From the NCBI RefSeq assembly GCF_014205275.1, contig NZ_JACHND010000001.1:5890001-5954000 (forward strand): a DNA stretch of 64,000 nucleotides, written 5' to 3'. The stretch's first letter is position 1; every line of letters starts with the position of its first letter. The notes under the pieces are model-generated. The model had not been told where the DNA came from. It did not search any database and was given only the letters and a program-made list of their open reading frames with translations. This DNA is from Sphaerisporangium siamense (GTDB taxonomy: Bacteria > Actinomycetota > Actinomycetes > Streptosporangiales > Streptosporangiaceae). This document shows, in pieces, positions 1 through 64,000 of the stretch. A program made the position numbers and the translations under genes.

Positions 1-106
1 CCGTGGTGGTCAGCAACAGCAGCCGTCCGCCTGCGAAAGGCCCGCCGACTTGTCCTTTCGTGGCGCGGAACTCCTCGATGACCTGCTGGTTGAAATCAAT
101 GGGCAT
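1..106 (-). CDS. DDN-like nitroreductase family protein, N-terminal fragment
   Basis: An open frame begins at the ATG at 106-104 and runs off the left edge. It reads MPIDFNQQVIEEFRATKG, then QVGGPFAGGRLLLLTTT. This is the usual N-terminus of the nitroreductase-family deazaflavin (F420)-dependent oxidoreductases related to Mycobacterium Ddn: a short helix with FR, then GG..GG..LLLLTT. The family uses reduced F420 to reduce quinones or nitro compounds. Only 35 residues are visible, so the F420 site and the substrate cannot be judged. The family call rests on N-terminal similarity recognised by eye. Confidence 0.6.
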   Translation of the reverse strand, partial: MPIDFNQQVIEEFRATKGQVGGPFAGGRLLLLTTT

Positions 107-625
107 TGTGGTGGTGTTCTCCGTTTCCTGGGCCGCCGCGAACCGTTCGCGGGCATGGCGAAGAACCGCCCGGCGGGCGGTCGGGATTAGACCACGGCGT
201 CACGGTGTGCCGTAGGCCGGTAAATGCGGTCGCGCGCGGTAATTGCGTCCGGCGCGCGCGGGAATGCGCCTCCGAGCCGCGGCCGTCCCGTCGGCGTCGT
301 GGCGGGGGAACCGCAGGTGGAAGCGGCGCCGACCGGCGACGAGGCGATGGCATACGCGGAGGGAAATGCGCTGATGATGGGGGAGGCGGGGCTCTGGCCC
401 GCCCGGCGCTCACGTGGAGGCCGGGTGACTCTCTCGCTTTTGGCCCATGGCCGACCCGGCAGTCACGAGGAAAAGCCTAGTGCGCCCGCCACGCCGGGGC
501 AACCGGCCTTTTCCGCGAAATGCCATGACTCACGATTAGCCGCCGCCCCGTCACCGTGTGCCGTTTTTCCGGAGGGAATACCGCCGTGGGCGCAATGGCC
601 GTGCCGCCGGGTGGACGCCGGCGCG
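107..625. other. Intergenic stretch, no gene seen
   Basis: About 520 bases between the divergent DDN-like start and the 3' end of the MarR gene. Open frames here are arginine/proline-rich shadows with no family character. The one structure seen is a perfect 7-bp hairpin (ACCGCCC at 165-171, GGGCGGT at 175-181, loop GGC), upstream of the minus-strand DDN-like gene. Its role is unknown. Confidence 0.4.
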
Positions 626-1156
626 TCACCGGCTGGTCTGGCCGCCGGGCCGCTCCCGGGGGAGCAGGGCCGGGCCGGCGTCGGTGATGCGGGTGCGCAG
701 CGGGCGGCGGTCCAGGGCGCGCAGGGTCTCCTCGATCAGGCGGCTGAGCGGGTAGGGCAGCTCGGCCTCCAACTCGGCCGCCGCGGCGGCGGTGGCGTCC
801 CATTCGGCGCGCAGCAGGGGCAGCAGCTCCTCGGCCCTGGGGGTCAGGCCGGCGATGCGCTCGCGGGCGTCGGCGCCGGGGGTGAGCGTGACCAGGCCGT
901 CCTTGGCCATCTGGGCGACGGTCTGGCTTGCCGCCGAGTGGGTCACCCCGGCCGCGCGGGCCAGGTCGCGGATGGAGGCGGGACCCGAGGCGGCCAGGGA
1001 TCGCAGCATGGGGGTGTAGCGCGGGCGGAACCCGGCCAGGCCGAGGCCGGCGTAGACGGCGGCGACCTCGCCGTCCAGCAGGTCGATCAGGTGGCGCAGG
1101 CGGGTGCCGAGGAACGCGGGGCCGTGCGGGGCCGGGACGGGAGAGGACACCCCCAT
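626..1156 (-). CDS. MarR family transcriptional regulator
   Basis: A 176-residue winged-helix repressor. The central part has the MarR pattern: LRSLAASGPASIRDLARAAG, then THSAASQTVAQM as recognition helix, then the wing with ARERIAGLTPRAEELLP. The start at 1156 (MGVSSPVP) is preferred over the longer frame to 1201, because the longer version would cover the palindrome at 1162-1173 and the promoter of the divergent peptidase gene. There is no clear ribosome site before it, so it may be leaderless. MarR proteins usually repress themselves and a divergent neighbour and are released by small phenolic or lipophilic ligands. The likely target is the adjacent iminopeptidase-like gene. Confidence 0.85.
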   Translation of the reverse strand: MGVSSPVPAPHGPAFLGTRLRHLIDLLDGEVAAVYAGLGLAGFRPRYTPMLRSLAASGPASIRDLARAAGVTHSAASQTVAQMAKDGLVTLTPGADARERIAGLTPRAEELLPLLRAEWDATAAAAAELEAELPYPLSRLIEETLRALDRRPLRTRITDAGPALLPRERPGGQTSR

Positions 1157-1161
1157 AATGT

Positions 1162-1173
1162 AACAGCGCTGTT
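1162..1173. promoter_or_regulatory. Perfect palindrome, probable MarR operator
   Basis: AACAGCGCTGTT is a perfect 12-bp palindrome in the 43-bp gap between the divergent MarR start (1156) and the hydrolase start (1200). Its position suits simultaneous repression of both genes. Assignment to the neighbouring MarR protein is inference. Confidence 0.5.
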
Positions 1174-1199
1174 GTATCGTGAGGAAGGAAACCCCCGCC

Positions 1200-2156
1200 A
1201 TGACCGTGCTGTATCCCCCGGTGGAGCCCTACGCGCAGGGCATGCTCGACACCGGCGACGGCGACCGGATCTACTGGGAGACCTGCGGCGACCCCGGCGG
1301 CGGGCCCGCCCTGGTCGTGCACGGCGGCCCCGGCGGCGGCGCCGGGAGCGGCTACCGGCGTTACTTCGACCCCGCCCGCTACCGGACCGTGCTGTTCGAC
1401 CAGCGCGGCTGCGGGCGCAGCACCCCGCACGTCGCCGACCCCGCCACCTCCCTGCGCCGCAACACCACCGACCACCTGATCGCCGACATGGAACTCCTGC
1501 GCGAGCACCTGGGCGTGGAGCGCTGGCTGCTGTTCGGCGGGTCGTGGGGCTCGACGCTGCTCCTGGCCTACGCCGAGCGCCACCCCGAGCGGGTCCGCGG
1601 GATCGTCGTCTACGACGTCACCACCACCCGCCGCTCGGAGATCGACTGGCTGTACCGGGGGGTCGGCAGGTTCTTCCCCGAGCAGTGGGAACGGTTCCGG
1701 GCAGGCTCCGGCCTGCCCGGGGACGGCGACCTGCTCGCCGCCTACGCCCGCCTGATGGAGGACCCCGACCCCGCGGTGCGGGCCCGCGCGGCGGCCGACT
1801 GGTGCGCCTGGGAGGACGCGGTGGTCTCCCTGGAGCCCGGCGCCCCGCCCGCCCCCTACGGCTCGATCCCCTCGGCCGACCGGCAGGCGCTGGCGCGCCT
1901 CGCCGCGCACTACTTCTCGCACGGCGCCTGGCTGGAGGAGGGGGTGCTGCTGCGCGAGGCGGGCAGGCTGGCCGGGATCCCCGGCGTGCTGATCCACGGC
2001 CGCCTGGACCTGAGCAGCCCCCTGGACACCGCCTGGCACCTGGCACGCGCCTGGCACGGCGCCCGGCTGATCGTCGTCGACGACGCCGGCCACATGGGCA
2101 GCGACACCATGCGCCGCGAAATCCGCACCGCCCTGGACGCCTTCGCCACCCCATGA
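1200..2156 (+). CDS. pip: Proline iminopeptidase-like alpha/beta hydrolase
   Basis: A 318-residue member of peptidase family S33. The oxyanion-loop motif HGGPGGG lies near residues 38-45. The nucleophile elbow GGSWGS gives Ser115, Asp270 lies in HGRLD and His298 in AGHMG, so the catalytic triad is complete. The motif DQRGCGRS..H, typical of proline iminopeptidases, is present. The enzyme would release N-terminal proline from peptides in the cytoplasm; no signal peptide is seen. ATG 1200 is chosen because GAGGAAGGA lies just upstream; the GTG at 1179 falls in the ribosome-site region. It is divergent from a MarR gene and shares a palindrome with it. Related S33 enzymes act on other amides or esters, so substrate specificity is less certain than the fold. 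Confidence 0.82.
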   Translation: MTVLYPPVEPYAQGMLDTGDGDRIYWETCGDPGGGPALVVHGGPGGGAGSGYRRYFDPARYRTVLFDQRGCGRSTPHVADPATSLRRNTTDHLIADMELLREHLGVERWLLFGGSWGSTLLLAYAERHPERVRGIVVYDVTTTRRSEIDWLYRGVGRFFPEQWERFRAGSGLPGDGDLLAAYARLMEDPDPAVRARAAADWCAWEDAVVSLEPGAPPAPYGSIPSADRQALARLAAHYFSHGAWLEEGVLLREAGRLAGIPGVLIHGRLDLSSPLDTAWHLARAWHGARLIVVDDAGHMGSDTMRREIRTALDAFATP

Positions 2157-2211
2157 ACCCGGCGAGAACGCCCCCGCCCGGGTCAGCCCCGCCGCCGGTC
2201 GCCGGCCCTCT

Positions 2212-2823
2212 TCAGCGCAGGTCCCGGTTGGCCCACGCCAGCCCGGCCAGGACCAGCGGCAGCGCGGCCAGCCACCCGTAGTGGACGGCGTCCCAGGCGG
2301 CCTCCTGCGGATACAGCCACGGCCAGTACGTCCCGCGCAGGGCCAGGGTGACCGAGACGAACGCCACCAGGGCGCCGGTGCCGGCCAGGGCGGCGGCCCT
2401 GCCCTGGTGGAAGCGCCCGGCCACGGCCACCGCGAGCAGGCCCACCGCGACGCACACGGCGGCCTCCACGGCCATGCCCGGCACGCGCAGCTCCTGGCCC
2501 GCCGGCAGCCGGGCCACGGCGACCAGCAGGGCGGCCGTCCACCCCAGCGCCGCGGCCAGGTCGGCGAACGCGCAACGCAGCCATTGGCGCGCCCAGCGCG
2601 GCACCGGGGCCGCCGCCGTGCCGGCGTCCATCTCGTCGACCAGGCCGAATCCCGCGGCCGCGGCCAGCAGCACGCCGCCCATCCTGAGCAGCGTGAGGGC
2701 CATGCCCGCGCTCAGAGGGGACCCGGCGTCGACCGCCGCGACCATGAGCACGGTGGTCGCCCCGGTGACGGCCGGCGGCGCCCAGCCGAAGGCCCGCGCC
2801 AGCGGCCCGACCAGGTGGATCAC
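2212..2823 (-). CDS. Hydrophobic membrane protein, ABC transporter operon
   Basis: A 203-residue protein with about six predicted membrane segments, ending in a TYWPWLYPQEA..DAVHYGWL loop and a final helix. It has no motif I recognise. The GTG start at 2823 overlaps the stop of the preceding gene by 4 bp (GTGA), implying translational coupling. It is the last gene of the sigma / zinc-finger / ABC operon. A role as an extra permease or accessory subunit of the exporter is inferred from position only. Confidence 0.7.
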   Translation of the reverse strand: MIHLVGPLARAFGWAPPAVTGATTVLMVAAVDAGSPLSAGMALTLLRMGGVLLAAAAGFGLVDEMDAGTAAAPVPRWARQWLRCAFADLAAALGWTAALLVAVARLPAGQELRVPGMAVEAAVCVAVGLLAVAVAGRFHQGRAAALAGTGALVAFVSVTLALRGTYWPWLYPQEAAWDAVHYGWLAALPLVLAGLAWANRDLR

Positions 2824-4336
2824 TCGCACGGCCGTCCCCTGGCCGGTTCGGAGGAGAACTCCGCGCGCAGGCCGAGCAGCGGGAGGGCGCGGCCGAGCGG
2901 GGTGGCCGGGTCGACCAGGGTGTCCCAGTGCGCCCAGATCCGCTGTCTCGCCTGGGGCGTGGCGAGCAGCCTGCGCGCGTACCCCAGCTCGGCCGCCCCG
3001 TACCGCACGAAGCCCAGCGGGGAGCGGGTCGGTCTCATGGTGGACTGCCCGGTCCTGATCTCCCGGTCGGCGGCGGGCCCGGGCGCGACGACCTGGCCGA
3101 GCAGCCACAGCGCCACGAGAGTCCTGCTCCGCCCGCCTCCCTCGCAGCCCTGCGCCCCCGGCGCGCGCACCTTCAGCGCGCGGGAGATCACATCGGAGGC
3201 CAGCAGGCCGCGGTAGGCGGCCTCGGCTCCGGCGCGGCCCCACACCATGAAGGTCTCGACGACACGCTCGTCGTACTCCTGCGCCATCCACCAGGTGTCG
3301 GGAGACTGCCGGACCGACAGCCCGGCGGGGCGCCGCGCCGGGGGGATCGCCGCCACCACGGGGTCGACCGCGGCGATCCAGGACGGGATCCAGGCGGCGT
3401 AGTCGCGCAAAGCGCAGTAGATGACGGGCCCGTGCGCCCGGCACACCCGGGCGCCGGGGCCCAGGTAGAGGTCGCGGACCGCGGGGGGCAGCGCGCGCCT
3501 GGCCGCGGCCGGCCCGAGGTGGGCCAGGTCGAAACGGCCGTTCATCTCCTGCCCCGGCGCGGCGGCGCCGGCCGCGAGCGCCGAGGCCACGGCGACCGCC
3601 GCCGCGGCCGGCCCCGCGATCACGGAGGTCCGCGTGCGCTCGTGCCGCAGCCGGACCAGGACCGTGAGAAGGACGGTGGCCGCCAGAAGGTAGAGCACGT
3701 GCAGCGCCGAGGGACGCGGCGGCCAGTCGGGCGCGTCGAACAGGACGACCGGCAGGAACCAGCCCCCGTACCCGCCGCGCCAGCTGTTGAAGTACACCAG
3801 CGCCCCGATCGTCAGGGCCGCCACGGGCACCATGACCGGCCAGGGCGCCCACCGGGCCAGCGCCGCGCCCAGGGCGGCGGCGAACGGCACGACCAGCACG
3901 CCGCCCAGCGCCTCCCACGGATCGAACGCCCCCGCGACCGGGCCCATGAGCGTCCTGGCCAGCAGGTAGCCGCCCATCACCGCCAGCGCGATCAGGGTGC
4001 CGGCCGCCACGGCGGCCAGGGTCGCCGCCGTGGCGCGGGCGGCGGCCCGCACGGGCAGGGCCGCGAGGGTCTCCGGCATGCCGCCGCGGGTGTCGCGGGC
4101 TGCGGCGAGGTTGGCGGCGAGCATCATGGCCGCCGCCAGGACCAGCATGGCGCCGGAGGTGCCGGCCGGGTCCACGCGCATGTCCGGCAGCCACTCCCAG
4201 GTGGAGTAGAGCCGCAGCCCGAGGCACAGCGCCGCCCCGCCCCAGGGCAGCGGGCCGCGTACCAGCCTGCGCGTCTCGAAGGCGAACAACGCCGGCGTCG
4301 ACGGCGGCGCCTGCGGCGGTGCGGGCGCGGGCGGCG

Positions 4337-4340
<4 letters not shown>
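2820..4340 (-). CDS. ABC-2-like permease fused to a long C-terminal region
   Basis: A 506-residue protein. The first half has about six hydrophobic segments arranged like an ABC-2 permease (N-terminal ALFAFETRRLVRGPLPW, then helices starting near LYSTWEWLPDM). The second half, from roughly residue 265, is a soluble, probably extracytoplasmic region with two cysteines around VCRAHGPVIYCALRDY and several tryptophans, like the uncharacterised domains of other actinobacterial ABC permeases. Its ATG overlaps the ATPase stop (ATGA). The ATPase next door is the likely energy source. The substrate is unknown. Confidence 0.75.
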
Positions 4341-5190
<850 letters not shown>

Positions 5191-5194
<4 letters not shown>

Positions 5195-6024
5195 ACGGGC
5201 TCTCCCGGGTCGAGGCGGGCACGCCGCCGGTAGATGGGCGCGATCAGGATCAGCGCGGCCGCGCCGTAGAAGGTCTGGGCCGCGGGGGAGAAGACGGCCG
5301 GGCCGTCCCCGGACAGCCCGGCAGCCGCCACCGCGCCGAGCCAGGCCAGGGTCAGCCCGGTGGCCGCGACCGCGGGCGCGATCCAGGTGGACAGCGCCAG
5401 GGTGGCCGCGGCCAGGGCGAGGGCGGGCAGCAGCCACGCCGCCGCGGGCCCCGGCGGGCCGGGCAGCAACGGCGTCGCCGCGCCGGTCAGCGTGATGGCG
5501 GCCACCAGCACCGCCGGCGCCCGCCACAACAGGGCCCTGGCGCCGGCCATGGGCGTGGCGGCCTGCATCTCGTGCATAGGGTCGACCCGGGGGCCGTAGG
5601 CCAGGGCGATGCCCGCCAGGGGCAGCACGGGCGCCACCGCCAGGAACGGCAGCAGCCGGTCGAAAGAAGCAGGGGCGCCGGGGCCGGCCAGGTGGGCGGC
5701 CGCCACGGCGAACGCCGTCACCGCCGCGACCGCCACCAGCCATCCGCGGGCCAGGGCGGGGGTGGCCGCCAGGAACGTGGCCACGTGCTCGGGAACCCCC
5801 AGCCGGCACAGCAGCCGTGCCAGGGGCCGCGGCCGGGGGCGCACCACCCGGTCGGCGATCCGCTCCCAGCTCGCCTCCAGCCACCGCGGCGGGCAGGGCA
5901 CCGCGGCGCGGCAGCGGGCGCACCGGTCCAGGTGGCTTTCCACCGACATCACCTGCACCGGCGCCAGGTCCCCCCGCGCGTAGCGCTCGACCAGCCCGGA
6001 CGGCAGGTGCCATGGGTCGCTCAC
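5191..6024 (-). CDS. zf-HC2 membrane protein, probable anti-sigma factor
   Basis: A 277-residue protein that begins with a putative zinc-binding anti-sigma motif (HxxxCxxC: ESHLDRCARCRAAVPC near residues 28-43) and continues with about six hydrophobic segments. This is the layout of membrane-bound anti-sigma factors that hold an ECF sigma at the membrane. The GTG start at 6024 overlaps the sigma stop by 4 bp, the standard arrangement for a sigma/anti-sigma pair. The multi-helix C-terminus is longer than in single-pass anti-sigma factors, so it could sense the activity of the ABC transporter encoded downstream. That sensing role is speculation. Confidence 0.75.
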
Positions 6025-6599
6025 GCCAGATACCCCCGGAGACGGGCCTTGGCCCGCATGACGCGGGTCTTGACGGTTCCTTCGGGAACGCCCAGCAGCC
6101 GGGCGGCCTCCCGCGTGGTCAGGCCGTCCAGCACGGTGGCCTGGATGGCGGCGCGCAGGTCGGGGGAGAGCCTGGCCAGCGCGTCGCCGAGGTCGCCGTG
6201 CTCGACGCCGACCAGGACCGCCTCCTCGGCCGACCGCGTGATCAGGGGCCGCCCGTCGCCGGGCGCGGCCGCCGGCGGGGCTGCGCCGCGGCGGCGCAGC
6301 CCCGATATCAGGGTGCGGATCGCGATCGTCCAGATCCACGCCGCCACCTCGCCCCGGCCGGCACGGTAGCGGTGCGCGCCGCGCCACACGGCGACGAAGG
6401 TGTCCTGGATCGCGTCGTCGACCAGGTCGGCGTCGGCGCACCGGCGCGACAGCCGGGCCCGCAGCCACGGCGCGTGCCGCTCGTGCAGCAGCCGCAGCGC
6501 CTCGCCGCGCCTCTCGGCCACGGCCGCGAGCAGCTCGGCGTCGCCGCTGTCACGCCCGATCGGCGGTGGATCGCGATGGCGGGAGAAGAATGAGCGCAC
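6021..6599 (-). CDS. ECF sigma factor
   Basis: A 192-residue sigma-70 family protein with region 2 (LVDDAIQDTFVAVWRGAHRY, near residues 59-78) and region 4 (a helix-turn-helix from LSPDLRAAIQATVLDGLTT through EAARLLGVPEGTVKTRVMRA, near 140-185). It lacks regions 1 and 3, as ECF factors do. It heads an operon whose genes overlap by 4 bp each, so it probably controls its own anti-sigma factor and ABC transporter. The ATG at 6599 gives a complete region 2 with a normal N-terminal lead. Confidence 0.9.
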   Translation of the reverse strand: MRSFFSRHRDPPPIGRDSGDAELLAAVAERRGEALRLLHERHAPWLRARLSRRCADADLVDDAIQDTFVAVWRGAHRYRAGRGEVAAWIWTIAIRTLISGLRRRGAAPPAAAPGDGRPLITRSAEEAVLVGVEHGDLGDALARLSPDLRAAIQATVLDGLTTREAARLLGVPEGTVKTRVMRAKARLRGYLA

Positions 6600-6713
6600 A
6601 TCCGGTCTATCGCGCCAGGAGGCGCCTCCGGTTCCGTGGCGGGACGGCCTTTCGCCCGCCGCCGCTGGCGTCCCGGCGGGCGCGGTCGCCGGCGCGGTGC
6701 GCCGGGTGTTGTC

Positions 6714-7967
6714 TCAGCGGGTCAGGCGGGCGGCGCGGGAGGTCAGGTAGCGCTGTTCGGGGAGGCTGGTGGTGCGGCGGGCCGCGCTGCGGTAGGCCGC
6801 GCGGGCCTGTTCCAGGTCGCCGTTCATCTCCAGCAGGTGGGCGCGTACCGCGTCCAGCCGGTGGGAGGCCGCCATGCGCGCGTCGCCGTCGAGATCGGCC
6901 AGCAGGTCGAGCCCGGCCCGTGGGCCCTTGACCATGGCCAGGGCGACCGCGTGGTTGAGGGTGACCACCGGGTTGGGGTCGATCCGGCCCAGCAGCCCGT
7001 ACAGCTCGACGATCTGCGCCCAGTCGGTCCGCGCGGCGTCGGCCGCCTCGGCGTGCACCGCGGCGATGGCCGCCTGGAGCTGGTAGGGGCCGAGCGGCGC
7101 GCGGGACAGCGCCTCGGTGATCAGCGCCACGCCCTCGGCGATGTGGCCGGGGTTCCACAGCGCGCGGTCCTGCTCGGCCAGGGGGACCAGCGCGCCGCCG
7201 GGGCCGGTGCGGGCCGGGCGGCGGGCCTCGGTGAGCAGCATCAGCGCCAGCAGCCCGGCGACCTCGCCGTCCTCGGGCAGCAGGCGGCGCACCGCCCGCG
7301 TCAGGCGCAGCGCCTCGCCGGTCAGCTCGGCCCGGTGCAGGTCGGGGCCCGAGCTGGCGGTGTACCCCTCGTTGAAGATCAGGTACAGCACGTGCAGGAC
7401 GACGGCCAGCCGGGCGGCCCGCTCGGCGGCCGGAGGCGGGGCGAAGGGGATGCCGGCGGCCTTGACGCGCTGCTTGGCCCTGCTGATGCGCTGGGCCATG
7501 GTCGCCTCGGGCACCAGGAACGCTCCGGCGATCTGGGCGGTGGTCAGGCCGCCGACGGCGCGCAGGGTGAGCGCGATCTGCGAGGCGGGGGTCAGCGCCG
7601 GGTGGCAGCACAGGAACAGCAGGGTCAGGGTGTCGTCCTGGTCGGGCGTCCACTCGCCCGGCTCGGGCGTCAGGGCGTCGCGGTCCGGGGTCATGGCCGC
7701 CAGGGTGACCTCGCGGGCGCGGCGGGCGTGGTCGCTGCGCCACTGGTCGGTGAGCCTGCGGGAGGCGACGGTGATCAGCCACGCCTTGGGGCTGCCGGGC
7801 ACGCCCTGGCCGGGCCACTGCAGGGCGGCGGCCAGCAGCGCCTCCTGGACGGCGTCCTCGGCGGTGTCGAAGTGGCCGTGGCGGCGGATCAGCGCGCCCA
7901 GGACCTGTGGCGCCAGCTCGCGCAGCAGCTCCTCCACGCCCGCGCCCGCCCGCGAGGTTCCCGCCAT
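6714..7967 (-). CDS. ECF42-type sigma factor with C-terminal TPR-like domain
   Basis: A 417-residue sigma factor, about twice the normal ECF length. Region 2 includes HGHFDTAEDAVQEALLAAAL and PGSPKAWLITVASRRLTDQW. Region 4 includes LTLRAVGGLTTAQIAGAFLV and EATMAQRISRAKQRV. The family-typical stretch LYLIFNEGY follows, then a roughly 200-residue helical domain resembling tetratricopeptide repeats (VTLNHAVALAMVKGPRAGLD). This architecture is that of the ECF42 group, where the C-terminal domain is required for activity. ECF42 genes usually sit beside DGPF/YciI-domain genes; none is seen here. The neighbours are an unrelated ECF operon and a serine hydrolase, so targets are unknown. Confidence 0.85.
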   Translation of the reverse strand: MAGTSRAGAGVEELLRELAPQVLGALIRRHGHFDTAEDAVQEALLAAALQWPGQGVPGSPKAWLITVASRRLTDQWRSDHARRAREVTLAAMTPDRDALTPEPGEWTPDQDDTLTLLFLCCHPALTPASQIALTLRAVGGLTTAQIAGAFLVPEATMAQRISRAKQRVKAAGIPFAPPPAAERAARLAVVLHVLYLIFNEGYTASSGPDLHRAELTGEALRLTRAVRRLLPEDGEVAGLLALMLLTEARRPARTGPGGALVPLAEQDRALWNPGHIAEGVALITEALSRAPLGPYQLQAAIAAVHAEAADAARTDWAQIVELYGLLGRIDPNPVVTLNHAVALAMVKGPRAGLDLLADLDGDARMAASHRLDAVRAHLLEMNGDLEQARAAYRSAARRTTSLPEQRYLTSRAARLTR

Positions 7968-8087
7968 GCTCCCGATCGGCCCTTCCCCGCCCCCGCGACG
8001 GCCCGTGAGGTCCCCTTTTTCAGGACATCAGAATGTACCCCACGCCCGCGCCGCGGGAGCGCCGATCGGGGGGCGACGGCGGCGCGG

Positions 8088-9443
8088 TCAGCGCCAGCCG
8101 CCCTCCTCCACCCCGCCGGGCACGGGCGCGGAGGGGTCGTAGGGCCGGCGGGTGAAGATGAAGGTGTTGAGGTCCAGGTGGCTCGCCGTGCCGTCGGGGC
8201 GGCGCACCACGCGCAGCACCTCGCCGGCGTAGTAGCCGTCCAGGCCCAGCCAGGTGCCGTCGGGGCGGGCGGCGAACCGGGAGGCCCGGCTGTGGGGGCC
8301 GAGCGGGGTGAGCTGCAGGTCGCGGCCGGGCAGCAGCCGCAGCAGGTAGGCGGCCGGGCCCCAGTACCAGGGGCCGGTGAGCTCCAGCAGGTCCGGGTCG
8401 GCGGTCGCGGGCGACCACTCGGCGGGGATGGCCGGCTCATGGGTGTCCAGGATGTCCAGAAGGTCGGTGGCGACCGAGCCGCGCAGCCCCGAGGTGGTGT
8501 TGGCCATGCACACCACGCCGGTGCGGTCGGCGGGGTCGATCCACACCACCGCCAGGAACCCGGGCATCGAGCCGCCGTGCCCGGTCAGGCGCCGCCCCCG
8601 GTGACGCAGCAGTTGCACGCCGAGCCCGAAACCGGCGCTCCAGCCGTCGCCGTCCTCCACGACGGCGGCGGGCTCGCGCATCTCGGCGACGGTGGCGGCC
8701 GGCAGCACGCGCGCGTCGCCGGCGGCCAGGAACGCCGCCCAGCGGGCCAGGTCGGCCGTGGTGGACCACATCTGGCCCGCGGGGGCCATGGCCCCGGCGT
8801 CGTGCTCGGGCTCGGGCAGCAGCACGTCGGCGAAGGGGTGCACGGCGTAGCCGCGGGCGTGCGGTTCGCGCGGGCGGGGGGTGGTGTCGTTCATGCCGAG
8901 CGGGCGCAGGACCTCCTCGGTCACCGCCTGCGCCCAGCTCGTGCCGCGGTGGCGGGCGATCAGCTCGCCGAGCAGCGCGAAGCCGACGTTGGAGTAGTGG
9001 AACCTGCGGCCGGGGCGGTGGCGGGCGGTCTCGGCGTCCAGCGACCCGGTCAGCGCCTCGGCGGTCACGCCCGGGGTGCGCTCCCACCACGGGCCGGGCG
9101 GTTCGGCGGTCAGGCCGCCGGTGTGGGACAGCAGCTGGGCGACGGTGACCTCGCCGACCGGGGTCGCCGGCACGTGCTTGCCGATCGGGTCGTTGAGGTC
9201 CACGGCGCCCTCGTCGCGCAGGCGCATCACCATCGTGGCGACCATGGTCTTGGTGATGGAGCCGATGCGGTACTGGGTGCCGGCGGTGGGAGCTGCGCCT
9301 TCGACGGTGCCACGGGCGGCGAACCAGACCGGCGCCCCGTCGCGGATCACCGTGACGGCCAGCGAGGGCACGCGCGCCTCGGCCTGCTCGATCGCCACGC
9401 GCCGCAGCAGCGCCCGCGCCGTGACCTCCAGAACCGCCGTCAT
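8088..9443 (-). CDS. Beta-lactamase family serine hydrolase
   Basis: A 451-residue penicillin-recognising hydrolase (class C beta-lactamase / PBP4*/esterase superfamily). The SxxK motif is SITK in QYRIGSITKTM (near residues 62-65), the YxN motif is YSN in FHYSNVGFALL, and the third motif is HGG in LTGHGGSMPG. After residue 330 comes a beta-rich tail (DLNTFIFTRRPYD) common in these hydrolases. No clear signal peptide is seen, so a cytoplasmic esterase or peptidase role is as likely as beta-lactam hydrolysis. It has no obvious operon partner. Confidence 0.82.
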   Translation of the reverse strand: MTAVLEVTARALLRRVAIEQAEARVPSLAVTVIRDGAPVWFAARGTVEGAAPTAGTQYRIGSITKTMVATMVMRLRDEGAVDLNDPIGKHVPATPVGEVTVAQLLSHTGGLTAEPPGPWWERTPGVTAEALTGSLDAETARHRPGRRFHYSNVGFALLGELIARHRGTSWAQAVTEEVLRPLGMNDTTPRPREPHARGYAVHPFADVLLPEPEHDAGAMAPAGQMWSTTADLARWAAFLAAGDARVLPAATVAEMREPAAVVEDGDGWSAGFGLGVQLLRHRGRRLTGHGGSMPGFLAVVWIDPADRTGVVCMANTTSGLRGSVATDLLDILDTHEPAIPAEWSPATADPDLLELTGPWYWGPAAYLLRLLPGRDLQLTPLGPHSRASRFAARPDGTWLGLDGYYAGEVLRVVRRPDGTASHLDLNTFIFTRRPYDPSAPVPGGVEEGGWR

Positions 9444-10071
9444 CGGGCCGCCTCCCCGTCATCCTCACGCCGCTCGCCGGCAACCCTGCCACCCTAGCGG
9501 GGATCTTCCCCCGCCCGGCCGCCGATCCCTCACCTCAGGCGGTAACCGCCGTGACCGCCGTGACCGACATGCGACCGGGTGCGCCGCCGGTGACCCACCT
9601 CATGGAGGCCCCATGTCCGGGGACGCGCCGCCCGTCCTCGACGGAACGCCGCGGCGAGCACGACGACGGCGAGAAGGCGCCGGGTCCGTGGCGCGTATTG
9701 AGAAGGGCGTTGTGGTGTGGCCCGGTAACGGTTTCCGGTACGGCTTGGCGGCCCCTCGGCGCCGATATCCGCGTCCACCTGGAGGACACGGACCGTACCC
9801 CACCCGCGAGAACGGGCGAGTCCGCTCCTCACCTCCGGCGAAGGCACCCGGTACCCGGCGGAGGGCGCTGTTTCCCCGGCCCGCGAATGCCGCGACGCCG
9901 GGACCGGAAATCAGCGGTGCGCCCAGGTCTCCGGAATACCACAGCCATCAACTTTCGCATTTCCGGCATTTCTCCGGCAAAGTCCGTCGAGACGGCATTC
10001 CCCGCCCCCTCAGGGACCGCGCTCCCGGCGCGCCGCACCGCCCACCGTCCGCCCACGGCCTGGAGGTTCTC
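9444..10071. other. Intergenic stretch, no gene supported
   Basis: About 630 bases between the divergent hydrolase and the small VOC-type gene. Open frames exist on both strands, but their proteins are Arg/Pro-rich and match no family I know. The only repetition seen is a minor GTGACCGCC/GTGACCGAC doublet near 9550. It probably holds the promoter of the gene at 10072. Confidence 0.35.
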
Positions 10072-10365
10072 GTGATCGACCTCGACCTGATCGTCATCTA
10101 CACCGAACGGCTGGAGGAGGTCCGCGCCTTCTACGCCGGGCTGGGCCTGGAGTTCACCGAGGAACGGCACGGCCGGGGTCCCGCGCACCACGCCGCCGTG
10201 CTCGGCCCCACCGTCCTGGAGCTGTACCCGGCGGGCGAGCGCCCGCCCACCGGCCGGCTGCGCCTGGGCCTCACCCTCCCCGCGGGCCCGGCCTCCCTGC
10301 CCCCGGGACCTCACACGCTGACCGACCCCGACGGGCGGACCGTGGCCGTGACCGTGACGGCGTGA
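10072..10365 (+). CDS. Small VOC (glyoxalase-like) protein
   Basis: A 97-residue protein with the beta-alpha-beta-beta-beta order of half a vicinal-oxygen-chelate fold: LDLIVIYTERLEEVRAFYAG, then GLEFTEERHGRGPAHHAAVL, then TVLELYPAGE. It ends with the TDPDGRTVAV strand typical of these proteins. The GTG start at 10072 follows CTGGAGG at 10060-10066. The length is near a single VOC module, so the active protein would be a dimer. Metal ligands cannot be assigned with confidence. No functional partner is adjacent. Confidence 0.72.
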   Translation: MIDLDLIVIYTERLEEVRAFYAGLGLEFTEERHGRGPAHHAAVLGPTVLELYPAGERPPTGRLRLGLTLPAGPASLPPGPHTLTDPDGRTVAVTVTA

Positions 10366-10409
10366 AAGCGGGTAGATCAGTGACCCCTTCCGGGAAGTTG
10401 CCGAGCCTC

Positions 10410-10468
10410 CATTTCACGTCTCTAATCATCGGAGATGGGGTGAACCGCCCCACTATCTCCGTGAAATG
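10410..10468. promoter_or_regulatory. Nested stem-loop upstream of exported protein
   Basis: An outer 9-bp inverted repeat (CATTTCACG at 10410-10418, CGTGAAATG at 10460-10468) encloses an inner stem. In the inner stem CGGAGA-TGGGG (10430-10440) pairs with CCCCA-cta-TCTCCG (10448-10461), with a 3-nt bulge and a 7-nt loop. It lies between the VOC stop (10365) and the exported-protein start (10516). It may be a leader structure, an operator, or a terminator without a T-run. Confidence 0.45.
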
Positions 10469-10515
10469 TCCATCGGTCACCGGCGCCTCCACATCTCGAC
10501 AGAGGAGAACTCCCC

Positions 10516-11052
10516 ATGTCAACGGACCCCCTGACCGGACGACAGCCGATCTCCGCACCGCCCGCGCGCGGCAGGCCGCGCAGGGCCGTCTCGGTGCTGG
10601 CCGGAACGCTCATCCTCCTGCTCGCCACGGCCGTCCCCGCCCGCGCGGGAATCGCGCGCACCCTTGACTGCCCTGCTCCTTCCTGGGTCAAGGTGGCGCA
10701 ATCCAACAGCGCCGGACAGGTCAACCACAGCAACGCGGCCTATTCGGTCAGCCCGGGCGGCACCGTCGAGCTTCACTACAGCCAGCCCGCACTTCGTTAT
10801 GTGAGCCATTTCGGCGACGTGCGCCCCAATACCCGGGCGACTTTCGACTTCTACGAAGTGAATTCGGGCACCCTTATCACCTCGCACACCACCTATCCGG
10901 CGCGCGGCAACGGCGTCATCCACCAGGAGCCCGAGGTGACCCCCGTCAGCGTTCCTCCCGGCGTGGTGCTGAGCATCCAGGCCACCTTCACCGATGAGTG
11001 CGGCGCCGGACTGGTCAGCCTTCACCTCGGCTACCTCAGCATGCTCGCCTGA
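10516..11052 (+). CDS. Exported protein of unknown function
   Basis: A 178-residue protein with a long Tat/Sec-like N-terminus: basic residues (RGRPRRAV near 20-27), a hydrophobic core (SVLAGTLILLLATAV) and a cleavage site near ARAG (about residue 45). The mature part is about 135 residues, mostly predicted beta strand, with two cysteines (CPAPSW near its start and DECGAG near its end) that could form a disulfide. GAGGAG lies 8 bases before the ATG. I recognise no family. It is likely secreted. Regulation may involve the stem-loop at 10410-10468. Confidence 0.75.
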   Translation: MSTDPLTGRQPISAPPARGRPRRAVSVLAGTLILLLATAVPARAGIARTLDCPAPSWVKVAQSNSAGQVNHSNAAYSVSPGGTVELHYSQPALRYVSHFGDVRPNTRATFDFYEVNSGTLITSHTTYPARGNGVIHQEPEVTPVSVPPGVVLSIQATFTDECGAGLVSLHLGYLSMLA

Positions 11053-11180
11053 ACCCCTCCCGCGGGCGCGCGCCGGCCGGAACCGCGCCCGCGCCGGCGG
11101 ATCGTCGGCGAACCCGGCGATCTCTCGGACGGCGGCCGCCTGCTCTACTCTTGGCGAAAGCGCCGGGGGGAGGGGGTTCC

Positions 11181-13397
11181 GTGACCACGACCGGATCAGA
11201 GGCTCCCCCTGGCGTGACGTTGCAAGGAGTCCTTGAGCGCATCACCTACGCCAACGAGGAGACCGGGTACACCATCGCCCGGGTGGCCCCCGAGCGGGGC
11301 GGCCCCGATCTGGTCACGGCGGTGGGCCCGCTGCTCGGCGCGCAGGTGGGCGAGAGCCTGCGGCTGCGTGGCCGGTGGGGCTCCCACCCCAAGTACGGCA
11401 AGCAGTTCGAGGTGTGGTCCTACACCACCGTGCTGCCCGCCACCATCCAGGGCATCCAGCGTTACCTGGGGTCGGGGCTGATCAAGGGCATCGGCCCGAA
11501 GATGGCCGAGCGCATCGTCGGCCACTTCGGCACCGACACCCTGGAGGTGATCGAGTCCTCGCCCGAGCGGCTGGTGGAGGTGCCGGGCCTGGGGCCCAAG
11601 CGCACCAAGATGATCGCGGCGGCCTGGGAGGAACAGAAGATCATCAAAGAGGTGATGATCTTCCTGCAGGGGGTCGGGGTGTCCACCTCGATCGCGGTGC
11701 GCATCTTCAAGCAGTACGGCGACTCCTCCATCACCGTGGTCAAGTCCGAGCCCTACCGGCTGGCCGACGACGTGTGGGGCATCGGCTTCAAGACCGCCGA
11801 CACCATCGCCCAGGCCGTCGGCATCCCGCACGACAGCCCCGAGCGCGTCAAGGCCGGCCTGCGCTACACCCTGTCGCAGGGGGCCGACGCCGGCCACTGC
11901 TTCCTTCCGGCGCCCAACCTGGTCGGCGACGCGGTGAAGATCCTGGAGGTGCCCGCCGAGCTGGTGGCGAGCTGCCTTGAGGAGCTGGTGGCGTCCGAGG
12001 GCGTGGTGCGCGAGGAGGTCCCCGCCGCCGAGGGCCCGGTGCCGGCGGTCTACCTGCCGCCCTTCCACCGCGCCGAGCAGGCGCTGGCCGGGGGGCTGCG
12101 CCGCCTGCTGGACTGCGGGCACGACCGGCTGGCCGCGTTCGCCACGGTGGACTGGGAGGCGGCCTTCGGCTGGCTGCGCGGGCGCACCGGCGCCGACCTG
12201 GCCCCCGAGCAGGCCGACGCGGTGCGCCTGGCGCTGACCGCCAAGATGGCCGTGCTGACCGGCGGCCCCGGGTGCGGCAAGAGCTTCACCGTGCGCTCCA
12301 TCGTCGCCCTGGCCCGCGCCAAGAAGGCCAAGGTGATCCTCGCCGCCCCCACCGGCAGGGCGGCCAAGCGCCTGGCCGAGCTGACCGGGCACGAGGCCAC
12401 CACCGTGCACCGCCTGCTGCAGCTTCGCCCCGGCGGGGAGGCCACCTTCGACCGCGACAACCCCCTGGACGCCGACCTGCTGGTGGTCGACGAGGCCTCC
12501 ATGCTGGACCTGCTGCTGGCCAACAAACTCGTCAAGGCCGTGCCCTCCGGGGCGCACCTGCTGTTCGTGGGGGACGTCGACCAGCTTCCCTCGGTCGGCG
12601 CCGGGGAGGTGCTGCGCGACCTGCTGGCCGCCGAGGCCGTCCCGAGGGTGCGGCTGACCCAGATCTTCCGCCAGGCCCAGCAGTCCGGCGTCGTGGTCAA
12701 CGCCCACCGGGTCAACACCGGCCTGGGCCCGGTGCTGGAGGGGATGACCGACTTCTTCCTGTTCCCGTGCGAGGAGCCGGAGGAGATCGCGGCGCTGACC
12801 GTCGACGTGGTCGCCCGGCGCATCCCGCGCAGGTTCGGCCTGAACGCGCGCCGCGACGTGCAGGTGCTGGCGCCGATGCACCGGGGCCCGGCCGGGGCGG
12901 CCAACCTCAACACCGTCCTGCAGGAGGCGCTCACCCCCGCCCGGGACGGCCTGCCGGAGCGGCGCTCGGGCGGGCGGGTGTTCAGGATCGGCGACAAGGT
13001 CACCCAGCTGCGCAACAACTACGACAAGGGCGCGGCCGGGGTGTTCAACGGCACCGTCGGCGTGGTCACCGACCTGCGCCCGGAGGACGGCAAGCTCACC
13101 GTCCTGACCGACGAGGACGAGAGCGTGGAGTACGGCTTCGACGAGCTGGACGAGCTGGCCCACGCCTACGCGGTCTCCATCCACCGTTCCCAGGGCAGCG
13201 AGTACCCCGCCGTGGTGATCCCCCTGTCGACCAGCGCGTGGATGATGCTGCAGCGCAACCTGCTCTACACCGCCATCACCCGCGCCAAGAAGCTGGTGGT
13301 GCTGGTCGGCTCGCGCCGCGCGCTCGGGCAGGCGGTGCGCACGCGCGGCGCCGGGCGCCGTCACACCGGCCTGACCCACCGGCTGCGCCAGGACTGA
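11181..13397 (+). CDS. RecD2-like ATP-dependent DNA helicase
   Basis: A 738-residue superfamily 1B 5'-3' helicase. The N-terminal part carries the RecD2 features: an OB-like region (LQGVLERITYANEETGYTIA), then helix-hairpin-helix motifs (GSGLIKGIGPKMAERIVGHF and EVPGLGPKRTKMIAAAW). The motor has Walker A GGPGCGKSF, motif Ia APTGRAAKRLAE, motif II VVDEASMLD, motif III FVGDVDQLPSVGAG, and C-terminal motifs YAVSIHRSQGSEYPAVVIP and LLYTAITRAKKLVVLVG. This fits stand-alone RecD2 in DNA repair rather than RecBCD. The GTG at 11181 after a purine-rich GGGGGGAGGGGG tract is chosen; earlier in-frame starts fall in sequence without family similarity. Confidence 0.92.
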   Translation: MTTTGSEAPPGVTLQGVLERITYANEETGYTIARVAPERGGPDLVTAVGPLLGAQVGESLRLRGRWGSHPKYGKQFEVWSYTTVLPATIQGIQRYLGSGLIKGIGPKMAERIVGHFGTDTLEVIESSPERLVEVPGLGPKRTKMIAAAWEEQKIIKEVMIFLQGVGVSTSIAVRIFKQYGDSSITVVKSEPYRLADDVWGIGFKTADTIAQAVGIPHDSPERVKAGLRYTLSQGADAGHCFLPAPNLVGDAVKILEVPAELVASCLEELVASEGVVREEVPAAEGPVPAVYLPPFHRAEQALAGGLRRLLDCGHDRLAAFATVDWEAAFGWLRGRTGADLAPEQADAVRLALTAKMAVLTGGPGCGKSFTVRSIVALARAKKAKVILAAPTGRAAKRLAELTGHEATTVHRLLQLRPGGEATFDRDNPLDADLLVVDEASMLDLLLANKLVKAVPSGAHLLFVGDVDQLPSVGAGEVLRDLLAAEAVPRVRLTQIFRQAQQSGVVVNAHRVNTGLGPVLEGMTDFFLFPCEEPEEIAALTVDVVARRIPRRFGLNARRDVQVLAPMHRGPAGAANLNTVLQEALTPARDGLPERRSGGRVFRIGDKVTQLRNNYDKGAAGVFNGTVGVVTDLRPEDGKLTVLTDEDESVEYGFDELDELAHAYAVSIHRSQGSEYPAVVIPLSTSAWMMLQRNLLYTAITRAKKLVVLVGSRRALGQAVRTRGAGRRHTGLTHRLRQD

Positions 13398-13612
13398 CCC
13401 CCGCCGGCGCCCGGCGGCGCCCGCGTAATGATCTTTAATGCCTCGCCGGAGAGGCGTTTCCTGACCGCGCGCGGAGATCTTCTTGACCGTGCGCCGTGGT
13501 CTTCAGAGCCGCATTCCCCGCCCACAGTGACCGAAATGTGATCTAACTCGCCCATAAGATGTGCGTCCAGGGATGAATCGCCATTAGGGTTTTTTAAAGG
13601 GACTTTGCCGCA

Positions 13613-14842
13613 ATGGGGGAGAGGTCTGTGCGGGACTTTCGTCAGCGTCTGAGGGCTCCGCTCTCCGTGCTCGCCGTGGTGACGGCCGGCCTGCTGACCG
13701 CGTCATGTTCGGGCGGGTCACCGGGGCCGGGCTCCGGCTCCTCCGGCGGGGGCGCGTCGGCGACGCCCACACCGCTGCCCGTCATCCAGATCAGCCCCGC
13801 CAAGGGCGCCAGCAAGGTCCGGCCCGAGAAGAACGTCGTGGTCACCGCCAGCAACGGGGAGCTGGAGGAGGTCACCGTGCAGGCCGAGGGCGCCGGCGGC
13901 AAGGTGCTGGAGGGCGAGTTCGACGCCGGGCGCACCAAGTGGGTCTCCAAGGGCCCGCTCAAGCCCGCCAGCGACTACACCGTCTCCGCCCGCGCCACCG
14001 GCGAGGGCGGCCCGGCCACCGCCACCTCCAGCTTCACCACCCTCAAGCCCGCGCAGGAACTGCGCATCGCCGACATCACCCCCAACGTCAAGGGCGAGAC
14101 CGTCGGCGTCGGCATGCCCATCATGGTGCGCTTCACCCAGCCGGTCGCCGACAAGAAGACCATCGAGAAGGCGCTGCGCGTCACCGCCCAAAAGCCCGTC
14201 CAGGGCGCCTGGCGCTGGATCGACGACAAGTTCGCCATCTACCGGCCCGCCAAGTTCTGGCCCGCCCACCAGAAGATCCGCTTCACCGCCGAGCTGGAGG
14301 GCGTGCGCGCCGGCAAGAACATGTACGGCGTGAAGAACTACGCCACCACCATGCGGGTGGGCGCCGCGTGGGTCAGCACCGTCGACACCCGCACCCACCA
14401 GATGGTGGTCCGCAAGGACGGCAAGGTCGTCCAGAAGATGGCGATCAGCGCGGGCAAGGCCACCACCCGCGAGTACACCACCACCAACGGCGTCCACCTG
14501 ACCATGGAACGTGGCAGCCCGGTCACCATGATCTCGCCCGGCAAGAAGGAAGGCGACCCCGGCTACTACAAGGAGGTCGTCGACCACGCGGTGCGCATCT
14601 CCAACAGCGGCGAGTACGTCCACAGCGCCCCCTGGTCGGTCGGCTCCCAGGGCCGCGCCAACGTCAGCCACGGCTGCATCAACGCCCGCCCCGACCAGGC
14701 CAAGTGGTACTACGAGAACTTCCACCGCGGCGACGTCGTCAAGATCGTCGGCACGAACCGGGCGCTGGAGTGGAACAACGGCTGGGGCTACTGGCAGATG
14801 TCCTTCAAGCAGTGGCGCAAGGGCAGCGCCCTGAACGGCTGA
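13613..14842 (+). CDS. L,D-transpeptidase lipoprotein (YkuD)
   Basis: A 409-residue exported enzyme that makes 3-3 peptidoglycan cross-links. It has a lipoprotein signal (LLTASC, lipid-modified Cys near residue 33), a Gly/Ser linker, two Ig-like domains (about 50-250) and a C-terminal YkuD domain with SHGCIN, catalytic Cys355 and its His two residues before. The layout matches mycobacterial Ldt proteins. Two starts are possible: ATG 13613 after AAAGGGA, or GTG 13628 after GGGGGAGAGG. Both keep the signal peptide. It is convergent with the CHAT gene. Such enzymes confer tolerance to beta-lactams that inhibit D,D-transpeptidases. Confidence 0.92.
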   Translation: MGERSVRDFRQRLRAPLSVLAVVTAGLLTASCSGGSPGPGSGSSGGGASATPTPLPVIQISPAKGASKVRPEKNVVVTASNGELEEVTVQAEGAGGKVLEGEFDAGRTKWVSKGPLKPASDYTVSARATGEGGPATATSSFTTLKPAQELRIADITPNVKGETVGVGMPIMVRFTQPVADKKTIEKALRVTAQKPVQGAWRWIDDKFAIYRPAKFWPAHQKIRFTAELEGVRAGKNMYGVKNYATTMRVGAAWVSTVDTRTHQMVVRKDGKVVQKMAISAGKATTREYTTTNGVHLTMERGSPVTMISPGKKEGDPGYYKEVVDHAVRISNSGEYVHSAPWSVGSQGRANVSHGCINARPDQAKWYYENFHRGDVVKIVGTNRALEWNNGWGYWQMSFKQWRKGSALNG

Positions 14843-14882
14843 CCGCCTTCCTGAACCGCCTCCCTGACCGGCCCCGCGGGTC

Positions 14883-17800
14883 TCATGGCCCGGTGTGGAC
14901 GTAGGAGGCCCACACGCTCGGCGCCGCGGGGTGCGCGGCGCGCAGCGCCCGCACGGCCCGGTGCAGCGCCACCGCCGGCGCCGCCCCCTCGGCCAGCGCC
15001 CCGTACACCGCGCGCGTGACCTCCACGCTCGGCAGGTCGTACACGCTCCACAGCGTGGCGATGACGTGCCGGAACCCGGCGATCTGCAGCGCCGAGGCCA
15101 GGTGGATGCCCTCGTCGGGCAGGTCGGCCCCGCCCGTGGCGGTCTGGCACGCCGACAGGAACGCCAGCTCCCCGCGCACGTCCAGACCGATCAGATCCCG
15201 CACCGCCAGCACCCCGTCGTACAGCACCAGCCCGCCCTTGGACGGCGCGGTCAGCTCCTGGGTGCCGTGCCCGCTGAAGTGCAGCGCCCCGCACCCGGGC
15301 AGCGCCGCCGCCAGGGCCGCGCGGGTGGCCTGCGCGCCGTGCAGCCGCACCGGCGGCGGGTCCAGCACGCGCCGCAGGAAGGCCGCGTCCTGGTAGGGGC
15401 CGGTCAGCGTGCGGACGCCCGGCGCGGCGGGCACGGTGACCACCAGGGCGGGCGCGCCGGTACGGGGCTCGGCCCGCCGCGCCCGGGCCAGCGCGCCCAG
15501 GGTCGGGGTGTAGGAGGACACCACCCGGTCAAGGACGCCGTCCCCGTCCCGGCCGGCGCCGGCGGCGTGCAGCGGCAGCAGGGTGAGGGCTCCGGTCGGG
15601 CACCACCACACCCGGGGCCAGGGCGCGCCCTCCGCCGGGGGGCGGGTGTGGCCCAGGTGGGCGAGCACGGGCTCGGCGACCGCCGTCCACAGCCAGGACA
15701 GCACGTCCGCCAGGAAGCCCTCGCTGCCCTGCAGCAGGCCCGCGCGCTGCTCGCCCTGCGGCATGGCGATAGGCACGGCCATGGAGCCGAGCACGTCCAG
15801 GTACATGGCGGCGCGGAAGGCGGCCTCGCGCGGGGTCAGGCCGGGCAGCGGGACGGTGGTGACGCCGCCGGAGGCGACCACCAGCGCGTCGCAGCGCCGG
15901 TCGGACAGGTTGACCACGACGACGGCGCCCTCCCGCGCGGCCTCGCGCAGCCGGGCGAAGGGCACCGGCCGCAGGAAGTCCTCCAACCCGGGCAGCCGCC
16001 TGACCTCGGCCAGCAGCCGGTCCCACTCCCGCGCGTCCTCCACGGCCCGCCCCGCCGCGGCGCGGTCCTGTTCACCGGCGGCGGCGTCCAGGCGGGCGCG
16101 GGTCTGCTGGAGCGCGCCGGCCAGGCCGGAAGCGGCCCCGGCCAGGGCGTCGAAGTCGCCGCGGCGGTGCAGCAGGCTCGACCACATGACCGCCCGGCCG
16201 CGTTCCACCAGCTCCACGGCCGTCTCCGGCTCCCCGGCCTCGATCGCGCACGCGCACGCGTCCACGCCCAGGCTCGTGAGCGACCTGCGGGTCTGGGTCT
16301 CCTGGTCGCTCCAGGTCAGCCCGTGCCAGGCGACCGTGGGCACCAGGTCGATCGCCAGCCGGTAGGCCCGCAGGGCCTCGGCGTGGTCGCCGTGATCGGC
16401 GGCCAGGTCCGCCCACAGCCGCGCGGCGGGCAGCCGGTGGGCCATCGTCCCGGTCTCGGACAGCGCCGCCTCCCGCGCGGCGGCCAGCGCGTCCCGGTGG
16501 TCGCGCTCGTCCCCGCGGTCGCGGTAGCGGGCCTCGGTGACCGAGGCCAGGTTCAGCAGGAACGTCGCGCGCAGGCCGTGCCCGGCCGGCACCGAGGCCA
16601 GCGCCGCGCGCAGCCCTGCCACGGCGGCGTCCGGGTCCTGCCCGGGCGCGCCGGCCGCCGCCCGCATCCGCGCGGCGACGGCGAGGTTGGACAGGTGGAC
16701 GGCCCGGCGGGGATGCCCCTCGGGCGTGGCCCGCACCGCCCGCGTCAGCACCTCGAAGGCGGCGGCCAGGTCGCCGTCGTCCCGGCCGTGCTCGTAGCGG
16801 TGGACCAGCGCCATCCCGTAGGCGTTGAGCCGGGAGGCCTGGTCGGGGCCGGGGACCCGCGCGGCGGCGCGCAGCAGCGGCAGGGCCTCGGCGATGTCGC
16901 CGGCCGCCCCGCCGGCCCCGTACCGGATGGCCAGCGCCTCGCCCAGGCTGACCTGCGCCCCCTCGGCCTCGCGGTCGGCCGGCATCACCTCAAGGGCGCG
17001 GCGCAGCACGACGATCGCCTCGTCGATGTCGGCCGAGGCGCCCTGGAGGTGGTAGCGCAAACGCAGCGCGTTGCCCAGGTTCGCCGGCGCCCGCCACGAT
17101 TCGCGCCCGGTGTGGCCGTGGGAGGCCGCCTCGCGCAGCACGGCGATGGCGGCGTCCAGGTCGGCCGGGTCGCCGAAGCGTTCGTAGCGCGTCCTGAGGG
17201 CGATCCCCTGGTTGGACAGGTAGCGGGGACGGTCGCGATCCCCCGGCGGCACGGCGGCCACGGCCTCGGCGTGCAGGACCAGCGCCGCCGCCAGGTCGGC
17301 GTCGTCCTGGGTGCGCTCGAACCGCGACTGGACGATCATGCCGAGGTTGGACAGGCGGGAGGCGCGGGCGGGGTCGGCGGGATCCATCACCTCCACCGCG
17401 GCGGTGTGCGCGGCGACCGCCGCGTCCAGGTCGGCCGGGTCCCCGGTCAGGTTGTGGCGGGCGTGCAGGGCGTTGCCCAGGTTGCCGTGCAGATCGGCCA
17501 GGTGCGCGCCGCGGCCGGCAGGGCCGGCGGGCGCCCGCGACAGCAGGTCCACCACGGCGGTGAAGCCCTCCGGGGTCCCGGTCAGCTCGGCGCGGGCGTG
17601 CAGCGCGGCCGAAAGGTTCACCAGGACGACCAGGTGCTCACGGCTCCCGGGCCGGGCCGTGGACAGGGCGTCCTGGAGCAGCGCGACGGCCCGCTCGACG
17701 TCGGCCGGGTCGCCGTCGCGTTCGAACCGGCGCAGCAGCGCGCCCGCCAGATCCTCCGGCGACGGCACGGCGCCCGCCTCCCGCCCCCCGCCGCCGTCCG

Positions 17801-19007
17801 TGGCGGCCCTGGAAGACTCCTCCAAGGGGGAAGAGTCGTTCGCCAGGGCGTCGGTGTGAGAGTCGTCCTTCGAGGCATCGTCCCGGGTCGTGGCCGGGTG
17901 CGGGCCTTCACCGTCCGAGGCCTCGACGCGCCTTCGCCGTCCGGCGGGCTCGGCGCCGCCGAGGACGGTGATGGCCTCGTCCAGGTCACGAGCCGGGCCG
18001 CCGTACCGGTAGCGGTCGGTCAGGGCCTGCCCGAGCGCCACCCGCGCCGGCTCACCGGCCTCGCGCAGCACGGCGATGGCCTCCTCCAGGTGCGCGGGCT
18101 CGCCGGTGTGCCCGGACCACGCCTGCAGAGTCAGGGCCAGCTCCATCAGCGCGGCCGGGCGGCCGGGGCCGTCCTGGCCGCTCAGGTCTCCCTCGGCCAG
18201 CACCTGCCGCCCCAGGGCCAGCGCCTCCTCAAGACCGGCCCCGTCACCGGTCCGCTCGCCGTGGATCCTGAGCATCGCCGCCAGGGCCAGCGCCGTCCCC
18301 GCGTCGTCGGCCCAGGCCTCGCGCACCTCGCGCTGCGCCCCGATCGCGGCCTGCAGCCCGGCCAGATCGCCGTCGAGCTCGAAACGCCTGGCCAGCAGCT
18401 CGGCCAGGAAGTACAGCACGGCCGTGCGGCCCTCGTCCACCACGACGGGAAAGCCCAGCGTGCGCCGCAGGCCCGCGATCGCGGCGTCCAGGTCGGCGGG
18501 GTCGCCGGTGAGCTGGTGGCGCCTGCGCCGCACCAGCGCGGCCCGGCCGATCACCGTGGCCCGCGCCTGCAGATCGCCGGGGTCCTGCAGGGGCAGGGTG
18601 TTGTCCAGCAGGTTCAGCGCGGCGTCCACGACCGCCAGGTCGCCGGTCCGCTCGGCCTCCTCGATCAGGGCGTGCGGGTCGTCGCGGACCACCACCCGGG
18701 GGTCGGCCTCCAGCATCGGCATGATCTCGTCGCCGACCAGGTGCGGCGCGGTGGAGCGCAACCGGGTGAACAGCGTGACCGCCTGCTCCAGGTCGGCCAG
18801 ATCCTCGCCGAACGGCAGCACCTGGTAGCGGGCCAGGTGGGCGAACGCCAGCACCGCCAGGCTCTCGCCGGAGGGCTCGTCGCGGGAAAGCGCCTCCCGC
18901 ATGGCCACGATGTCGGCGAACGCGTCCTGGCCGGACAACGCCGCGTGATCGCCTCCGGAGAATCGCCGCAGGCGTTCCCGGAGCCGTGATTCGGGATCGT
19001 TGCCCAT
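14883..19007 (-). CDS. TPR-repeat CHAT-domain protease
   Basis: A 1374-residue protein. Most of it is tetratricopeptide-like repeats of about 50 residues with the recurring phrase DPADLDAAI/DLDEAI. It ends in a CHAT (caspase HetF-associated with TPRs) domain. The catalytic pair is visible: His in LHFSGHGT (near residue 1245) and Cys in LSACQTATGG (near 1285). A low-complexity Ser/Asp-rich insert lies at about residues 350-416 between repeat blocks. CHAT proteases cleave partner proteins after a signal sensed through the repeats, and in several bacteria serve anti-phage or programmed-death systems. It is divergent from a two-gene operon only 82 bp away, so these may be partner or target. Confidence 0.88.
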   Translation of the reverse strand: MGNDPESRLRERLRRFSGGDHAALSGQDAFADIVAMREALSRDEPSGESLAVLAFAHLARYQVLPFGEDLADLEQAVTLFTRLRSTAPHLVGDEIMPMLEADPRVVVRDDPHALIEEAERTGDLAVVDAALNLLDNTLPLQDPGDLQARATVIGRAALVRRRRHQLTGDPADLDAAIAGLRRTLGFPVVVDEGRTAVLYFLAELLARRFELDGDLAGLQAAIGAQREVREAWADDAGTALALAAMLRIHGERTGDGAGLEEALALGRQVLAEGDLSGQDGPGRPAALMELALTLQAWSGHTGEPAHLEEAIAVLREAGEPARVALGQALTDRYRYGGPARDLDEAITVLGGAEPAGRRRRVEASDGEGPHPATTRDDASKDDSHTDALANDSSPLEESSRAATDGGGGREAGAVPSPEDLAGALLRRFERDGDPADVERAVALLQDALSTARPGSREHLVVLVNLSAALHARAELTGTPEGFTAVVDLLSRAPAGPAGRGAHLADLHGNLGNALHARHNLTGDPADLDAAVAAHTAAVEVMDPADPARASRLSNLGMIVQSRFERTQDDADLAAALVLHAEAVAAVPPGDRDRPRYLSNQGIALRTRYERFGDPADLDAAIAVLREAASHGHTGRESWRAPANLGNALRLRYHLQGASADIDEAIVVLRRALEVMPADREAEGAQVSLGEALAIRYGAGGAAGDIAEALPLLRAAARVPGPDQASRLNAYGMALVHRYEHGRDDGDLAAAFEVLTRAVRATPEGHPRRAVHLSNLAVAARMRAAAGAPGQDPDAAVAGLRAALASVPAGHGLRATFLLNLASVTEARYRDRGDERDHRDALAAAREAALSETGTMAHRLPAARLWADLAADHGDHAEALRAYRLAIDLVPTVAWHGLTWSDQETQTRRSLTSLGVDACACAIEAGEPETAVELVERGRAVMWSSLLHRRGDFDALAGAASGLAGALQQTRARLDAAAGEQDRAAAGRAVEDAREWDRLLAEVRRLPGLEDFLRPVPFARLREAAREGAVVVVNLSDRRCDALVVASGGVTTVPLPGLTPREAAFRAAMYLDVLGSMAVPIAMPQGEQRAGLLQGSEGFLADVLSWLWTAVAEPVLAHLGHTRPPAEGAPWPRVWWCPTGALTLLPLHAAGAGRDGDGVLDRVVSSYTPTLGALARARRAEPRTGAPALVVTVPAAPGVRTLTGPYQDAAFLRRVLDPPPVRLHGAQATRAALAAALPGCGALHFSGHGTQELTAPSKGGLVLYDGVLAVRDLIGLDVRGELAFLSACQTATGGADLPDEGIHLASALQIAGFRHVIATLWSVYDLPSVEVTRAVYGALAEGAAPAVALHRAVRALRAAHPAAPSVWASYVHTGP

Positions 19008-19089
19008 CGGTGATTCCTTCCGTGGACGAATTCAACCCGATACTACGAGAATCATCTCCGCGCCGATTACCGGGGAAAGGGAGGCTTAT

Positions 19090-19629
19090 ATGGCGGACGA
19101 ATGGGTGGACGCCGATTCCGGCAAGGCCCGCGGACACGATTCGGCCGCCGATTCGGCCGCCGATTTGATGACCGGCGATTTCGTGACAAAGACGCTGAGC
19201 GACCAGCTGCCTGCGGCCGGCTCCGACCCGGTCACGGTCGTGCTCGGCGAGGACGGCGCCGCCCGGTTCGTCATCGGGCCCGAAGGCCCCGGACCGGCGC
19301 TGATCGTCCCCGCGGCCACCCCGGTGACCGCGATCGCCGCCACCCCGCGCCTGGTCGCCGCCGCCTACGACGGCCTGCCCCTGCTCGTCCGCGCCCAGGA
19401 CGGCACGATCGCCGGCATCATCACCCCCGACGCCCTGGCCGCCGTCCTGCTCTACACCGGCACCCGCGGCGGGCCGGACACCACCCTGCACGGCGACCCC
19501 GAGCCGGTCGCGGGCGCGATCGAGATCCGCTGCCGGTGCGGGCGCGTCAACCTCTACGACTTCTACCTGCCCGGCGACCAGGTGGCGTGCGCGGCCGGGC
19601 ATCCCTTCGAGCCCGAGTGGGGCCGGTGA
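19090..19629 (+). CDS. CBS-like/zinc-ribbon protein beside CHAT protease
   Basis: A 179-residue protein of unknown function. After an acidic N-terminus, residues 75-130 resemble one CBS half-motif (TPVTAIAATPRLVAAAYDGL, LLVRAQDGTIAGIITPDALA). The C-terminus has a metal-binding look: CRCGRVNLYDFYLPGDQ, then VACAAGHPFEPEWGR, giving CxC followed by CxxxH. ATG 19090 follows GGGAAAGGGAGG at 19075-19086 and is preferred to the upstream ATG at 19000, which would overlap the CHAT gene start. It is 5 bp from the next gene, so the two form an operon divergent from the CHAT protease. Confidence 0.7.
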   Translation: MADEWVDADSGKARGHDSAADSAADLMTGDFVTKTLSDQLPAAGSDPVTVVLGEDGAARFVIGPEGPGPALIVPAATPVTAIAATPRLVAAAYDGLPLLVRAQDGTIAGIITPDALAAVLLYTGTRGGPDTTLHGDPEPVAGAIEIRCRCGRVNLYDFYLPGDQVACAAGHPFEPEWGR

Positions 19630-19634
19630 TCTGA

Positions 19635-21569
19635 ATGGGCGGGCTCCTGGAGACGGCCACGGGCCTGGTGGACCAGCGGCTGCTGCGCACCACGTGGGCG
19701 CCGGTGCTGGCCTTCGCCGGCGCCCTGCTGGCCCTGGCCGCCACCGGGGCGGGCTGGGCCCGGTCGTGGGCGTGGTGGGGCGGCCTGCCGGCCGACGTGC
19801 GCGCGCTGTCGGTGGCCGCGCTGGCCGCCGTGACGATCCTGCTCGCCCAGATCCTGGCCTCGGCGCGGGCCCGGCTGATGCGGCTGTACGAGGGGTACTG
19901 GGAGGGGCTGCCCTTCGGGGCGGCACTGGCCGGGCGGGGACGGGCCCGGCACGCGCGCCTCCAGGGGGAGCGGCGCGGCGCGGCGGACTACCCGCTGTCG
20001 CCGGCCCGCGTGATGCCCACCCGGGTCGGCAACATCCTGCGCGCGGCCGAGGAGCACGCCCGCCGCTACGGCATCGACGCGGTCACCGCCTGGCCCCGCC
20101 TGTACGTGGTGCTGCCCGAATCGTTCGTCCAGGCGTTCACCGCGGCGGCGGTGAACGTGGAGACGATGGTCGCCATCAGCGTCCTCGGCGCGGCGTTCGC
20201 GCTGGCAGGCGGGGTTCTGGCGCTGGCGTTGCTGCCGTGGTACGCGGTGGCGCTGTGCGTGTGGACGGGGGCGGCGGTCGCCTGGCTCGGCTACCGGGGC
20301 CTGGCCCGCACCGCACTGCCCTACGCCGAACTGATCCGCACGGCCTTCGACGTCCACCGCTGGCGTCTACTGGAGGCCATGGGCCTGGAACGCCCCTGCG
20401 ACTTCGAGGCCGAACTGCGCCAGTGGGGACTGCTGGACAAACTATGGCGCCGCGGCGCCATCGACTCCGGCACCTCCCTGCACATGGGCTACCCCCAGCC
20501 ATCGACCCCCGCCGAAGACCCCGCCCGGCCCCACCCCGCACACCAGGACCCCCCGCCCGCCCGCCAAGCCTCATCCCGTCCTCCCGCTCCCGCCGGCGTC
20601 GCCGGGGAATCTCCCCTCGCTCACCCGGTACGCCACGGGGATGGGCCTGATCCCCAAGGCCCCTCCGGGCCGCCCGCGCCTACCGGCGTCGCGGGGGAAC
20701 CTCAGCTGGCTCACCCTGCGCGCCGCGATGACCCGTCCGATGTGCGAGACCCTGCTCGGCGGCACGTTGCCGCCGGTGTCACCGAGCAGACCCGTCCCGT
20801 TCGCCGGGTGCGCCGCGAGGACGTGCCGGACGCTCGCGGCCTCTCGGGGGCGCCGCCGGTCCCGGTGACGCCCCCTGCCGTGCCGGCGTCCGGCGAACCC
20901 CCGGTCGAGACAGCGGCACGGGCCGTGCCGGTGGAAGGGGGCACTCCTCCGGGGCCTTCCCTGGAGCCGTCTCCGGCGGGTTCCGGGGACGGCGCGGTGC
21001 GGGGGGCGTCGGTGACCGGGACGGTCACGGTGGCGGGGACGGACCGCGCGCGGGGCGGGGTGCGGGGGTGGTGGCGGGCGGCGTCGGTGCCGGTGGTCGC
21101 CGGGAGCGTCGTCGCGGCCACCGGGGTGGTGGCGGCCGTGCTGGCGCTGGCGCGGCCGGACGCGTCCGAGCCGGCGGCCACCCGGACGCTTCCGGCCTAC
21201 CACGTGCTGACGGCCGCCGACCTGGCGCCCGCCGACGCGGCCCTGACCGGCCGCTACACCCTGCGCCCGCTGAAGGACCGCGAGGCCGCCGACCCCGAAG
21301 CCCTCGGCCCCAGGCTGCCCGCCGGGGCCCTGACCGGCCGTGCGGTCACGACGCTTTCCGCCCAGCCGGGCGCGGGCGCGCTGTTCGCGCGGGGCTCCCG
21401 CGTCGCGCTGGTGGCCACGCCGGGCAAGGGGGCGCAGGTCACCGCCCGCGACGTGCTCGTGCTCGACCACGGGCCCGGCGACCGGCTGGTGGTGGCCATC
21501 CTCCCGGCCGACCTGGCCCGCCTGCTGGCCGCCCGCGCCGCGATCTGGGCCTGGTCGGCCCCGGCCTGA
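19635..21569 (+). CDS. Membrane protein with repeat linker and SAF domain
   Basis: A 644-residue protein. Residues 1-235 hold about four membrane segments (APVLAFAGALLALAATGAGW, LSVAALAAVTILLAQILASA and a pair near 170-220). Residues 285-460 are a Pro/Ala-rich linker with three 30-residue repeats. A further hydrophobic segment (VVAGSVVAATGVVAAVLALA) comes before a C-terminal SAF-like domain starting LPAYHVLTAADLAPADAAL, the fold found in CpaB and antifreeze-like proteins. The SAF part would face the other side of the membrane from the linker. It is co-transcribed with the zinc-ribbon gene and divergent from the CHAT protease. It could be a membrane effector or sensor of that locus; this is inference. 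Confidence 0.7.
   Translation: MGGLLETATGLVDQRLLRTTWAPVLAFAGALLALAATGAGWARSWAWWGGLPADVRALSVAALAAVTILLAQILASARARLMRLYEGYWEGLPFGAALAGRGRARHARLQGERRGAADYPLSPARVMPTRVGNILRAAEEHARRYGIDAVTAWPRLYVVLPESFVQAFTAAAVNVETMVAISVLGAAFALAGGVLALALLPWYAVALCVWTGAAVAWLGYRGLARTALPYAELIRTAFDVHRWRLLEAMGLERPCDFEAELRQWGLLDKLWRRGAIDSGTSLHMGYPQPSTPAEDPARPHPAHQDPPPARQASSRPPAPAGVAGESPLAHPVRHGDGPDPQGPSGPPAPTGVAGEPQLAHPARRDDPSDVRDPARRHVAAGVTEQTRPVRRVRREDVPDARGLSGAPPVPVTPPAVPASGEPPVETAARAVPVEGGTPPGPSLEPSPAGSGDGAVRGASVTGTVTVAGTDRARGGVRGWWRAASVPVVAGSVVAATGVVAAVLALARPDASEPAATRTLPAYHVLTAADLAPADAALTGRYTLRPLKDREAADPEALGPRLPAGALTGRAVTTLSAQPGAGALFARGSRVALVATPGKGAQVTARDVLVLDHGPGDRLVVAILPADLARLLAARAAIWAWSAPA
20595..20864 (+). repeat. 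Three 90-bp in-frame degenerate repeats
   Basis: Within the linker of the SAF protein, units begin at 20595, 20685 and 20775, exactly 90 bp apart. They encode GVAGESPLAHPVRHGDGPDP, GVAGEPQLAHPARRDDPSDV and GVTEQTRPVRRVRREDVPDA, each followed by about ten Pro/Gly/Ala-rich residues. The repeats have diverged in base sequence while keeping length and frame. Confidence 0.7.
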
Positions 21570-21580
21570 CCATCAGGCCA

Positions 21581-21700
21581 CTGCTCTGACGTCAAGAAAT
21601 CGGTCCGACGCCGGGACGCCCCGTCCGACGCCGGGACGCCCGGCCTGATGTCGAGACGCCCCGTCTGATGTCGAGACGCCCCGTCTGACCGTCCGGATAC
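21581..21700. repeat. 20-bp tandem repeat array
   Basis: Four clear 20-bp units lie end to end at 21601-21680, in two versions: CGGTCCGACGCCGGGACGCC type (first two) and CCGTCTGATGTCGAGACGCC type (last two). Degenerate half-units flank them on both sides (21581-21600 and 21681-21700). The array follows the SAF gene stop by 12 bp and precedes the 3' end of a convergent gene. Period 20 is not a multiple of 3, so it is unlikely to be coding. Confidence 0.75.
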
Positions 21701-21974
21701 CTGCCGGCCGAGCAGGTCCCCGCGCCACGGGAGCCGAGCGCGCGAGGCCGGACGAGGTATGCCGACCGCGGGAACCTGCGGTGCGCGCCGGGACGACGGC
21801 GCGGTGGCGACATGGGCGAGGGTCCGCCGGTATGACCCGATAGAGCGTCCCGGGGTCACTCGGAGGCGGCGGTCAGACCGTCCAGCAGCCGCAGCGCCTC
21901 CTCCGAGGGGCTGCCGGGGCCGCCCCCAGTTGCTGTGCCGGGGCGCTGTTGACGGTCAGCGTCCCCGGCAGGGG

Positions 21975-22961
21975 TCAGAGCAGGGCGAGCTGGCGGTCGG
22001 CCAGGCGGCTGGGGCTCCAGGCGGCGCGGCGGGCGCCGATGCCGTACAGGCGCGCCAGCTCGGCCACCCGGGCGACGACGCGGCGCCGGTAGTCCTCCCC
22101 GGCCGGCGGCCCGCCGGCGTACAGCTCCTCGTACCGGGGGACCAGGCGGGGATGCTCCTCGGCCAGCCACCGCAGGTACCACTCGCGGGCGCCGGGCGGC
22201 AGGTGCAGCACCATGGGGGTGAGGCTGACGGCGCCCGCCTCGGCCACGCGGCGCACCACGGCCCGCAGCTGATCCTCCGAATCGGTCAGGCACGGCAGGA
22301 TCGGCCCCATCAGCACCCCGCACGGCACGCCCCGCTCGCCGAGCTCCGCGCACAGCTCCAGCCGCTTTTGCGCGCTGGGGGCGGCGGGTTCGACGGCGCG
22401 GCGCAGCCGGTCGTCCACGAAGCCGATCGACACCCGCACCTCGACCTCGGCGACCTGGGCGGCCTCGGCCAGCAGCTCGGCGTCCCGCAGCACCAGCGCG
22501 CTCTTGGTCATCACGCGCAAGGGGTTGCCGGCGTCGCGCAGCGCGGCCACGATGCCGGGCATCAGCTGGTAGACCTCCTCGGCCTCCTGGTAGCAGTCGC
22601 CGTTGAAGCCGATGCCCACCGGCTCGCCCGCCCAGCGCGGCGCGGCCAGTTCGGCGCGCAGCCGCCGGGCGGCGTCGGTCTTCACCACGATCGCCGAGCC
22701 GAAGTCGCGTTCGCCGTCCAGGCCGAGCTGGCGGTGGCCGCCGCGGGCGGCGCAGTACAGGCAGGCGTGGGCGCAGCCGCGGTAGGGGCTGACCGCCCAG
22801 GACACTCCGAGGCCGGCGGTCTCGGGCACCCGTTCGATGATCGTGCGCGCCGGCACCTCGTAGAAGGTCGTGGACCCGGCGGCACGGCGCACCGCCCGCC
22901 GTTCGATCCGCGGACGCGCCGCGGGGGTGTCCTCGACGAGGGGAAGGGCGTCGAAACGCAT
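21975..22961 (-). CDS. Rv2578c-family radical SAM protein
   Basis: A 328-residue radical S-adenosylmethionine enzyme related to spore photoproduct lyase. The cluster-binding motif is YRGCAHACLYCAARG (CxxxCxxC, near residues 60-74). Family landmarks follow: GTNTD-like GFNGDCYQEAEEVYQLMPGI, VMTKSALVLRD, and GVLMGPILPCLTDSEDQL. It would hold a [4Fe-4S] cluster and generate a 5'-deoxyadenosyl radical; the substrate of this family is not established. ATG 22961 (MRFDALPLVED) fits family N-termini; two more upstream in-frame ATGs exist. It appears monocistronic. Confidence 0.88.
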   Translation of the reverse strand: MRFDALPLVEDTPAARPRIERRAVRRAAGSTTFYEVPARTIIERVPETAGLGVSWAVSPYRGCAHACLYCAARGGHRQLGLDGERDFGSAIVVKTDAARRLRAELAAPRWAGEPVGIGFNGDCYQEAEEVYQLMPGIVAALRDAGNPLRVMTKSALVLRDAELLAEAAQVAEVEVRVSIGFVDDRLRRAVEPAAPSAQKRLELCAELGERGVPCGVLMGPILPCLTDSEDQLRAVVRRVAEAGAVSLTPMVLHLPPGAREWYLRWLAEEHPRLVPRYEELYAGGPPAGEDYRRRVVARVAELARLYGIGARRAAWSPSRLADRQLALL

Positions 22962-23171
22962 GCCCAATAGTGGAACACGCATTCGATACCCGTGGCAAGC
23001 GGACCCGCGACCCCGGCCTGCCGCCGTCACATCCCCGCCCCCCTGCCGGGGCGGGCTCTGGCTGGTCCGCCGCCCGCTTGAAAGCGCACCTCATGACCGA
23101 TGCGCGAACTTCGTGTAGTGGTACGGATGTGCCGGTAGCCGGAGCCGGCCTGACCATGGGAGGCCGGGGCC

Positions 23172-23495
23172 ATGACCTGGGTGCTGCTCGCCGCCGCGAT
23201 CGTCTCTGAGGTGCTCGCGACCACGGCGCTGAAGCTGAGCGACGGTTTCGCCCACAAGGGCTGGGCGGTCGTGGTGGTGATCGGCTACCTGGCCTCCTTC
23301 GCCCTGCTGGGCCGGGCGCTGAAGCTGCAGATGGAGATCGGCGTGGCGTACGCGGTGTGGTCGGGGGCGGGAACGGCGGCCATCGCCGCGATCGGAGCAC
23401 TGTTCCTCGGCGAGACGCTCACCCTGCCCAAGGTGGGCGGAATCGTACTGATCATCGCCGGCGTCGTCCTGGTGAACCTGACAGGCTCCCATTGA
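23172..23495 (+). CDS. Small multidrug resistance (SMR) efflux protein
   Basis: A 107-residue protein with four membrane helices typical of EmrE/QacE-like transporters. The essential membrane glutamate lies in IVSEVLATTALKLSDGF (about residue 14). The family signature AYAVWSGAGTAAIAAIG is intact, and the last helix reads GIVLIIAGVVLVNL. It would work as a dimer exchanging protons for cationic drugs, quaternary amines or guanidinium. It stands alone rather than as a heteromeric pair. GGGAGGCCGGGG lies just upstream of ATG 23172. I looked for a guanidine riboswitch upstream and did not find a convincing one. Confidence 0.92.
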   Translation: MTWVLLAAAIVSEVLATTALKLSDGFAHKGWAVVVVIGYLASFALLGRALKLQMEIGVAYAVWSGAGTAAIAAIGALFLGETLTLPKVGGIVLIIAGVVLVNLTGSH

Positions 23496-24127
23496 CCCCT
23501 CCCGCCCCGCCGAACCCCGTCCCTCGCGGCCCCGGCCGTCCCTGAGCTCCCGTTCCGGCGGAATCGCCCATCCCGAGGAAGCCGCCTATCGCCGGGACCC
23601 GGGGCCGCGGGCTGTTCGTGCGGACGGGGCCCGGTCCGCCTGTCCGGCACGCCGCCGGTCGGCCTTGGAATGGAACAGGCGGCCGAGGCCTGTCTCCACG
23701 CCGCGGGGAGGCCCCACAACCTCCTGCACATCTCCTGCGCCTCTCGCGTACCTCCCCCCGGCCATCGCGCCCAGTCCGCAGAGCGGCCGGGTGCGCGCCC
23801 TGGCGGCGCGCGAGCCTGTGGCCGTTCTCACGCTGCCCGGGTGGGGTGTCACCCGGGGACGAAGCAGTCTTTTCATATGCAGACACCCCATACCTGCCTT
23901 TTCATTGGCGTCACCCGCGCCGGCCACGGCACTGCATTCCGCGTCAGCTGGTTTCGTTGTTTATGGGACGGCGTCGGTGGCCATTTATTGCCGACCGATT
24001 CACCACTTCGTCGTGCCGCTCGTTCATCCCGCTCGGCCTGTCGGAACGTGACGGCCGGCGCGTGTGTTGACGAAGGGGGAATGGCGGCACCTGCAAATTG
24101 AAGCGTGCACAAAATATGCGGATGCAA
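23496..24127. other. Intergenic stretch, no gene supported
   Basis: About 630 bases between the SMR gene and the GlxA-type regulator. Several open frames cross it on both strands, but none has a recognisable domain. Base composition becomes more AT-rich after about 23870, as expected for a promoter region. Confidence 0.35.
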
Positions 24128-24145
24128 AAGTTGATATATCAACTT
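24128..24145. promoter_or_regulatory. Perfect 18-bp palindrome, probable operator
   Basis: AAGTTGATATATCAACTT is a perfect palindrome 20 bp before the GTG start of the GlxA-type regulator, in unusually AT-rich DNA. Its shape is that of operators for dimeric winged-helix repressors such as the MarR family. Its binding protein is unknown and no MarR gene is adjacent. Confidence 0.6.
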
Positions 24146-24165
24146 CTGTGTGTGATTCTTGGGCG

Positions 24166-25122
24166 GTGACTCCGTTCCGATCCGTGGTCGCCTACGCCGG
24201 GCAGGAGGTCAGCGCCTTCGGCTTGGGTGTGATCAGTAAGGTCTTCGCCGACCGGACCCGCCTCGGCTTACCCTCGTTCTCCTTCCAGGTGTGCACCGAC
24301 GAGCCGGGTCCGGTACGCACCGATCTCGGGCTGCGGCTGGAGGTTCCGCACGGGCTGGAGCTGATGGCCGGCGCCGACCTGGTGGTGCTGCTGCCCAACG
24401 AGCGGCGCCCGCCGGCGCCGTCGCGCCAGGTGGTGGCGGCCGTGCGCGCCGCCCACCGGGCCGGGGCGATCCTGGCGGGCTTCAGCACCGGCTCCTACCT
24501 GCTGGCGGCCACCGGCCTGCTGGACGGCCGCCGCGCCACCACGCACTGGAGCCTGGCCGGCGACCTCGCGGCCCGCTACCCGCACGTCACGGTCGTGCCC
24601 GAGGCCCTGTACGTCGACGAGGGCCGCCTGGTGACCGGCGCCGGGGACGCCGCGGGGATCGACATGTGCCTGCACCTGCTGCGCCGCGAGCACGGCGGGG
24701 CGGTGGCCGACGCGATCGCCCGCGAGACCGTGGCCGCCCCGCACCGCGACGGCGGCCAGGCCCGGTACATCCCCGCGCCGGTGCCGGCGGCGGGCGAGGA
24801 CGAGCGGCTGACCGAGGTGCTGGAATGGGTGCGCGTCAACCTGAGCAAGCCGCTGTCGGTGAACGAACTGGCGGCCCAGGCGCTGATGAGCCCGCGCACC
24901 TTCGCCCGCCGTTTCAAGGCCGCCACCGGCACCACCCCGCAGGCGTGGATACGCGGCCAGCGGCTGCTGGTGGCCGAGGAACTGCTGGAGACCACCGACC
25001 TGCGGATCGAGGAGATCGCCCGGGACGTCGGGTTCGGCTCGGTCACCGTGCTGCGCGAGCAGATCGTCAAACGGCGCGGGGTCTCCCCGCGCGCCTACCG
25101 CCGCACGTTCAGCCGCCGGTGA
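24166..25122 (+). CDS. GlxA family transcriptional regulator (DJ-1/AraC)
   Basis: A 318-residue regulator. The N-terminal DJ-1/PfpI-like domain (about 5-175) includes FQVCTDEPGPVRTDLGLRLE and the nucleophile-elbow region AGFSTGSYLLAATGLLDGR. A serine or threonine takes the usual Cys position, so it is a sensor rather than an enzyme. The C-terminal AraC-type DNA-binding domain has two helix-turn-helices (LSVNELAAQALMSPRTFARR and LRIEEIARDVGFGSVTVLRE). GTG 24166 is preferred because earlier in-frame starts would include the palindrome at 24128-24145. Codon 35 is TTA (24268-24270), the rare leucine codon that in Streptomyces depends on the bldA tRNA. Target genes are unknown. Confidence 0.85.
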   Translation: MTPFRSVVAYAGQEVSAFGLGVISKVFADRTRLGLPSFSFQVCTDEPGPVRTDLGLRLEVPHGLELMAGADLVVLLPNERRPPAPSRQVVAAVRAAHRAGAILAGFSTGSYLLAATGLLDGRRATTHWSLAGDLAARYPHVTVVPEALYVDEGRLVTGAGDAAGIDMCLHLLRREHGGAVADAIARETVAAPHRDGGQARYIPAPVPAAGEDERLTEVLEWVRVNLSKPLSVNELAAQALMSPRTFARRFKAATGTTPQAWIRGQRLLVAEELLETTDLRIEEIARDVGFGSVTVLREQIVKRRGVSPRAYRRTFSRR

Positions 25123-25174
25123 CCCCCCGCGCCCCCGATTCCCGCGCGCACCGCGGTGACCTACGCTGTCGCCG

Positions 25175-25495
25175 GTGACGATTCTTCATCTGGCGCTGGC
25201 CGATGACTGGACGGCCGCGGTCGAGGCGGGGGAGTACCGCGTGTCCACCCTCGGGCGGACGCTGGCGCAGGAGGGGTTCATCCACGCCTGCGCCGACCTG
25301 GAACAGCTTCGCGCAGTGGCCGGGCGCTACTACGGCCAGGTGTCCGGCCCGCTGGTGGTGCTGGCCATCGACGAGGGGCGGCTGGACTGCCCCGTGGTCC
25401 TGGAGGTGCCCGCCGGAGCGGGCGAGGCCTTCCCCCACATCTACGGGCCGCTGCCGGTGAGCGCCGTCATCCAGGTGACCCCCTTCACCCGCTGA
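25175..25495 (+). CDS. DUF952 family protein
   Basis: A 106-residue protein matching the DUF952 pattern: an ILHLALADDW start, then GFIHACADLEQL (the FIHxS/C-type motif), VVLAIDEGRLDCPVVLE, and FPHIYGPLPVSAVIQV at the end. The family is common next to tRNA-modifying or unrelated metabolic genes and has no established reaction. The GTG start at 25175 follows a short gap after the GlxA regulator on the same strand, so co-transcription is possible. It ends 19 bp from the convergent ABC permease. Confidence 0.85.
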   Translation: MTILHLALADDWTAAVEAGEYRVSTLGRTLAQEGFIHACADLEQLRAVAGRYYGQVSGPLVVLAIDEGRLDCPVVLEVPAGAGEAFPHIYGPLPVSAVIQVTPFTR

Positions 25496-25514
25496 CCCCA
25501 GCCCCTCCCGGCCA

Positions 25515-26315
25515 TCAGACCATGAGCGTGCGCTGCAGGCGGCGGGCGGCGAACAGCAGGCCCGCCGCCATCATGACGAGCAGATACAGGACGTGCGGCA
25601 GCAGGCCCCAGCCGGCCTCTCCGATGGCCGGGCCGCGCACCAGCTCGACCGCGTGGTACAGCGGGGTGAGCTGAACCAGGACCTGCAACGCGGCGGGGTA
25701 GTCGGTGACGGGGGAGAAGGTGCCCGAGAACAGGAACAGGGCGAACTGGCCGGTGGACATCAGGTCGAAGTCCTGCCAGCCGCGCATCAGCGTGCTGACG
25801 GCCATGCCGAGCGCGCCGAAGGCCAGCCCCACCAGCACCGTGGCGGGGAAGGCGGCCAGCGCGCCGAGGGGGGAGGTCAGCCCGAGCGCCACCATGACCA
25901 CCAGGAACAGCGCGGTGTAGACCGAGCCGCGCACCATGGCCCAGCCGAGCTCCCCGAGGGCGACCTCCACGGGCCGCACCGGCGTGGCGAGCACGGCCTC
26001 GAAGGTCTTCATGTACTTCATCTTGAAGAAGAAGTTGTAGGTGGTCTCGGCCAGGGCGCCGGACATGGCGGACACCGCGAGCATGGCGGGGGCGACGAAG
26101 GTGGCGTAGTCGAGGCTGCGCCCGCCCACGGGCAGCTCGCCCACCAGGGCGCCGACCCCCACCCCGATCGACAGCAGGTACAACAGCGGCTCGAAGAAGC
26201 CCGACACCAGCACCAGCCAGTACGCCGGGCCCGAGCGCAGCGCCCCGAGGTTGCGGCCGAGCACCGCGCCGACCCGGCCGGGGGAGATCCGGGCGGCGAT
26301 CCACGTGGTCACCAT
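25515..26315 (-). CDS. ABC-2 type permease (second subunit)
   Basis: A 266-residue integral membrane protein with six predicted helices of the ABC-2/DrrB type. The family stretch LLYLLSIGVGVGALVG follows helix 1, then the cytoplasmic loop FKMKYMKTFEAVLATPVRPVEVALGE, which docks the ATPase. It is third in an operon with a paralogous permease (7 bp upstream) and the ATPase. Having two different permeases with one ATPase resembles NodIJ/DrrABC-like exporters. The substrate, a drug or lipid-like compound, is inferred only at class level. Confidence 0.88.
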   Translation of the reverse strand: MVTTWIAARISPGRVGAVLGRNLGALRSGPAYWLVLVSGFFEPLLYLLSIGVGVGALVGELPVGGRSLDYATFVAPAMLAVSAMSGALAETTYNFFFKMKYMKTFEAVLATPVRPVEVALGELGWAMVRGSVYTALFLVVMVALGLTSPLGALAAFPATVLVGLAFGALGMAVSTLMRGWQDFDLMSTGQFALFLFSGTFSPVTDYPAALQVLVQLTPLYHAVELVRGPAIGEAGWGLLPHVLYLLVMMAAGLLFAARRLQRTLMV

Positions 26316-26321
26316 GTGTTC

Positions 26322-27104
26322 TCAGTCCTGGAGTCGTCGGCCGAAGGCGTGCAGGGCCCAGGCCAGGCCCGCCGCGGTGAACGCCAGCAGGTAGCCGAGG
26401 TGGGCGGCGACCGGCCAGGGCGGGGCGGCGCCGAGGGTGGCGGCGCGGTTCAGCTCCACGCCGTGCCACAGCGGGGACAGGTAGGCCAGCGGCCGCACCA
26501 GGCCGGGAAGCCGGTCGACGGGGAAGAACACCCCGGAGAACAGCGTGGCGGGGATCATCACGAAGCGGAACAGCAGCGCGAAGTAGCTGTCGTGGTCGAT
26601 GGAGGCGGCGAAGGCCATGGTGGGTGCGGCCGCCGCCAGCGCCACCAGCCCGCACACCAGCGGGGTGACCAGCGCCCACGGCGAGTGCAGCGTGCCGAAC
26701 AGGGCGGTGACGCCGAGGAAGACCACCACGGCGATCTGGACGCGGATCAGGATGTACAGCAGGTGGCCGCAGACCATGTCGCCGACCTCGACGGGGGTGG
26801 CGCGCATGGCGTGGAAGCCGCGCGTCCACTTGAAGTCGCCCAGGATGGGGTAGGTGCACTCGCCGACGGCCATCTGGAAGGCGGTGGAGGCCATGACCCC
26901 CGGGACGATCCACGCCAGGTAGGACACCCCGCCGACCTGGCCGATGTGGCCGCCGACCCCGATGCCGATGCTGATGAGGAACAGCACCGGCAGCACGAAG
27001 GACCCGAACAGCGAGGCCCGCCACAGCCGGCGGTACAAGGTGAGCCCGCGCTCCAGCACGGCCAACGTGGAGCGGACGCTGAGACCAAGGGCAGGCGCGG
27101 CCAT
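26322..27104 (-). CDS. ABC-2 type permease (first subunit)
   Basis: A 260-residue membrane protein with the ABC-2 layout: an N-terminal amphipathic stretch (LERGLTLYRRLWRASLFGSF), FLISIGIGVGGHIGQV, the coupling-loop region WTRGFHAMRATPVEVGDMVC, and four further helices. It is paralogous to its downstream neighbour and starts 3 bp after the ATPase stop. The two would form a heterodimeric channel. Confidence 0.88.
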   Translation of the reverse strand: MAAPALGLSVRSTLAVLERGLTLYRRLWRASLFGSFVLPVLFLISIGIGVGGHIGQVGGVSYLAWIVPGVMASTAFQMAVGECTYPILGDFKWTRGFHAMRATPVEVGDMVCGHLLYILIRVQIAVVVFLGVTALFGTLHSPWALVTPLVCGLVALAAAAPTMAFAASIDHDSYFALLFRFVMIPATLFSGVFFPVDRLPGLVRPLAYLSPLWHGVELNRAATLGAAPPWPVAAHLGYLLAFTAAGLAWALHAFGRRLQD

Positions 27105-27107
27105 CGG

Positions 27108-28034
27108 TCAGTCCACCAGGGTGCGGCCGGTGAGGTGCAGGAAGACGTCCTCCAGCGTGGAGCGGCGCACCAGCACGCTGGAGGGGGTCAGGCCGCGGCG
27201 GTGCACCTCGGCGGTGGCGGCGTCCCCGTCCTGGACGTACACCAGCAGCCGGTCGGGCAGCGGGTCGACGCGGCCGACGCCGACGAGCTTGCCGGCCAGG
27301 TCGGCGGGGTGTTCGTCGCCGAAGCGCAGCTCGACCACCTCGGGGGTGGAGTAGGTGGTGATCAGCTCGCGGGGGGAGCCCTCGGCGACGATGCGGCCGC
27401 CGTCCATGACCACCAGCCGGTCGCACAGCTGCTCGGCCTCGTCCATGTAGTGGGTGGTGAGCACCAGGGTGGTGCCGCGGCGCTTGAGCTGGAACAGCCG
27501 CTCCCACAGCAGGTGACGCGCCTGGGGGTCCAGGCCGGTGGTGGGCTCGTCCAGCAGCACCAGGTCGGGCTCGTTGACCATGGCCCGGGCGATGGTGAGC
27601 CGCCGCTTCATGCCACCCGACAGCGGCTCGACCTTGCTGCCGGCGCGGTCGGACAGCTGCACGAACTCCAGCAGCTCGTCGGCGCGGCGGCGCGCCTCGG
27701 CGCGCGGGATGCCGAAGTAGCGGGCGTAGGTGAGCAGGTTCTCGCGGACGTTGAGATCGACGTCGAGGTTGTCCAGCTGCGGGCACACCCCGAGCCGGGC
27801 CCGGATGCGGGGGCCGTCGCGCACCGGGTCCATGCCGAGGATGCGCAGCTCACCGGCCGTGGGCATGGACACGCAGCCGATCATGCGCATCGTGGAGGAC
27901 TTACCGGCGCCGTTGGGGCCGAGGAAGCCGAACGCCTCCCCGGGGGCGACCGCCAGGTCGATGCCGTCCACCGCGGTGAAGTCGCCGAAGCGTTTGACCA
28001 GGCCACGCGCGTGGATGAGAGGTTGCTCGGACAC
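27108..28034 (-). CDS. ABC exporter ATP-binding protein (DrrA/NodI type)
   Basis: A 308-residue ATPase with Walker [11 protein letters not shown]-loop [13 protein letters not shown], signature [15 protein letters not shown], Walker [18 protein letters not shown] and H-loop [11 protein letters not shown]. The C-terminal 80 residues ([20 protein letters not shown]) match the DrrA/DUF4162-type tail. The GTG start at 28034 has no purine-rich ribosome site, so it may be leaderless; the promoter would lie in the 310-bp gap shared with the divergent phosphoketolase. It powers the two permeases encoded next. Confidence 0.92.
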
Positions 28035-28346
28035 GGAGGAAAACCCTAGCCAACAGGTCCGACATTTTCCCAGTGGGTTTGCCCCCGGCCCGCCCGCCGC
28101 CGGGGTGGCGGCCACGCCCACCCGGGGCCCGCCAGGGGCCGGGCGGACTCTTCGGGGGGCGGGCGGGCCGTCCGGTCTCCTGATTCCCGCACCGCCGCAC
28201 GGCGTGACAGCGGCGGCCAAGGGGCCCCGCCCGGCCCCGGCTCCGGCCCCGCGGAGCGGCTAGGGGGGATCAGCCTGCTCACCGCCGCGCCGGGTCGTGA
28301 AGTGCCGGGCAGGCATAACCGCGCGCGAGTGGGAACGCTCGTAGAC

Positions 28347-30662
28347 ATGAGCGAGCTGGAACGCATCGACGCCTACTGGCGTGCGGCCAACTACCTGTCG
28401 GCCGGCCAGATCTACCTGCTGGACAACCCGCTGCTGCGCGAGCCTTTGCGCCCGGAGCACATCAAACCGCGGCTGCTCGGCCACTGGGGTACCACGCCGG
28501 GCCTGAACTTCTGCCTGGCCCACCTGGACCGGATCATCACCGAACGCGACCAGGACATGATCTTCGTGTGCGGGCCGGGGCACGGCGGCCCCGCGGTGGT
28601 GGCCAACGCCTGGCTGGAGGGCACCTACTCGCAGGTGTACCCCGACGTCTCCCAGGACGCCGAGGGCATGCGGCGGCTGTTCCGCCAGTTCTCCTTCCCC
28701 GGCGGCATCCCCAGCCACGCCGCCCCCGAGACGCCCGGGTCGATCAACGAGGGCGGCGAGCTCGGCTACTCCCTGGCCCACGCCTTCGGCGCCGCCTTCG
28801 ACAACCCCGATCTGGTGGTGGCGTGCGTGATCGGGGACGGCGAGGCCGAGACCGGCCCCCTCGCCACAAGCTGGCACTCCAACAAGTTCCTCAACGCGGC
28901 GCGGGACGGCGCGGTGCTGCCCATCCTGCACCTCAACGGCTACAAGATCGCCAACCCGACGGTGCTGGCCCGCATCCCGCAACCCGAGCTGCTGCGCCTC
29001 ATGGAAGGCTACGGCTACCGCCCGCACGTGGTCGCCGGCGAGGACCCCGCCGAGGTCCACGCGCTCATGGCCGCCACCCTGGACACGGTGTTCGACCAGA
29101 TCGCCGAGGTCAAAGCGGGCTCCTGCGAACGGTGGCCCATGATCGTGCTGCGCACCCCCAAGGGGTGGACCGGGCCGCGCGAGGTGGACGGCCTGCCCGT
29201 GGAGGGCACCTGGCGCTCCCACCAGGTCCCGCTGTCGGCCGTCCGCGACAACCCCGAGCACCTGGCCGCCCTGCGGGCCTGGATGCTCTCCTACCGCCCC
29301 GAAGAACTGTTCGACGAGCGGGGCCGCCCGGTCCCGCCGGTACGGCAGGTGGCGCCGCGCGGGAACCGCCGCATGAGCGCCAACCCCCACGCCAACGGCG
29401 GCGAACTGCTGCGCCCGCTGCGCCTGCCCGACTTCCGCGACTACGCCACCGACGTCAAGGCCCCGGCCGCCGCCACCAGCGAACCCACCCGCGTCCTCGG
29501 CGGCTTCCTGCGCGAGGTGGTCGCCGCCAACCCCGAGACCTTCCGCCTGATGGGCCCCGACGAGATCGCCTCCAACCGGCTGTCGGCGGTGTTCGAGGTC
29601 ACCGGCCGCGCCTGGGACGCCGGCCGCCTGCCCACCGACGAGGCCCTCTCACCCGAGGGCCGCGCCATGGAGGTGCTCAGCGAGCACCTGTGCCAGGGCT
29701 GGCTGGAGGGCTACCTGCTCACCGGCCGCCACGGCCTGTTCACCTCCTACGAGGCGTTCATCCACATCGTCGACTCGATGTTCAACCAGCACGCCAAATG
29801 GCTGGAGTCCTCCCGCAAGATCCCCTGGCGCCGCCCGGTCGCCTCGCTGAACTACCTGCTGTCCTCCCACGTGTGGCGTCAGGACCACAACGGCTTCAGC
29901 CACCAGGACCCCGGCTTCCTGGACGTGGTGGTCAACAAGAAGTCCACCGTGGTGCGGGTCTACCTGCCCCCGGACGCCAACTGCCTGCTGTCGGTGGCCG
30001 ACCACTGCCTGCGCTCACGCGACTACGTCAACGTCGTCATCGCCGGCAAGCAGCCCGTGCTGGACCTGATGACCATGCCCGAGGCCGTCGCCCACTGCGC
30101 CCGGGGCCTCGGCGTGCTGCCGTGGGCCTGCACCGACGACGGCACCGAACCCGACGTGGTGCTGGCCTGCGCCGGCGACGTGCCCACCCTGGAGACCCTG
30201 GCCGCCGCCGCCCTGCTGCGCGAGCACCTGCCCGAGCTGAAGGTCCGCCTGATCAACGTGGTGGACCTGATGCGCCTGCAGCCGCCCAGCGAGCACCCCC
30301 ACGGCATGTCCGACGCCGAGTACGACGCCCTGTTCACCACCACCCGCCCGGTCATCTTCAACTTCCACGGCTACCCGTGGCTCATCCACCGCCTCACCTA
30401 CCGGCGCACCGGCCACGCCAACCTGCACGTGCGCGGCTACAAGGAGGAGGGCACCACCACCACCCCCTTCGACATGGCCATGCTCAACGACATCGACCGC
30501 TACCACCTGGTCATGGACGTCATCGACCGCGTGCCGGGCCTGGGGGAGCGCTGCGCGCTGCTGCGCCAGCGGATGGTGGACGCGCGCCTGGCCGCCCGCG
30601 CCCACACCCGCGAGCACGGCGAGGACCCGCCGCGGATCCGCGACTGGACCTGGCCCTACTGA
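28347..30662 (+). CDS. xfp: Phosphoketolase (Xfp)
   Basis: A 771-residue thiamine-diphosphate enzyme that cleaves xylulose 5-phosphate, and often fructose 6-phosphate, with phosphate to acetyl phosphate plus a shorter sugar phosphate. Landmarks: [38 protein letters not shown], the TPP/Mg motif [32 protein letters not shown], and a C-terminal [11 protein letters not shown]-like region. Length is close to the 780-820 usual for the family. The start at 28347 (MSELERID) fits the family N-terminus. The enzyme gives a carbon-saving route to acetyl units, which could feed polyketide or lipid synthesis. Confidence 0.93.
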
Positions 30663-30688
30663 GAACCCGGGCCGCGAGCGGGGCGGGG

Positions 30689-31081
30689 TCAGCCGCCGCT
30701 GCCGTAGGGCCGGGTGATGATCTCCAGGGCGTGCCCGTCGGGGTCGTCGAAGTACACCCCGCGCCCGCCGTCGTTGTGGTTGATCTCCCCGGGGCCGTGA
30801 TGCAGGGGCCCGGCCCAGTAGGGCAGCCCGGCCGCGCGGACCCGGCCGAAGATCTCGTCGAACTCCCGCTCGCTCACCAGGAACGCGTAATGCTGGGGGA
30901 CGATCGTGTCGGTGAGGGAGTCGGCGTAGTCCAGCGTCACCGCGTTGGAGGTCTGCACCGGCAGGAACGGCCCGTACGGCGGCCCCACCTCAAGACCCAT
31001 GATGCGCGCCAGGAACTCCGCCGAGGCGCGCTTGTCGCGTGAGTGGACGATGGTGTGGTTGAGCTGCACGGACACGGCCAC
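30689..31081 (-). CDS. VOC family protein (glyoxalase-like)
   Basis: A 130-residue vicinal-oxygen-chelate protein: LNHTIVHSRDKRASAEFLAR for the first beta-alpha unit, a long middle, and a closing YFDDPDGHALEIITRPYG strand with the metal-ligand glutamate in the usual place. Candidate metal ligands are His9, the His in PQHYAFLVS and Glu near residue 121, the pattern of dioxygenase or glyoxalase I-like enzymes. It is convergent with the phosphoketolase. The reaction is not determinable from sequence. Confidence 0.85.
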   Translation of the reverse strand: MAVSVQLNHTIVHSRDKRASAEFLARIMGLEVGPPYGPFLPVQTSNAVTLDYADSLTDTIVPQHYAFLVSEREFDEIFGRVRAAGLPYWAGPLHHGPGEINHNDGGRGVYFDDPDGHALEIITRPYGSGG

Positions 31082-31205
31082 GAGCCCCTTCTGCGGCGCG
31101 CCCGCGCCCCCGGCGCGGGCCCGGGAACGGCGCGCGCGGGCGCCCCGTCCCCTTCGATGTGCTCTCCCTTCCGACTATAACCGCGCCGCCCGGGGGAGGG
31201 GCGGG

Positions 31206-31763
31206 CTAGATCTCCCGGCGCCCGCCGGCCTCGGCGGGCAGCCGCTGCAGCAGGTTGGCCAGGTCGTCGGCGTGGTCCTCCTCATCGGCCAGCAGCACCT
31301 CGAACAGCCGCCGGGTGGTGGGATCGCCGTCGCCCAGCCACTGGGCGATCTCGGTGTAGGAGGCGATGGCCACCCGCTCGGCGACCAGATCCTCCTTGAT
31401 CATCTCGATGAGGTCCAGCGAGCCGTCGTAGTGGGTGTGCGCCCGGGTGCTCAGCCGCGCCGGGTCGAAGTCCGGCTCGCCGCCGAGCTGGGAGATACGG
31501 TCGGCCAGCAGGTCGGCGTGCCGCTGCTCGTCGGCGGCGTGCTCGGCGAACTCCGCCGCGACCGGCTCGGCGTGGATCCCGGTGGCGGTGTAGTAGTGCC
31601 GCTTGTAGCGCAGGACGCACACGATCTCGGTGGCCAGCGCCTCGTTGCACACCTGCACCACCCGGGGCAGGTCGGCGCCGTAGGCCTGGGTGACCGGGCC
31701 CTTGTCCATCTCGGCCCGGGCACGGTCGCGCAGGGTCTGGATGTCGGTGAGAAACTCCGCCAT
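31206..31763 (-). CDS. Ferritin-like (bacterioferritin-type) protein
   Basis: A 185-residue four-helix-bundle protein. Di-iron ligands are visible: Glu in CNEALATEIVCVLRYKRHYY (helix A), ExxH in FAEHAADEQRHADLLADRI (helix B), Glu in DLIEMIKEDLVAERVAIASY (helix C) and ExxH in LADEEDHADDLANLL (helix D). This is the bacterioferritin/ferritin arrangement for iron oxidation and storage. The N-terminal extension (about 30 residues, MDKGPVTQAYGADLP) matches the ferritin-like group that also includes Dps-like proteins of actinomycetes. It stands alone on the minus strand. Confidence 0.85.
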   Translation of the reverse strand: MAEFLTDIQTLRDRARAEMDKGPVTQAYGADLPRVVQVCNEALATEIVCVLRYKRHYYTATGIHAEPVAAEFAEHAADEQRHADLLADRISQLGGEPDFDPARLSTRAHTHYDGSLDLIEMIKEDLVAERVAIASYTEIAQWLGDGDPTTRRLFEVLLADEEDHADDLANLLQRLPAEAGGRREI

Positions 31764-31818
31764 GCCGTCGGTGTACCCAAGCCGGACGCCGGAAATGCGC
31801 GGAATTGTCCGACTTCGG

Positions 31819-32976
31819 TCAGGCGCGGCGCGCCACCAGCGTGATCAACGGCTGCACCAGCCGCGCCGCCAACGGCCCGAACGCCGCCAGAATCAGCACA
31901 TACCCCGCCGCCAGCGGCCCCAGATCCGGATGCGCCCCCGCCGCCACCGCCAGCCCCGCGATCACGATGTTGAACTCCCCGCGCGGAATCAACGCGATAC
32001 CCGCCCGCGCCTGCCCCGCACGCGCCACCCCCGCGCGCCGCGCCGCGTACGCCCCCGTCGCCAGCTTGGTCACCATGCTCACCACCGCCAGCACCGCCGC
32101 GATCCCCGCCATCGGCAGGATCGACCCCGGATCGGTCTGCAACCCGAAGAACACGAAGAACACCGCCGCGAACAGATCACGCAGCGGCATCAGCAACGCC
32201 CGCGCCTCATGGGCCAGCTCACCCGACAGCGCGATCCCCACCAGGAAGGCCCCCACCGCCGCCGAGACCTGCAACTGCTGGGCCACCCCGGCCACCGCCA
32301 GCGCCAGCCCCACCACCTTCAGCAGCAGCACCTCCGAATTCGGGCTGGCCACGAACGCCTCGATGAACCGCCCGAACCGCAACGCCGCCACCAGCACCAC
32401 GCTGACCGCCCCGAGCGCGATCGCCACCGTCACCGCCCCGCCCGCCAGGCTCACCCCCGCCAGGATCGCCGTCAGGATCGGCAGGTACATCGCCATCGTC
32501 AGGTCCTCGAACACCAGCAGCGACAGCACCACCGGCGTCTCCCGGTTGCCGATCCACCCCAGATCCGACAGCACCTTGGCCGTGATCCCCGAGGACGTCG
32601 CGTAGGTCACCCCCGCCATCGCCACCGCCGCCACCGGACCCCACCCGAGCAGCAACGCCACCACCGCCCCGGGCGCGGCGTTCAGCACCAGATCCACCAG
32701 CCCGCCGCGCGCGTTGCCCCGCAGGCTCGCCACCAGCTCATCGGCGTTGTACTCAAGACCGAGGGTCAAAAGCAGCAGCACCACCCCGAGCTCGGCGCCC
32801 ACCGCCACGAAATCCTCGCTGGTGGCCAGCGGCAGGATCCCGCCCTTGCCGAACGCCAGCCCCGCCAGCAGGTACAACGGGATGGGGGAGATGCCCGCGC
32901 GCAGGGCGAGCGCCCCGAGCACGCCAAGAGCCAGAACGATGCCACCGAGTTCGATGAAGATTGTCGCAGTGTGCAC
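31819..32976 (-). CDS. Cation:proton antiporter (CPA2/KefB-like)
   Basis: A 385-residue membrane protein with about twelve helices. Family landmarks: LGVVLLLLTLGLEYNADELV, GVTYATSSGITAKVLSDLGW (antiporter discontinuous helix), LLVFEDLTMAMYLPIL with the transport Asp in the FED motif, FFVFFGLQTDP and the final IPRGEFNIVIAGLA. It would exchange K+ or Na+ for protons. It lies 5 bp downstream of an RCK_C-domain gene, a combination like KhtTU/YhaTU where the partner gates the channel by ligand binding. Confidence 0.9.
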   Translation of the reverse strand: MHTATIFIELGGIVLALGVLGALALRAGISPIPLYLLAGLAFGKGGILPLATSEDFVAVGAELGVVLLLLTLGLEYNADELVASLRGNARGGLVDLVLNAAPGAVVALLLGWGPVAAVAMAGVTYATSSGITAKVLSDLGWIGNRETPVVLSLLVFEDLTMAMYLPILTAILAGVSLAGGAVTVAIALGAVSVVLVAALRFGRFIEAFVASPNSEVLLLKVVGLALAVAGVAQQLQVSAAVGAFLVGIALSGELAHEARALLMPLRDLFAAVFFVFFGLQTDPGSILPMAGIAAVLAVVSMVTKLATGAYAARRAGVARAGQARAGIALIPRGEFNIVIAGLAVAAGAHPDLGPLAAGYVLILAAFGPLAARLVQPLITLVARRA

Positions 32977-32981
32977 GCCGG

Positions 32982-33464
32982 CTATCCGCGCACCAGGATG
33001 TCGGCGACCGCGGCCGTGCTCTCCGGACTGCCCACCACGACCACCACGTCCCCCGCCGCCAGACCGAAGTCGGGGGAGGGGCTGGCGTGCACCTGACCGG
33101 CGCGCACCACCGCCACGATCGAGGCGCCGGTCCTGGTCCGCGCCCGGGCCTGCCCCATCGGCCGCCCCGCGTACGGGGACCCCTCGCCGATCGGCAGCTG
33201 CACGCTCACCAGTCCCTCCACCTCACGGTGCAGGTCGTTGAGCCGCTGCACGATGCGCGGCGCGCCGAGCAACTCGGCCAGCGCGTCGGCCTCCTCGTCG
33301 TTGAGCTTGACCGTCTCACACGCACGGTCGGGATCGTGCCGGTCGTACACCACCACGTCCCGGCGGCCGGTGCGGTGGGACACCACCGCGATCCTGCGCC
33401 CGGACTGGGTGGTGAACTCGTGTTTCAGCCCGATCCCCGGCAGCGCGGTCTGCTCGATCTCCAC
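32982..33464 (-). CDS. RCK_C (TrkA-C) regulatory subunit of antiporter
   Basis: A 160-residue cytoplasmic protein. The N-terminal half starts IEQTALPGIGLKHEFTTQ, a form shared by KhtT-like subunits, and the C-terminal half is a TrkA-C/RCK_C domain (VSVQLPIGEGSPYAGRPMGQ, then GASIVAVVRAGQVHASPSPD and AAGDVVVVVGSPES). In Bacillus KhtT such a domain binds c-di-AMP and controls the antiporter; conservation of that ligand is inference. Stop and antiporter start are 5 bp apart, so the pair is coupled. Confidence 0.88.
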   Translation of the reverse strand: MEIEQTALPGIGLKHEFTTQSGRRIAVVSHRTGRRDVVVYDRHDPDRACETVKLNDEEADALAELLGAPRIVQRLNDLHREVEGLVSVQLPIGEGSPYAGRPMGQARARTRTGASIVAVVRAGQVHASPSPDFGLAAGDVVVVVGSPESTAAVADILVRG

Positions 33465-33566
33465 CGGGACACGCCCCCTGCCGTCCGAATCTGCCCACGA
33501 CCGCCCCGCATGACGGATAAATGGTCATATTCAGGGCGAATGTTTGTGAGGCTAGCACGTCCCCGC

Positions 33567-35186
33567 CTACACCACCGCCCCCAACCCCAGGACCAGCACC
33601 AGCCCCGCCACCGAGATCACCGACTCCATCACCGACCAGGTCCGCACCGTCTGCCCGACACTCACCCCCAAATACTCCTTCACCAACCAAAACCCCGCAT
33701 CGTTCACATGAGAGAAGAACAACGACCCCGCACCCACCGCCAGCACCACCAACGACGTCTGCGCCGACCCCAGCCCCACCACCAACGGCGCCACGATCCC
33801 CGAAGCCGTCACCGTCGCCACCGTCGCCGACCCCGTCACCAACCGGATCGACACCGCCACCAACCAGGCCAGCACCACCACCGGCACCCCGCCCTCACGC
33901 GCCCACCCCGCCACCAGCGTCCCGATCCCGCTGTCCACCAGCGTCTGCTTGAACCCCCCACCCGCCGCCACGATCAACAACACCCCCGCCACCGGCCCCA
34001 GCGACCGCTCCAGACACCCCGCGATCCCCGCCCGGTCCAACCCCGCGCCCACCCCCAGCGTGAACACCGCCACCAGCACCGCGACCAGCAACGCCACCAA
34101 CGGCGTCCCGGCGAAGTCCAGCACCACCCGCGCCGGCGCCCCCTGCGCCAGCGCCAGATCGGCCACCGCCTTACCCATCATCAACACCACCGGCAGCAGC
34201 ACCGTCGCCAGCGTCACCACCAGCGACGGCCGCCGCACACCCTCCACCGCACCGACCCCGCCCCGCCGCGAAGCCGCCTCGGCCCCTCCGGACCCGGCGT
34301 CGCCGTCACGCCCCTGCGGACCACCGCCACCACCCGCGGCCGCGGCACCCGGGCCGTCCGCCCGCGCCCCGGCACCCTGAGCCGACCGCACCCGCGACCG
34401 GTCCACCTCAGCGCCCACCTCAGCGTCCACTTCCGGGGCCATCACCGGCACCCACCGCGCCGCGTACCGCGACAGCACCGGACCGGCCAGCACCACCACC
34501 GGCACCGCCACCACGACCCCAAGCCCCAGCGTCACCCCCAGATCCGCCTTCAACGCGTCCACCGCCACCAACGGCCCCGGATGCGGCGGCACCAGCCCAT
34601 GCATCGCCGACAACCCCGCCAGCGCCGGAAGACCCACCCGCACCAGCGGCAGACCCGTCCGCCGCGCCACCAGGAACACCACCGGCATCAGCAGCACTAG
34701 GCCGATCTCGAAGAACATCGGCAGCCCGATCAGCGCCCCCACCCCGGCCATCGCCCACGGCAACGACCGCCTCCCCGGACGCGCCACGATCGCCGACACG
34801 ATCGTCTCGGCCCCACCCGACCCCGCCAGCAACCCCCCGAACATCGCCCCGAGCGCGATCAGCGTCCCCACCCCGGCCGCGGTGTCCCCGAACCCCGAGG
34901 AAAAACTCTCGATCACCTTGCCCATCGGCAGCCCCGCCACCGCACCCGCCACCAGCGCCCCCAGCGCCAGGCTCACGAACGCGTGCAACCGCGCCCAGGT
35001 GATCGCCACCACGATCAGCACGACCCCGGCCAGCGCCGCCGCCACCAGCCGCCCCCCAGGCCCCGCCACCGGCGCCGCGACGGCCTGCGACACCAGCCCC
35101 AACACCCCGGCCTCCTGCCCGCTCACCACGGCCGGCCCGGCCTCCCGCACGAACCCCGCACCGGCGAACACCTCCAGCGGCCCCAC
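33567..35186 (-). CDS. gntP: GntP-type gluconate permease
   Basis: A 539-residue member of the gluconate:proton symporter family, longer than the usual 440-450. About 14 hydrophobic segments are seen. Landmarks: LGALVAGAVAGLPMGKVIES, FGDTAAGVGTLIALGAMFGG, GLPMFFEIGLVLLMPVVFLV, LVPPHPGPLVAV, and HVNDAGFWLVKEYLGVSV. A cytoplasmic Gly/Ala-rich loop of about 70 residues (near 250-320) explains the extra length. It starts 12 bp after gntK, so the two form an operon for gluconate uptake and phosphorylation. Confidence 0.92.
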   Translation of the reverse strand: MGPLEVFAGAGFVREAGPAVVSGQEAGVLGLVSQAVAAPVAGPGGRLVAAALAGVVLIVVAITWARLHAFVSLALGALVAGAVAGLPMGKVIESFSSGFGDTAAGVGTLIALGAMFGGLLAGSGGAETIVSAIVARPGRRSLPWAMAGVGALIGLPMFFEIGLVLLMPVVFLVARRTGLPLVRVGLPALAGLSAMHGLVPPHPGPLVAVDALKADLGVTLGLGVVVAVPVVVLAGPVLSRYAARWVPVMAPEVDAEVGAEVDRSRVRSAQGAGARADGPGAAAAGGGGGPQGRDGDAGSGGAEAASRRGGVGAVEGVRRPSLVVTLATVLLPVVLMMGKAVADLALAQGAPARVVLDFAGTPLVALLVAVLVAVFTLGVGAGLDRAGIAGCLERSLGPVAGVLLIVAAGGGFKQTLVDSGIGTLVAGWAREGGVPVVVLAWLVAVSIRLVTGSATVATVTASGIVAPLVVGLGSAQTSLVVLAVGAGSLFFSHVNDAGFWLVKEYLGVSVGQTVRTWSVMESVISVAGLVLVLGLGAVV

Positions 35187-35198
35187 GACGCCGCCGCC

Positions 35199-35861
35199 TC
35201 AGCGCTCGCCCCGCCCCGGCCGCCCCCCGCACGGCCCGCCCCGCGCCACCGCCGCCAGATACTCCTCCACCAGCTCCTCCACCCCATGCCCCAGATCCAG
35301 CACGACCCCCGGCTCATCGGCCTCCAGCGGCTCCAGCGTCGCCAGCTGCGACTCCACCAGCGACTCCGGCATGAAATGCCCCAGCCGCCCCGCCACCCGG
35401 CGCCGCACCTCCCGCGCGTCCCCGTCCAGGTGCACGAAACACACCCCCGGCGCCGCCTCCCGCAACACCTCACGATAGGAACGCTTCAGCGCCGAACAAC
35501 TGGCCACCGCACCCCCCGCGGCATGCCCGGCCAGCCACGCCCCGATCGCCCGCAGCCACGGCATCCGATCACCGTCATCCAGCGGCACGCCCCGCGACAT
35601 CTTGGCGATGCCCTCCGCGCTGTGAAAGTCGTCGGCGTCGGCGAACGGCACCCCCAGCCGCCGGCCGAGCGCCACCCCCACCGTCGTCTTCCCCGACCCG
35701 CTCACCCCCATGACCACCACCAGCGGCGCAGGACCTCTCCCCGCACCGCCCAGGGGAGCAGCGGACTCACCCCCGGCGGGCCCACCCGACTCCGGCCCGG
35801 AACCGCCGGAAGAAACCGAACCCAGGGGAGCGGCGGCGGCATGGCGATCGGCGCGGGTCAT
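35199..35861 (-). CDS. gntK: Gluconokinase
   Basis: A 220-residue GntK-type kinase: ATP plus gluconate to 6-phosphogluconate. Walker A is GVSGSGKTT (near residues 52-60). The substrate region ADADDFHSAEGIAKMSRGVP, LDDGDRMPWLRAI and CSALKRSYREVLRE are all conserved. About 45 Gly/Pro-rich residues precede the catalytic domain and may mean the true start is internal, near VVVMGVSGSG. No GntR-type repressor is adjacent, so regulation is not visible. It is coupled to gntP. Confidence 0.92.
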   Translation of the reverse strand: MTRADRHAAAAPLGSVSSGGSGPESGGPAGGESAAPLGGAGRGPAPLVVVMGVSGSGKTTVGVALGRRLGVPFADADDFHSAEGIAKMSRGVPLDDGDRMPWLRAIGAWLAGHAAGGAVASCSALKRSYREVLREAAPGVCFVHLDGDAREVRRRVAGRLGHFMPESLVESQLATLEPLEADEPGVVLDLGHGVEELVEEYLAAVARGGPCGGRPGRGER

Positions 35862-35954
35862 CGGCGATCCTCTCCAGCGACGACAAGTTCTCGCACATCA
35901 TGACCCTGAATCGCCGCATTACTCCCAAATGATCAGGTCTTTCCGCCGGACAGA

Positions 35955-37847
35955 TCACCCCACCGGGAACACCGCCTCCACCACGGTGCCACCCCCCTCC
36001 CCACCACGGACCGAACACCTGCCCCCCACCTCGGCCGCCCGCTCCCGCATCGTCGACAACCCCGAACCCGACCCCGACACCACCCCGACCCCCACCCCGT
36101 CGTCGGACACCACCACCCGCAGCCCACCCGCCCGCTCCAGCACCACCCTCACGACCCTCGCCCCCGAATGACGCCGGGCATTGGTCAACGCCTCCTGCAC
36201 GATCCGGTACGCCGCCACCTCCACCACCGGCGGCAACCCCTCCAGACTCCCCACCACCGTGACCGCCACCTCCGGCGCCAGCATCCGGATCGACCGCTCC
36301 AGCCCCACCGCCTCCAGCGTGCCCGGCCGCAACCCCTGCACCAGCTCCCGCATCTCCCCGTTCACACTCTCCAACCCCACCCGCAGATCAGAAAGCAGCC
36401 GATACGCCACATCAGGGGAGTGCCCCAACGACCGCCGCGCCGCCTCCAGCGCGATCGCCATCCCCGTCAACCGGCTACCCAGCCCATCATGCAGATCCCG
36501 ATGCAGCCGCCGCCGCTCCTCCTCCCGCGCCACCGCCGCCCGCTCCCACGACCGCCGCAGATCACCGGCCATTCGCAACGCATGCGCCGCATCCGCCACG
36601 ATCGGCACCAGAACCGCCAGCATCCGCCGCTCATACGCCCGAGGGAAACGCCGCGCCCCCGGCGGCCCCAGAAGCAACGTCCCGGCCGGCTCGCCATGCC
36701 ACACCAGAGGAATCCCACGCGGATCCTCCCCGAGCTCACCCACCACGACACGCTCCCCGCCCTGAACCGCAGCCCCCCGCACCGCAAGCCCGCCCGCCAC
36801 CGCCCGCACCGCCGCCTCCAGCGCCTGCGCCGGACCCGCGTACTGGATCTGCCGCCGCAACGCCTCGGCATGCGCCCGCGGATCCCCGCTCCTGCCGTAC
36901 AACAGCCGATCGAGCAGACGCTGCAGACGCCGCTGCACCGGCAGAAACGACAACCCCGCCACGATCGCCGCCGCCACCCCGAACAACTCCCCGTAATCAG
37001 CCAGGAAAAGCCCGGCCAGCGCACCGGCCGCCAGATACGCCGCGGCCACGCACCCCACCAGCGCGCCCCCCACCACCGCCCGGCTCACCAGCGTGTCGAT
37101 CGCATACAACCGGTAACGCAGCACGGCCACCGCCACCGCCACCGGCACGGCCGCCTCCCCGACGGTGTCCAGCCACAGATACTCCCAGCCGAGGATCTCG
37201 GTGAACTCCAGGTTGTCGAACGCGACCACCGGGGCCAGCCAGGCGATCTGCCGCCGCACCTCCGGACCCGCACGCCAGAACCGCAGGCACAGCACCAGCA
37301 GGCTCACCCACAGCAATGGCCCGCACACCACCGCCGACACCTGAGAGAAGCCCGCCCACGGCCCCGCCGACTCGTGCGCCCGCGCGATCGCCACCCCCAG
37401 CAGCAGCACCTGCCACACGATCACCACCAGATAGACCCACCGCCACCGGGGCCGCAGCAACCCCGCGTCCGGATGCGCCAACGGAAGCATCAACGCCGCA
37501 CACATGGTGATCGCGCTACGAAAGCACACAAGCCAGTACAACGACGGCGGAAGCGGCACCGCACCCCGCCCGAACACCTCATGCAACGAAATCGCCAGCG
37601 CCACCCAGCCATTGGCCGCCCCCACCAGCAACAACAACCACCCGGCGATCAACCACGGCCGGCGCAGCGCGATCAACACACCCAGCGGCGTACTGAGCAG
37701 CGCCTGCACCCGCGCGGTGTCACCCACACCCGGCGGCCGGGGATTCACCGCGACCTCGATCACCACATGCGCGCCCAACGCCGCCAGACCGAGCACACCC
37801 AGCGACACCGCCACGACCCGCGGCACCCAGCCCGCTTTCCACCTCAT
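35955..37847 (-). CDS. NarL-type sensor histidine kinase, orphan
   Basis: A 630-residue membrane kinase. The N-terminal 270 residues hold about eight membrane helices. A GAF-like central part follows (VVVGELGEDPRGIPLVWHGE). The HisKA_3 dimerisation helix is EEERRRLHRDLHDGLGSRLT with the phospho-acceptor His, and the C-terminal HATPase has VEVAAYRIVQEALTNARRHS (N box) and VVSDDGVGVG (G1 box). It resembles LiaS/DesK-like kinases. No response regulator gene lies beside it, so its partner is elsewhere. ATG 37847 follows GGGGGGA, which is part of a short hairpin. Confidence 0.9.
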   Translation of the reverse strand: MRWKAGWVPRVVAVSLGVLGLAALGAHVVIEVAVNPRPPGVGDTARVQALLSTPLGVLIALRRPWLIAGWLLLLVGAANGWVALAISLHEVFGRGAVPLPPSLYWLVCFRSAITMCAALMLPLAHPDAGLLRPRWRWVYLVVIVWQVLLLGVAIARAHESAGPWAGFSQVSAVVCGPLLWVSLLVLCLRFWRAGPEVRRQIAWLAPVVAFDNLEFTEILGWEYLWLDTVGEAAVPVAVAVAVLRYRLYAIDTLVSRAVVGGALVGCVAAAYLAAGALAGLFLADYGELFGVAAAIVAGLSFLPVQRRLQRLLDRLLYGRSGDPRAHAEALRRQIQYAGPAQALEAAVRAVAGGLAVRGAAVQGGERVVVGELGEDPRGIPLVWHGEPAGTLLLGPPGARRFPRAYERRMLAVLVPIVADAAHALRMAGDLRRSWERAAVAREEERRRLHRDLHDGLGSRLTGMAIALEAARRSLGHSPDVAYRLLSDLRVGLESVNGEMRELVQGLRPGTLEAVGLERSIRMLAPEVAVTVVGSLEGLPPVVEVAAYRIVQEALTNARRHSGARVVRVVLERAGGLRVVVSDDGVGVGVVSGSGSGLSTMRERAAEVGGRCSVRGGEGGGTVVEAVFPVG

Positions 37848-37849
37848 TG

Positions 37850-37867
37850 ATCCCCCCAAGAGGGGAT
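37850..37867 (-). promoter_or_regulatory. Hairpin over the kinase ribosome site
   Basis: In the kinase mRNA, ATCCCC (37867-37862) can pair with GGGGAT (37855-37850) across a 6-base loop. The 3' arm is part of the GGGGGGA ribosome site just upstream of the ATG at 37847. The fold would hide that site. Whether it regulates translation is untested. Confidence 0.4.
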
Positions 37868-39477
37868 TGTGAGGCCAGCTCAGGTCTGTCAGCAAACTCT
37901 GACGACCAGGTCAGACCCCCAGTGACGATCCTCCCCACCCGGCACGGCGACGCCCACAGGCCAGGGGAGGGGCCATCGGCCGAAGCACCGCAGGCGGCGA
38001 CGTGCGTGCTCCCGTCCGCACCGCCGAGCAGACACCCGCGACCGGCGGGCACCGGAGCACGACGGCGTGACGGCGTGAGCATCTCCGGGGGACCCGTGCG
38101 GGGGATTCAGCGATTTCCAGCGGCTTTGCGGGCCGACGAACCCCTTTCGCCGAACCTTTCCTATACCTAACAGAATTGAGCTTCTGTCTGGTATGGGACA
38201 TCGGTACGCATAAGCACCGGCCGGACATCCCCATGAAGCACGTGCCGATCCGGCTACGACCGCTGCACGGCGGACCGCGCGGTCGGCGCGGGACGGACAG
38301 ACTCGGGGGACGTATCCACAGCGGCTCCCGGCCATGATCGTCGCCCGACGATATGACGATATTCGGACATCCGCAGCGCGCGGGCGTAGCCAGGGGAGAA
38401 GTCCGAGGGGCCGCACGAACGGGCGGGGTTACACGGGCGGGGTTACGCCGAACACGTCGCCTGGTACCGCAGGCTGTACGACGCCGACGGCACGCCATTC
38501 ACATCGGCGTCATCTCGAGGACCTGCCTCATGGAACTCCGGCGAACACACGGTCGTGTGACGCCCGGTGGCACACGCAGGCAGTCATGGCCGGCGCCGAG
38601 CTGTCGGCGGGTCGTTGCGTCGTCGTGACGCCCGCGAGCGCCACAGACCGGCCGTACGCAAACGCCACGCGGCCGCGCTGATCCTGTGGCGTGTCCGCCC
38701 ACGGCCGCGCGGTGGCTCGGTCCGCGTGTGGAGGTCGTCACGATGGCGATCATGGCGTGCGCCAGGCAGATCTCCACAGGCGTGGGTGTTATCGCGGCCG
38801 ATGGTGGGAGGTGTGCGGCCCCTGTCGGGGCCCCGCTCACCTGCATGTGATGCATAATCGCACTTATGCATCACATGCAGGACGCCTCCCCTCGCCGCTG
38901 AGAACCCCCTCGAATCCGGCTGGGGCGACGGCATGCAGGATTGCCGTTTCGCGGCGGACGGATCGCTGGGCCGCTCCATCGTCCGGTGCGGGGACCCGTG
39001 CGGCGCCAAACCGCCCGCACGAACGTGACGTTGCCGCGACGCCTACGCTGGCCGAGCCCCTCTCGCGTGCCCGAGCTTGTATGCCGGTCGTCGACCACGC
39101 CGGGGCGCGACCGTCGGTGAGGTGTTCGGCTTCTTCCGTCTCGGGGCGGAGTCGAGGCGTGATGCGCCGCATGAGCGCCACCCCGAGGCCGTGCTCTCCG
39201 GCGCGTAACGGCGGCGAGCTGCGCCTGCCCGACTTCGGGACCACGTCGCCGTGGTTTCAGGCCCCGGCTGCCACCGGCGGGCCCAGCGGGTGTCCGTATC
39301 CCGCGCCCTCCTCCTCTGCGATCTTCTCCTCCTCTCCCCCGGGCTGTCGTTCTGGCTGGCCGGTGTGATGGAGCGTGCCAATCCGGGTGAGGTCAGGGCT
39401 GGTGGGGGCCGGTTCGGGTGGGATGGGTTTTAGGCCTTGTAACGGGTCGGGGACAAAAGCTACGATCTCGGCAACTC
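37868..39477. other. 1.6-kb gene desert
   Basis: No open frame here has a recognisable domain or the codon pattern of neighbouring genes. GC is lower and dinucleotides are less biased than in coding DNA. Visible structure: an 18-bp inverted repeat at 38840-38881, a doubled GGGCGGGGTTAC at 38421-38432 and 38435-38446, and ATCGTC/GACGAT near 38338-38353. One short frame near 38450 reads YAEHVAWYRRLYDADGTPF but is interrupted. It may be decayed coding sequence or hold unrecognised RNA. Confidence 0.45.
38840..38881. repeat. 18-bp perfect inverted repeat
   Basis: CCTGCATGTGATGCATAA (38840-38857) is repeated inverted at 38864-38881 with a 6-base centre TCGCAC. It would form a very stable hairpin or cruciform. 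There is no T-run, and no gene ends nearby, so a terminator is unlikely. Confidence 0.75.
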
Positions 39478-39494
39478 TTAGGAAACTTTCCTAA
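39478..39494. promoter_or_regulatory. Palindromic operator candidate before chitinase
   Basis: TTAGGAAA-C-TTTCCTAA has perfect 8-bp arms around one central base, 52 bp before the chitinase ATG. Its position suits control of a secreted polysaccharide-degrading enzyme by a sugar-responsive repressor. It does not match the DasR (GlcNAc) consensus ACTGGTCTAGACCACT. The binding protein is unknown. Confidence 0.55.
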
Positions 39495-39546
39495 AAGAAA
39501 GCGTGGCTGACACGCGCGCCCAAATCCCCCCAGGCCGAGGACTCCC

Positions 39547-41562
39547 ATGCGCCCCAAACGAAATCCCATCGTCCTGCTCGCCACCCTCGTGCTCAGCACG
39601 GCGGCCGTGTCCCTCACGCCCGGGGCCGCCACCGCGGCCGCCCCCACCGCCATCGTCGCCAAGGCCTCCTCGACGGTGGCCGCCGCTGCCGCCGCCTGGG
39701 CGCCGAACACCGCGTACACCGCCGGCACGATCGTGAGTTACAACGGCAAGGACTACCGGTGCGTGCAGGCCCACACGTCGCTGAACGGGTGGGAGCCGCC
39801 GAACGTACCGGCGCTGTGGGCCCCGGCGGGCGACAGCGGAACCGACACCACCGCGCCGTCGGTCCCCGGCAACGTGCGCGTCACCGCCACCGGCTCCGAC
39901 AGCGTGACGCTGGCCTGGAACGCCTCGACCGACAACGTCGGCGTGACCGGTTACGAGGTCTACCGGGGCACCACCCTGGTGACCACCGCGACCGGCACCA
40001 CCTACACCGACTCCGGTCTCACCGCCCAGACCACCTACAGCTACACGATCCGCGCCCGTGACGCCGCAGGCAACCGCTCGGCCGCCAGCACCGCGGTCTC
40101 GGCGACCACCACCGGCGGCAACACCGGAACGCCCGGTCAGCCCGGCACCGTGACCGCGACCCCCGGCGCCTCCTCCATCGCCCTGTCCTGGGGCGCCTCC
40201 ACGGGCACCGTGACCGGCTACCGCGTCTACGAGGGCACCACCGTACGCGCGACCGTCACCGGCACGACCGCCACCATCAGCTCCCTGGGCACCTGCGAGA
40301 CCCACACCTACACGGTCAAGGCCTACAACGCCCAGGGCGAGTCCGCGGCCAGCGCCCCGGTGACCGCCTCCACCACCGGCTGCACCACCATCCCCGGCAA
40401 GCCCGGCAAGCCGACCGCGACCACCACCGACAACTCGATCACCCTGTCGTGGGGCGCCTCCACCACCGGCACCGTGAGCGGCTACCGCGTCTACGAGGGC
40501 AGCACGATCCGCACCTCCACCACCGGCGCCACCACCGCGACCATCAGCTCGCTCGGCACCTGCGAGACCCACACCTACACGGTCAAGGCCTACAACGCCC
40601 AGAGCGAGTCCCCCGCCAGCGACGCCGTCACCGCCACCACCACCGGGTGCACCACCGGCGGCCAGCTGCCCAAGCACTTCCTCACCGGCTACTGGCACAA
40701 CTTCGTCAACCCCGCCGTGGAGATGAAGCTCGGCGCCACCCCCAACGAGTACGACCTGATCGCCGTCGCCTTCGCCGAGGCCACCTCCACCCCCGGCCAG
40801 CTGTCCTTCCAGCTCGACCCCGCTCTGGCCACCGCCGTCGGCGGCTACACCGAGGCCGAGTTCAAGGCCGACATCCAGTCCCTGCACGCCCGCGGCAAGA
40901 AGGTCATCCTCTCGGTCGGCGGCGAGGCCGGCCGCGTCCAGGTCGGCAGCTCCTCCGCCGCCACCGCCTTCGCCGACAGCGCCTGGGCCCTCATGCAGAG
41001 CTACGGCTTCGACGGCGTCGACATCGACCTGGAGAACGGCCTCAACGCCACCTACATGGCCGACGCCCTGCGCAAACTCCGCGCCAAGGCCGGCGCCGAC
41101 CTGATCATCACGATGGCCCCGCAGACCATCGACATGCAGTCCACCGGGATGACCTACTTCCAGCTCGCCCTGGCCATCAAGGACATCCTCACCGTCGTGC
41201 ACACCCAGTTCTACAACTCCGGGTCCATGCTCGGCTGTGACCAGGCCCAGGCCTACTCCCAGGGCACCGTCAACTTCATGACCGCCCTGGCCTGCATCCA
41301 GCTGGAGAACGGCCTGCGCCCCGACCAGGTCGCCCTCGGCCTGCCCGCCGGACCCGGCGCCGCCGGCGGCGGCATCGTCTCCCCCGCCCTGGTGAACCAG
41401 GCCCTGGACTGCCTGGCCAAGAAGACCAACTGCGGCACCTTCGTCCCGCCGCGCACCTACCCCGGCATCCGTGGCGCCATGACCTGGTCGATCAACTGGG
41501 ACGCCTCCAACAACTGGAACTTCTCCCGCACGATCAAGCCCCACCTGGCGACCCTGCCGTAA
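39547..41562 (+). CDS. Secreted GH18 chitinase with CBM5/12 and three FN3 domains
   Basis: A 671-residue exported enzyme. Order: signal peptide (cleavage near GAATAAAPT, about residue 33), a CBM5/12 chitin-binding module (AWAPNTAYTAGTIVSYNGKD, about 55-95, with aromatic residues conserved), three fibronectin type III domains (about 105-380) and a GH18 catalytic domain (about 380-671). The catalytic motif DGVDIDLE places the acid/base at Glu496. It would hydrolyse chitin outside the cell. FN3 domains 2 and 3 are near-duplicates sharing SSLGTCETHTYTVKAYNAQ. A palindrome lies upstream and a strong terminator follows the stop by 23 bp. Confidence 0.95.
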   Translation: MRPKRNPIVLLATLVLSTAAVSLTPGAATAAAPTAIVAKASSTVAAAAAAWAPNTAYTAGTIVSYNGKDYRCVQAHTSLNGWEPPNVPALWAPAGDSGTDTTAPSVPGNVRVTATGSDSVTLAWNASTDNVGVTGYEVYRGTTLVTTATGTTYTDSGLTAQTTYSYTIRARDAAGNRSAASTAVSATTTGGNTGTPGQPGTVTATPGASSIALSWGASTGTVTGYRVYEGTTVRATVTGTTATISSLGTCETHTYTVKAYNAQGESAASAPVTASTTGCTTIPGKPGKPTATTTDNSITLSWGASTTGTVSGYRVYEGSTIRTSTTGATTATISSLGTCETHTYTVKAYNAQSESPASDAVTATTTGCTTGGQLPKHFLTGYWHNFVNPAVEMKLGATPNEYDLIAVAFAEATSTPGQLSFQLDPALATAVGGYTEAEFKADIQSLHARGKKVILSVGGEAGRVQVGSSSAATAFADSAWALMQSYGFDGVDIDLENGLNATYMADALRKLRAKAGADLIITMAPQTIDMQSTGMTYFQLALAIKDILTVVHTQFYNSGSMLGCDQAQAYSQGTVNFMTALACIQLENGLRPDQVALGLPAGPGAAGGGIVSPALVNQALDCLAKKTNCGTFVPPRTYPGIRGAMTWSINWDASNNWNFSRTIKPHLATLP

Positions 41563-41585
41563 CCACCTCCTCACCGCACAGACCA

Positions 41586-41621
41586 GAGGCCGCACCCCAA
41601 CTCCCCCCGGGGTGCGGCCTC
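41586..41621 (+). terminator. Strong stem-loop terminator after chitinase
   Basis: A perfect 13-bp stem, GAGGCCGCACCCC at 41586-41598 and GGGGTGCGGCCTC at 41609-41621, with a 10-base loop. It begins 23 bp after the chitinase stop. The lack of a T-run is usual for actinomycete terminators. Confidence 0.85.
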
Positions 41622-41950
41622 GCCATGTCCGGCGGCCACGCACGTGGCCAGACCGAATACCGTCCGCACTCCCGGGTGCCGCACGTCCGCCCCGCTCTCG
41701 GCGGCATCGCCGGCCTCGGGTTCGAGCCCGGCGAACCGGTACGGCGCCGTACCCGACAGCCGCCGGGCCAGCGCCCCCCAGGCGGCCACGGTGCCGTCGT
41801 GACAGGTACGCTCGCCACGGCCCCCGCAGTACCGCACGCCGCTGTGACCAGGAGGAACGCCACGCAACGATCCCCTCTGTCACGGCTGGCACTGCCGTCG
41901 TGGAGGAGGGCTTTTTTGTCCTTTCTTGTTTGTAGTTCAACAACCCACGT

Positions 41951-41988
41951 CCTTTACAACGTAGATCTATAAAGCGATTGGGGTGGCG
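41951..41988. repeat. Att-like direct repeat, copy S1
   Basis: CCTTTACAACGTAGATC followed by TATAAAGCGATTGGGGTGGCG. It matches S2 (47872-47909) at 30 of 38 positions and the first 26 bases match S3 (60887-60911) at 23. CTTTA and TAAAG form weak inverted arms, as in tyrosine-recombinase core sites. A looser half-copy (CCTTT..TGTAG) lies about 30 bp upstream. It marks the left edge of the broken-gene mosaic. Confidence 0.6.
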
Positions 41989-42110
41989 GGGGTTCCGCCC
42001 TGGGTTCCGCCCCTTCAAGCGGTGCCGCCGCGCGGCCGCTATCAAAGCGACGTCCTGCGCACGCCTGTCGGCCGATGTGCCCGCGTCGCCGGTGCCCCAC
42101 AGTGGCGGGC

Positions 42111-42596
42111 ATGCCTCATCCCGCCATCCGCGCATGGACGACGATCCCCGCCCTCCCCCGCCGCGGCATCTGGTTCCCCGGCCGGCTCATCGGCGGCTCG
42201 GCTCTGGTTCTCGGTCCTCTGGCCTGGACGGTCGCGCTGCTGCTGCGCCACCTGGCCCTGTACGCCGGTCCCTTCACCTCCACCCAGCTGACCTGGTTCG
42301 ACCGCCAGGAGTTCGCCGCCCCCTCGCAGCTGGCCGCCTACCAGGCCAATCCCGTCCCGGCTCTGGCCGGGCAGGCCTGCTTCGTCGCCGGAGCCCTGCT
42401 GCTGTGCCTGGCCTACATCACCCTGGCCCGGCTCATCGCGCCGCGATGTCCTCACCTGGCCGCCTGGGGTGGCACACTCACCGTCCTTGGCCTGTTCGCC
42501 CGCCTGTACTTCGCCGGTGTCGACCAGACCGCCTTCCCGGGTCGTGGTCATATCCGGCCGGAAATTCCCGCTAAGCGGTTGCCGCGCTGGCTTTGA
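42111..42596 (+). pseudogene. Truncated membrane protein
   Basis: From ATG 42111 the frame encodes three hydrophobic segments: SALVLGPLAWTVALLLRHLA, ALAGQACFVAGALLLCLAYI and WGGTLTVLGLFARLYFAGVD. Similar small actinomycete membrane proteins (function unknown) continue after VDQTAF with a loop and further helices. Here the frame turns into unrelated sequence (PGRGHIRPEIPAKRLPRWL) near 42540 and stops. Loss of the C-terminal half by recombination is inferred from memory of related proteins. The ribosome site is weak. It starts 120 bp from repeat S1. Confidence 0.5.
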
Positions 42597-42681
42597 AGAG
42601 GCTGGCCTGGTGTAAGACGTGGTCCGTACGCTGACGTTGAGCACCACGCAGCGTCTTCCCAGAACTCAAGGACGGTTCCTG

Positions 42682-42906
42682 ATGGGACAGCGCCTGGCAG
42701 ACCGCGTCGTCGCCTCGCCCGAGCGTCGTGGCGAGGTGATGTTGCACCGATTGTCGGGGGCGACCGAGTTCGCGTGCCGCCGCTGTGGCGCGCGGCAGAG
42801 CAGCCGGTGGGGGGCCGTGCTCGCCGACGATTAGGCCAAGCTGCTGTGCAAGGGCTGTTTCCTGGCGCTGCCCGGGCCAAGCGTGCCGGGCTCGGACGGG
42901 ACGTGA
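42682..42906 (+). pseudogene. Small zinc-ribbon protein with in-frame stop
   Basis: ATG 42682 after AAGGA encodes MGQRLADRVVASPERRGEVM and then a first cysteine pair in FACRRCGARQSSRWGAVL. A TAG at 42832-42834 ends it after 50 residues. Reading on in the same frame gives AKLLCKGCFLALPG, a second CxxC exactly where a zinc ribbon needs it, and a stop at 42904-42906. So the original protein was about 74 residues with a C2-C2 ribbon, broken by one nonsense change. It lies with its 3' end facing a frameshifted gene of an integrase pair. Confidence 0.6.
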
Positions 42907-42928
42907 GTCGCGGGTGGCATCGCCCCGT

Positions 42929-43511
42929 TCAGCGCGGCGCGTCGCGGACGGTCCAGCCGTGTTTGGTGATGAGTCTGGTCAGAGCGTTTCGGAGCTGGTT
43001 GATGCGTTCTTGGGCGCCGGGACCTTGGATGCCGATGGTGAGGGCGGATGCCGCCGTAGTGGGCGTGCAGGACGCGGGCGGTGTCGGCGGCCATCCGGGC
43101 GGCTCCCCGTATGGTCGGCGGCAGGCTCTCGTTGTCCGGCAGCGGGGCGAGCGCGTCCTGCAGGACCGCCGCGAGGGTGATCATCGCCGCGGCGATGATG
43201 TCGACGTCGTCGGGGCTGGCGCCGAGCAGTTCCGCCTCGCCGCTGCGCGCCAGTGCGGCCAGGTCGGCGCCGCGGGTGCCCTGGGCGTAGCGGCGCCGTA
43301 GCTGCTCGCCGAGCACCTCGGTCAGCAGGGTGACGGCGCGCTCACAGTAATCGTCGCCCACGGCGAAGGCATCGCGGCGCGGGATCGCGTACTGGTCGAG
43401 CAGGCCGCTGACGAAACCGGCGAGCACGAAGCCGCGGCAGGCGTGCGCGAGGGTGACCGGGGCGAGCCGGTCGCCGGACTGGGTGGCGGCGCTGATGTCG
43501 GCGGCGAGCAT
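42929..43511 (-). pseudogene. Frameshifted helical protein next to integrase
   Basis: ATG 43511 opens a helical protein (MLAADISAATQSGDRLAPVT, VGDDYCERAVTLLTEVLGEQ, DDVDIIAAAMITLAAVLQDA) that stays plausible to about HAHYGG near 43045. The same frame then becomes His/Arg/Pro-rich and ends at 42831. One frame over, the DNA reads ALTIGIQGPGAQERINQLRN, then ALTRLITKHGWTVRDAPR with a stop at 42929, which is much more protein-like. A single-base frameshift is therefore likely. The family is not recognised. It begins 2 bp after the truncated integrase, so the two were an operon. Confidence 0.5.
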
Positions 43512-43513
43512 CG

Positions 43514-44341
43514 TCAGGCGGGCGGCCAGGGGCTCGGCGCTCGCTGGGTGGCGCCGGGCCAGGAGCGGCGCGCGTCCAGCCAGTCGGTCAGGGGCCGGCG
43601 CAGCTGGGGGTGGATGGGCACCTCGCGGATCTTGCCGCCCTTGCCGTAGACGATCAGCAGGGCCTTGCGGGCCGACAGGCGCACGTCGGGCACGTCCAGG
43701 GCGACGGCGTCGCCGATGCGCAGCCCGGCGTAGAAGGGCAGCAGGGTCAGGGCGCGGTCGCGGGGGTGCGGCCAGTCCTCGATGGCGCGCAGCCAGCGGA
43801 TCTGGGCCGGAGCGTTCATCGCCTTGGGCGCTGTCTTGGGGATGTCCTCGCGGCCGACGTCGGCCTTGCCCAGGCCGCGCCGGACGTGGAAGTCGTCCAG
43901 GGCGGCCAGGGCGTTGTTGACGTAGCGCACCGAGCGTTTGGGGTCGGCCTCGCGCAGCAGGTAGTGGCGGTAGTCGCGCACCGCCCAGTCGCGGGCGCGG
44001 CGGTCGGTGAGCGGATCACCGTTCCTGGTGGCGGGCCGTTCGGCGAGCCAGGCCAGGTACATCCGCACTCGGGAGGCGTAGGTGCGGCGGGTGTCGGCGG
44101 CCAGCGGCACCTGCTCCAGCGCGGTGATGTAGTCGGCGAGCGTCTGCTGGTAGGCGGCGGGCAGCGGGGTAGGGCGGGCGCCGTGCCGCTTCGGCTGGGC
44201 CGCGCCTGCTGCCGGCTCCGTGTTCTCGGAAGTTGTTCCGGGGGGTTGTGACCTGGGCGGGACCGGATTCTCGGAAGTCACCACCGGAGTGTTCTTCCGA
44301 GAAGCGTCGTTCTCAGAAGTTCGTGCGAGCAGGCCGCTCAC
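43514..44341 (-). pseudogene. Tyrosine recombinase lacking its catalytic C-terminus
   Basis: A 275-residue frame with the N-terminal SAM-like core-binding domain (YQQTLADYITALEQVPLAAD, TRRTYASRVRMYLAWLAERP) and the first half of the catalytic domain, including the box I arginine in LPFYAGLRIGDAVALDVPD and the beta-hairpin Lys in IVYGKGGKIREVPIH. After WLDARRSWPGA the sequence diverges and stops, so the HxxR, H/W and Tyr nucleophile are missing. It cannot recombine DNA alone. The first 45 residues (TSEN repeated three times) translate a set of DNA repeats, so the original start was probably further in. Confidence 0.7.
44223..44320. repeat. Four iterated TTCTCGGAA-type motifs
   Basis: TTCTCGGAAGT occurs at 44223-44233 and 44268-44278, TTCTCAGAAGT at 44310-44320, and the inverted TTCCGAGAA at 44295-44303. 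Spacing of the direct copies is 45 and 42 bp. They lie at the 5' end of the truncated integrase, where repressor or recombinase arm-type sites would be expected. Confidence 0.55.
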
Positions 44342-44531
44342 TGTTCTCGGCGGTGTGCTGGAGCCAGGCGTGGATGGTCTGAACGGACTCGGGGGTCAGG
44401 TCTCTGTCGTGCGCGTCGGCCGGGTGGATCCAGCGGCAGGCGGTGTGCTCGCCGGACAGGGTGACGGTGCGGTCGGGTGTGCGGCGAAGCCGGCCTTGAC
44501 CGGCTCCCCCGTCCGTGCGTATTTTCTTTAC
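44313..44531 (-). pseudogene. Possible Nudix-like C-terminal remnant
   Basis: An open frame of 72 codons ends at TGA 44313-44315. It reads WHVKKIRTDGGAGQGR near its start and RTVTLSGEHTACRWIHPADA, HDRDLTPESVQTIHAWLQ in its body. The phrase TLSxEHTxxRW is like the C-terminal part of Nudix hydrolases. No Nudix box is present, so only a 3' fragment could remain. It overlaps the integrase start in another frame and the TetR operator region. Weakly supported. Confidence 0.3.
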
Positions 44532-44552
44532 GTGCCAGTTCCGTTTCGTAAA
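44527..44552. promoter_or_regulatory. TetR operator candidate
   Basis: TTTACG (44527-44532) and CGTAAA (44547-44552) are perfect inverted 6-mers 14 bp apart, just upstream of the TetR ribosome site GAGGAG. The position suits autoregulation by the TetR protein. Confidence 0.45.
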
Positions 44553-44564
44553 TGAGGAGTGGGT

Positions 44565-45164
44565 GTGTCAGGGGCGGGTGAGGCTTCGCCGATGCGGGGC
44601 CGGCCACGTGACAGCGGCCGTGACGTCGCCATACTCGACGCGACGCTGTGCTTGCTGGCCGAAGTCGGGTACGACCAGCTGTCCATCGAGGCGGTCGCGA
44701 CCCGGGCCGGGGTCGGTAAGCCGACGGTCTACCGGCGCTACGCCGGCAAGGCCGCGCTGGTGGCCGCGGCGGTCGAGCGCCGCGCGGTGGACACTCCACC
44801 GGTCACCTGGTCAGGTGATCTTCGCGAGGTCTTGCTGGAGCTCGTGGGGTGGTTGGCGCGGCAGATCGGTGAACAGGAGGTCGGGCTGCTCGGCGCCCTG
44901 TTCGCGGGCATGCGCAGCGACCCGGAGCTCGCCGCGGCCATGCGGCGGATCCTGCGCCGCGATGGGGCGATGATGACCGAACAGCCGTTTCGCGGCGCGA
45001 CCGAGAGCGGCGAACACCTGGTGCCCGGAGCGGCCGGGCTGTTCGCCGAGATCGCCCCGGCCCTCATCGTTCACCGGCTCATCTTCGCCGGCGAGCCATG
45101 CGACCAGCGATTCCTCGTCCACCTCGTCGACGACATCCTCCTGCCCCTGCTACGGCGCCGGTGA
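44565..45164 (+). CDS. TetR family transcriptional regulator
   Basis: A 199-residue repressor. The N-terminal helix-turn-helix is intact (AILDATLCLLAEVGYDQLSI, EAVATRAGVGKPTVYRRYAG). The C-terminal ligand/dimer domain reads LREVLLELVGWLARQIGEQE and later LIVHRLIFAGEPCDQRFLVH, of the TetR_C type often beside oxidoreductases. GTG 44565 has GAGGAG 5 bases upstream; an ATG at 44592 (MRGRPRDSG) is an alternative. It is followed by an NmrA-type gene on the same strand and probably controls it. Both genes look intact amid broken neighbours. Confidence 0.88.
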   Translation: MSGAGEASPMRGRPRDSGRDVAILDATLCLLAEVGYDQLSIEAVATRAGVGKPTVYRRYAGKAALVAAAVERRAVDTPPVTWSGDLREVLLELVGWLARQIGEQEVGLLGALFAGMRSDPELAAAMRRILRRDGAMMTEQPFRGATESGEHLVPGAAGLFAEIAPALIVHRLIFAGEPCDQRFLVHLVDDILLPLLRRR

Positions 45165-45309
45165 GCCGGCGCATCGCCGTCCTCGCCCCCGCGCGGATGG
45201 CCGCAGCCCGACCGGCTGTCCCCGCCCTTCGGCACACGTCCTGACGGCCACCGAACGCTTCGGCGCCCGACCACGGGTCCAGCGCGAACATCGACAGAAA
45301 GACGTGATC

Positions 45310-46167
45310 ATGATCGTCGTCACCGGCGCGACCGGCGCCCTCAACGGCGCCACCGTCGAGCACCTGCTCAAGCGCATCCCCGCAGCCGAGATCGGCGTCA
45401 GCGTGCGCGACGTCGCCAAGGCACAGCACTTCGCCGACCGGGGCGTGCGCGTACGGCGTGGCTCCTACGACGACCCGGCCGCGTTGCGTGAGTCGTTCGA
45501 GGGCGCCGACCAAGTGCTGCTCGTGTCCCAGAACGACCCCCGCGGCGACGGGGTCGGCCTGCACCGCACGGCGGTCGAGGCCGCGGTCGCGGCGGGCGCC
45601 CGGCGCATCCTGTACACCAGCCACCAGAACGTGCGCGGCGACAGTCCGTTCGCCCCGGCGCGCGAACACGCCGCCACCGAGACGCTGCTCGCGCACTCGG
45701 GAATCGGCTGGACCTCCCTGCGCAACGGCTTCTACGCCCACAGCCTCGACTGGCTGCTCGGCCCCTGGCGGCAGACCGGAGTCATCGCCGCTCCGGCGGA
45801 CGGCCCCGTCTCGTGGACGGACCGCGCCGACGAGGCCGAAGCCGCCGCGATCATCCTCGCCGGGCGGCGCCCGTTCGACGGTCCCGTCACGCTCACCGCC
45901 CGCCGCGCCGTCACCTTCGACGACATCGCCACGATCGCCACGGAAATCACCGGCCGCGACATCAAGCGGGTCGTCGTGGACGACGGGCAGTGGATTGCCG
46001 GCCAGGTCGCGGCCGGCATGCCGGAGTCCATGGCCCGCATGCTGCTGCCGTTCTTCGAGGCCGCGCGAAGTGGCCATTTCGCAGAAGCCGACCCGCTTCT
46101 GGCCGAACTCCTCGGCCGCGAACCACGGACGGTCGCCGACGTGCTCACCGACAGCGTCACCGCCTGA
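45310..46167 (+). CDS. NmrA-type NAD(P)H-binding oxidoreductase
   Basis: A 285-residue atypical short-chain dehydrogenase. The nucleotide motif is IVVTGATGALNGATVEHL (GxxGxxG near residues 7-13). Further family features: VSVRDVAKAQHFADRGVRVR, YDDPAALRESFEGADQVLLV, ARRILYTSHQN, and TSLRNGFYAHSL. It resembles quinone oxidoreductase 2 (QOR2/YtfG) and NmrA-like sensors, so it may reduce quinones or sense NADPH. It lies 145 bp after the TetR gene. ATG 45310 is chosen over GTG 45304. Confidence 0.88.
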   Translation: MIVVTGATGALNGATVEHLLKRIPAAEIGVSVRDVAKAQHFADRGVRVRRGSYDDPAALRESFEGADQVLLVSQNDPRGDGVGLHRTAVEAAVAAGARRILYTSHQNVRGDSPFAPAREHAATETLLAHSGIGWTSLRNGFYAHSLDWLLGPWRQTGVIAAPADGPVSWTDRADEAEAAAIILAGRRPFDGPVTLTARRAVTFDDIATIATEITGRDIKRVVVDDGQWIAGQVAAGMPESMARMLLPFFEAARSGHFAEADPLLAELLGREPRTVADVLTDSVTA

Positions 46168-46265
46168 GTCAGCGCCGCAGGTCCCGACGCCGGCACGCCG
46201 GACGCGGCCACGACTCCGACGAGTGCCGCCTGCCCTCGGTGACCACCTCAGTATGCTCGGGGAGC

Positions 46266-46490
46266 GTGCGGGTCGATCTTGTCACTCTGGTCGTGGACGA
46301 CTACGACCCGGCCATCGAGTTCTTCGTCGACGTGCTCGGCTTCGAACTGGTCGAGGACTCGCCATCCTCGACCAACGATGGCCGTCCGAAAACGGTGGGT
46401 CGTCGTACGGCCACCGGGAGCCGAGACCGGCATCCTGCTCGCGCGTGCGGACGGAGAGCGGCAGGCCACGGTGGTCGGAAACCAGGTCGC
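46266..46490 (+). pseudogene. VOC protein fragment with 1-base frameshift
   Basis: GTG 46266 starts a typical glyoxalase-like protein (VRVDLVTLVVDDYDPAIEFF, VDVLGFELVEDSPSSTNDGR). In the run of four As near 46390-46393 one base too many shifts the frame. Removing it restores KRWVVVRPPGAETGILLARA and DGERQATVVGNQ, the next part of the family pattern. After about 46490 the family pattern is lost and another gene fragment begins. So the gene is both frameshifted and truncated to its first half. Confidence 0.65.
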
Positions 46491-46504
46491 CGGCGACGCC
46501 GCCG

Positions 46505-46880
46505 GGATGCGCGAACTCACCGACGAAGCCGCCGCCATCGCCGCCCGCCTCACCACAGGGCCGCTGCTGCTACGCGATCACGGCGGCGGCTTCACCCCGG
46601 TCACCGTCCAGCTCCACCGCATCTCCGCCGAATACGTCACCGGTGACCTGGGCGCCGCGCTGGCCGCCGCCCGCAAGATCCGCCCGGCCGGCCTGCCCAC
46701 CATCGAACGACGCGCCCACTACTACACCGACCTGGCCCGTGCCCACCACCTGGCCGGCGGCCGCGAGCAGTGCCCGGCCGCACTGCTGGCCGCCGAACGC
46801 CAGGCGCCGCAGGAAACCCACGCCCGCCCGGCCGTACGCGACCTCGTCCAATCACTGCTGATCTCCAGCCGGACCAGCCC
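46505..46880 (+). pseudogene. C-terminal fragment of XRE-type TPR regulator
   Basis: The open frame continuing from the VOC fragment encodes the helical C-terminal half seen in actinomycete XRE-family regulators with degenerate TPRs: LTDEAAAIAARL, FTPVTVQLHRISAEYVTGDL, GAALAAARKIRPAGLP, RRAHYYTDLARAHHLAGG and AALLAAERQAPQETHARPAV followed by RDLVQSLL. The N-terminal helix-turn-helix is missing. The junction with VOC sequence lies near 46490-46505, a chimera from recombination. The family call is by pattern from memory. Confidence 0.55.
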
Positions 46881-46972
46881 TGCCGCTGCATGGTCCTGCC
46901 GTACGCTGCGGCATCACCTGACGGGCCTGCATCGAGCCGAGGTCCTCGCCTCGGGCGGCCCGCCCACCAGCA

Positions 46973-47490
46973 TCATTCCTCCTCATCAGCGGTCGCGTTG
47001 GGATCACGCAGCTCGCGCAGGCGGCCGCCCAGTTCCGGGCGGTTGAACGGGTAGAACCCGTGAAAGTTGATGTGCTCGAACAGCAGAGGCGAAAGGCGGG
47101 CGCGGATCTCCGGCGTGACCTGGCCGCCCTTGATGCCCAGCTCGCCCCACCGACGCCACCAGCTCGCCGCCCCAGTCGGCGGTGATGTCGATCTCGGCCT
47201 GCTTGTCCACCAGCCGCGCCGACGCCGCGGCGATGCCCTCACCGTGGAAGTAGCCCTTCTCCACGCCGATCAGCCGGGCCGCGGTCAGCGCGGGCGCCCC
47301 GGCCTTGATCACCGGGATCAGGCCGACGTTGCACGAGCGGGCCACCGTCAGCGCGGCCAGGGTGATGTCGAGGTCGTCGCGGCGCACGTGCGAGCCGGTG
47401 ATGTGGGTGAAGGAGTCGAACATGCCGGTGCGGGCGTGCACCTCCAGCAGCAGTTCGGGGTAGTCGATGCGGGGCAGCATCGCGGCCACC
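46973..47490 (-). pseudogene. Tn3-family transposase remnant with internal deletion
   Basis: On the minus strand the first part reads MLPRIDYPELLLEVHARTGM, FDSFTHITGSHVRRDDLDIT, ALTVARSCNVGLIPVIKAGA, and LVDKQAEIDITADWGGELVA, which is the start of the Tn3 transposase DDE domain. A shift near 47165 leads to GIKGGQVTPEIRARLSPLLF, EHINFHGFYPFNRPELGG and LRELRDPNATADEEE, the Tn3 C-terminus. The roughly 300 residues normally between these blocks are gone. The protein is inactive. It shows that a Tn3-type transposon once inserted here. Confidence 0.75.
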
Positions 47491-47752
47491 TTTCCCCCAC
47501 CGTGACCAGGAGGGTGATCGACGCCTTCGCCGCGCGGGAGGCGGTGGACGTGCGGGCGGCGCGGGCGCGTCTGGCGGTCCTGACCGGGCGGGAGGGCCAG
47601 GTCGTCCGGGCCGTGGCCCGTGGGTTGTCCAACGGTGAGATCGCCCGCGAGCTCGTCATGAGCGAGACCACCGTCAAGGCCCACGTCAGCCGTGCCCTGA
47701 CCAAGCTGGGTCTGACCGACCGGGTCCAGATCGCGCTCCTGGTCCGCGACGC
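47491..47752 (+). pseudogene. LuxR-type response regulator, C-terminal fragment
   Basis: The frame reads LSPTVTRRVIDAFAAREAVD, then LAVLTGREGQVVRAVARGLS, NGEIARELVMSETTVKAHVS and RALTKLGLTDRVQIALLVRD: a complete LuxR/GerE helix-turn-helix with the linker of NarL-type response regulators. The receiver domain is absent, replaced by the Tn3 remnant. The natural end would be near RDA at 47750; the frame then runs into a large inverted repeat. Not functional as a two-component regulator. Confidence 0.72.
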
Positions 47753-47825
47753 CCGCCACGAAGAGACCGTCCTGCCTGGGCGTGGCATCGCTCCCTTGCC
47801 AGGCAGGACGGTCTCTTCGTGGCGG
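47753..47825. repeat. 27-bp perfect inverted repeat, 19-base loop
   Basis: Arms 47753-47779 and 47799-47825 are perfect reverse complements (CCGCCACGAAGAGACC at the outer end, GTCCTGCCTGG at the inner end). The left arm is the end of the LuxR fragment and its immediate flank. The right arm is followed by a T-rich stretch. It may act as a terminator or be a palindromic scar of a duplication or element end. Confidence 0.8.
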
Positions 47826-47871
47826 ATGGTCTTGCTCTTTTAGGTCCGTTGATTTTTCATCGCTCCCTCCG

Positions 47872-47909
47872 CCTTTACTTTGTAGATTTACTAAGTGATC
47901 GGGGTGGCG
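47872..47909. repeat. Att-like direct repeat, copy S2
   Basis: CCTTTACTTTGTAGATT followed by TACTAAGTGATCGGGGTGGCG. Same orientation as S1 and S3. The accC stop codon (47893-47891, minus strand) falls inside it. It forms the left boundary of the ACC-PKS island. Confidence 0.65.
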
Positions 47910-49249
47910 CGCATCTGCTCGACCAGGGAGGTGGTGTGCTTGGCGTACCGGAACAGCGGGTGCGCCAGCACCTCGCGCAGGAACGCCACGTTCGTGCGCA
48001 CCCCCTGCCCCCGGACGGTGCACTCCTCCAGTGCCCGGTCCGCCCGCGCCAGTGCCTGGGCGCGGGTCGGCGCCCACACCGACACCTTGGCCAGCAGCGG
48101 GTCGTAGTCGGCGGTGATCCGCGTCCCGGCCGCCGCGTGGGTGTCGACCCGGGTGAACGGGCCGCCCGGCGGGACGAACTCCTCCACCACCCCGGGCGTG
48201 GGCAGGAAGCCCCGCGCGGGGTCCTCGGCGTTGACCCGGCACTCGATCGCCGCGCCGCTCGCCGTGACGTCCTCCTGGCGCAGTGACAGCCGCCCGCCGG
48301 CCGCGACCAGGAGCTGCTCGCGCACCAGGTCGATGCCGGTGACCATCTCGGTGATCGGATGCTCCACCTGCAGCCGGCAGTTCACCTCGATGAAGTAGCA
48401 GGCGCCGTGCTCGTCCACGACGTACTCGAAGGTCCCCGCGCCGGTGTATCCGGCGGCGCGGGCGGCCCGGACGCTCAGCTCGCCCAGCCGTTCGACGGCG
48501 GCGGCCGGCAGCCCGGGCGGGGGCGTCTCCTCGATGAGCTTCTGCCGGCGCCGCTGCACCGAGCAGTCGCGCGCGCCCAGGTGCAGGACCTGGCCGTGGG
48601 CGTCGGCGAGGATCTGCACCTCCACGTGCCGGGCGGCGTCCAGGTACTTCTCGACGTAGACGCGCGGGTCGCCGAACAGGACCACCGCCTCGCGGCGGGT
48701 GGCGGCGTAGGCGCGGGCCAGGTCGCCCGGGTCGTGCACCACCGTCATCGCGCGGCCGCCGCCGCCCGCCGAGGCCTTGAGCACCACCGGGTACCCCACC
48801 CCGGCGGCCGTGCGGGCGGCCTCGCTCACCCCGGCGGCCGGGCCGTCGCCGCCGGGCAGCAGCGGCAGCCCCGCCTCGGCGGCGAACTCGCGCGCCGACA
48901 CCTTGTCGCCCAGGCGGGCGATCACTCCGGGCGGGGGGCCGATGAGGGTGATGCCGTGCGCCTGGCAGATCTCGGCGAACTCCGGGCTCTCGGACAGGAA
49001 GCCGTAGCCGGGGTGGATGGCCTCGGCGCCGCTCTGCCGCGCCGCGGCGATGAGGGCGGCCGCGTTGAGGTAGCTGCGCCGGGGGGCGGCCGGGCCGATC
49101 TGGATGGACTCGTCCGCCAGGCGCACCGCCGGGGAGTCGCGGTCCACCGTCGAGTGGGCGACCACCGTGCGGACGCCCATCTCGCGGCACGTCCGAAGCA
49201 CGCGCAGGGCGATCTCGCCCCGGTTGGCGATCAGAACTGTGGTGAACAT
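47891..49249 (-). CDS. accC: Acetyl-CoA carboxylase, biotin carboxylase subunit
   Basis: A 452-residue AccC that carboxylates biotin on AccB using ATP and bicarbonate. Domains: N-terminal VLIANRGEIALRVLRTCREM, the ATP-grasp glycine loop KASAGGGGRAMTVV, EKYLDAARHVEVQILADAHG, the catalytic region DCSVQRRRQKLIEETPPPGL, and FIEVNCRLQVEHPITEMVTG. It is the last gene of accDA-accB-accC. Its last codons and stop overlap repeat S2, so the C-terminus may have been remodelled by recombination. A dedicated copy beside PKS genes suggests supply of malonyl-CoA for the pigment. Confidence 0.95.
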   Translation of the reverse strand: MFTTVLIANRGEIALRVLRTCREMGVRTVVAHSTVDRDSPAVRLADESIQIGPAAPRRSYLNAAALIAAARQSGAEAIHPGYGFLSESPEFAEICQAHGITLIGPPPGVIARLGDKVSAREFAAEAGLPLLPGGDGPAAGVSEAARTAAGVGYPVVLKASAGGGGRAMTVVHDPGDLARAYAATRREAVVLFGDPRVYVEKYLDAARHVEVQILADAHGQVLHLGARDCSVQRRRQKLIEETPPPGLPAAAVERLGELSVRAARAAGYTGAGTFEYVVDEHGACYFIEVNCRLQVEHPITEMVTGIDLVREQLLVAAGGRLSLRQEDVTASGAAIECRVNAEDPARGFLPTPGVVEEFVPPGGPFTRVDTHAAAGTRITADYDPLLAKVSVWAPTRAQALARADRALEECTVRGQGVRTNVAFLREVLAHPLFRYAKHTTSLVEQMRATPIT

Positions 49250-49292
49250 CGCGCTCCAGCTTCCAAGCGTCCGGGTGTGCCCGGGTGAACGG

Positions 49293-49802
49293 TCAGTGGC
49301 TGTCGCAGGGCACCAGGGCCAGCAGCGGGTCCTCGTACTGCACGGGGGCGCCGTCCTCGGCGACGATCTCGCTGACCCGCCCGGCGCGCTCGGCCTGCAC
49401 GGCGTTCATCAGCTTCATCGCCTCGATGACGCCGACCTGCTGGCCCGCCTCGACCAGGTCGCCGACCTGGACGAACGGGGGCGCCCCCGGTTCGCGGGCG
49501 CGGTAGAAGGTGCCGACCATGGGCGCGGTGACCAGCACCGCGCCCTCCCGGCCCCTGTCCTGCCGCTCGGCGGGGTGGTCCGCGGGGTGCTCCTCCCCCG
49601 CCGCGGGCGTCCCCGGCGGGCAGGACCATTGGACGTCGACGGCCAGGGTGGCGGTGGAGACGGTGATCCTGCGCAACGGGGCGCGGCCGGCCGAGCCGAG
49701 CCGGGCGGCCTGCCCGACCACCCAGTCCAGGACCTGGGCGCGCTCGTCGGGGGCCGGCGGCGGCGCGGAGGGAGCTGATGGCGTGGTGGTCTCGACGGTC
49801 AT
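49293..49802 (-). CDS. accB: Acetyl-CoA carboxylase biotin carrier protein
   Basis: A 169-residue BCCP. A Pro/Ala-rich N-terminus is followed by a biotinyl domain (about 85-169): VLVTAPMVGTFYRAREPGAP, then VEAGQQVGVIEAMKLMNAVQ with the biotinylated Lys130 in EAMKLMN. GAAGGAGGAC lies 5 bases before the ATG. It carries carboxybiotin between AccC and the AccDA carboxyltransferase encoded on either side. Confidence 0.95.
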   Translation of the reverse strand: MTVETTTPSAPSAPPPAPDERAQVLDWVVGQAARLGSAGRAPLRRITVSTATLAVDVQWSCPPGTPAAGEEHPADHPAERQDRGREGAVLVTAPMVGTFYRAREPGAPPFVQVGDLVEAGQQVGVIEAMKLMNAVQAERAGRVSEIVAEDGAPVQYEDPLLALVPCDSH

Positions 49803-49881
49803 GGGCGTCCTCCTTCGAGGGTCGGGCGATTACCGGGATGCCGGGAGCGGGCCGGGCATGCCGCCGGAACGGGCGGGCGGG

Positions 49882-51732
49882 TCAGGCGGGCAGCCCGTAG
49901 CGGCGGAAGCGCGCCTTTCGGGCCCGGACCAGGCGTGCGGAGTCCTCGGGGATGAGGTCGTGCAGGGCGGCGGCGACGGCGCGTCCGACCGCGTGGGCGG
50001 TGCGCGCCGGGTCGCGGTGGGCGCCGCCCTCGGGTTCGGGGATCACCGCGTCCAGGATCCGGTGGCGCAGCAGGTCGCGGGCGCCCAGGCGCAGCGCGTC
50101 CGCAGCGGCGGGCGCGGCCGACGGGTCGCGCCACAGGATTGCCGCGCAGCCTTCGGGGCTGATCACCGAGTAGACGGCGTTGGACAGGGCCAGCACCCGG
50201 TCGGCCACCCCCAGCGCCAGGGCCCCGCCGCTGCCGCCCTCGCCGGTCACCACGGTGACGACCGGCACCGGCAGGTGTGACATCAGGCGCAGGCTCGCGG
50301 CGATGGCGTGCGCCTGGCCGCCCGCCTCGGCCTCGACCCCGGCGTAGGCGCCGGGGGTGTCGATCAGCGTGACCACCGGCAGGCCGAGCTTGCCCGCCAG
50401 CAGCATCGCGCGGGCCGCCTTGCGGAACCCGGCGGGGGTGCCCATGCCGAAGTTGCGGGCCACCAGCTCGCGGGTGTCGTGGCCCTTCTGGTGGCCGATC
50501 AGCATGACCGGCACCTGGTCCAGGCGGCCGACCCCGGCCACGATCGCCGGGCAGTCCCCCGAGGCGCGGTCGCCGCGCAGCTCGCAGAAGTCCTCCAGCA
50601 GGTGCGCGGCGTAGTCCAGGGTGGTGGGACGGCCGGGGTCGCGGGCCAGCGCCACGGCGGCCCACGCTTCGGGCCGCTCCTCGCCGGGCAGGTCGCCGGG
50701 ATCGGTCACCAGGGGCGGGGCCTCGGCCCAGGCCTGCGGGACCGGGCGGCCCCGGCGGGTCCAGGACGCCGCCGCCAGCAGCCGGGCCAGGGCGGCCCGC
50801 AGCTCGGCGCGGCGCACGACGCCGTCCACCAGGCCACCGGCCAGCAGGGTCTCGGCGGTCTGGAAGCCCTCCGGCAGGGTCTGGCCGAGGGTTCCGGCGA
50901 TCACGCGGGGGCCGGCGAAGCCCATGTGCGCTCCGGCCTCGGCGAGGATCACGTCGGCCAGGGTGGCGTAGGAGGCGGCCACTCCCCCGTAGGTGGGGTC
51001 GGTGACCACCGAGACCGTCAGCAGCCCGGCCTCGTCCAGATCGCCCAGGGCCTGGCTGGTCTTGGCCATCTGCATCAGCGCCAGCGCGCCCTCCTGCATG
51101 CGCGCCCCGCCGGAGGCGGTGACCAGTACCAGCGGGACGCCCGCGGCGAGGGCGTGCTCGGCGGCGGCGGTCACCCGCTCCCCCACCGCGCAGCCCAGGC
51201 TGCCGCCCATGAACGCGAAGTCCATGACGGCCACGACGGCGCGGTGCCCGCCGATGGCGGCCCGGCCGCACACCACCGCCTCCTCCAGGCCGGTGGCGCT
51301 GCGCGCCTGCTCCAGGCGGAGGGGGTAGGGGCGGGTGTCGGTGAAGCCCAGCGGGTCGCCCAGCGTGGGCGCGGCGGCCAGCGGGGTGAAGGATCCGGGG
51401 TCGACGAGGTGGTCCAGCCGCTCGGCGGCGCCGAGCCGGTCGTGGTGGGCGCAGGTGGGGCAGACCCGCAGGTCCCGCCGGAAGTGCTCGCCGTACACGG
51501 GGGCGGCGCATCCGGGGCACCGCACCCACAGCGGGCGCTCCTCCTGCGGTGACGGCTCGGCGGCCTTCCTCGCGGGTGGGGCGAGGGGTCCAGGAGCGAT
51601 CACCACCGAAGCAGTCCTCGGAGGGGATGGCGCGGCAGCCGTCGGAAGGGACGTCAAAGCGGACACCGGCGCGGACGCCGGCGTGCGTCGTGAGGCCGGT
51701 TCCGCGGCGGGTGTGGCGGTCACGCGGCCCAC
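49882..51732 (-). CDS. Acetyl-CoA carboxylase carboxyltransferase, beta-alpha fusion
   Basis: A 616-residue fusion of AccD (beta, about 60-330) and AccA (alpha, about 360-616). The beta part has a four-Cys zinc ribbon (WVRCPGCAAPVY and RVCPTCAHHDRL) and the LVTASGGARMQEGALALMQM crotonase-like core. The alpha part has GHQKGHDTRELVARNFGMGT and TGEGGSGGALALGVADRVLA. It moves carboxyl from biotin to acetyl-CoA. The N-terminal 60 residues are Ala/Pro-rich, so the exact start is uncertain; GTG 51723 would overlap the stop of a small upstream frame by 4 bp. Fused AccDA forms are found in other aromatic polyketide loci. Confidence 0.92.
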   Translation of the reverse strand: MGRVTATPAAEPASRRTPASAPVSALTSLPTAAAPSPPRTASVVIAPGPLAPPARKAAEPSPQEERPLWVRCPGCAAPVYGEHFRRDLRVCPTCAHHDRLGAAERLDHLVDPGSFTPLAAAPTLGDPLGFTDTRPYPLRLEQARSATGLEEAVVCGRAAIGGHRAVVAVMDFAFMGGSLGCAVGERVTAAAEHALAAGVPLVLVTASGGARMQEGALALMQMAKTSQALGDLDEAGLLTVSVVTDPTYGGVAASYATLADVILAEAGAHMGFAGPRVIAGTLGQTLPEGFQTAETLLAGGLVDGVVRRAELRAALARLLAAASWTRRGRPVPQAWAEAPPLVTDPGDLPGEERPEAWAAVALARDPGRPTTLDYAAHLLEDFCELRGDRASGDCPAIVAGVGRLDQVPVMLIGHQKGHDTRELVARNFGMGTPAGFRKAARAMLLAGKLGLPVVTLIDTPGAYAGVEAEAGGQAHAIAASLRLMSHLPVPVVTVVTGEGGSGGALALGVADRVLALSNAVYSVISPEGCAAILWRDPSAAPAAADALRLGARDLLRHRILDAVIPEPEGGAHRDPARTAHAVGRAVAAALHDLIPEDSARLVRARKARFRRYGLPA

Positions 51733-51944
51733 CCCCGTACCGGCGGCCGCCGTCTCGCCGTAACGGCCTCGGGCACCGGCCCGGCCAGAACCCCGCTCCT
51801 CGGCCCGATCCCGGACTCGATCTCGGACATGAGCCCGGACTTCGTTTCAGCGTGGCCGCCGGCCCTGCCGGGGCGGCTTGCGGGGCCGGGTGCGGGGGTG
51901 GTCGCAGGCGTGGTCGTGGGTGTGATGCCCGCGTGTGGTCGCAT
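51720..51944 (-). CDS. Small hypothetical ORF coupled to accDA
   Basis: A 74-codon frame whose ATG (51944) has a strong GGGAGGA ribosome site 6 bases upstream. Its TGA (51722-51720) overlaps the GTG at 51723 of accDA in the GTGA manner. The protein (MRPHAGITPTTTPATTPAPG, then a Gly/Arg-rich tail) has no recognisable domain. It could be a leader peptide that couples translation to accDA, or chance. Confidence 0.35.
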   Translation of the reverse strand: MRPHAGITPTTTPATTPAPGPASRPGRAGGHAETKSGLMSEIESGIGPRSGVLAGPVPEAVTARRRPPVRGWAA

Positions 51945-52479
51945 GACTGTCCTCCCGTGACTGCCGCGGGGCGCGCCGGGCGAGCGGCGGGCCTCCTCCC
52001 GCACACCATCGCGCGGGACGCTGGTCGGCCGCTTGGGGGGTGATGGAGCCGTCCTGGACCGGGACGGCGGACCGCGGCACTCAGCGGCGGTTCCGGGCGG
52101 ACCACGGGCAGGGCCGCGGCGGCGCCGTGAGGTCCGGACGACGCCGCGCCGTAGGTCACCTGAGGCCGTGCGCGGAGTCCTCGCCGCGCTCTTCCACGGG
52201 CTCGGCCACTTTATACCGGAATTATGCCCTATTTCATATCAAAACAGACGGCGCCGGAGCCGCGTTTCGACGCCGGGAGGTGGTGCGGCATCACCGGATA
52301 ATCCCGGGCGAGGTCAAGAATAGAGGGGCAGACCAGGACTTTTTCGCAGTTTTTATGCTCATGAGCCATCTTTCCGGAAGTTCCGATAAGCGAGTTCATC
52401 TAAATTCGAGAGGTCCACCAGACGCCGGGCGTCCCCGGCGCCGCGGCCGGCACGACGTCGAGGATCATGCGGAGATCAC
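51945..52479. other. Divergent promoter region between ACC and PKS operons
   Basis: About 535 bases with no supported gene. From about 52200 on it is distinctly AT-rich (for example TTTATACC at 52211, ACTTTTTCGCAGTTTTTATG at 52339-52358). It must hold the promoters of the minus-strand ACC operon and the plus-strand SARP gene. TTTCCGG at 52371 and GTTCCGA at 52380 look repeated but are 9 bp apart, not the 11 bp of known SARP sites. Confidence 0.5.
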
Positions 52480-54555
52480 ATGGAATTCCGGGTGCTGGGT
52501 TCGCTGCAAGTCGTCGACGACGGCGCCGATCTGACGCCGAGCGCGGCCAAGGTGCGGGCGGTGCTGGCGATGCTGGTGCTGCGGCACAACCAGATCGTGT
52601 CCACCCGTGAGCTCATCGACGAGCTGTGGGGCGAGCGTCCCCCCGCGACCGCGCTGCCCACCTTGCACACCTACGTCTACAAGCTGCGCAAGATGCTCGG
52701 CGCCGGCGGCCCGGCCTCGGTGGTCACCCAGCCCTACGGGTACCTGCTGGCCACCACGCCCGAGACCATCGACGTGTTCCGCTTCGACCGGCTGGTGGCC
52801 GAGGGGTGGAACGGCCTGGAGCGGGGCGACCCCCAGCACGCCACCGACACCCTGTCCCAGGCGCTGGCGCTGTGGCGGGGGCCGGCGCTGGCCAACCTGG
52901 CCGCGGGAGAGCTGCTGTCGGCGCAGATCACCCGTCTGGAGGAGAGCAGGCTGCGGGCCCTGCAACTGCGCCTGGCGGCCGACCTGGGCCTGGGCAGGCA
53001 CCGGGAGCTGATCAGCGAGCTGAAGGAGCTGATCGCGACCTACCCCCTCAACGAGGACTTCTACGCCAAGCTCATGACCGCGCTCTACCAGGTGGGGCGG
53101 CGCGGCGAGGCCCTTGAGGTGTTCCAGAACCTGCGGCAGGTGCTGGTCGGGCAGCTCGGCCTGGAACCCTCCCCGGCGCTGTGCCGGCTGCAGCAGCGCC
53201 TGCTGTCGGCCGATCCCGGCCTGGAGCAGCCGGGGCTGGACCAGCCGGGCCTGATGGACCGGCCGCCCTCCGCCGAGGTGCCCGCGCCGCCGCCCGCGCG
53301 CGCCGCGGAGGTCAAACCGGCGCAGCTTCCTCCCGACATCGGCGACTTCGTGGGGCGCGGCCCGGTGGTGGAGCGGATCGCGGCGGCGCTGGCCGGGACG
53401 GCGGAGGCGGGAACGGCGGTGCGGGTGATCTGCGTCAGCGGCATGCCGGGGGTGGGGCAGACGGCGCTGGCCGTGCACGCCGCCCACCGGGTGCGCGCCG
53501 CGTTCCCCTCCGGCCAGTTGTTCGCCGGGCTCGGCGGGGCGGTCCCGGCCGACCCCGGGGAGGTGCTGGCGGGATTTCTGCGGGCGGCGGGCGTGGCGCC
53601 GGGGGACGTGCCGGCCGACCGGGACGAGCGCAGCAAGCTGTTCCGTAGCTGGTGCAGCGACCGGCAGGTGCTGATCGTGCTGGACGACGCCGCCGGGGCC
53701 GCGCAGATCCAGCCGCTGCTGCCCGGTTCGCCGGGGTGCGCGGTGATCGTCACCAGCCGGTTCGGGATGCACGGGTTCGCCGGCGCGTGCATGGTGGAGC
53801 TGGACCCGCTCAGCCAGGAGGAGGGCCTGGAGCTGCTCGGCAAGATCGTGGGGCCGGCGCGGCTGAGCGCCGAGCGGCACGCGGCCGAGCGGATCGTGCG
53901 GCTGTGCGGGCGTCTGCCGCTCGCGCTGCGGTGCGCGGGGGCGCGGCTGGCCGCCGGGCAGGGCCTGACGCTCGGCGGGTTCGCCGACCGTCTTGAGGAT
54001 CCCCGCACGCGGCTGGCCGACCTGGCGGTGGCCGACCTGGACGTGCGCACCGCCTTCCGCGGCACCTACGACCGGCTGGGCGGCCCGGAGCGCAGCCTGT
54101 TCCGCCTGCTCGGCCTGCTGCAGACTCCTGACATCACCACGCGGCAGACCGGCGCGCTGCTGGGCTGCGAGGTCGACCACGCCGAGCGGCTGCTGGCCCG
54201 GCTGGCCGACTGCCGGCTGCTGTCGGCCAGGCCCGGGCAGGGCGAGGTCCGCTACGGCGTCCACGAGCTGGTGCGGTTGTTCGCGCGCGAGTGCCTGGAG
54301 CGTGAGCTGGACGCCTTCGGCGCCCAGGAGGCCGGGACCCGCGCGGCCGAACCGGTGCCGGCCCCGGCCGAGCCGGGCACGGCGGAGGGATCCGTCCCCG
54401 CGCGGGCCGCGGCCGTCCCGGGGAGCCGCGGCGCCGAGCCGGTCGGCGAGCACTCCGCCGAACGGCCCCGGGAGCACGCCGACCGGACCGGGCCGGTCCT
54501 GGTGCCGCGCGCCCCGTGGGTCAACGGCGCCCCCGCCCACGTCCTGGGCCCGTGA
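52480..54555 (+). CDS. SARP-type regulator with NB-ARC-like domain
   Basis: A 691-residue AfsR-like activator. Residues 1-95: OmpR-like DNA-binding domain (MEFRVLGSLQVVDDGADLTP, STRELIDELWGERPP). Residues 95-240: bacterial transcriptional activation domain (FRFDRLVAEGWNGLERGDPQ, YPLNEDFYAKLMTALYQVGR). From about 290: a nucleotide-binding STAND region. Its Walker A reads GMPGVGQTAL, with Gln327 in place of the usual Lys; Walker B is VLIVLDDAAG. The Pro-rich tail lacks the TPR region of full AfsR. It is first in the PKS strand and is the probable pathway activator for the PKS and perhaps the divergent ACC genes. Confidence 0.92.
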   Translation: MEFRVLGSLQVVDDGADLTPSAAKVRAVLAMLVLRHNQIVSTRELIDELWGERPPATALPTLHTYVYKLRKMLGAGGPASVVTQPYGYLLATTPETIDVFRFDRLVAEGWNGLERGDPQHATDTLSQALALWRGPALANLAAGELLSAQITRLEESRLRALQLRLAADLGLGRHRELISELKELIATYPLNEDFYAKLMTALYQVGRRGEALEVFQNLRQVLVGQLGLEPSPALCRLQQRLLSADPGLEQPGLDQPGLMDRPPSAEVPAPPPARAAEVKPAQLPPDIGDFVGRGPVVERIAAALAGTAEAGTAVRVICVSGMPGVGQTALAVHAAHRVRAAFPSGQLFAGLGGAVPADPGEVLAGFLRAAGVAPGDVPADRDERSKLFRSWCSDRQVLIVLDDAAGAAQIQPLLPGSPGCAVIVTSRFGMHGFAGACMVELDPLSQEEGLELLGKIVGPARLSAERHAAERIVRLCGRLPLALRCAGARLAAGQGLTLGGFADRLEDPRTRLADLAVADLDVRTAFRGTYDRLGGPERSLFRLLGLLQTPDITTRQTGALLGCEVDHAERLLARLADCRLLSARPGQGEVRYGVHELVRLFARECLERELDAFGAQEAGTRAAEPVPAPAEPGTAEGSVPARAAAVPGSRGAEPVGEHSAERPREHADRTGPVLVPRAPWVNGAPAHVLGP

Positions 54556-54645
54556 CCGGCGGACCAGGCGGGCTCTAGGCCGGCATCAGCGGCATTCCAG
54601 ACGCTCCGGAAACCATTGCGGTCGAAGGATGAAAGGAGACGTCTG

Positions 54646-54975
54646 GTGCATCGGACGCTAATCGTGGCACGGATGGAGCCCTCCGAGACGGAGGCGGTCG
54701 CCAAGATCTTCGCCGACTCGGACGCCAGCGACCTGCCCCACCTGATCGGGGTGTCGCGGCGCACGCTCTTCCGTTTCCACGAGCTCTACTTCCACCTCGT
54801 CGAGGCCGACCAGGACATCACCCCCGACCTGTACAAGGCGCGCAGCCACCCGCTGTACGCGGAGATCAACCAGCGGCTGAGCGAGCACATCCGGCCCTAC
54901 GACCCCGACTGGCGCGAGCCCAAGGACGCCATGGCCGAGCCGTTCTACACCTGGGAGGCCGAGGGCCGTGACTGA
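54646..54975 (+). CDS. TcmI-type polyketide cyclase
   Basis: A 109-residue Cyclase_polyket protein (TcmI, WhiE-ORFVII, CurG relatives). Features: VHRTLIVARMEPSETEAVAK, IGVSRRTLFRFHELYFHLVE, YKARSHPLYAEINQRLSEHI, RPYDPDWREPKDAMAEPFY. The GTG start at 54646 has AAAGGAGA upstream. In tetracenomycin synthesis TcmI closes the last ring of the aromatic polyketide. It overlaps the cupin gene by 8 bp. Confidence 0.93.
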   Translation: MHRTLIVARMEPSETEAVAKIFADSDASDLPHLIGVSRRTLFRFHELYFHLVEADQDITPDLYKARSHPLYAEINQRLSEHIRPYDPDWREPKDAMAEPFYTWEAEGRD

Positions 54976-55459
54976 GATCCGCCTCACCAAGGTCGCCGCC
55001 GAGCAGGTCGCGCCCAACCGGCGCCGCGGCGGCGACATCCGCGTCATGCTCTCCCCCAAGACCGCCGGGGCCACCTCCGGCTTCATGGGCGTGGCCCATC
55101 TGCGCCCCGGCGAGCACTTCATCGAGCACTACCACCCCTACTCCGAGGAGTTCCTGTACCTGGTGCACGGCAGGGTGACGGTCCTCATCGAACGCGACCA
55201 GCAGATCGTGCTGGAGCCCGGCGAAGGACTGATGATCCCCAAGGGCGTACGGCACCGGGTCGCCAACGACGGCGCCGAGGACGCGCGCCTGGTGTTCCAC
55301 CTGTCGCCGCTGGCGCCGCGCCCCGAGCTCGGGCACGTGGACACCGAGCACAACCCCTACACCGGCGCCCACCCCGACGTGGGAGCCGCGGCGGGCGCCG
55401 GGCAGGGCACGGCCGGCGTGCGGGCGGCGGGCGAGGCCCCGGCAGGGAGCCGGCGGTGA
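54968..55459 (+). CDS. Cupin protein of aromatic PKS cluster
   Basis: A 163-residue single-domain cupin like TcmJ, WhiE-ORFII and CurC. Cupin motif 1 is [20 protein letters not shown], with His, His, Glu metal ligands, and motif 2 is [18 protein letters not shown]. The last 35 residues are Ala/Gly-rich. Such cupins help ring closure or act with an oxygenase in spore-pigment clusters; the exact step is not settled. The GTG at 54968 overlaps the cyclase and its TGA overlaps the KS start. Confidence 0.92.
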
Positions 55460-56826
55460 ACCAGGCCGGGGCCACCACCGCCCGGCGCCGCACCCGCGCC
55501 CGCCCCGCGACGCGGCGGCCGCGCCGCCCGGGCGGGGACCGCCGGGTCGTCATCACCGGGATCGGCGTCACCGCGCCCGGCGGCATCGGCACCCGGGCGT
55601 TCTGGGACCTGCTCACCTCCGGGCGCACCGCCACCCGCGCCATCACCCTGTTCGACGCCACCGGGTTCCGCTCGCGCATCGCCGCCGAGTGCGACTTCGA
55701 CCCCGCCGCCCACGGCCTGTCGCCGCAGGAGATCCGCCGCATGGACCGCGCCGCCCAGCTCGGCGTGGTCAGCGCACGCGAGGCGCTGGCCGACAGCGGC
55801 CTGACCTGCCAGGACGTGCCGCCCGAACGGCTCGGCGCGGCCGTCGGCAGCGCCGTCGGCTGCACCATGGGCCTGGAGGAGGAGTACGTCGTCCTCAGCG
55901 ACGGCGGCCGCCAATGGCTGGTCGACCCCGCCTACGGGGTCCCCCAGCTGTACGGCTACATGGTCCCCAGCACCATCGCCACCGAGGTCGCCTGGGCCGG
56001 CGCCGCGGAAGGCCCGGTCGCGCTGATCTCCACCGGCTGCACCGCCGGCCTGGACTCGGTCGGCCACGGCTACCAGCTCGTCAGGGAGGGCAGCGCCGAC
56101 GCCGTGCTGGCCGGAGCCGCCGACGCGCCGATCTCGCCCATCACCGTCGCCTGCTTCGACGCCATCAAGGCCACCACGCCCGACAACGACCGGCCCGCCA
56201 CCGCCTCGCGCCCCTTCGACCGGGACCGCAACGGCTTCGTCCTCGGCGAGGGCGCCGCCATGTTCGTCCTTGAGGAACGCGCCGCGGCGCTGCGGCGCGG
56301 CGCCCGCGTCTACGCCGAGATCGTCGGATTCGCCGGCCGCAGCAACGCCTTCCACATGACCGGCCTCAAACCCGACGGCCGCGAGATGGCCGAGGCCATC
56401 CGCACCGCCATGCGCCAGGCGCGCCTGCGCCCCGACCAGATCGACTACATCAACGCCCACGGCTCGGGGACCCGCCAGAACGACCGCCACGAGACCGCCG
56501 CGTTCAAGGACGCGCTCGGCGAGCGGGCCTACCAGGTGCCGGTCAGCTCGATCAAGTCCATGATCGGGCACTCGCTCGGCGCGATCGGCTCCATCGAGGT
56601 GGCCGCCTGCGCCCTGGCCATCACCCACGACGTCGTCCCGCCCACCGCCAACCTGCGCACCGCCGACCCCGAGTGCGACCTGGACTACGTGCCGCTCACC
56701 GCGCGCGAGCACAAGGTCGAGGTGGTGCTCAGCGTGGGCAGCGGGTTCGGCGGATTCCAGACCGCGATGCTGCTGGCCCGCCACCGCGACGGGCTCGCCG
56801 GCACGAGAGGCGGCCCCGATGACTGA
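55456..56826 (+). CDS. Ketosynthase alpha (KS) of type II PKS
   Basis: A 456-residue thiolase-fold ketosynthase. Active Cys195 lies in [14 protein letters not shown], His335 in NAHGSGT and His372 in GHSLGAIGS, so the triad is complete. It extends the poly-beta-keto chain with malonyl units as a heterodimer with the CLF next door. The N-terminus has about 28 extra Arg-rich residues before [13 protein letters not shown], compared with the usual 420-425 length. GTG 55456 gives a 4-bp overlap with the cupin stop. The stop is 8 bp inside the CLF gene. Confidence 0.96.
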
Positions 56827-58087
56827 CACCTCCCCGCGGCGCGCCCGCCGCGCCTCCCGCGACACCCGGCCGGTGTTCACCGGCATCGGCGTCGCCGCGC
56901 CCAACGGCCTCGGCACCGCCGCCTACTGGGCCGCCACGCTGGACGGCAAGAGCGGCCTCGGCCGCATCACCCGCTTCGACGCCGAGCGCTACCCGGTCCG
57001 CGTGGCCGGCGAGGTCTCGGAGTTCGACGACACCGAGCACGTGCCGAGCCGCCTGGCCGTCCAGACCGACCACTGGAGCCACCTGGGGCTGACCGCCGCC
57101 GACTGGGCGCTGCGCGACGCCGGCCTGGACCCGGCGACCCTGCCGGAGTACGAGATGGCCGTGGTCACCGCCAGCTCCTCGGGCGGCACCGAGTTCGGCC
57201 AGCGCGAGATCGAGAAACTGTGGTCCAAGGGCCCCGGATACGTCGGCGTCTACCAGTCCATCGCCTGGTTCTACGCCGCCACCACCGGCCAGATCTCCAT
57301 CCGGTACGGCATGCGCGGCCCCTGCGGGGTCATCTGCGCCGAACAGGCCGGCGGCCTGGACGTGCTGGCCCAGGGCAGGCGCCTGCTGCGCGGGCAGGCC
57401 CGCGTCGTGGTCACCGGCGGCACCGACGCCTCCCTGTGCCCCTACGGCCTGGTCGCCCAGATCTCCACCGGCCTGCTCAGCACCCGCGACGACCCCGAAC
57501 GCGCCTACCTGCCCTTCGACGCCGACGCCTGCGGCTACGTGCCCGGCGAGGGCGGCGCCATGCTCGTCATGGAGGACGCCGCCGCCGCGCGCGAACGCGG
57601 CGCACGCCCCTACGGCGCGCTGGCGGGCCACGGCGCCACCTTCGACCCGCGCCCGCGGCCCGGCCGGGAGGCGACGTCCAACCTGCGCCGCGCGATCATC
57701 TCGGCTCTGGAGGACGCCGGGGTCGAACCCGGCGAGGTGGACGTCGTCTTCGCCGACGCCCTGGGCGTCCCCGAACGCGACCGGCTGGAGGCCCAGGCCA
57801 TCTCCGCGGTCTTCGGCCCCCACGGCGTGCCGGTGACCGCCCCCAAGACCATGACCGGCCGCCTGTACGCCGGCGGCGCCCCGCTGGACGTGGCCACGGC
57901 GCTGCTGGCCGTCCGCGACGGCGTCATCCCGCCCACCGTCGGCGTGCGCGCCGCCGCGCCGTCCTACGAGCTGGACCTGGTGCGCAGCACGGCCCGTGAC
58001 GGCCCGGTCCGCAACGCCCTGGTGCTGGCCACCGGGCACGGCGGGTTCAACGCGGCGCTGCTGATCACCGCCACCGACCCGTCCTGA
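56819..58087 (+). CDS. Chain-length factor (KS beta) of type II PKS
   Basis: A 422-residue partner of the KS. The active-site Cys position holds Gln176 ([14 protein letters not shown]), the classic CLF change that lets it decarboxylate malonyl-ACP for priming and set chain length. Other features: [15 protein letters not shown], and [15 protein letters not shown]. It overlaps the KS gene by 8 bp. Chain length cannot be read from sequence alone; spore-pigment CLFs usually give C20-C24 chains. Confidence 0.95.
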
Positions 58088-58205
58088 CCGTCCCCCGCGC
58101 CACGCCCGCGGCACGCCGTCCCGGCGCCGCCGCCGTCCCGCACGCGCCCGGCGGCGGCCACGCCGGACCCGTCTCACCCACTCGACTCACCCAGGAGGAA
58201 CCACC

Positions 58206-58457
58206 ATGCCCGCATTCACCCTCGACGACATGAGGAGCATCATGGGCGGCTGCGCCGGCGTCCCCGAGAGCCTCGACCTCGGCGACGACATCGGCGAGAT
58301 CTCCTTCGCCGAACTCGGCTACGACTCCCTGGCCGTGCTGGAGATGGCCGCCCGCATCCAGCAGCGGCTCGGCGTCCGCATCCCCGACGACGCCGTCGAG
58401 GAGATGCGCACCCCGCAGGCGGCCGTCGACTACGTCAACCGCCGCCTCGCGGCCTGA
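58206..58457 (+). CDS. Acyl carrier protein of type II PKS
   Basis: An 83-residue ACP. The phosphopantetheine site is Ser41 in ELGYDSLAVLEMAAR, in the expected helix II start, and the rest (MPAFTLDDMRSIM, VRIPDDAVEEM) matches PKS ACPs. A clear AGGAGG ribosome site precedes ATG 58206. No dedicated phosphopantetheinyl transferase lies in the cluster. Confidence 0.95.
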   Translation: MPAFTLDDMRSIMGGCAGVPESLDLGDDIGEISFAELGYDSLAVLEMAARIQQRLGVRIPDDAVEEMRTPQAAVDYVNRRLAA

Positions 58458-58940
<483 letters not shown>

Positions 58941-59005
58941 GACCTCCCGGTCACGGCCCCGACACCCCCATCCACACCAAGTCCGACGGAAAGAAGAGAG
59001 TGGGC

Positions 59006-59725
59006 ATGAACGCCAAGGACTCAAGGACCCAGCAGGACGAGCGGCGCGACGGCCGCGTCCGGGCCGGCGCGACCCGCGCCAAGGCCGCGGCACGGCCCGC
59101 GGGCGAGGACACCGTGTACCGGGTCATGGTCAAGCTGCGCATCCACCCCGGCATGGAACGGGACTTCGAGAAGACCTGGCGCGAGATCGCCGCCACCATC
59201 TCCCGCCAGCCCGCCAACGTCGGCCAGTCGCTGGCCAAGAGCCCCGACGAGGACGGCGTCTACTACATCGTCAGCGACTGGGAGAACGAGGAGAAGTTCC
59301 GCCGGTTCGAGCACAGCGCCGAGCACGCCGCCAACCGCATGCGCCTGGACCCCTTCCGCGACCCGGCCGGCACCTCCATGACCCCGATGCTGGTCGCCTC
59401 CCGCCTGGGCGCCCAGCCCGCCCCCGGCCGCGTACGGGTCGCCCTCTACCTCAACGAGCCCGAGTCCGACAAGGGCTCGGTCGAGAACGCCTACCACCAG
59501 ATCAGCACCACCCTGGCCGGCCGCCAGGGCCTGCGCGGCAACGAACTGCTGCGCTCCCTGCGCGACCCGCGCCGCTACGCCGTGCTCAGCGAATGGGACG
59601 ACGTGCCCACCTACCGCGAGTGGGAGCGCAGCCCCGAGCACCTGCCCACCACCTCGCCGCTGGCCCGCTACCACGACAAGGGCCTGGGCATCTTCGGCTC
59701 CTACGAGGTCGTCGCCGCCTACTGA
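59006..59725 (+). CDS. Tandem antibiotic biosynthesis monooxygenase (ABM) protein
   Basis: A 239-residue protein with two ABM-type ferredoxin-like domains. Domain 1 (about 37-130) reads VYRVMVKLRIHPGMERDFEK and YYIVSDWENEEKFRRFEHSA. Domain 2 (about 142-239) reads RVRVALYLNEPESDKGSVEN and YAVLSEWDDVPTYREWERSP. ABM enzymes (ActVA-Orf6, TcmH, ElmH) oxidise an aromatic ring to a quinone without cofactors, usually as homodimers; here one chain supplies both halves. A basic 35-residue N-terminus precedes it. ATG 59006 follows AAGAGAG; GTG 59000 is also in frame. Confidence 0.88.
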   Translation: MNAKDSRTQQDERRDGRVRAGATRAKAAARPAGEDTVYRVMVKLRIHPGMERDFEKTWREIAATISRQPANVGQSLAKSPDEDGVYYIVSDWENEEKFRRFEHSAEHAANRMRLDPFRDPAGTSMTPMLVASRLGAQPAPGRVRVALYLNEPESDKGSVENAYHQISTTLAGRQGLRGNELLRSLRDPRRYAVLSEWDDVPTYREWERSPEHLPTTSPLARYHDKGLGIFGSYEVVAAY

Positions 59726-59842
59726 CCGGCCACCGGGCCGCCCGCCCGGGCGGGCGACCCTCACCCGGGCGGGCGGCCACCACATCGGGCCGGCGCGCCC
59801 GCGCCCCACCACGACCGTCACCCACGACCATGGAGGTATCCC

Positions 59843-60223
59843 ATGCCCTACGCCGCGCTCACCTTCCGCATCAAACCCGGACACGAGAACGAACTGGCCG
59901 AGGTCTTCACCAGCGGGCCGGCCCTGGAGTCGCCCGTCGTCACCGACGAGCACGGCCGCGAGACCGCCCGCCTGCTCGGCACCGCCGTCTTCGTCAAGGA
60001 CGACGTGCTGGTCCGCTTCATCCACTACGAAGGCGACTTCTCCGGCATCGCCCGGCACCTGGCCTCCCAGCGGCACGTCCACACCATCGAGGACCGCGTC
60101 GTGCCCTACCTCGCCGACGCCCGCGACACCGCCACCGCCGACGGCTTCGCCGCGTTCTTCCGCGCCGCCTCGATGCGCTGTCTCACCCAGTCCTCGGCCG
60201 ACACCCAGCCCGCCCGGACCTGA
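59843..60223 (+). CDS. SchA/CurD-like protein
   Basis: A 126-residue protein of the SchA/CurD family (WhiE-ORFI relatives): MPYAALTFRIKPGHENELAE, RETARLLGTAVFVKDDVLVR, FIHYEGDFSGIARHLASQRH. The family occurs almost only in spore-pigment type II PKS clusters, which is the best single clue to the class of this locus. Its biochemical role is not settled. A ribosome site TGGAGG lies 8 bases before the ATG. Confidence 0.92.
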   Translation: MPYAALTFRIKPGHENELAEVFTSGPALESPVVTDEHGRETARLLGTAVFVKDDVLVRFIHYEGDFSGIARHLASQRHVHTIEDRVVPYLADARDTATADGFAAFFRAASMRCLTQSSADTQPART

Positions 60224-60339
60224 CACCGGCCGCGAACCCGCCGCGACACCGGCGGAACGGCGGAGCGGCCACCTGCCGCTCCGCCGCACCCGGGCCCGCA
60301 CGCCGAACCCGGCGCCGCGCCGCGAAGGGAGTCCACGAC

Positions 60340-60900
60340 ATGGCCCGCCACCCCACCCAGCCCCGGCACACCACCGCCACTCCGACCACCACGGGCCCCC
60401 GGTCCGCCCCGGACGGCACCCCGGACGGCACGGCGCGGCAGGACGGGGTCGCGCTGCTGGAGGCGGTCGAACGGGAGGCCGCCGGCCTGGCCGTGCAGAG
60501 CCGCCGCCTGGTGGAGGCCCTGGCCGCCCGCGTGGGCCTGCGCGCCGCCGACTTCCGCTGCCTGTGCGCCCTCACCCGCCACGGTCCCCTGACCACACGC
60601 CGCCTGGCCGCCCTGGCCGGCCTCACCACCGCGGCGGCCGAGCACGCCGTGGACCGGCTGGAGCGGCACGGCTGCGCCCTGCGCTCCGGCGCCCCCGGGC
60701 GTGTCCTGGTCCATCCCTGCCACCCCGCCTGCCGTACCCGCGCCGAACCCGCTCTGCGTGAGCTGCGCGAGTCCTGGCACCCCCTCACCCACCACGGAGC
60801 CGACGACCTGGCCCTGATCACCGCCCTCCTGGCCGACAGCCGCAGATTGTCGGGGTTGGTGGGCGTGATGCATGCACAATCCACTGCCTTTACAATGTAG
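60340..60900 (+). CDS. MarR-like regulator at the cluster edge
   Basis: A 186-residue winged-helix protein: LALAARVGLRAADFR-like lead (LVEALAARVGLRAADFRCLC), ALTRHGPLTTRRLAALAGLT, TAAAEHAVDRLERHGCALRS. The first 40 residues are Thr/Pro-rich. It is the last gene of the PKS strand and could control the cluster or export. Its final codons (STAFTM) and TAG stop are formed by repeat S3, so the C-terminus may have been joined by recombination. Confidence 0.8.
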   Translation: MARHPTQPRHTTATPTTTGPRSAPDGTPDGTARQDGVALLEAVEREAAGLAVQSRRLVEALAARVGLRAADFRCLCALTRHGPLTTRRLAALAGLTTAAAEHAVDRLERHGCALRSGAPGRVLVHPCHPACRTRAEPALRELRESWHPLTHHGADDLALITALLADSRRLSGLVGVMHAQSTAFTM

Positions 60901-60911
60901 ATCACAAAGCG
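60887..60911. repeat. Att-like direct repeat, copy S3
   Basis: CCTTTACAATGTAGATC followed by ACAAAGCG. Same orientation as S1 and S2. CTTT and AAAG form short inverted arms around GTAGATC. It contains the stop codon of the MarR gene and lies 60 bp upstream of the tyrosine recombinase start, the place expected for a primary attachment site. Confidence 0.65.
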
Positions 60912-60970
60912 GTGAACGCCGCCCCAGGCGGCGCGCGGCCGGCCGCCGGGGGCTGCCCTAAGATCGAGGC

Positions 60971-61960
60971 GTGGACGTGCCCGCCCTACGCGACCCCGGC
61001 GCCGAGGCGATGGTGCGCGAGGGCGACCCCTACCACGCCTACCTGGACTCCCTCAGCGGCGCCGAGTCCCGCCGCACGATGCGCGGCTGCCTGGACCGCG
61101 TCGCCCGCCTCATCACCGGCGACGAGGCCGCGACCGGCGCCGGCCAGCCGTGGCACCTGCTGCGCTACGAGCACACCGTGCGCGTCCGGGCGATCCTCTC
61201 CGAGCAGGGCTGGTCCCCCGCCTACGTCAACAAGCACCTGGTCGCGCTGCGCCGGGTCATGCGCGAGGCCTGGCGCCTGGGCCGGATGACCGCCGAGGAC
61301 TACCACCGCGCCGCCGACCTGCCCACCCTGCGCCACACCCGCCTGCCCGCCGGGCAGCACGTCCCCGCCGAGGTCGCCGGCGCCGTCCTGGCCGCCTGCG
61401 ACGGGGACGACTCCCCCGCCGGGGCCCGCGACGGCGCCCTGCTGGCGGTGCTGTACTCCACCGGCTGCCGCCGCGCCGAGATCGCCGCGCTCTCCCTGGA
61501 CGACTACGACCCCGCCGCCCGCTCCCTGCGCGTGCGCGGCAAACGCGACAAGGAGCGCCTGGTCTACCTCACCCGCGAGGCCGTGGCCCGCCTCGAGTGC
61601 TGGCTGGCGGTGCGGGGGACGGCGCCGGGCGCGCTGTTCACGCCGGTCAACAAGGCCGGGCGGCTGCGCGCCCCCGGCGGGCGGCCCGCCCCGATGAGCG
61701 GGCAGGCCATCGCCGGCATCCTGGCCAGGCGGCTCGCCGCCGCCGGAGCGGCCAAGCGCACCCCCCACGACTTCCGCCGCACCTTCATCGGCGAGCTGCT
61801 GGACGCCGGGGTGGACCTGGCCACCGCGCAGGCCCTGGTCGGGCACGCCTCCCCCGTCACCACCGCCCGCTACGACCGCCGCCCGGAGAACCGCCGCAGA
61901 GACGCCGTCGACCGCCTGGCGATGCCCACCGCCCGTCCCCTCAGGCCCGGCGGCCCCTGA
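60971..61960 (+). CDS. Tyrosine recombinase (site-specific integrase)
   Basis: A 329-residue recombinase with every catalytic residue: Arg167 in STGCRRAEIAALSLDDYD, a Lys in RGKRDKERLVYL, His266 and Arg269 in PHDFRRTF, His292 in LVGHAS, and the nucleophile Tyr301 in TTARYDRR. The N-terminal 110 residues form the core-binding domain (HLLRYEHTVRVRAILSEQGW, SPAYVNKHLVALRRVMREAW). It is XerC/phage-integrase-like. GTG 60971 follows GATCGAGG. It is transcribed away from repeat S3 and the PKS island. It probably acts on the S-type repeats; that link is inferred. Confidence 0.93.
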   Translation: MDVPALRDPGAEAMVREGDPYHAYLDSLSGAESRRTMRGCLDRVARLITGDEAATGAGQPWHLLRYEHTVRVRAILSEQGWSPAYVNKHLVALRRVMREAWRLGRMTAEDYHRAADLPTLRHTRLPAGQHVPAEVAGAVLAACDGDDSPAGARDGALLAVLYSTGCRRAEIAALSLDDYDPAARSLRVRGKRDKERLVYLTREAVARLECWLAVRGTAPGALFTPVNKAGRLRAPGGRPAPMSGQAIAGILARRLAAAGAAKRTPHDFRRTFIGELLDAGVDLATAQALVGHASPVTTARYDRRPENRRRDAVDRLAMPTARPLRPGGP

Positions 61961-62063
61961 CCGTCTCACCCCCCGGGCAGCCACCAGGGCAGCGCGTCCA
62001 CGAGGTCCTCGGGCGTCCGGCGGGGCGAGGCTGCGGCGCATCCGGCAGGCCTTCGGATATCGG

Positions 62064-62627
62064 TCAGGCAGGGGTCGTGGCGCGGTGGCGCGTCCAGTCG
62101 GCGGCGCGCAGCCGGTACAGGACGTGCGGGTGCAGCGGGCTGCCGGAGGGCACCGCGGGGTGCTCGAAGTCCTCGGCCGGGTCGCGGATCATGCCCAGGC
62201 GCCGCATCACCGCCTGGGAGCGCACGTTGGTCCCCGCGGTCATGGAGATCACCTCCGTCAGGCCCGCGGGGCCGAAGCCGTGGTCCAGCGCCGCGCCGGC
62301 CGCCTCGGTGGCGTACCCCCGGCCCCAGCACTCGGGGCGCAGCCGCCAGCCGACCTCGACCGCCGGGGTGAACGGCGCCGGGAAGGTCTGCCAGATCAGG
62401 CCGGTGAACCCGGCGAACTCGCCGGTCTCGCGCACCTCGACCGCCCACAGGCCGAACCCGTCCTCCTCCAGGCGCGCCCGCGCCCGCCCGGCCAGCGCGT
62501 CGCTCTGGTCGCGGGTCAGCGTGGCGGGGAAGTGCTCCATCACCCGGGGGTCGGCGTTCATCACGGCGAAGGGGGCCAGGTCCTCCTCGCGCCACTGGCG
62601 CAGGATCAGGCGGGGCGTCTGCAACAT
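62064..62627 (-). CDS. GNAT family N-acetyltransferase
   Basis: A 187-residue RimJ/RimL-type acetyltransferase: LQTPRLILRQWREEDLAPFA, GFTGLIWQTFPAPFTPAVEV, the acetyl-CoA-binding stretch RPECWGRGYATEAAGAALDH and NVRSQAVMRRLGM. It would transfer acetyl from acetyl-CoA to a protein N-terminus or small amine; the substrate is not predictable. The ATG at 62627 fits the family start. Confidence 0.92.
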   Translation of the reverse strand: MLQTPRLILRQWREEDLAPFAVMNADPRVMEHFPATLTRDQSDALAGRARARLEEDGFGLWAVEVRETGEFAGFTGLIWQTFPAPFTPAVEVGWRLRPECWGRGYATEAAGAALDHGFGPAGLTEVISMTAGTNVRSQAVMRRLGMIRDPAEDFEHPAVPSGSPLHPHVLYRLRAADWTRHRATTPA

Positions 62628-62787
62628 GCCCACATTTTCCCGAGAATCTCGGCGCACATGGCGATTGTGCCGTGGACGAGCGGGTTTGCCATGGCGTCCC
62701 CCGGTGTGAACCCGGTGGACATCCGGGGATCGCCGTTCCGGGCGGCAGGGGTGGAGGGACGACCCCCGCGGGTGGGCTACAGTCGGT

Positions 62788-62943
62788 AGTAGCCGATGTG
62801 GTTTGTGTCCCCCGGGCCGCAATTACCGCCTTCACGGAATACCGTTCGGCTGGAGCCGTGTTGTGCCTCTCGCCGAGGAGGCGACCGCCACATCGGCCAC
62901 AACGAAGAGCCCCCGCGGGCGCGTCCCGCGGGGGCTCTTCGTT
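62788..62943 (+). ncRNA. Candidate structured small RNA
   Basis: A roughly 155-nt stretch without coding character. GCCGATGTGG (62792-62801) pairs perfectly with CCACATCGGC (62888-62897), closing an 86-nt interior. Inside are ACGG-aata-CCGT (62834-62845) and GCCTC/GAGGC (62865-62882). A 19-bp terminator follows directly. TACAGT at 62779-62784 would be a suitable -10 element. It matches no riboswitch or RNA family I can name. It could be an independent sRNA or a leader of the acyltransferase gene. Confidence 0.5.
62901..62943 (+). terminator. 19-bp stem terminator
   Basis: AACGAAGAGCCCCCGCGGG (62901-62919) and its perfect reverse complement (62925-62943) flank a 5-base loop CGCGT. It ends the candidate RNA and lies 157 bp before the acyltransferase start. 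Confidence 0.85.
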
Positions 62944-63099
62944 TCCCGCCACGCCGTCCCTCACCCCGGTCATAGGGGCGGCCTTCGGTCGTCTCACCAC
63001 GCGTCGTGACAGTTTGTGCACACCCGTAACACTCCGTAACGCATCGTTGCCCTGGCGAGCCGTATGGTGGTCATTGCCGTTCGCACACCGGGAGAGCAC

Positions 63100-63756
63100 G
63101 TGCTGTACCACATCATGAAGATCGCCAGCCGCCCCTTCCTTCGGCTGCTGTGGCGCCCCGAGGTCACCGGGGCCGAGCACGTCCCCGCCGCCGGCGCGGC
63201 GCTCCTGGCCTCCAACCACCTGTCCATCCTGGACTCGGTGTTCCTCCCCGCGATGCTGCCGCGCCAGGTCACCTTCGTCGCCAAGTCGGAGTACTTCACC
63301 GGAAACCGGCTGATGGCGATGGTCATGCGCGGCACCGGGCAGGTCGCCATCGACCGCGAGAGCGCCGCCGCGGCGCAGGCCATGCTGGACACCGCGCTGC
63401 GGGTGCTCGACAGCGGCGAGCTGTTCGGCATCTACCCCGAGGGCACCCGCTCCCCCGACGGGCGGCTGTACCGGGGGAAGATCGGCGTGGCGTGGCTGGC
63501 GCTGACCGCCGGGGTGCCGGTGATCCCGGTGGCCATGGTCAACACCGACCGCGTCCTGCCGCCGGGGGCCGCACTGCCGCGCATCGCGCGCATCGGCGTG
63601 CGCATCGGCGAGCCGCTCACCTTCACCGGCGACCCGGGCCGCGCGCAGGACCGCCGGGCGGTCACCGACGAGGTGATGAAGGCCATCCAGCGGCTGTCGG
63701 GCCAGCAGTACGTCCCCGCCTACGCCCGCAGGGAGGCGCCGCGGCGCGCCGCCTGA
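63100..63756 (+). CDS. plsC: 1-acyl-sn-glycerol-3-phosphate acyltransferase
   Basis: A 218-residue PlsC-type acyltransferase for phosphatidic acid synthesis at the membrane. Catalytic motif 1 is NHLSILD (HxxxxD), motif 2 lies in GQVAIDRE, motif 3 is YPEGTRSPDG and motif 4 is VPVIPVAMV. GTG 63100 is chosen: GGGAGAG lies just upstream and the protein then begins VLYHIMKIASRPFLRLLW, a membrane-associated helix. The longer frame from 63064 lacks such a site. Actinomycetes carry several paralogues, so the exact acyl acceptor is uncertain. Confidence 0.88.
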   Translation: MLYHIMKIASRPFLRLLWRPEVTGAEHVPAAGAALLASNHLSILDSVFLPAMLPRQVTFVAKSEYFTGNRLMAMVMRGTGQVAIDRESAAAAQAMLDTALRVLDSGELFGIYPEGTRSPDGRLYRGKIGVAWLALTAGVPVIPVAMVNTDRVLPPGAALPRIARIGVRIGEPLTFTGDPGRAQDRRAVTDEVMKAIQRLSGQQYVPAYARREAPRRAA

Positions 63757-63972
63757 ACGCCGCTCGCCCGCCGCCCGGGCGCGGTCCGTTCGCGGCCGGA
63801 GCGCCGCCGCTCACCGGGCGTGCGCGCCCGGCCCCGTGCCGTGCCGGCCGCGCGAAACGGGCCGCCGCCACGTGCGAAGATCCACCGGCGGGGCGGTGAC
63901 CAGCCTCGATTCCCGGCGGGGGCCGGGCGGCCCGCGCTAAGCTCGGCAGGACGTCGAGACATCGGGGGTAAC

Positions 63973-64000
63973 GTGCGGCGCGGCCGTATCATCGCGATCA
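63973..64000 (+). CDS. Start of a gene running off the right edge
   Basis: GTG 63973 opens a frame VRRGRIIAI that continues to the window end. TCGGGGG upstream could serve as ribosome site and TAAGCT near 63938-63943 as a -10 element. A basic N-terminus followed by hydrophobic residues suggests a membrane or exported protein. Nine residues are too few for identification. Confidence 0.4.

Follow-up and report, generated by a model that had tools for sequence, protein, structure and literature searches.

Architecture of the locus

The window, a stretch of 64,000 nucleotides of the Sphaerisporangium siamense genome, contains near its right-hand end an RNA element that has genes for a tyrosine recombinase and a GNAT protein, together with plsC, as its neighbours. 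The recombinase gene is XerC-like and lies at 60971–61960; relatives of it occur upstream of the RNA at loci L013, L016, L018 and L154. The element itself is a closed multi-stem RNA fold at 62789–62900, followed directly by a perfect 19-bp hairpin, and is composed of the following parts.

62753–62757, + strand: −35-like element GGAGG, 18 nucleotides before 62776; mostly GGAA[CT] in relatives and degenerate here
62776–62783, + strand: −10-like element GCT (62776–62778; GTT in relatives), overlapping TACAGT at 62778–62783
62789–62900, + strand: conserved RNA core; the models R1, R2 and R3 match 62781–62906
62792–62801, + strand: closing stem P1, 5′ strand, pairing with 62888–62897
62809–62816, + strand: L2, a conserved C-rich element, CCCCCGGG, with a possible short stem P2 at its flanks
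62828–62837, + strand: P3/P4 stem, 5′ strand, pairing with 62856–62866, with mismatches at 62831–62832
62842–62853, + strand: P5, a short stem-loop in which 62842–62844 pairs with 62851–62853
62856–62866, + strand: P3/P4 stem, 3′ strand, with U62864 bulged
62870–62884, + strand: P6 hairpin, UCGCC-GAGGA-GGCGA, nearly invariant
62888–62897, + strand: closing stem P1, 3′ strand, pairing with 62792–62801
62901–62943, + strand: 19-bp terminator-like hairpin with a weak U-tract, 62901–62919 pairing with 62925–62943 around the loop CGCGT

The original prediction, made from the letters of the window alone, had described a 10-bp long-range stem, two inner hairpins and a 19-bp terminator in a region without coding signal. 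P1 does comprise 10 base pairs in the window copy (nine were checked as pairs and the tenth, 62801 with 62888, was read off separately), and the terminal hairpin does have 19 perfect pairs, although its U-tract is weak because the next bases are TCCCGCC. Helices are likewise found where the inner hairpins had been placed, but evolution has conserved other hairpins than those in the single-sequence minimum-energy fold, and that fold was rejected as the true structure.

When the terminal hairpin is included, the segment from 62783 to 62943 folds at −94.2 kcal/mol (z −6.45), with none of 200 shuffles as good. The core alone, 62789–62900, has a single-sequence minimum of −51.3 kcal/mol (z −2.95; 2 of 200 shuffles as good), which becomes −45.7 kcal/mol when the helices supported by covariation are imposed. 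Because folding of the core is only moderate without the terminal hairpin, the case for the element rests on comparison and covariation rather than on energy. Downstream hairpins are on average stronger than in shuffles: the best local one past the core has a mean of −33.4 kcal/mol in 210 copies and −25.3 in shuffles (−28.4 and −24.7 for 51 copies of the compact form). Shuffled GC-rich DNA nevertheless often forms strong hairpins as well, for hairpins at or below −20 kcal/mol follow 207 of the 210 real cores and 190 of the 210 shuffled ones (46 and 41 of 51 for the compact copies).

No sign of a conserved reading frame was seen across 211 cores, in line with the predicted absence of a coding signal, and a peptide gene is thereby weakly ruled out. 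The lengths of these cores are spread over all residues modulo 3 (75, 81 and 55 copies), and stop codons interrupt the three frames in 136, 67 and 70 of them, respectively. Open reading frames of at least 20 amino acids are present in 76 of the 211 cores and in 54 of 211 in one shuffle, and this test alone is therefore not decisive.

Compensatory change, distribution and novelty of the family

A1, a plain alignment of 54 sequences, was the source of the helices P1, P3/P4, P5 and P6; its covariation score (pair counts) is 0.187, compared with 0.098 after shuffling and at most 0.073 when the pairing partners are slid. Three other alignments, A2, A4 (107 sequences aligned to a model, Streptomyces included) and A7 (the compact form), were fitted to a model containing the tested structure and are thus biased towards it. 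Their scores are 0.177 for A2 (0.092 shuffled), 0.374 for A4 (0.126 shuffled, at most 0.094 with partners slid) and 0.393 for A7 (0.140 shuffled), and in each case none of 500 shuffles reached the score of the real alignment. In A4, 93.1% of cells are paired and 434 are double-change cells, compared with 133 in shuffles; in A7, 99.2% are paired. Compensatory changes in relatives, whose absence would have refuted the original prediction, are therefore abundant in all four alignments. When no structure is supplied, RNAalifold predicts P1, P4, P5 and P6 from A1 but not the lower P3 pairs, 10 of the 24 pairs showing double changes, and a mutual-information ranking of A4 places 12 pairs of the structure within its top 20.

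It is informative to consider the individual helices. In A4, P1 has double changes at all nine modelled pairs (pair 19–171, for example, is GC in 39 sequences, CG in 36 and UA in 29), the P4 pair 67–131 is CG in 55, GC in 35, UA in 7 and AU in 5, and the P5 pair 74–126 is CG in 67 and UA in 39, so that 39 of 106 cells show a double change from CG to UA. P5 is swapped for a longer variable hairpin in some relatives, and P3 positions 59–60 with 92–93 (A1 numbering) are unpaired in most sequences. P6 is nearly invariant and hence conserved in sequence rather than covarying; its loop is a GNRA-type tetraloop (GAGA, GUGA or GCGA) in many relatives. The C-rich L2 element is also conserved in sequence rather than covarying. 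Across 105 of the 107 A4 sequences, its C run is on average 0.71 unpaired with the other helices imposed and 0.43 without, and its GGG 0.21 and 0.11. Pairing in P2 has only weak support, with two competing registers, and RNAalifold favours a third pairing, GGC with GCC.

When 60 relatives were searched at the DNA level, 40 had a match, each of the ten congeners at least two, and a pattern scan of named genomes returned at least 118 matching stretches. Among the pattern matches listed, the genus names point mainly to Streptosporangiales, Micromonosporaceae and Pseudonocardiales, together with one Blastococcus; one listed match lies in a MAG that bears the label Acidimicrobiales, which is not an order of the class Actinomycetes. 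Models were built from 54 short-form sequences (R1), from 107 sequences (R2) and from 25 compact sequences only (R3). R1 finds two copies in the source genome, one in the window at 62781–62906 (120.1 bits) and a paralogue at G000:C1:4376451-4376574 (118.1 bits), and it matches 9 of 197 genomes of a phylum sample, all in the class Actinomycetes, and 45 of 81 Streptomyces genomes. R2 matches 82 of 296 genomes of the class and 119 of 121 genomes of the order Streptosporangiales, the two misses sharing family and genus. Weaker R2 matches revealed a compact form of about 100 nucleotides, the long form having about 125–165 by the models, in which the P3–P5 arm is a simple GCCGC-loop-GCGGC hairpin. 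R3, the model of this form, matches 195 of the 296 class genomes and 15 of the 197 phylum-sample genomes, again all in the class; either form, by R2 or R3, is present in 212 of the 296 (tables counted by hand). No RNA match was obtained in the 179 of the 197 phylum-sample genomes that lie outside the class (17 listed singly as of the same phylum, the other 162 not; 18 are the source's own or of the same class). Furthermore, R3 finds both the window copy (38.2 bits, E 4e-7) and the paralogue (45 bits) among 16 sources, and the compact and long forms are therefore linked independently of the long-form models; in its whole-genome scans of the 296 and 197 genomes, however, the window copy went undetected in both and the paralogue in one. 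Model searches over loci covered 80, 100 or 100 of the collected loci, the E-values are rough and, because searches of more than 40 genomes used stricter filters, the absences are upper bounds. Neighbouring repeated copies, two or three together, were seen at L088, L105, L156, L159 and L272, in Thermobifida fusca, Planosporangium flavigriseum, two Lentzea species and one further genome.

These sequence comparisons leave little room for doubt, even without expression data, that a class-wide structured RNA family absent from Rfam 15 exists. Nothing in Rfam 15 matches the window at the gathering threshold; the best sub-threshold matches, sodF_sRNA and His_leader, both align best over the terminal hairpin. 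In 20 loci with compact or related copies the single match up to an E-value of 1, Ms_IGR-5, lies elsewhere in L268, and the compact loci have no match at the RNA itself. Membership of a known Rfam 15 family was accordingly rejected. The expectation of a probable new structured RNA, belonging to no family recognised by eye, is borne out to this extent. The combination of a C-rich element with wide actinobacterial spread is shared with 6C RNA. The latter consists of two hairpins bearing runs of six C, and neither the window nor any of the 20 loci matched the 6C model in cmscan.

The family appears to be undescribed in the open-licence texts searched, in which serial sRNA lists held in supplements are not covered; hence its novelty is claimed only with respect to Rfam 15 and the texts examined, and lists of Streptomyces sRNAs or motifs may hold copies under serial names. 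Among these texts a sequence string of the family had no match, and none that deals with a SigR- or SigH-dependent structured RNA was found. A motif survey of 50 genomes that included Streptomyces avermitilis reports many unnamed candidates and 10 sRNA candidates (PMC11109978); no such motif is named in the portion of it that was available, and the family could therefore be among the unnamed candidates. Likewise, a term search of the accessible part of PMC8632094 gave no match, and in S. clavuligerus 272 putative sRNAs have been placed in conserved intergenic regions, according to the excerpted text of PMC11678152. Ms1 RNA (scr3559) is also a structured RNA spread across actinobacteria, but it was traced by synteny with HAD-hydrolase and oxidoreductase genes (PMC9130861, as far as the available extract goes), and this is unmet by the present RNA, which has a HAD-type gene upstream, by eye, in 4 of 40 Streptomyces loci.

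Promoter signals and a possible mode of action

Upstream of 181 of 211 distinct copies, nearly all of the long form, lies the motif GGAA[CT]-N15–19-GTT, with a spacer of 18 in 175; dinucleotide shuffles of the 211 upstream regions contain it 2.2 times on average and 5 times at most, and it is missing from 30 copies. This count was drawn from A2, A3 and A4, excluded copies with less than 60 nucleotides upstream or with an identical core, and did not take in L002–L011, which were included in the Sphaerisporangium comparison. Among 51 compact copies, 24 have the form with N17–19 (0.12 in shuffles) and 27 are without it, and TANNNT occurs near the start in 33 (5.3 in shuffles). The SigR consensus is given as GGAAT-N18–19-GTT, and the genes of the SigR/SigH regulon have the promoter form GGAA[CT]-N18-GTT in common with the present RNA, although those named in the part of the source that was available are protein genes (PMC9205884), whereas this is an RNA gene. 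The family thus has a SigR-type promoter, but the window copy does not, its promoter region reading GGAGG-N18-GCT. The −10-like TACAGT singled out by the original prediction is literally present at 62778–62783; many relatives, however, read GTTA there, as part of the GGAA[CT]-N18-GTT stress-sigma promoter.

Other ECF factors read similar promoters, and the particular sigma factor is therefore only inferred. Nonetheless, and in the absence of expression data, an ECF sigma factor of the SigR, SigH or SigE type very probably controls most long-form copies, from which it would follow that the RNA is produced in response to thiol-oxidative or envelope stress. Stress-sigma control of the window copy is doubtful.

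On balance we lean, with some reserve, towards a free-standing non-coding RNA gene that is driven by a stress sigma factor and acts in trans, and whose copy in the window is losing or changing its promoter. The window copy is one of two in its genome, and most copies of the family have promoter-like and terminator-like signals of their own; action in trans is an inference, although a probable one. An ECF sigma factor would transcribe most copies under the stresses named above. In what we regard as the likeliest mechanism, the P1-closed fold would present the conserved C-rich L2 element (CCCC(C)GGG), which may then base-pair with the G-rich ribosome-binding regions of target mRNAs; the P6 hairpin and the P3–P5 arm would serve as a scaffold, either stabilising or protein-binding. 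That C-rich pairing is the working part seems to us a little short of an even chance, and no target has been predicted. Several observations count against this explanation: P6 and the flanks of P5 are closer to invariant than a simple pairing RNA would need, the C run of L2 is only 0.43 unpaired in unconstrained folding, and the consensus promoter is missing from the window copy, from 6 of 11 plsC-linked Sphaerisporangium copies and from the 30 of 211 and 27 of 51 compact copies counted above. The frequency of strong hairpins in shuffles and the copies that R3 missed also weigh against it.

Compatible with the trans-acting RNA gene, and not exclusive of it, is the possibility that the window copy, as one of two paralogues, is in the course of having its promoter lost or re-wired, with function in this genome resting mainly on the other copy; we entertain this seriously without being persuaded of it. 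In Sphaerisporangium, GGAA[CT]-N18-GTT is kept in 5 of 11 plsC-linked copies and in 12 of 12 second copies, and GGAGG with GCT is common to the window copy, L002 and L003. However, the RNA core is not decaying, in that R1 scores it at 120.1 bits against 118.1 for the paralogue (R2 gives 111.0 against 116.0), and TACAGT could act as a housekeeping −10 element. The promoter is lost or altered in 6 of the 11 plsC-linked copies (window 62753–62778; L002–L011), a possible re-wiring of one paralogue.

It is also worth considering a protein-binding regulatory RNA, in which the conserved fold and not an antisense seed does the work, for example as a ligand of RNA polymerase in the manner of 6S or Ms1 RNA, or of a protein of translation or RNA decay. 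We rather doubt this account but cannot set it aside, and whether the RNA works by antisense pairing through its C-rich element or by binding a protein is undecided. There are 41 invariant columns in the 54-sequence alignment, many of them in helices and helix flanks, and the RNA is spread across the whole class, both of which would suit a protein ligand. So would the position of the Streptomyces compact copies L329 and L331–L333 between a malic enzyme gene and a helicase gene resembling HelD/HelR, the RNA-polymerase recycling motors, although this best NCBIfam similarity (families tested on L332) is far below the cut-off. The fold speaks against a 6S-like reading, as it is a multi-stem junction and not the long rod with a central bubble that 6S RNA forms. 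The nearest lead in the literature is scr0792 of Streptomyces coelicolor, an unexplained, polymerase-bound RNA of about 85 nucleotides between SCO0791 and SCO0792 (PMC11077062). It is likewise a small Streptomyces RNA, but its reported length is shorter than that of the present RNA, the study gives scr3559 and scr0792 as the two polymerase-associated RNAs of S. coelicolor, and nothing in the present data shows scr0792 to be the present RNA; identity with the family is neither shown nor excluded.

Returning to the stress-driven, trans-acting RNA gene, we suggest tentatively that it is a core regulatory RNA of the class Actinomycetes and the RNA arm of a SigR/SigH-type stress response, with a reach within the class like that of 6S RNA elsewhere, and that it has remained unregistered because its length and neighbours change between families. 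If this is true, the thiol-oxidative stress sigma response gains a post-transcriptional arm. Actinomycetes are the source of many antibiotics and count major pathogens among them, yet few of the RNAs conserved in these bacteria are known. A direct test is possible in model strains, because the compact form is present in the Streptomyces genomes sampled, many of which have the long form too.

Mobility and neighbouring genes

That the RNA is a mobile or plasmid-maintenance element spreading on its own is improbable. One Streptomyces genome has up to 7 matches to R1, a stretch similar to a Streptomyces long-form copy is held by 52 of 72,556 plasmid records, and 9 of the 11 plasmid loci inspected have within 4 kb a gene for a nuclease, DndB, a transposase, a recombinase or a toxin, all as might be expected of such an element. 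Set against this are its presence in all but two of the 121 order genomes, mostly in 1–3 copies, the mostly single compact match per genome across the class, and the absence of any match in phage records or, for the exact pattern, in viral contigs (0). A phage origin was rejected on the same absences. Among the 30 plasmid matches listed, 28 have no annotated feature beneath them and the other 2 are in unannotated records. The Streptomyces plasmid loci L335–L345 hold long-form copies that are not annotated, with an annotated restriction endonuclease gene about 500–610 nucleotides downstream in 3 of 11, dndB in one and a sigma-factor gene nearby in two.

A cis-acting leader or attenuator of plsC is very improbable, for although the plsC frame (first ATG at 63064) begins on the same strand 120 nucleotides past the terminal hairpin, neighbours change between lineages, and the constant association with one downstream gene that a leader or riboswitch would need is not met. 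Indeed, no gene family accompanies the RNA throughout. In neighbour counts over 189 matched copies, which leave out L002–L011, the largest cluster, plsC-like acyltransferases, accounts for 19 copies, with the gene downstream in 12 and upstream in 7, and the paralogue in the same genome, L031, is not among them. The original placement "before plsC" is thus true of the window copy but incidental. The second cluster, penicillin-binding-protein-like by eye, accompanies 18 of the 189 copies. The compact copies L329 and L331–L333 carry GGAAT-N17–19-GTT, and long-form copies lie elsewhere in these Streptomyces genomes; three other compact copies, L311, L313 and L330, lie near phosphate-uptake genes (PstB-like and DUF47/Pit-like, by eye).
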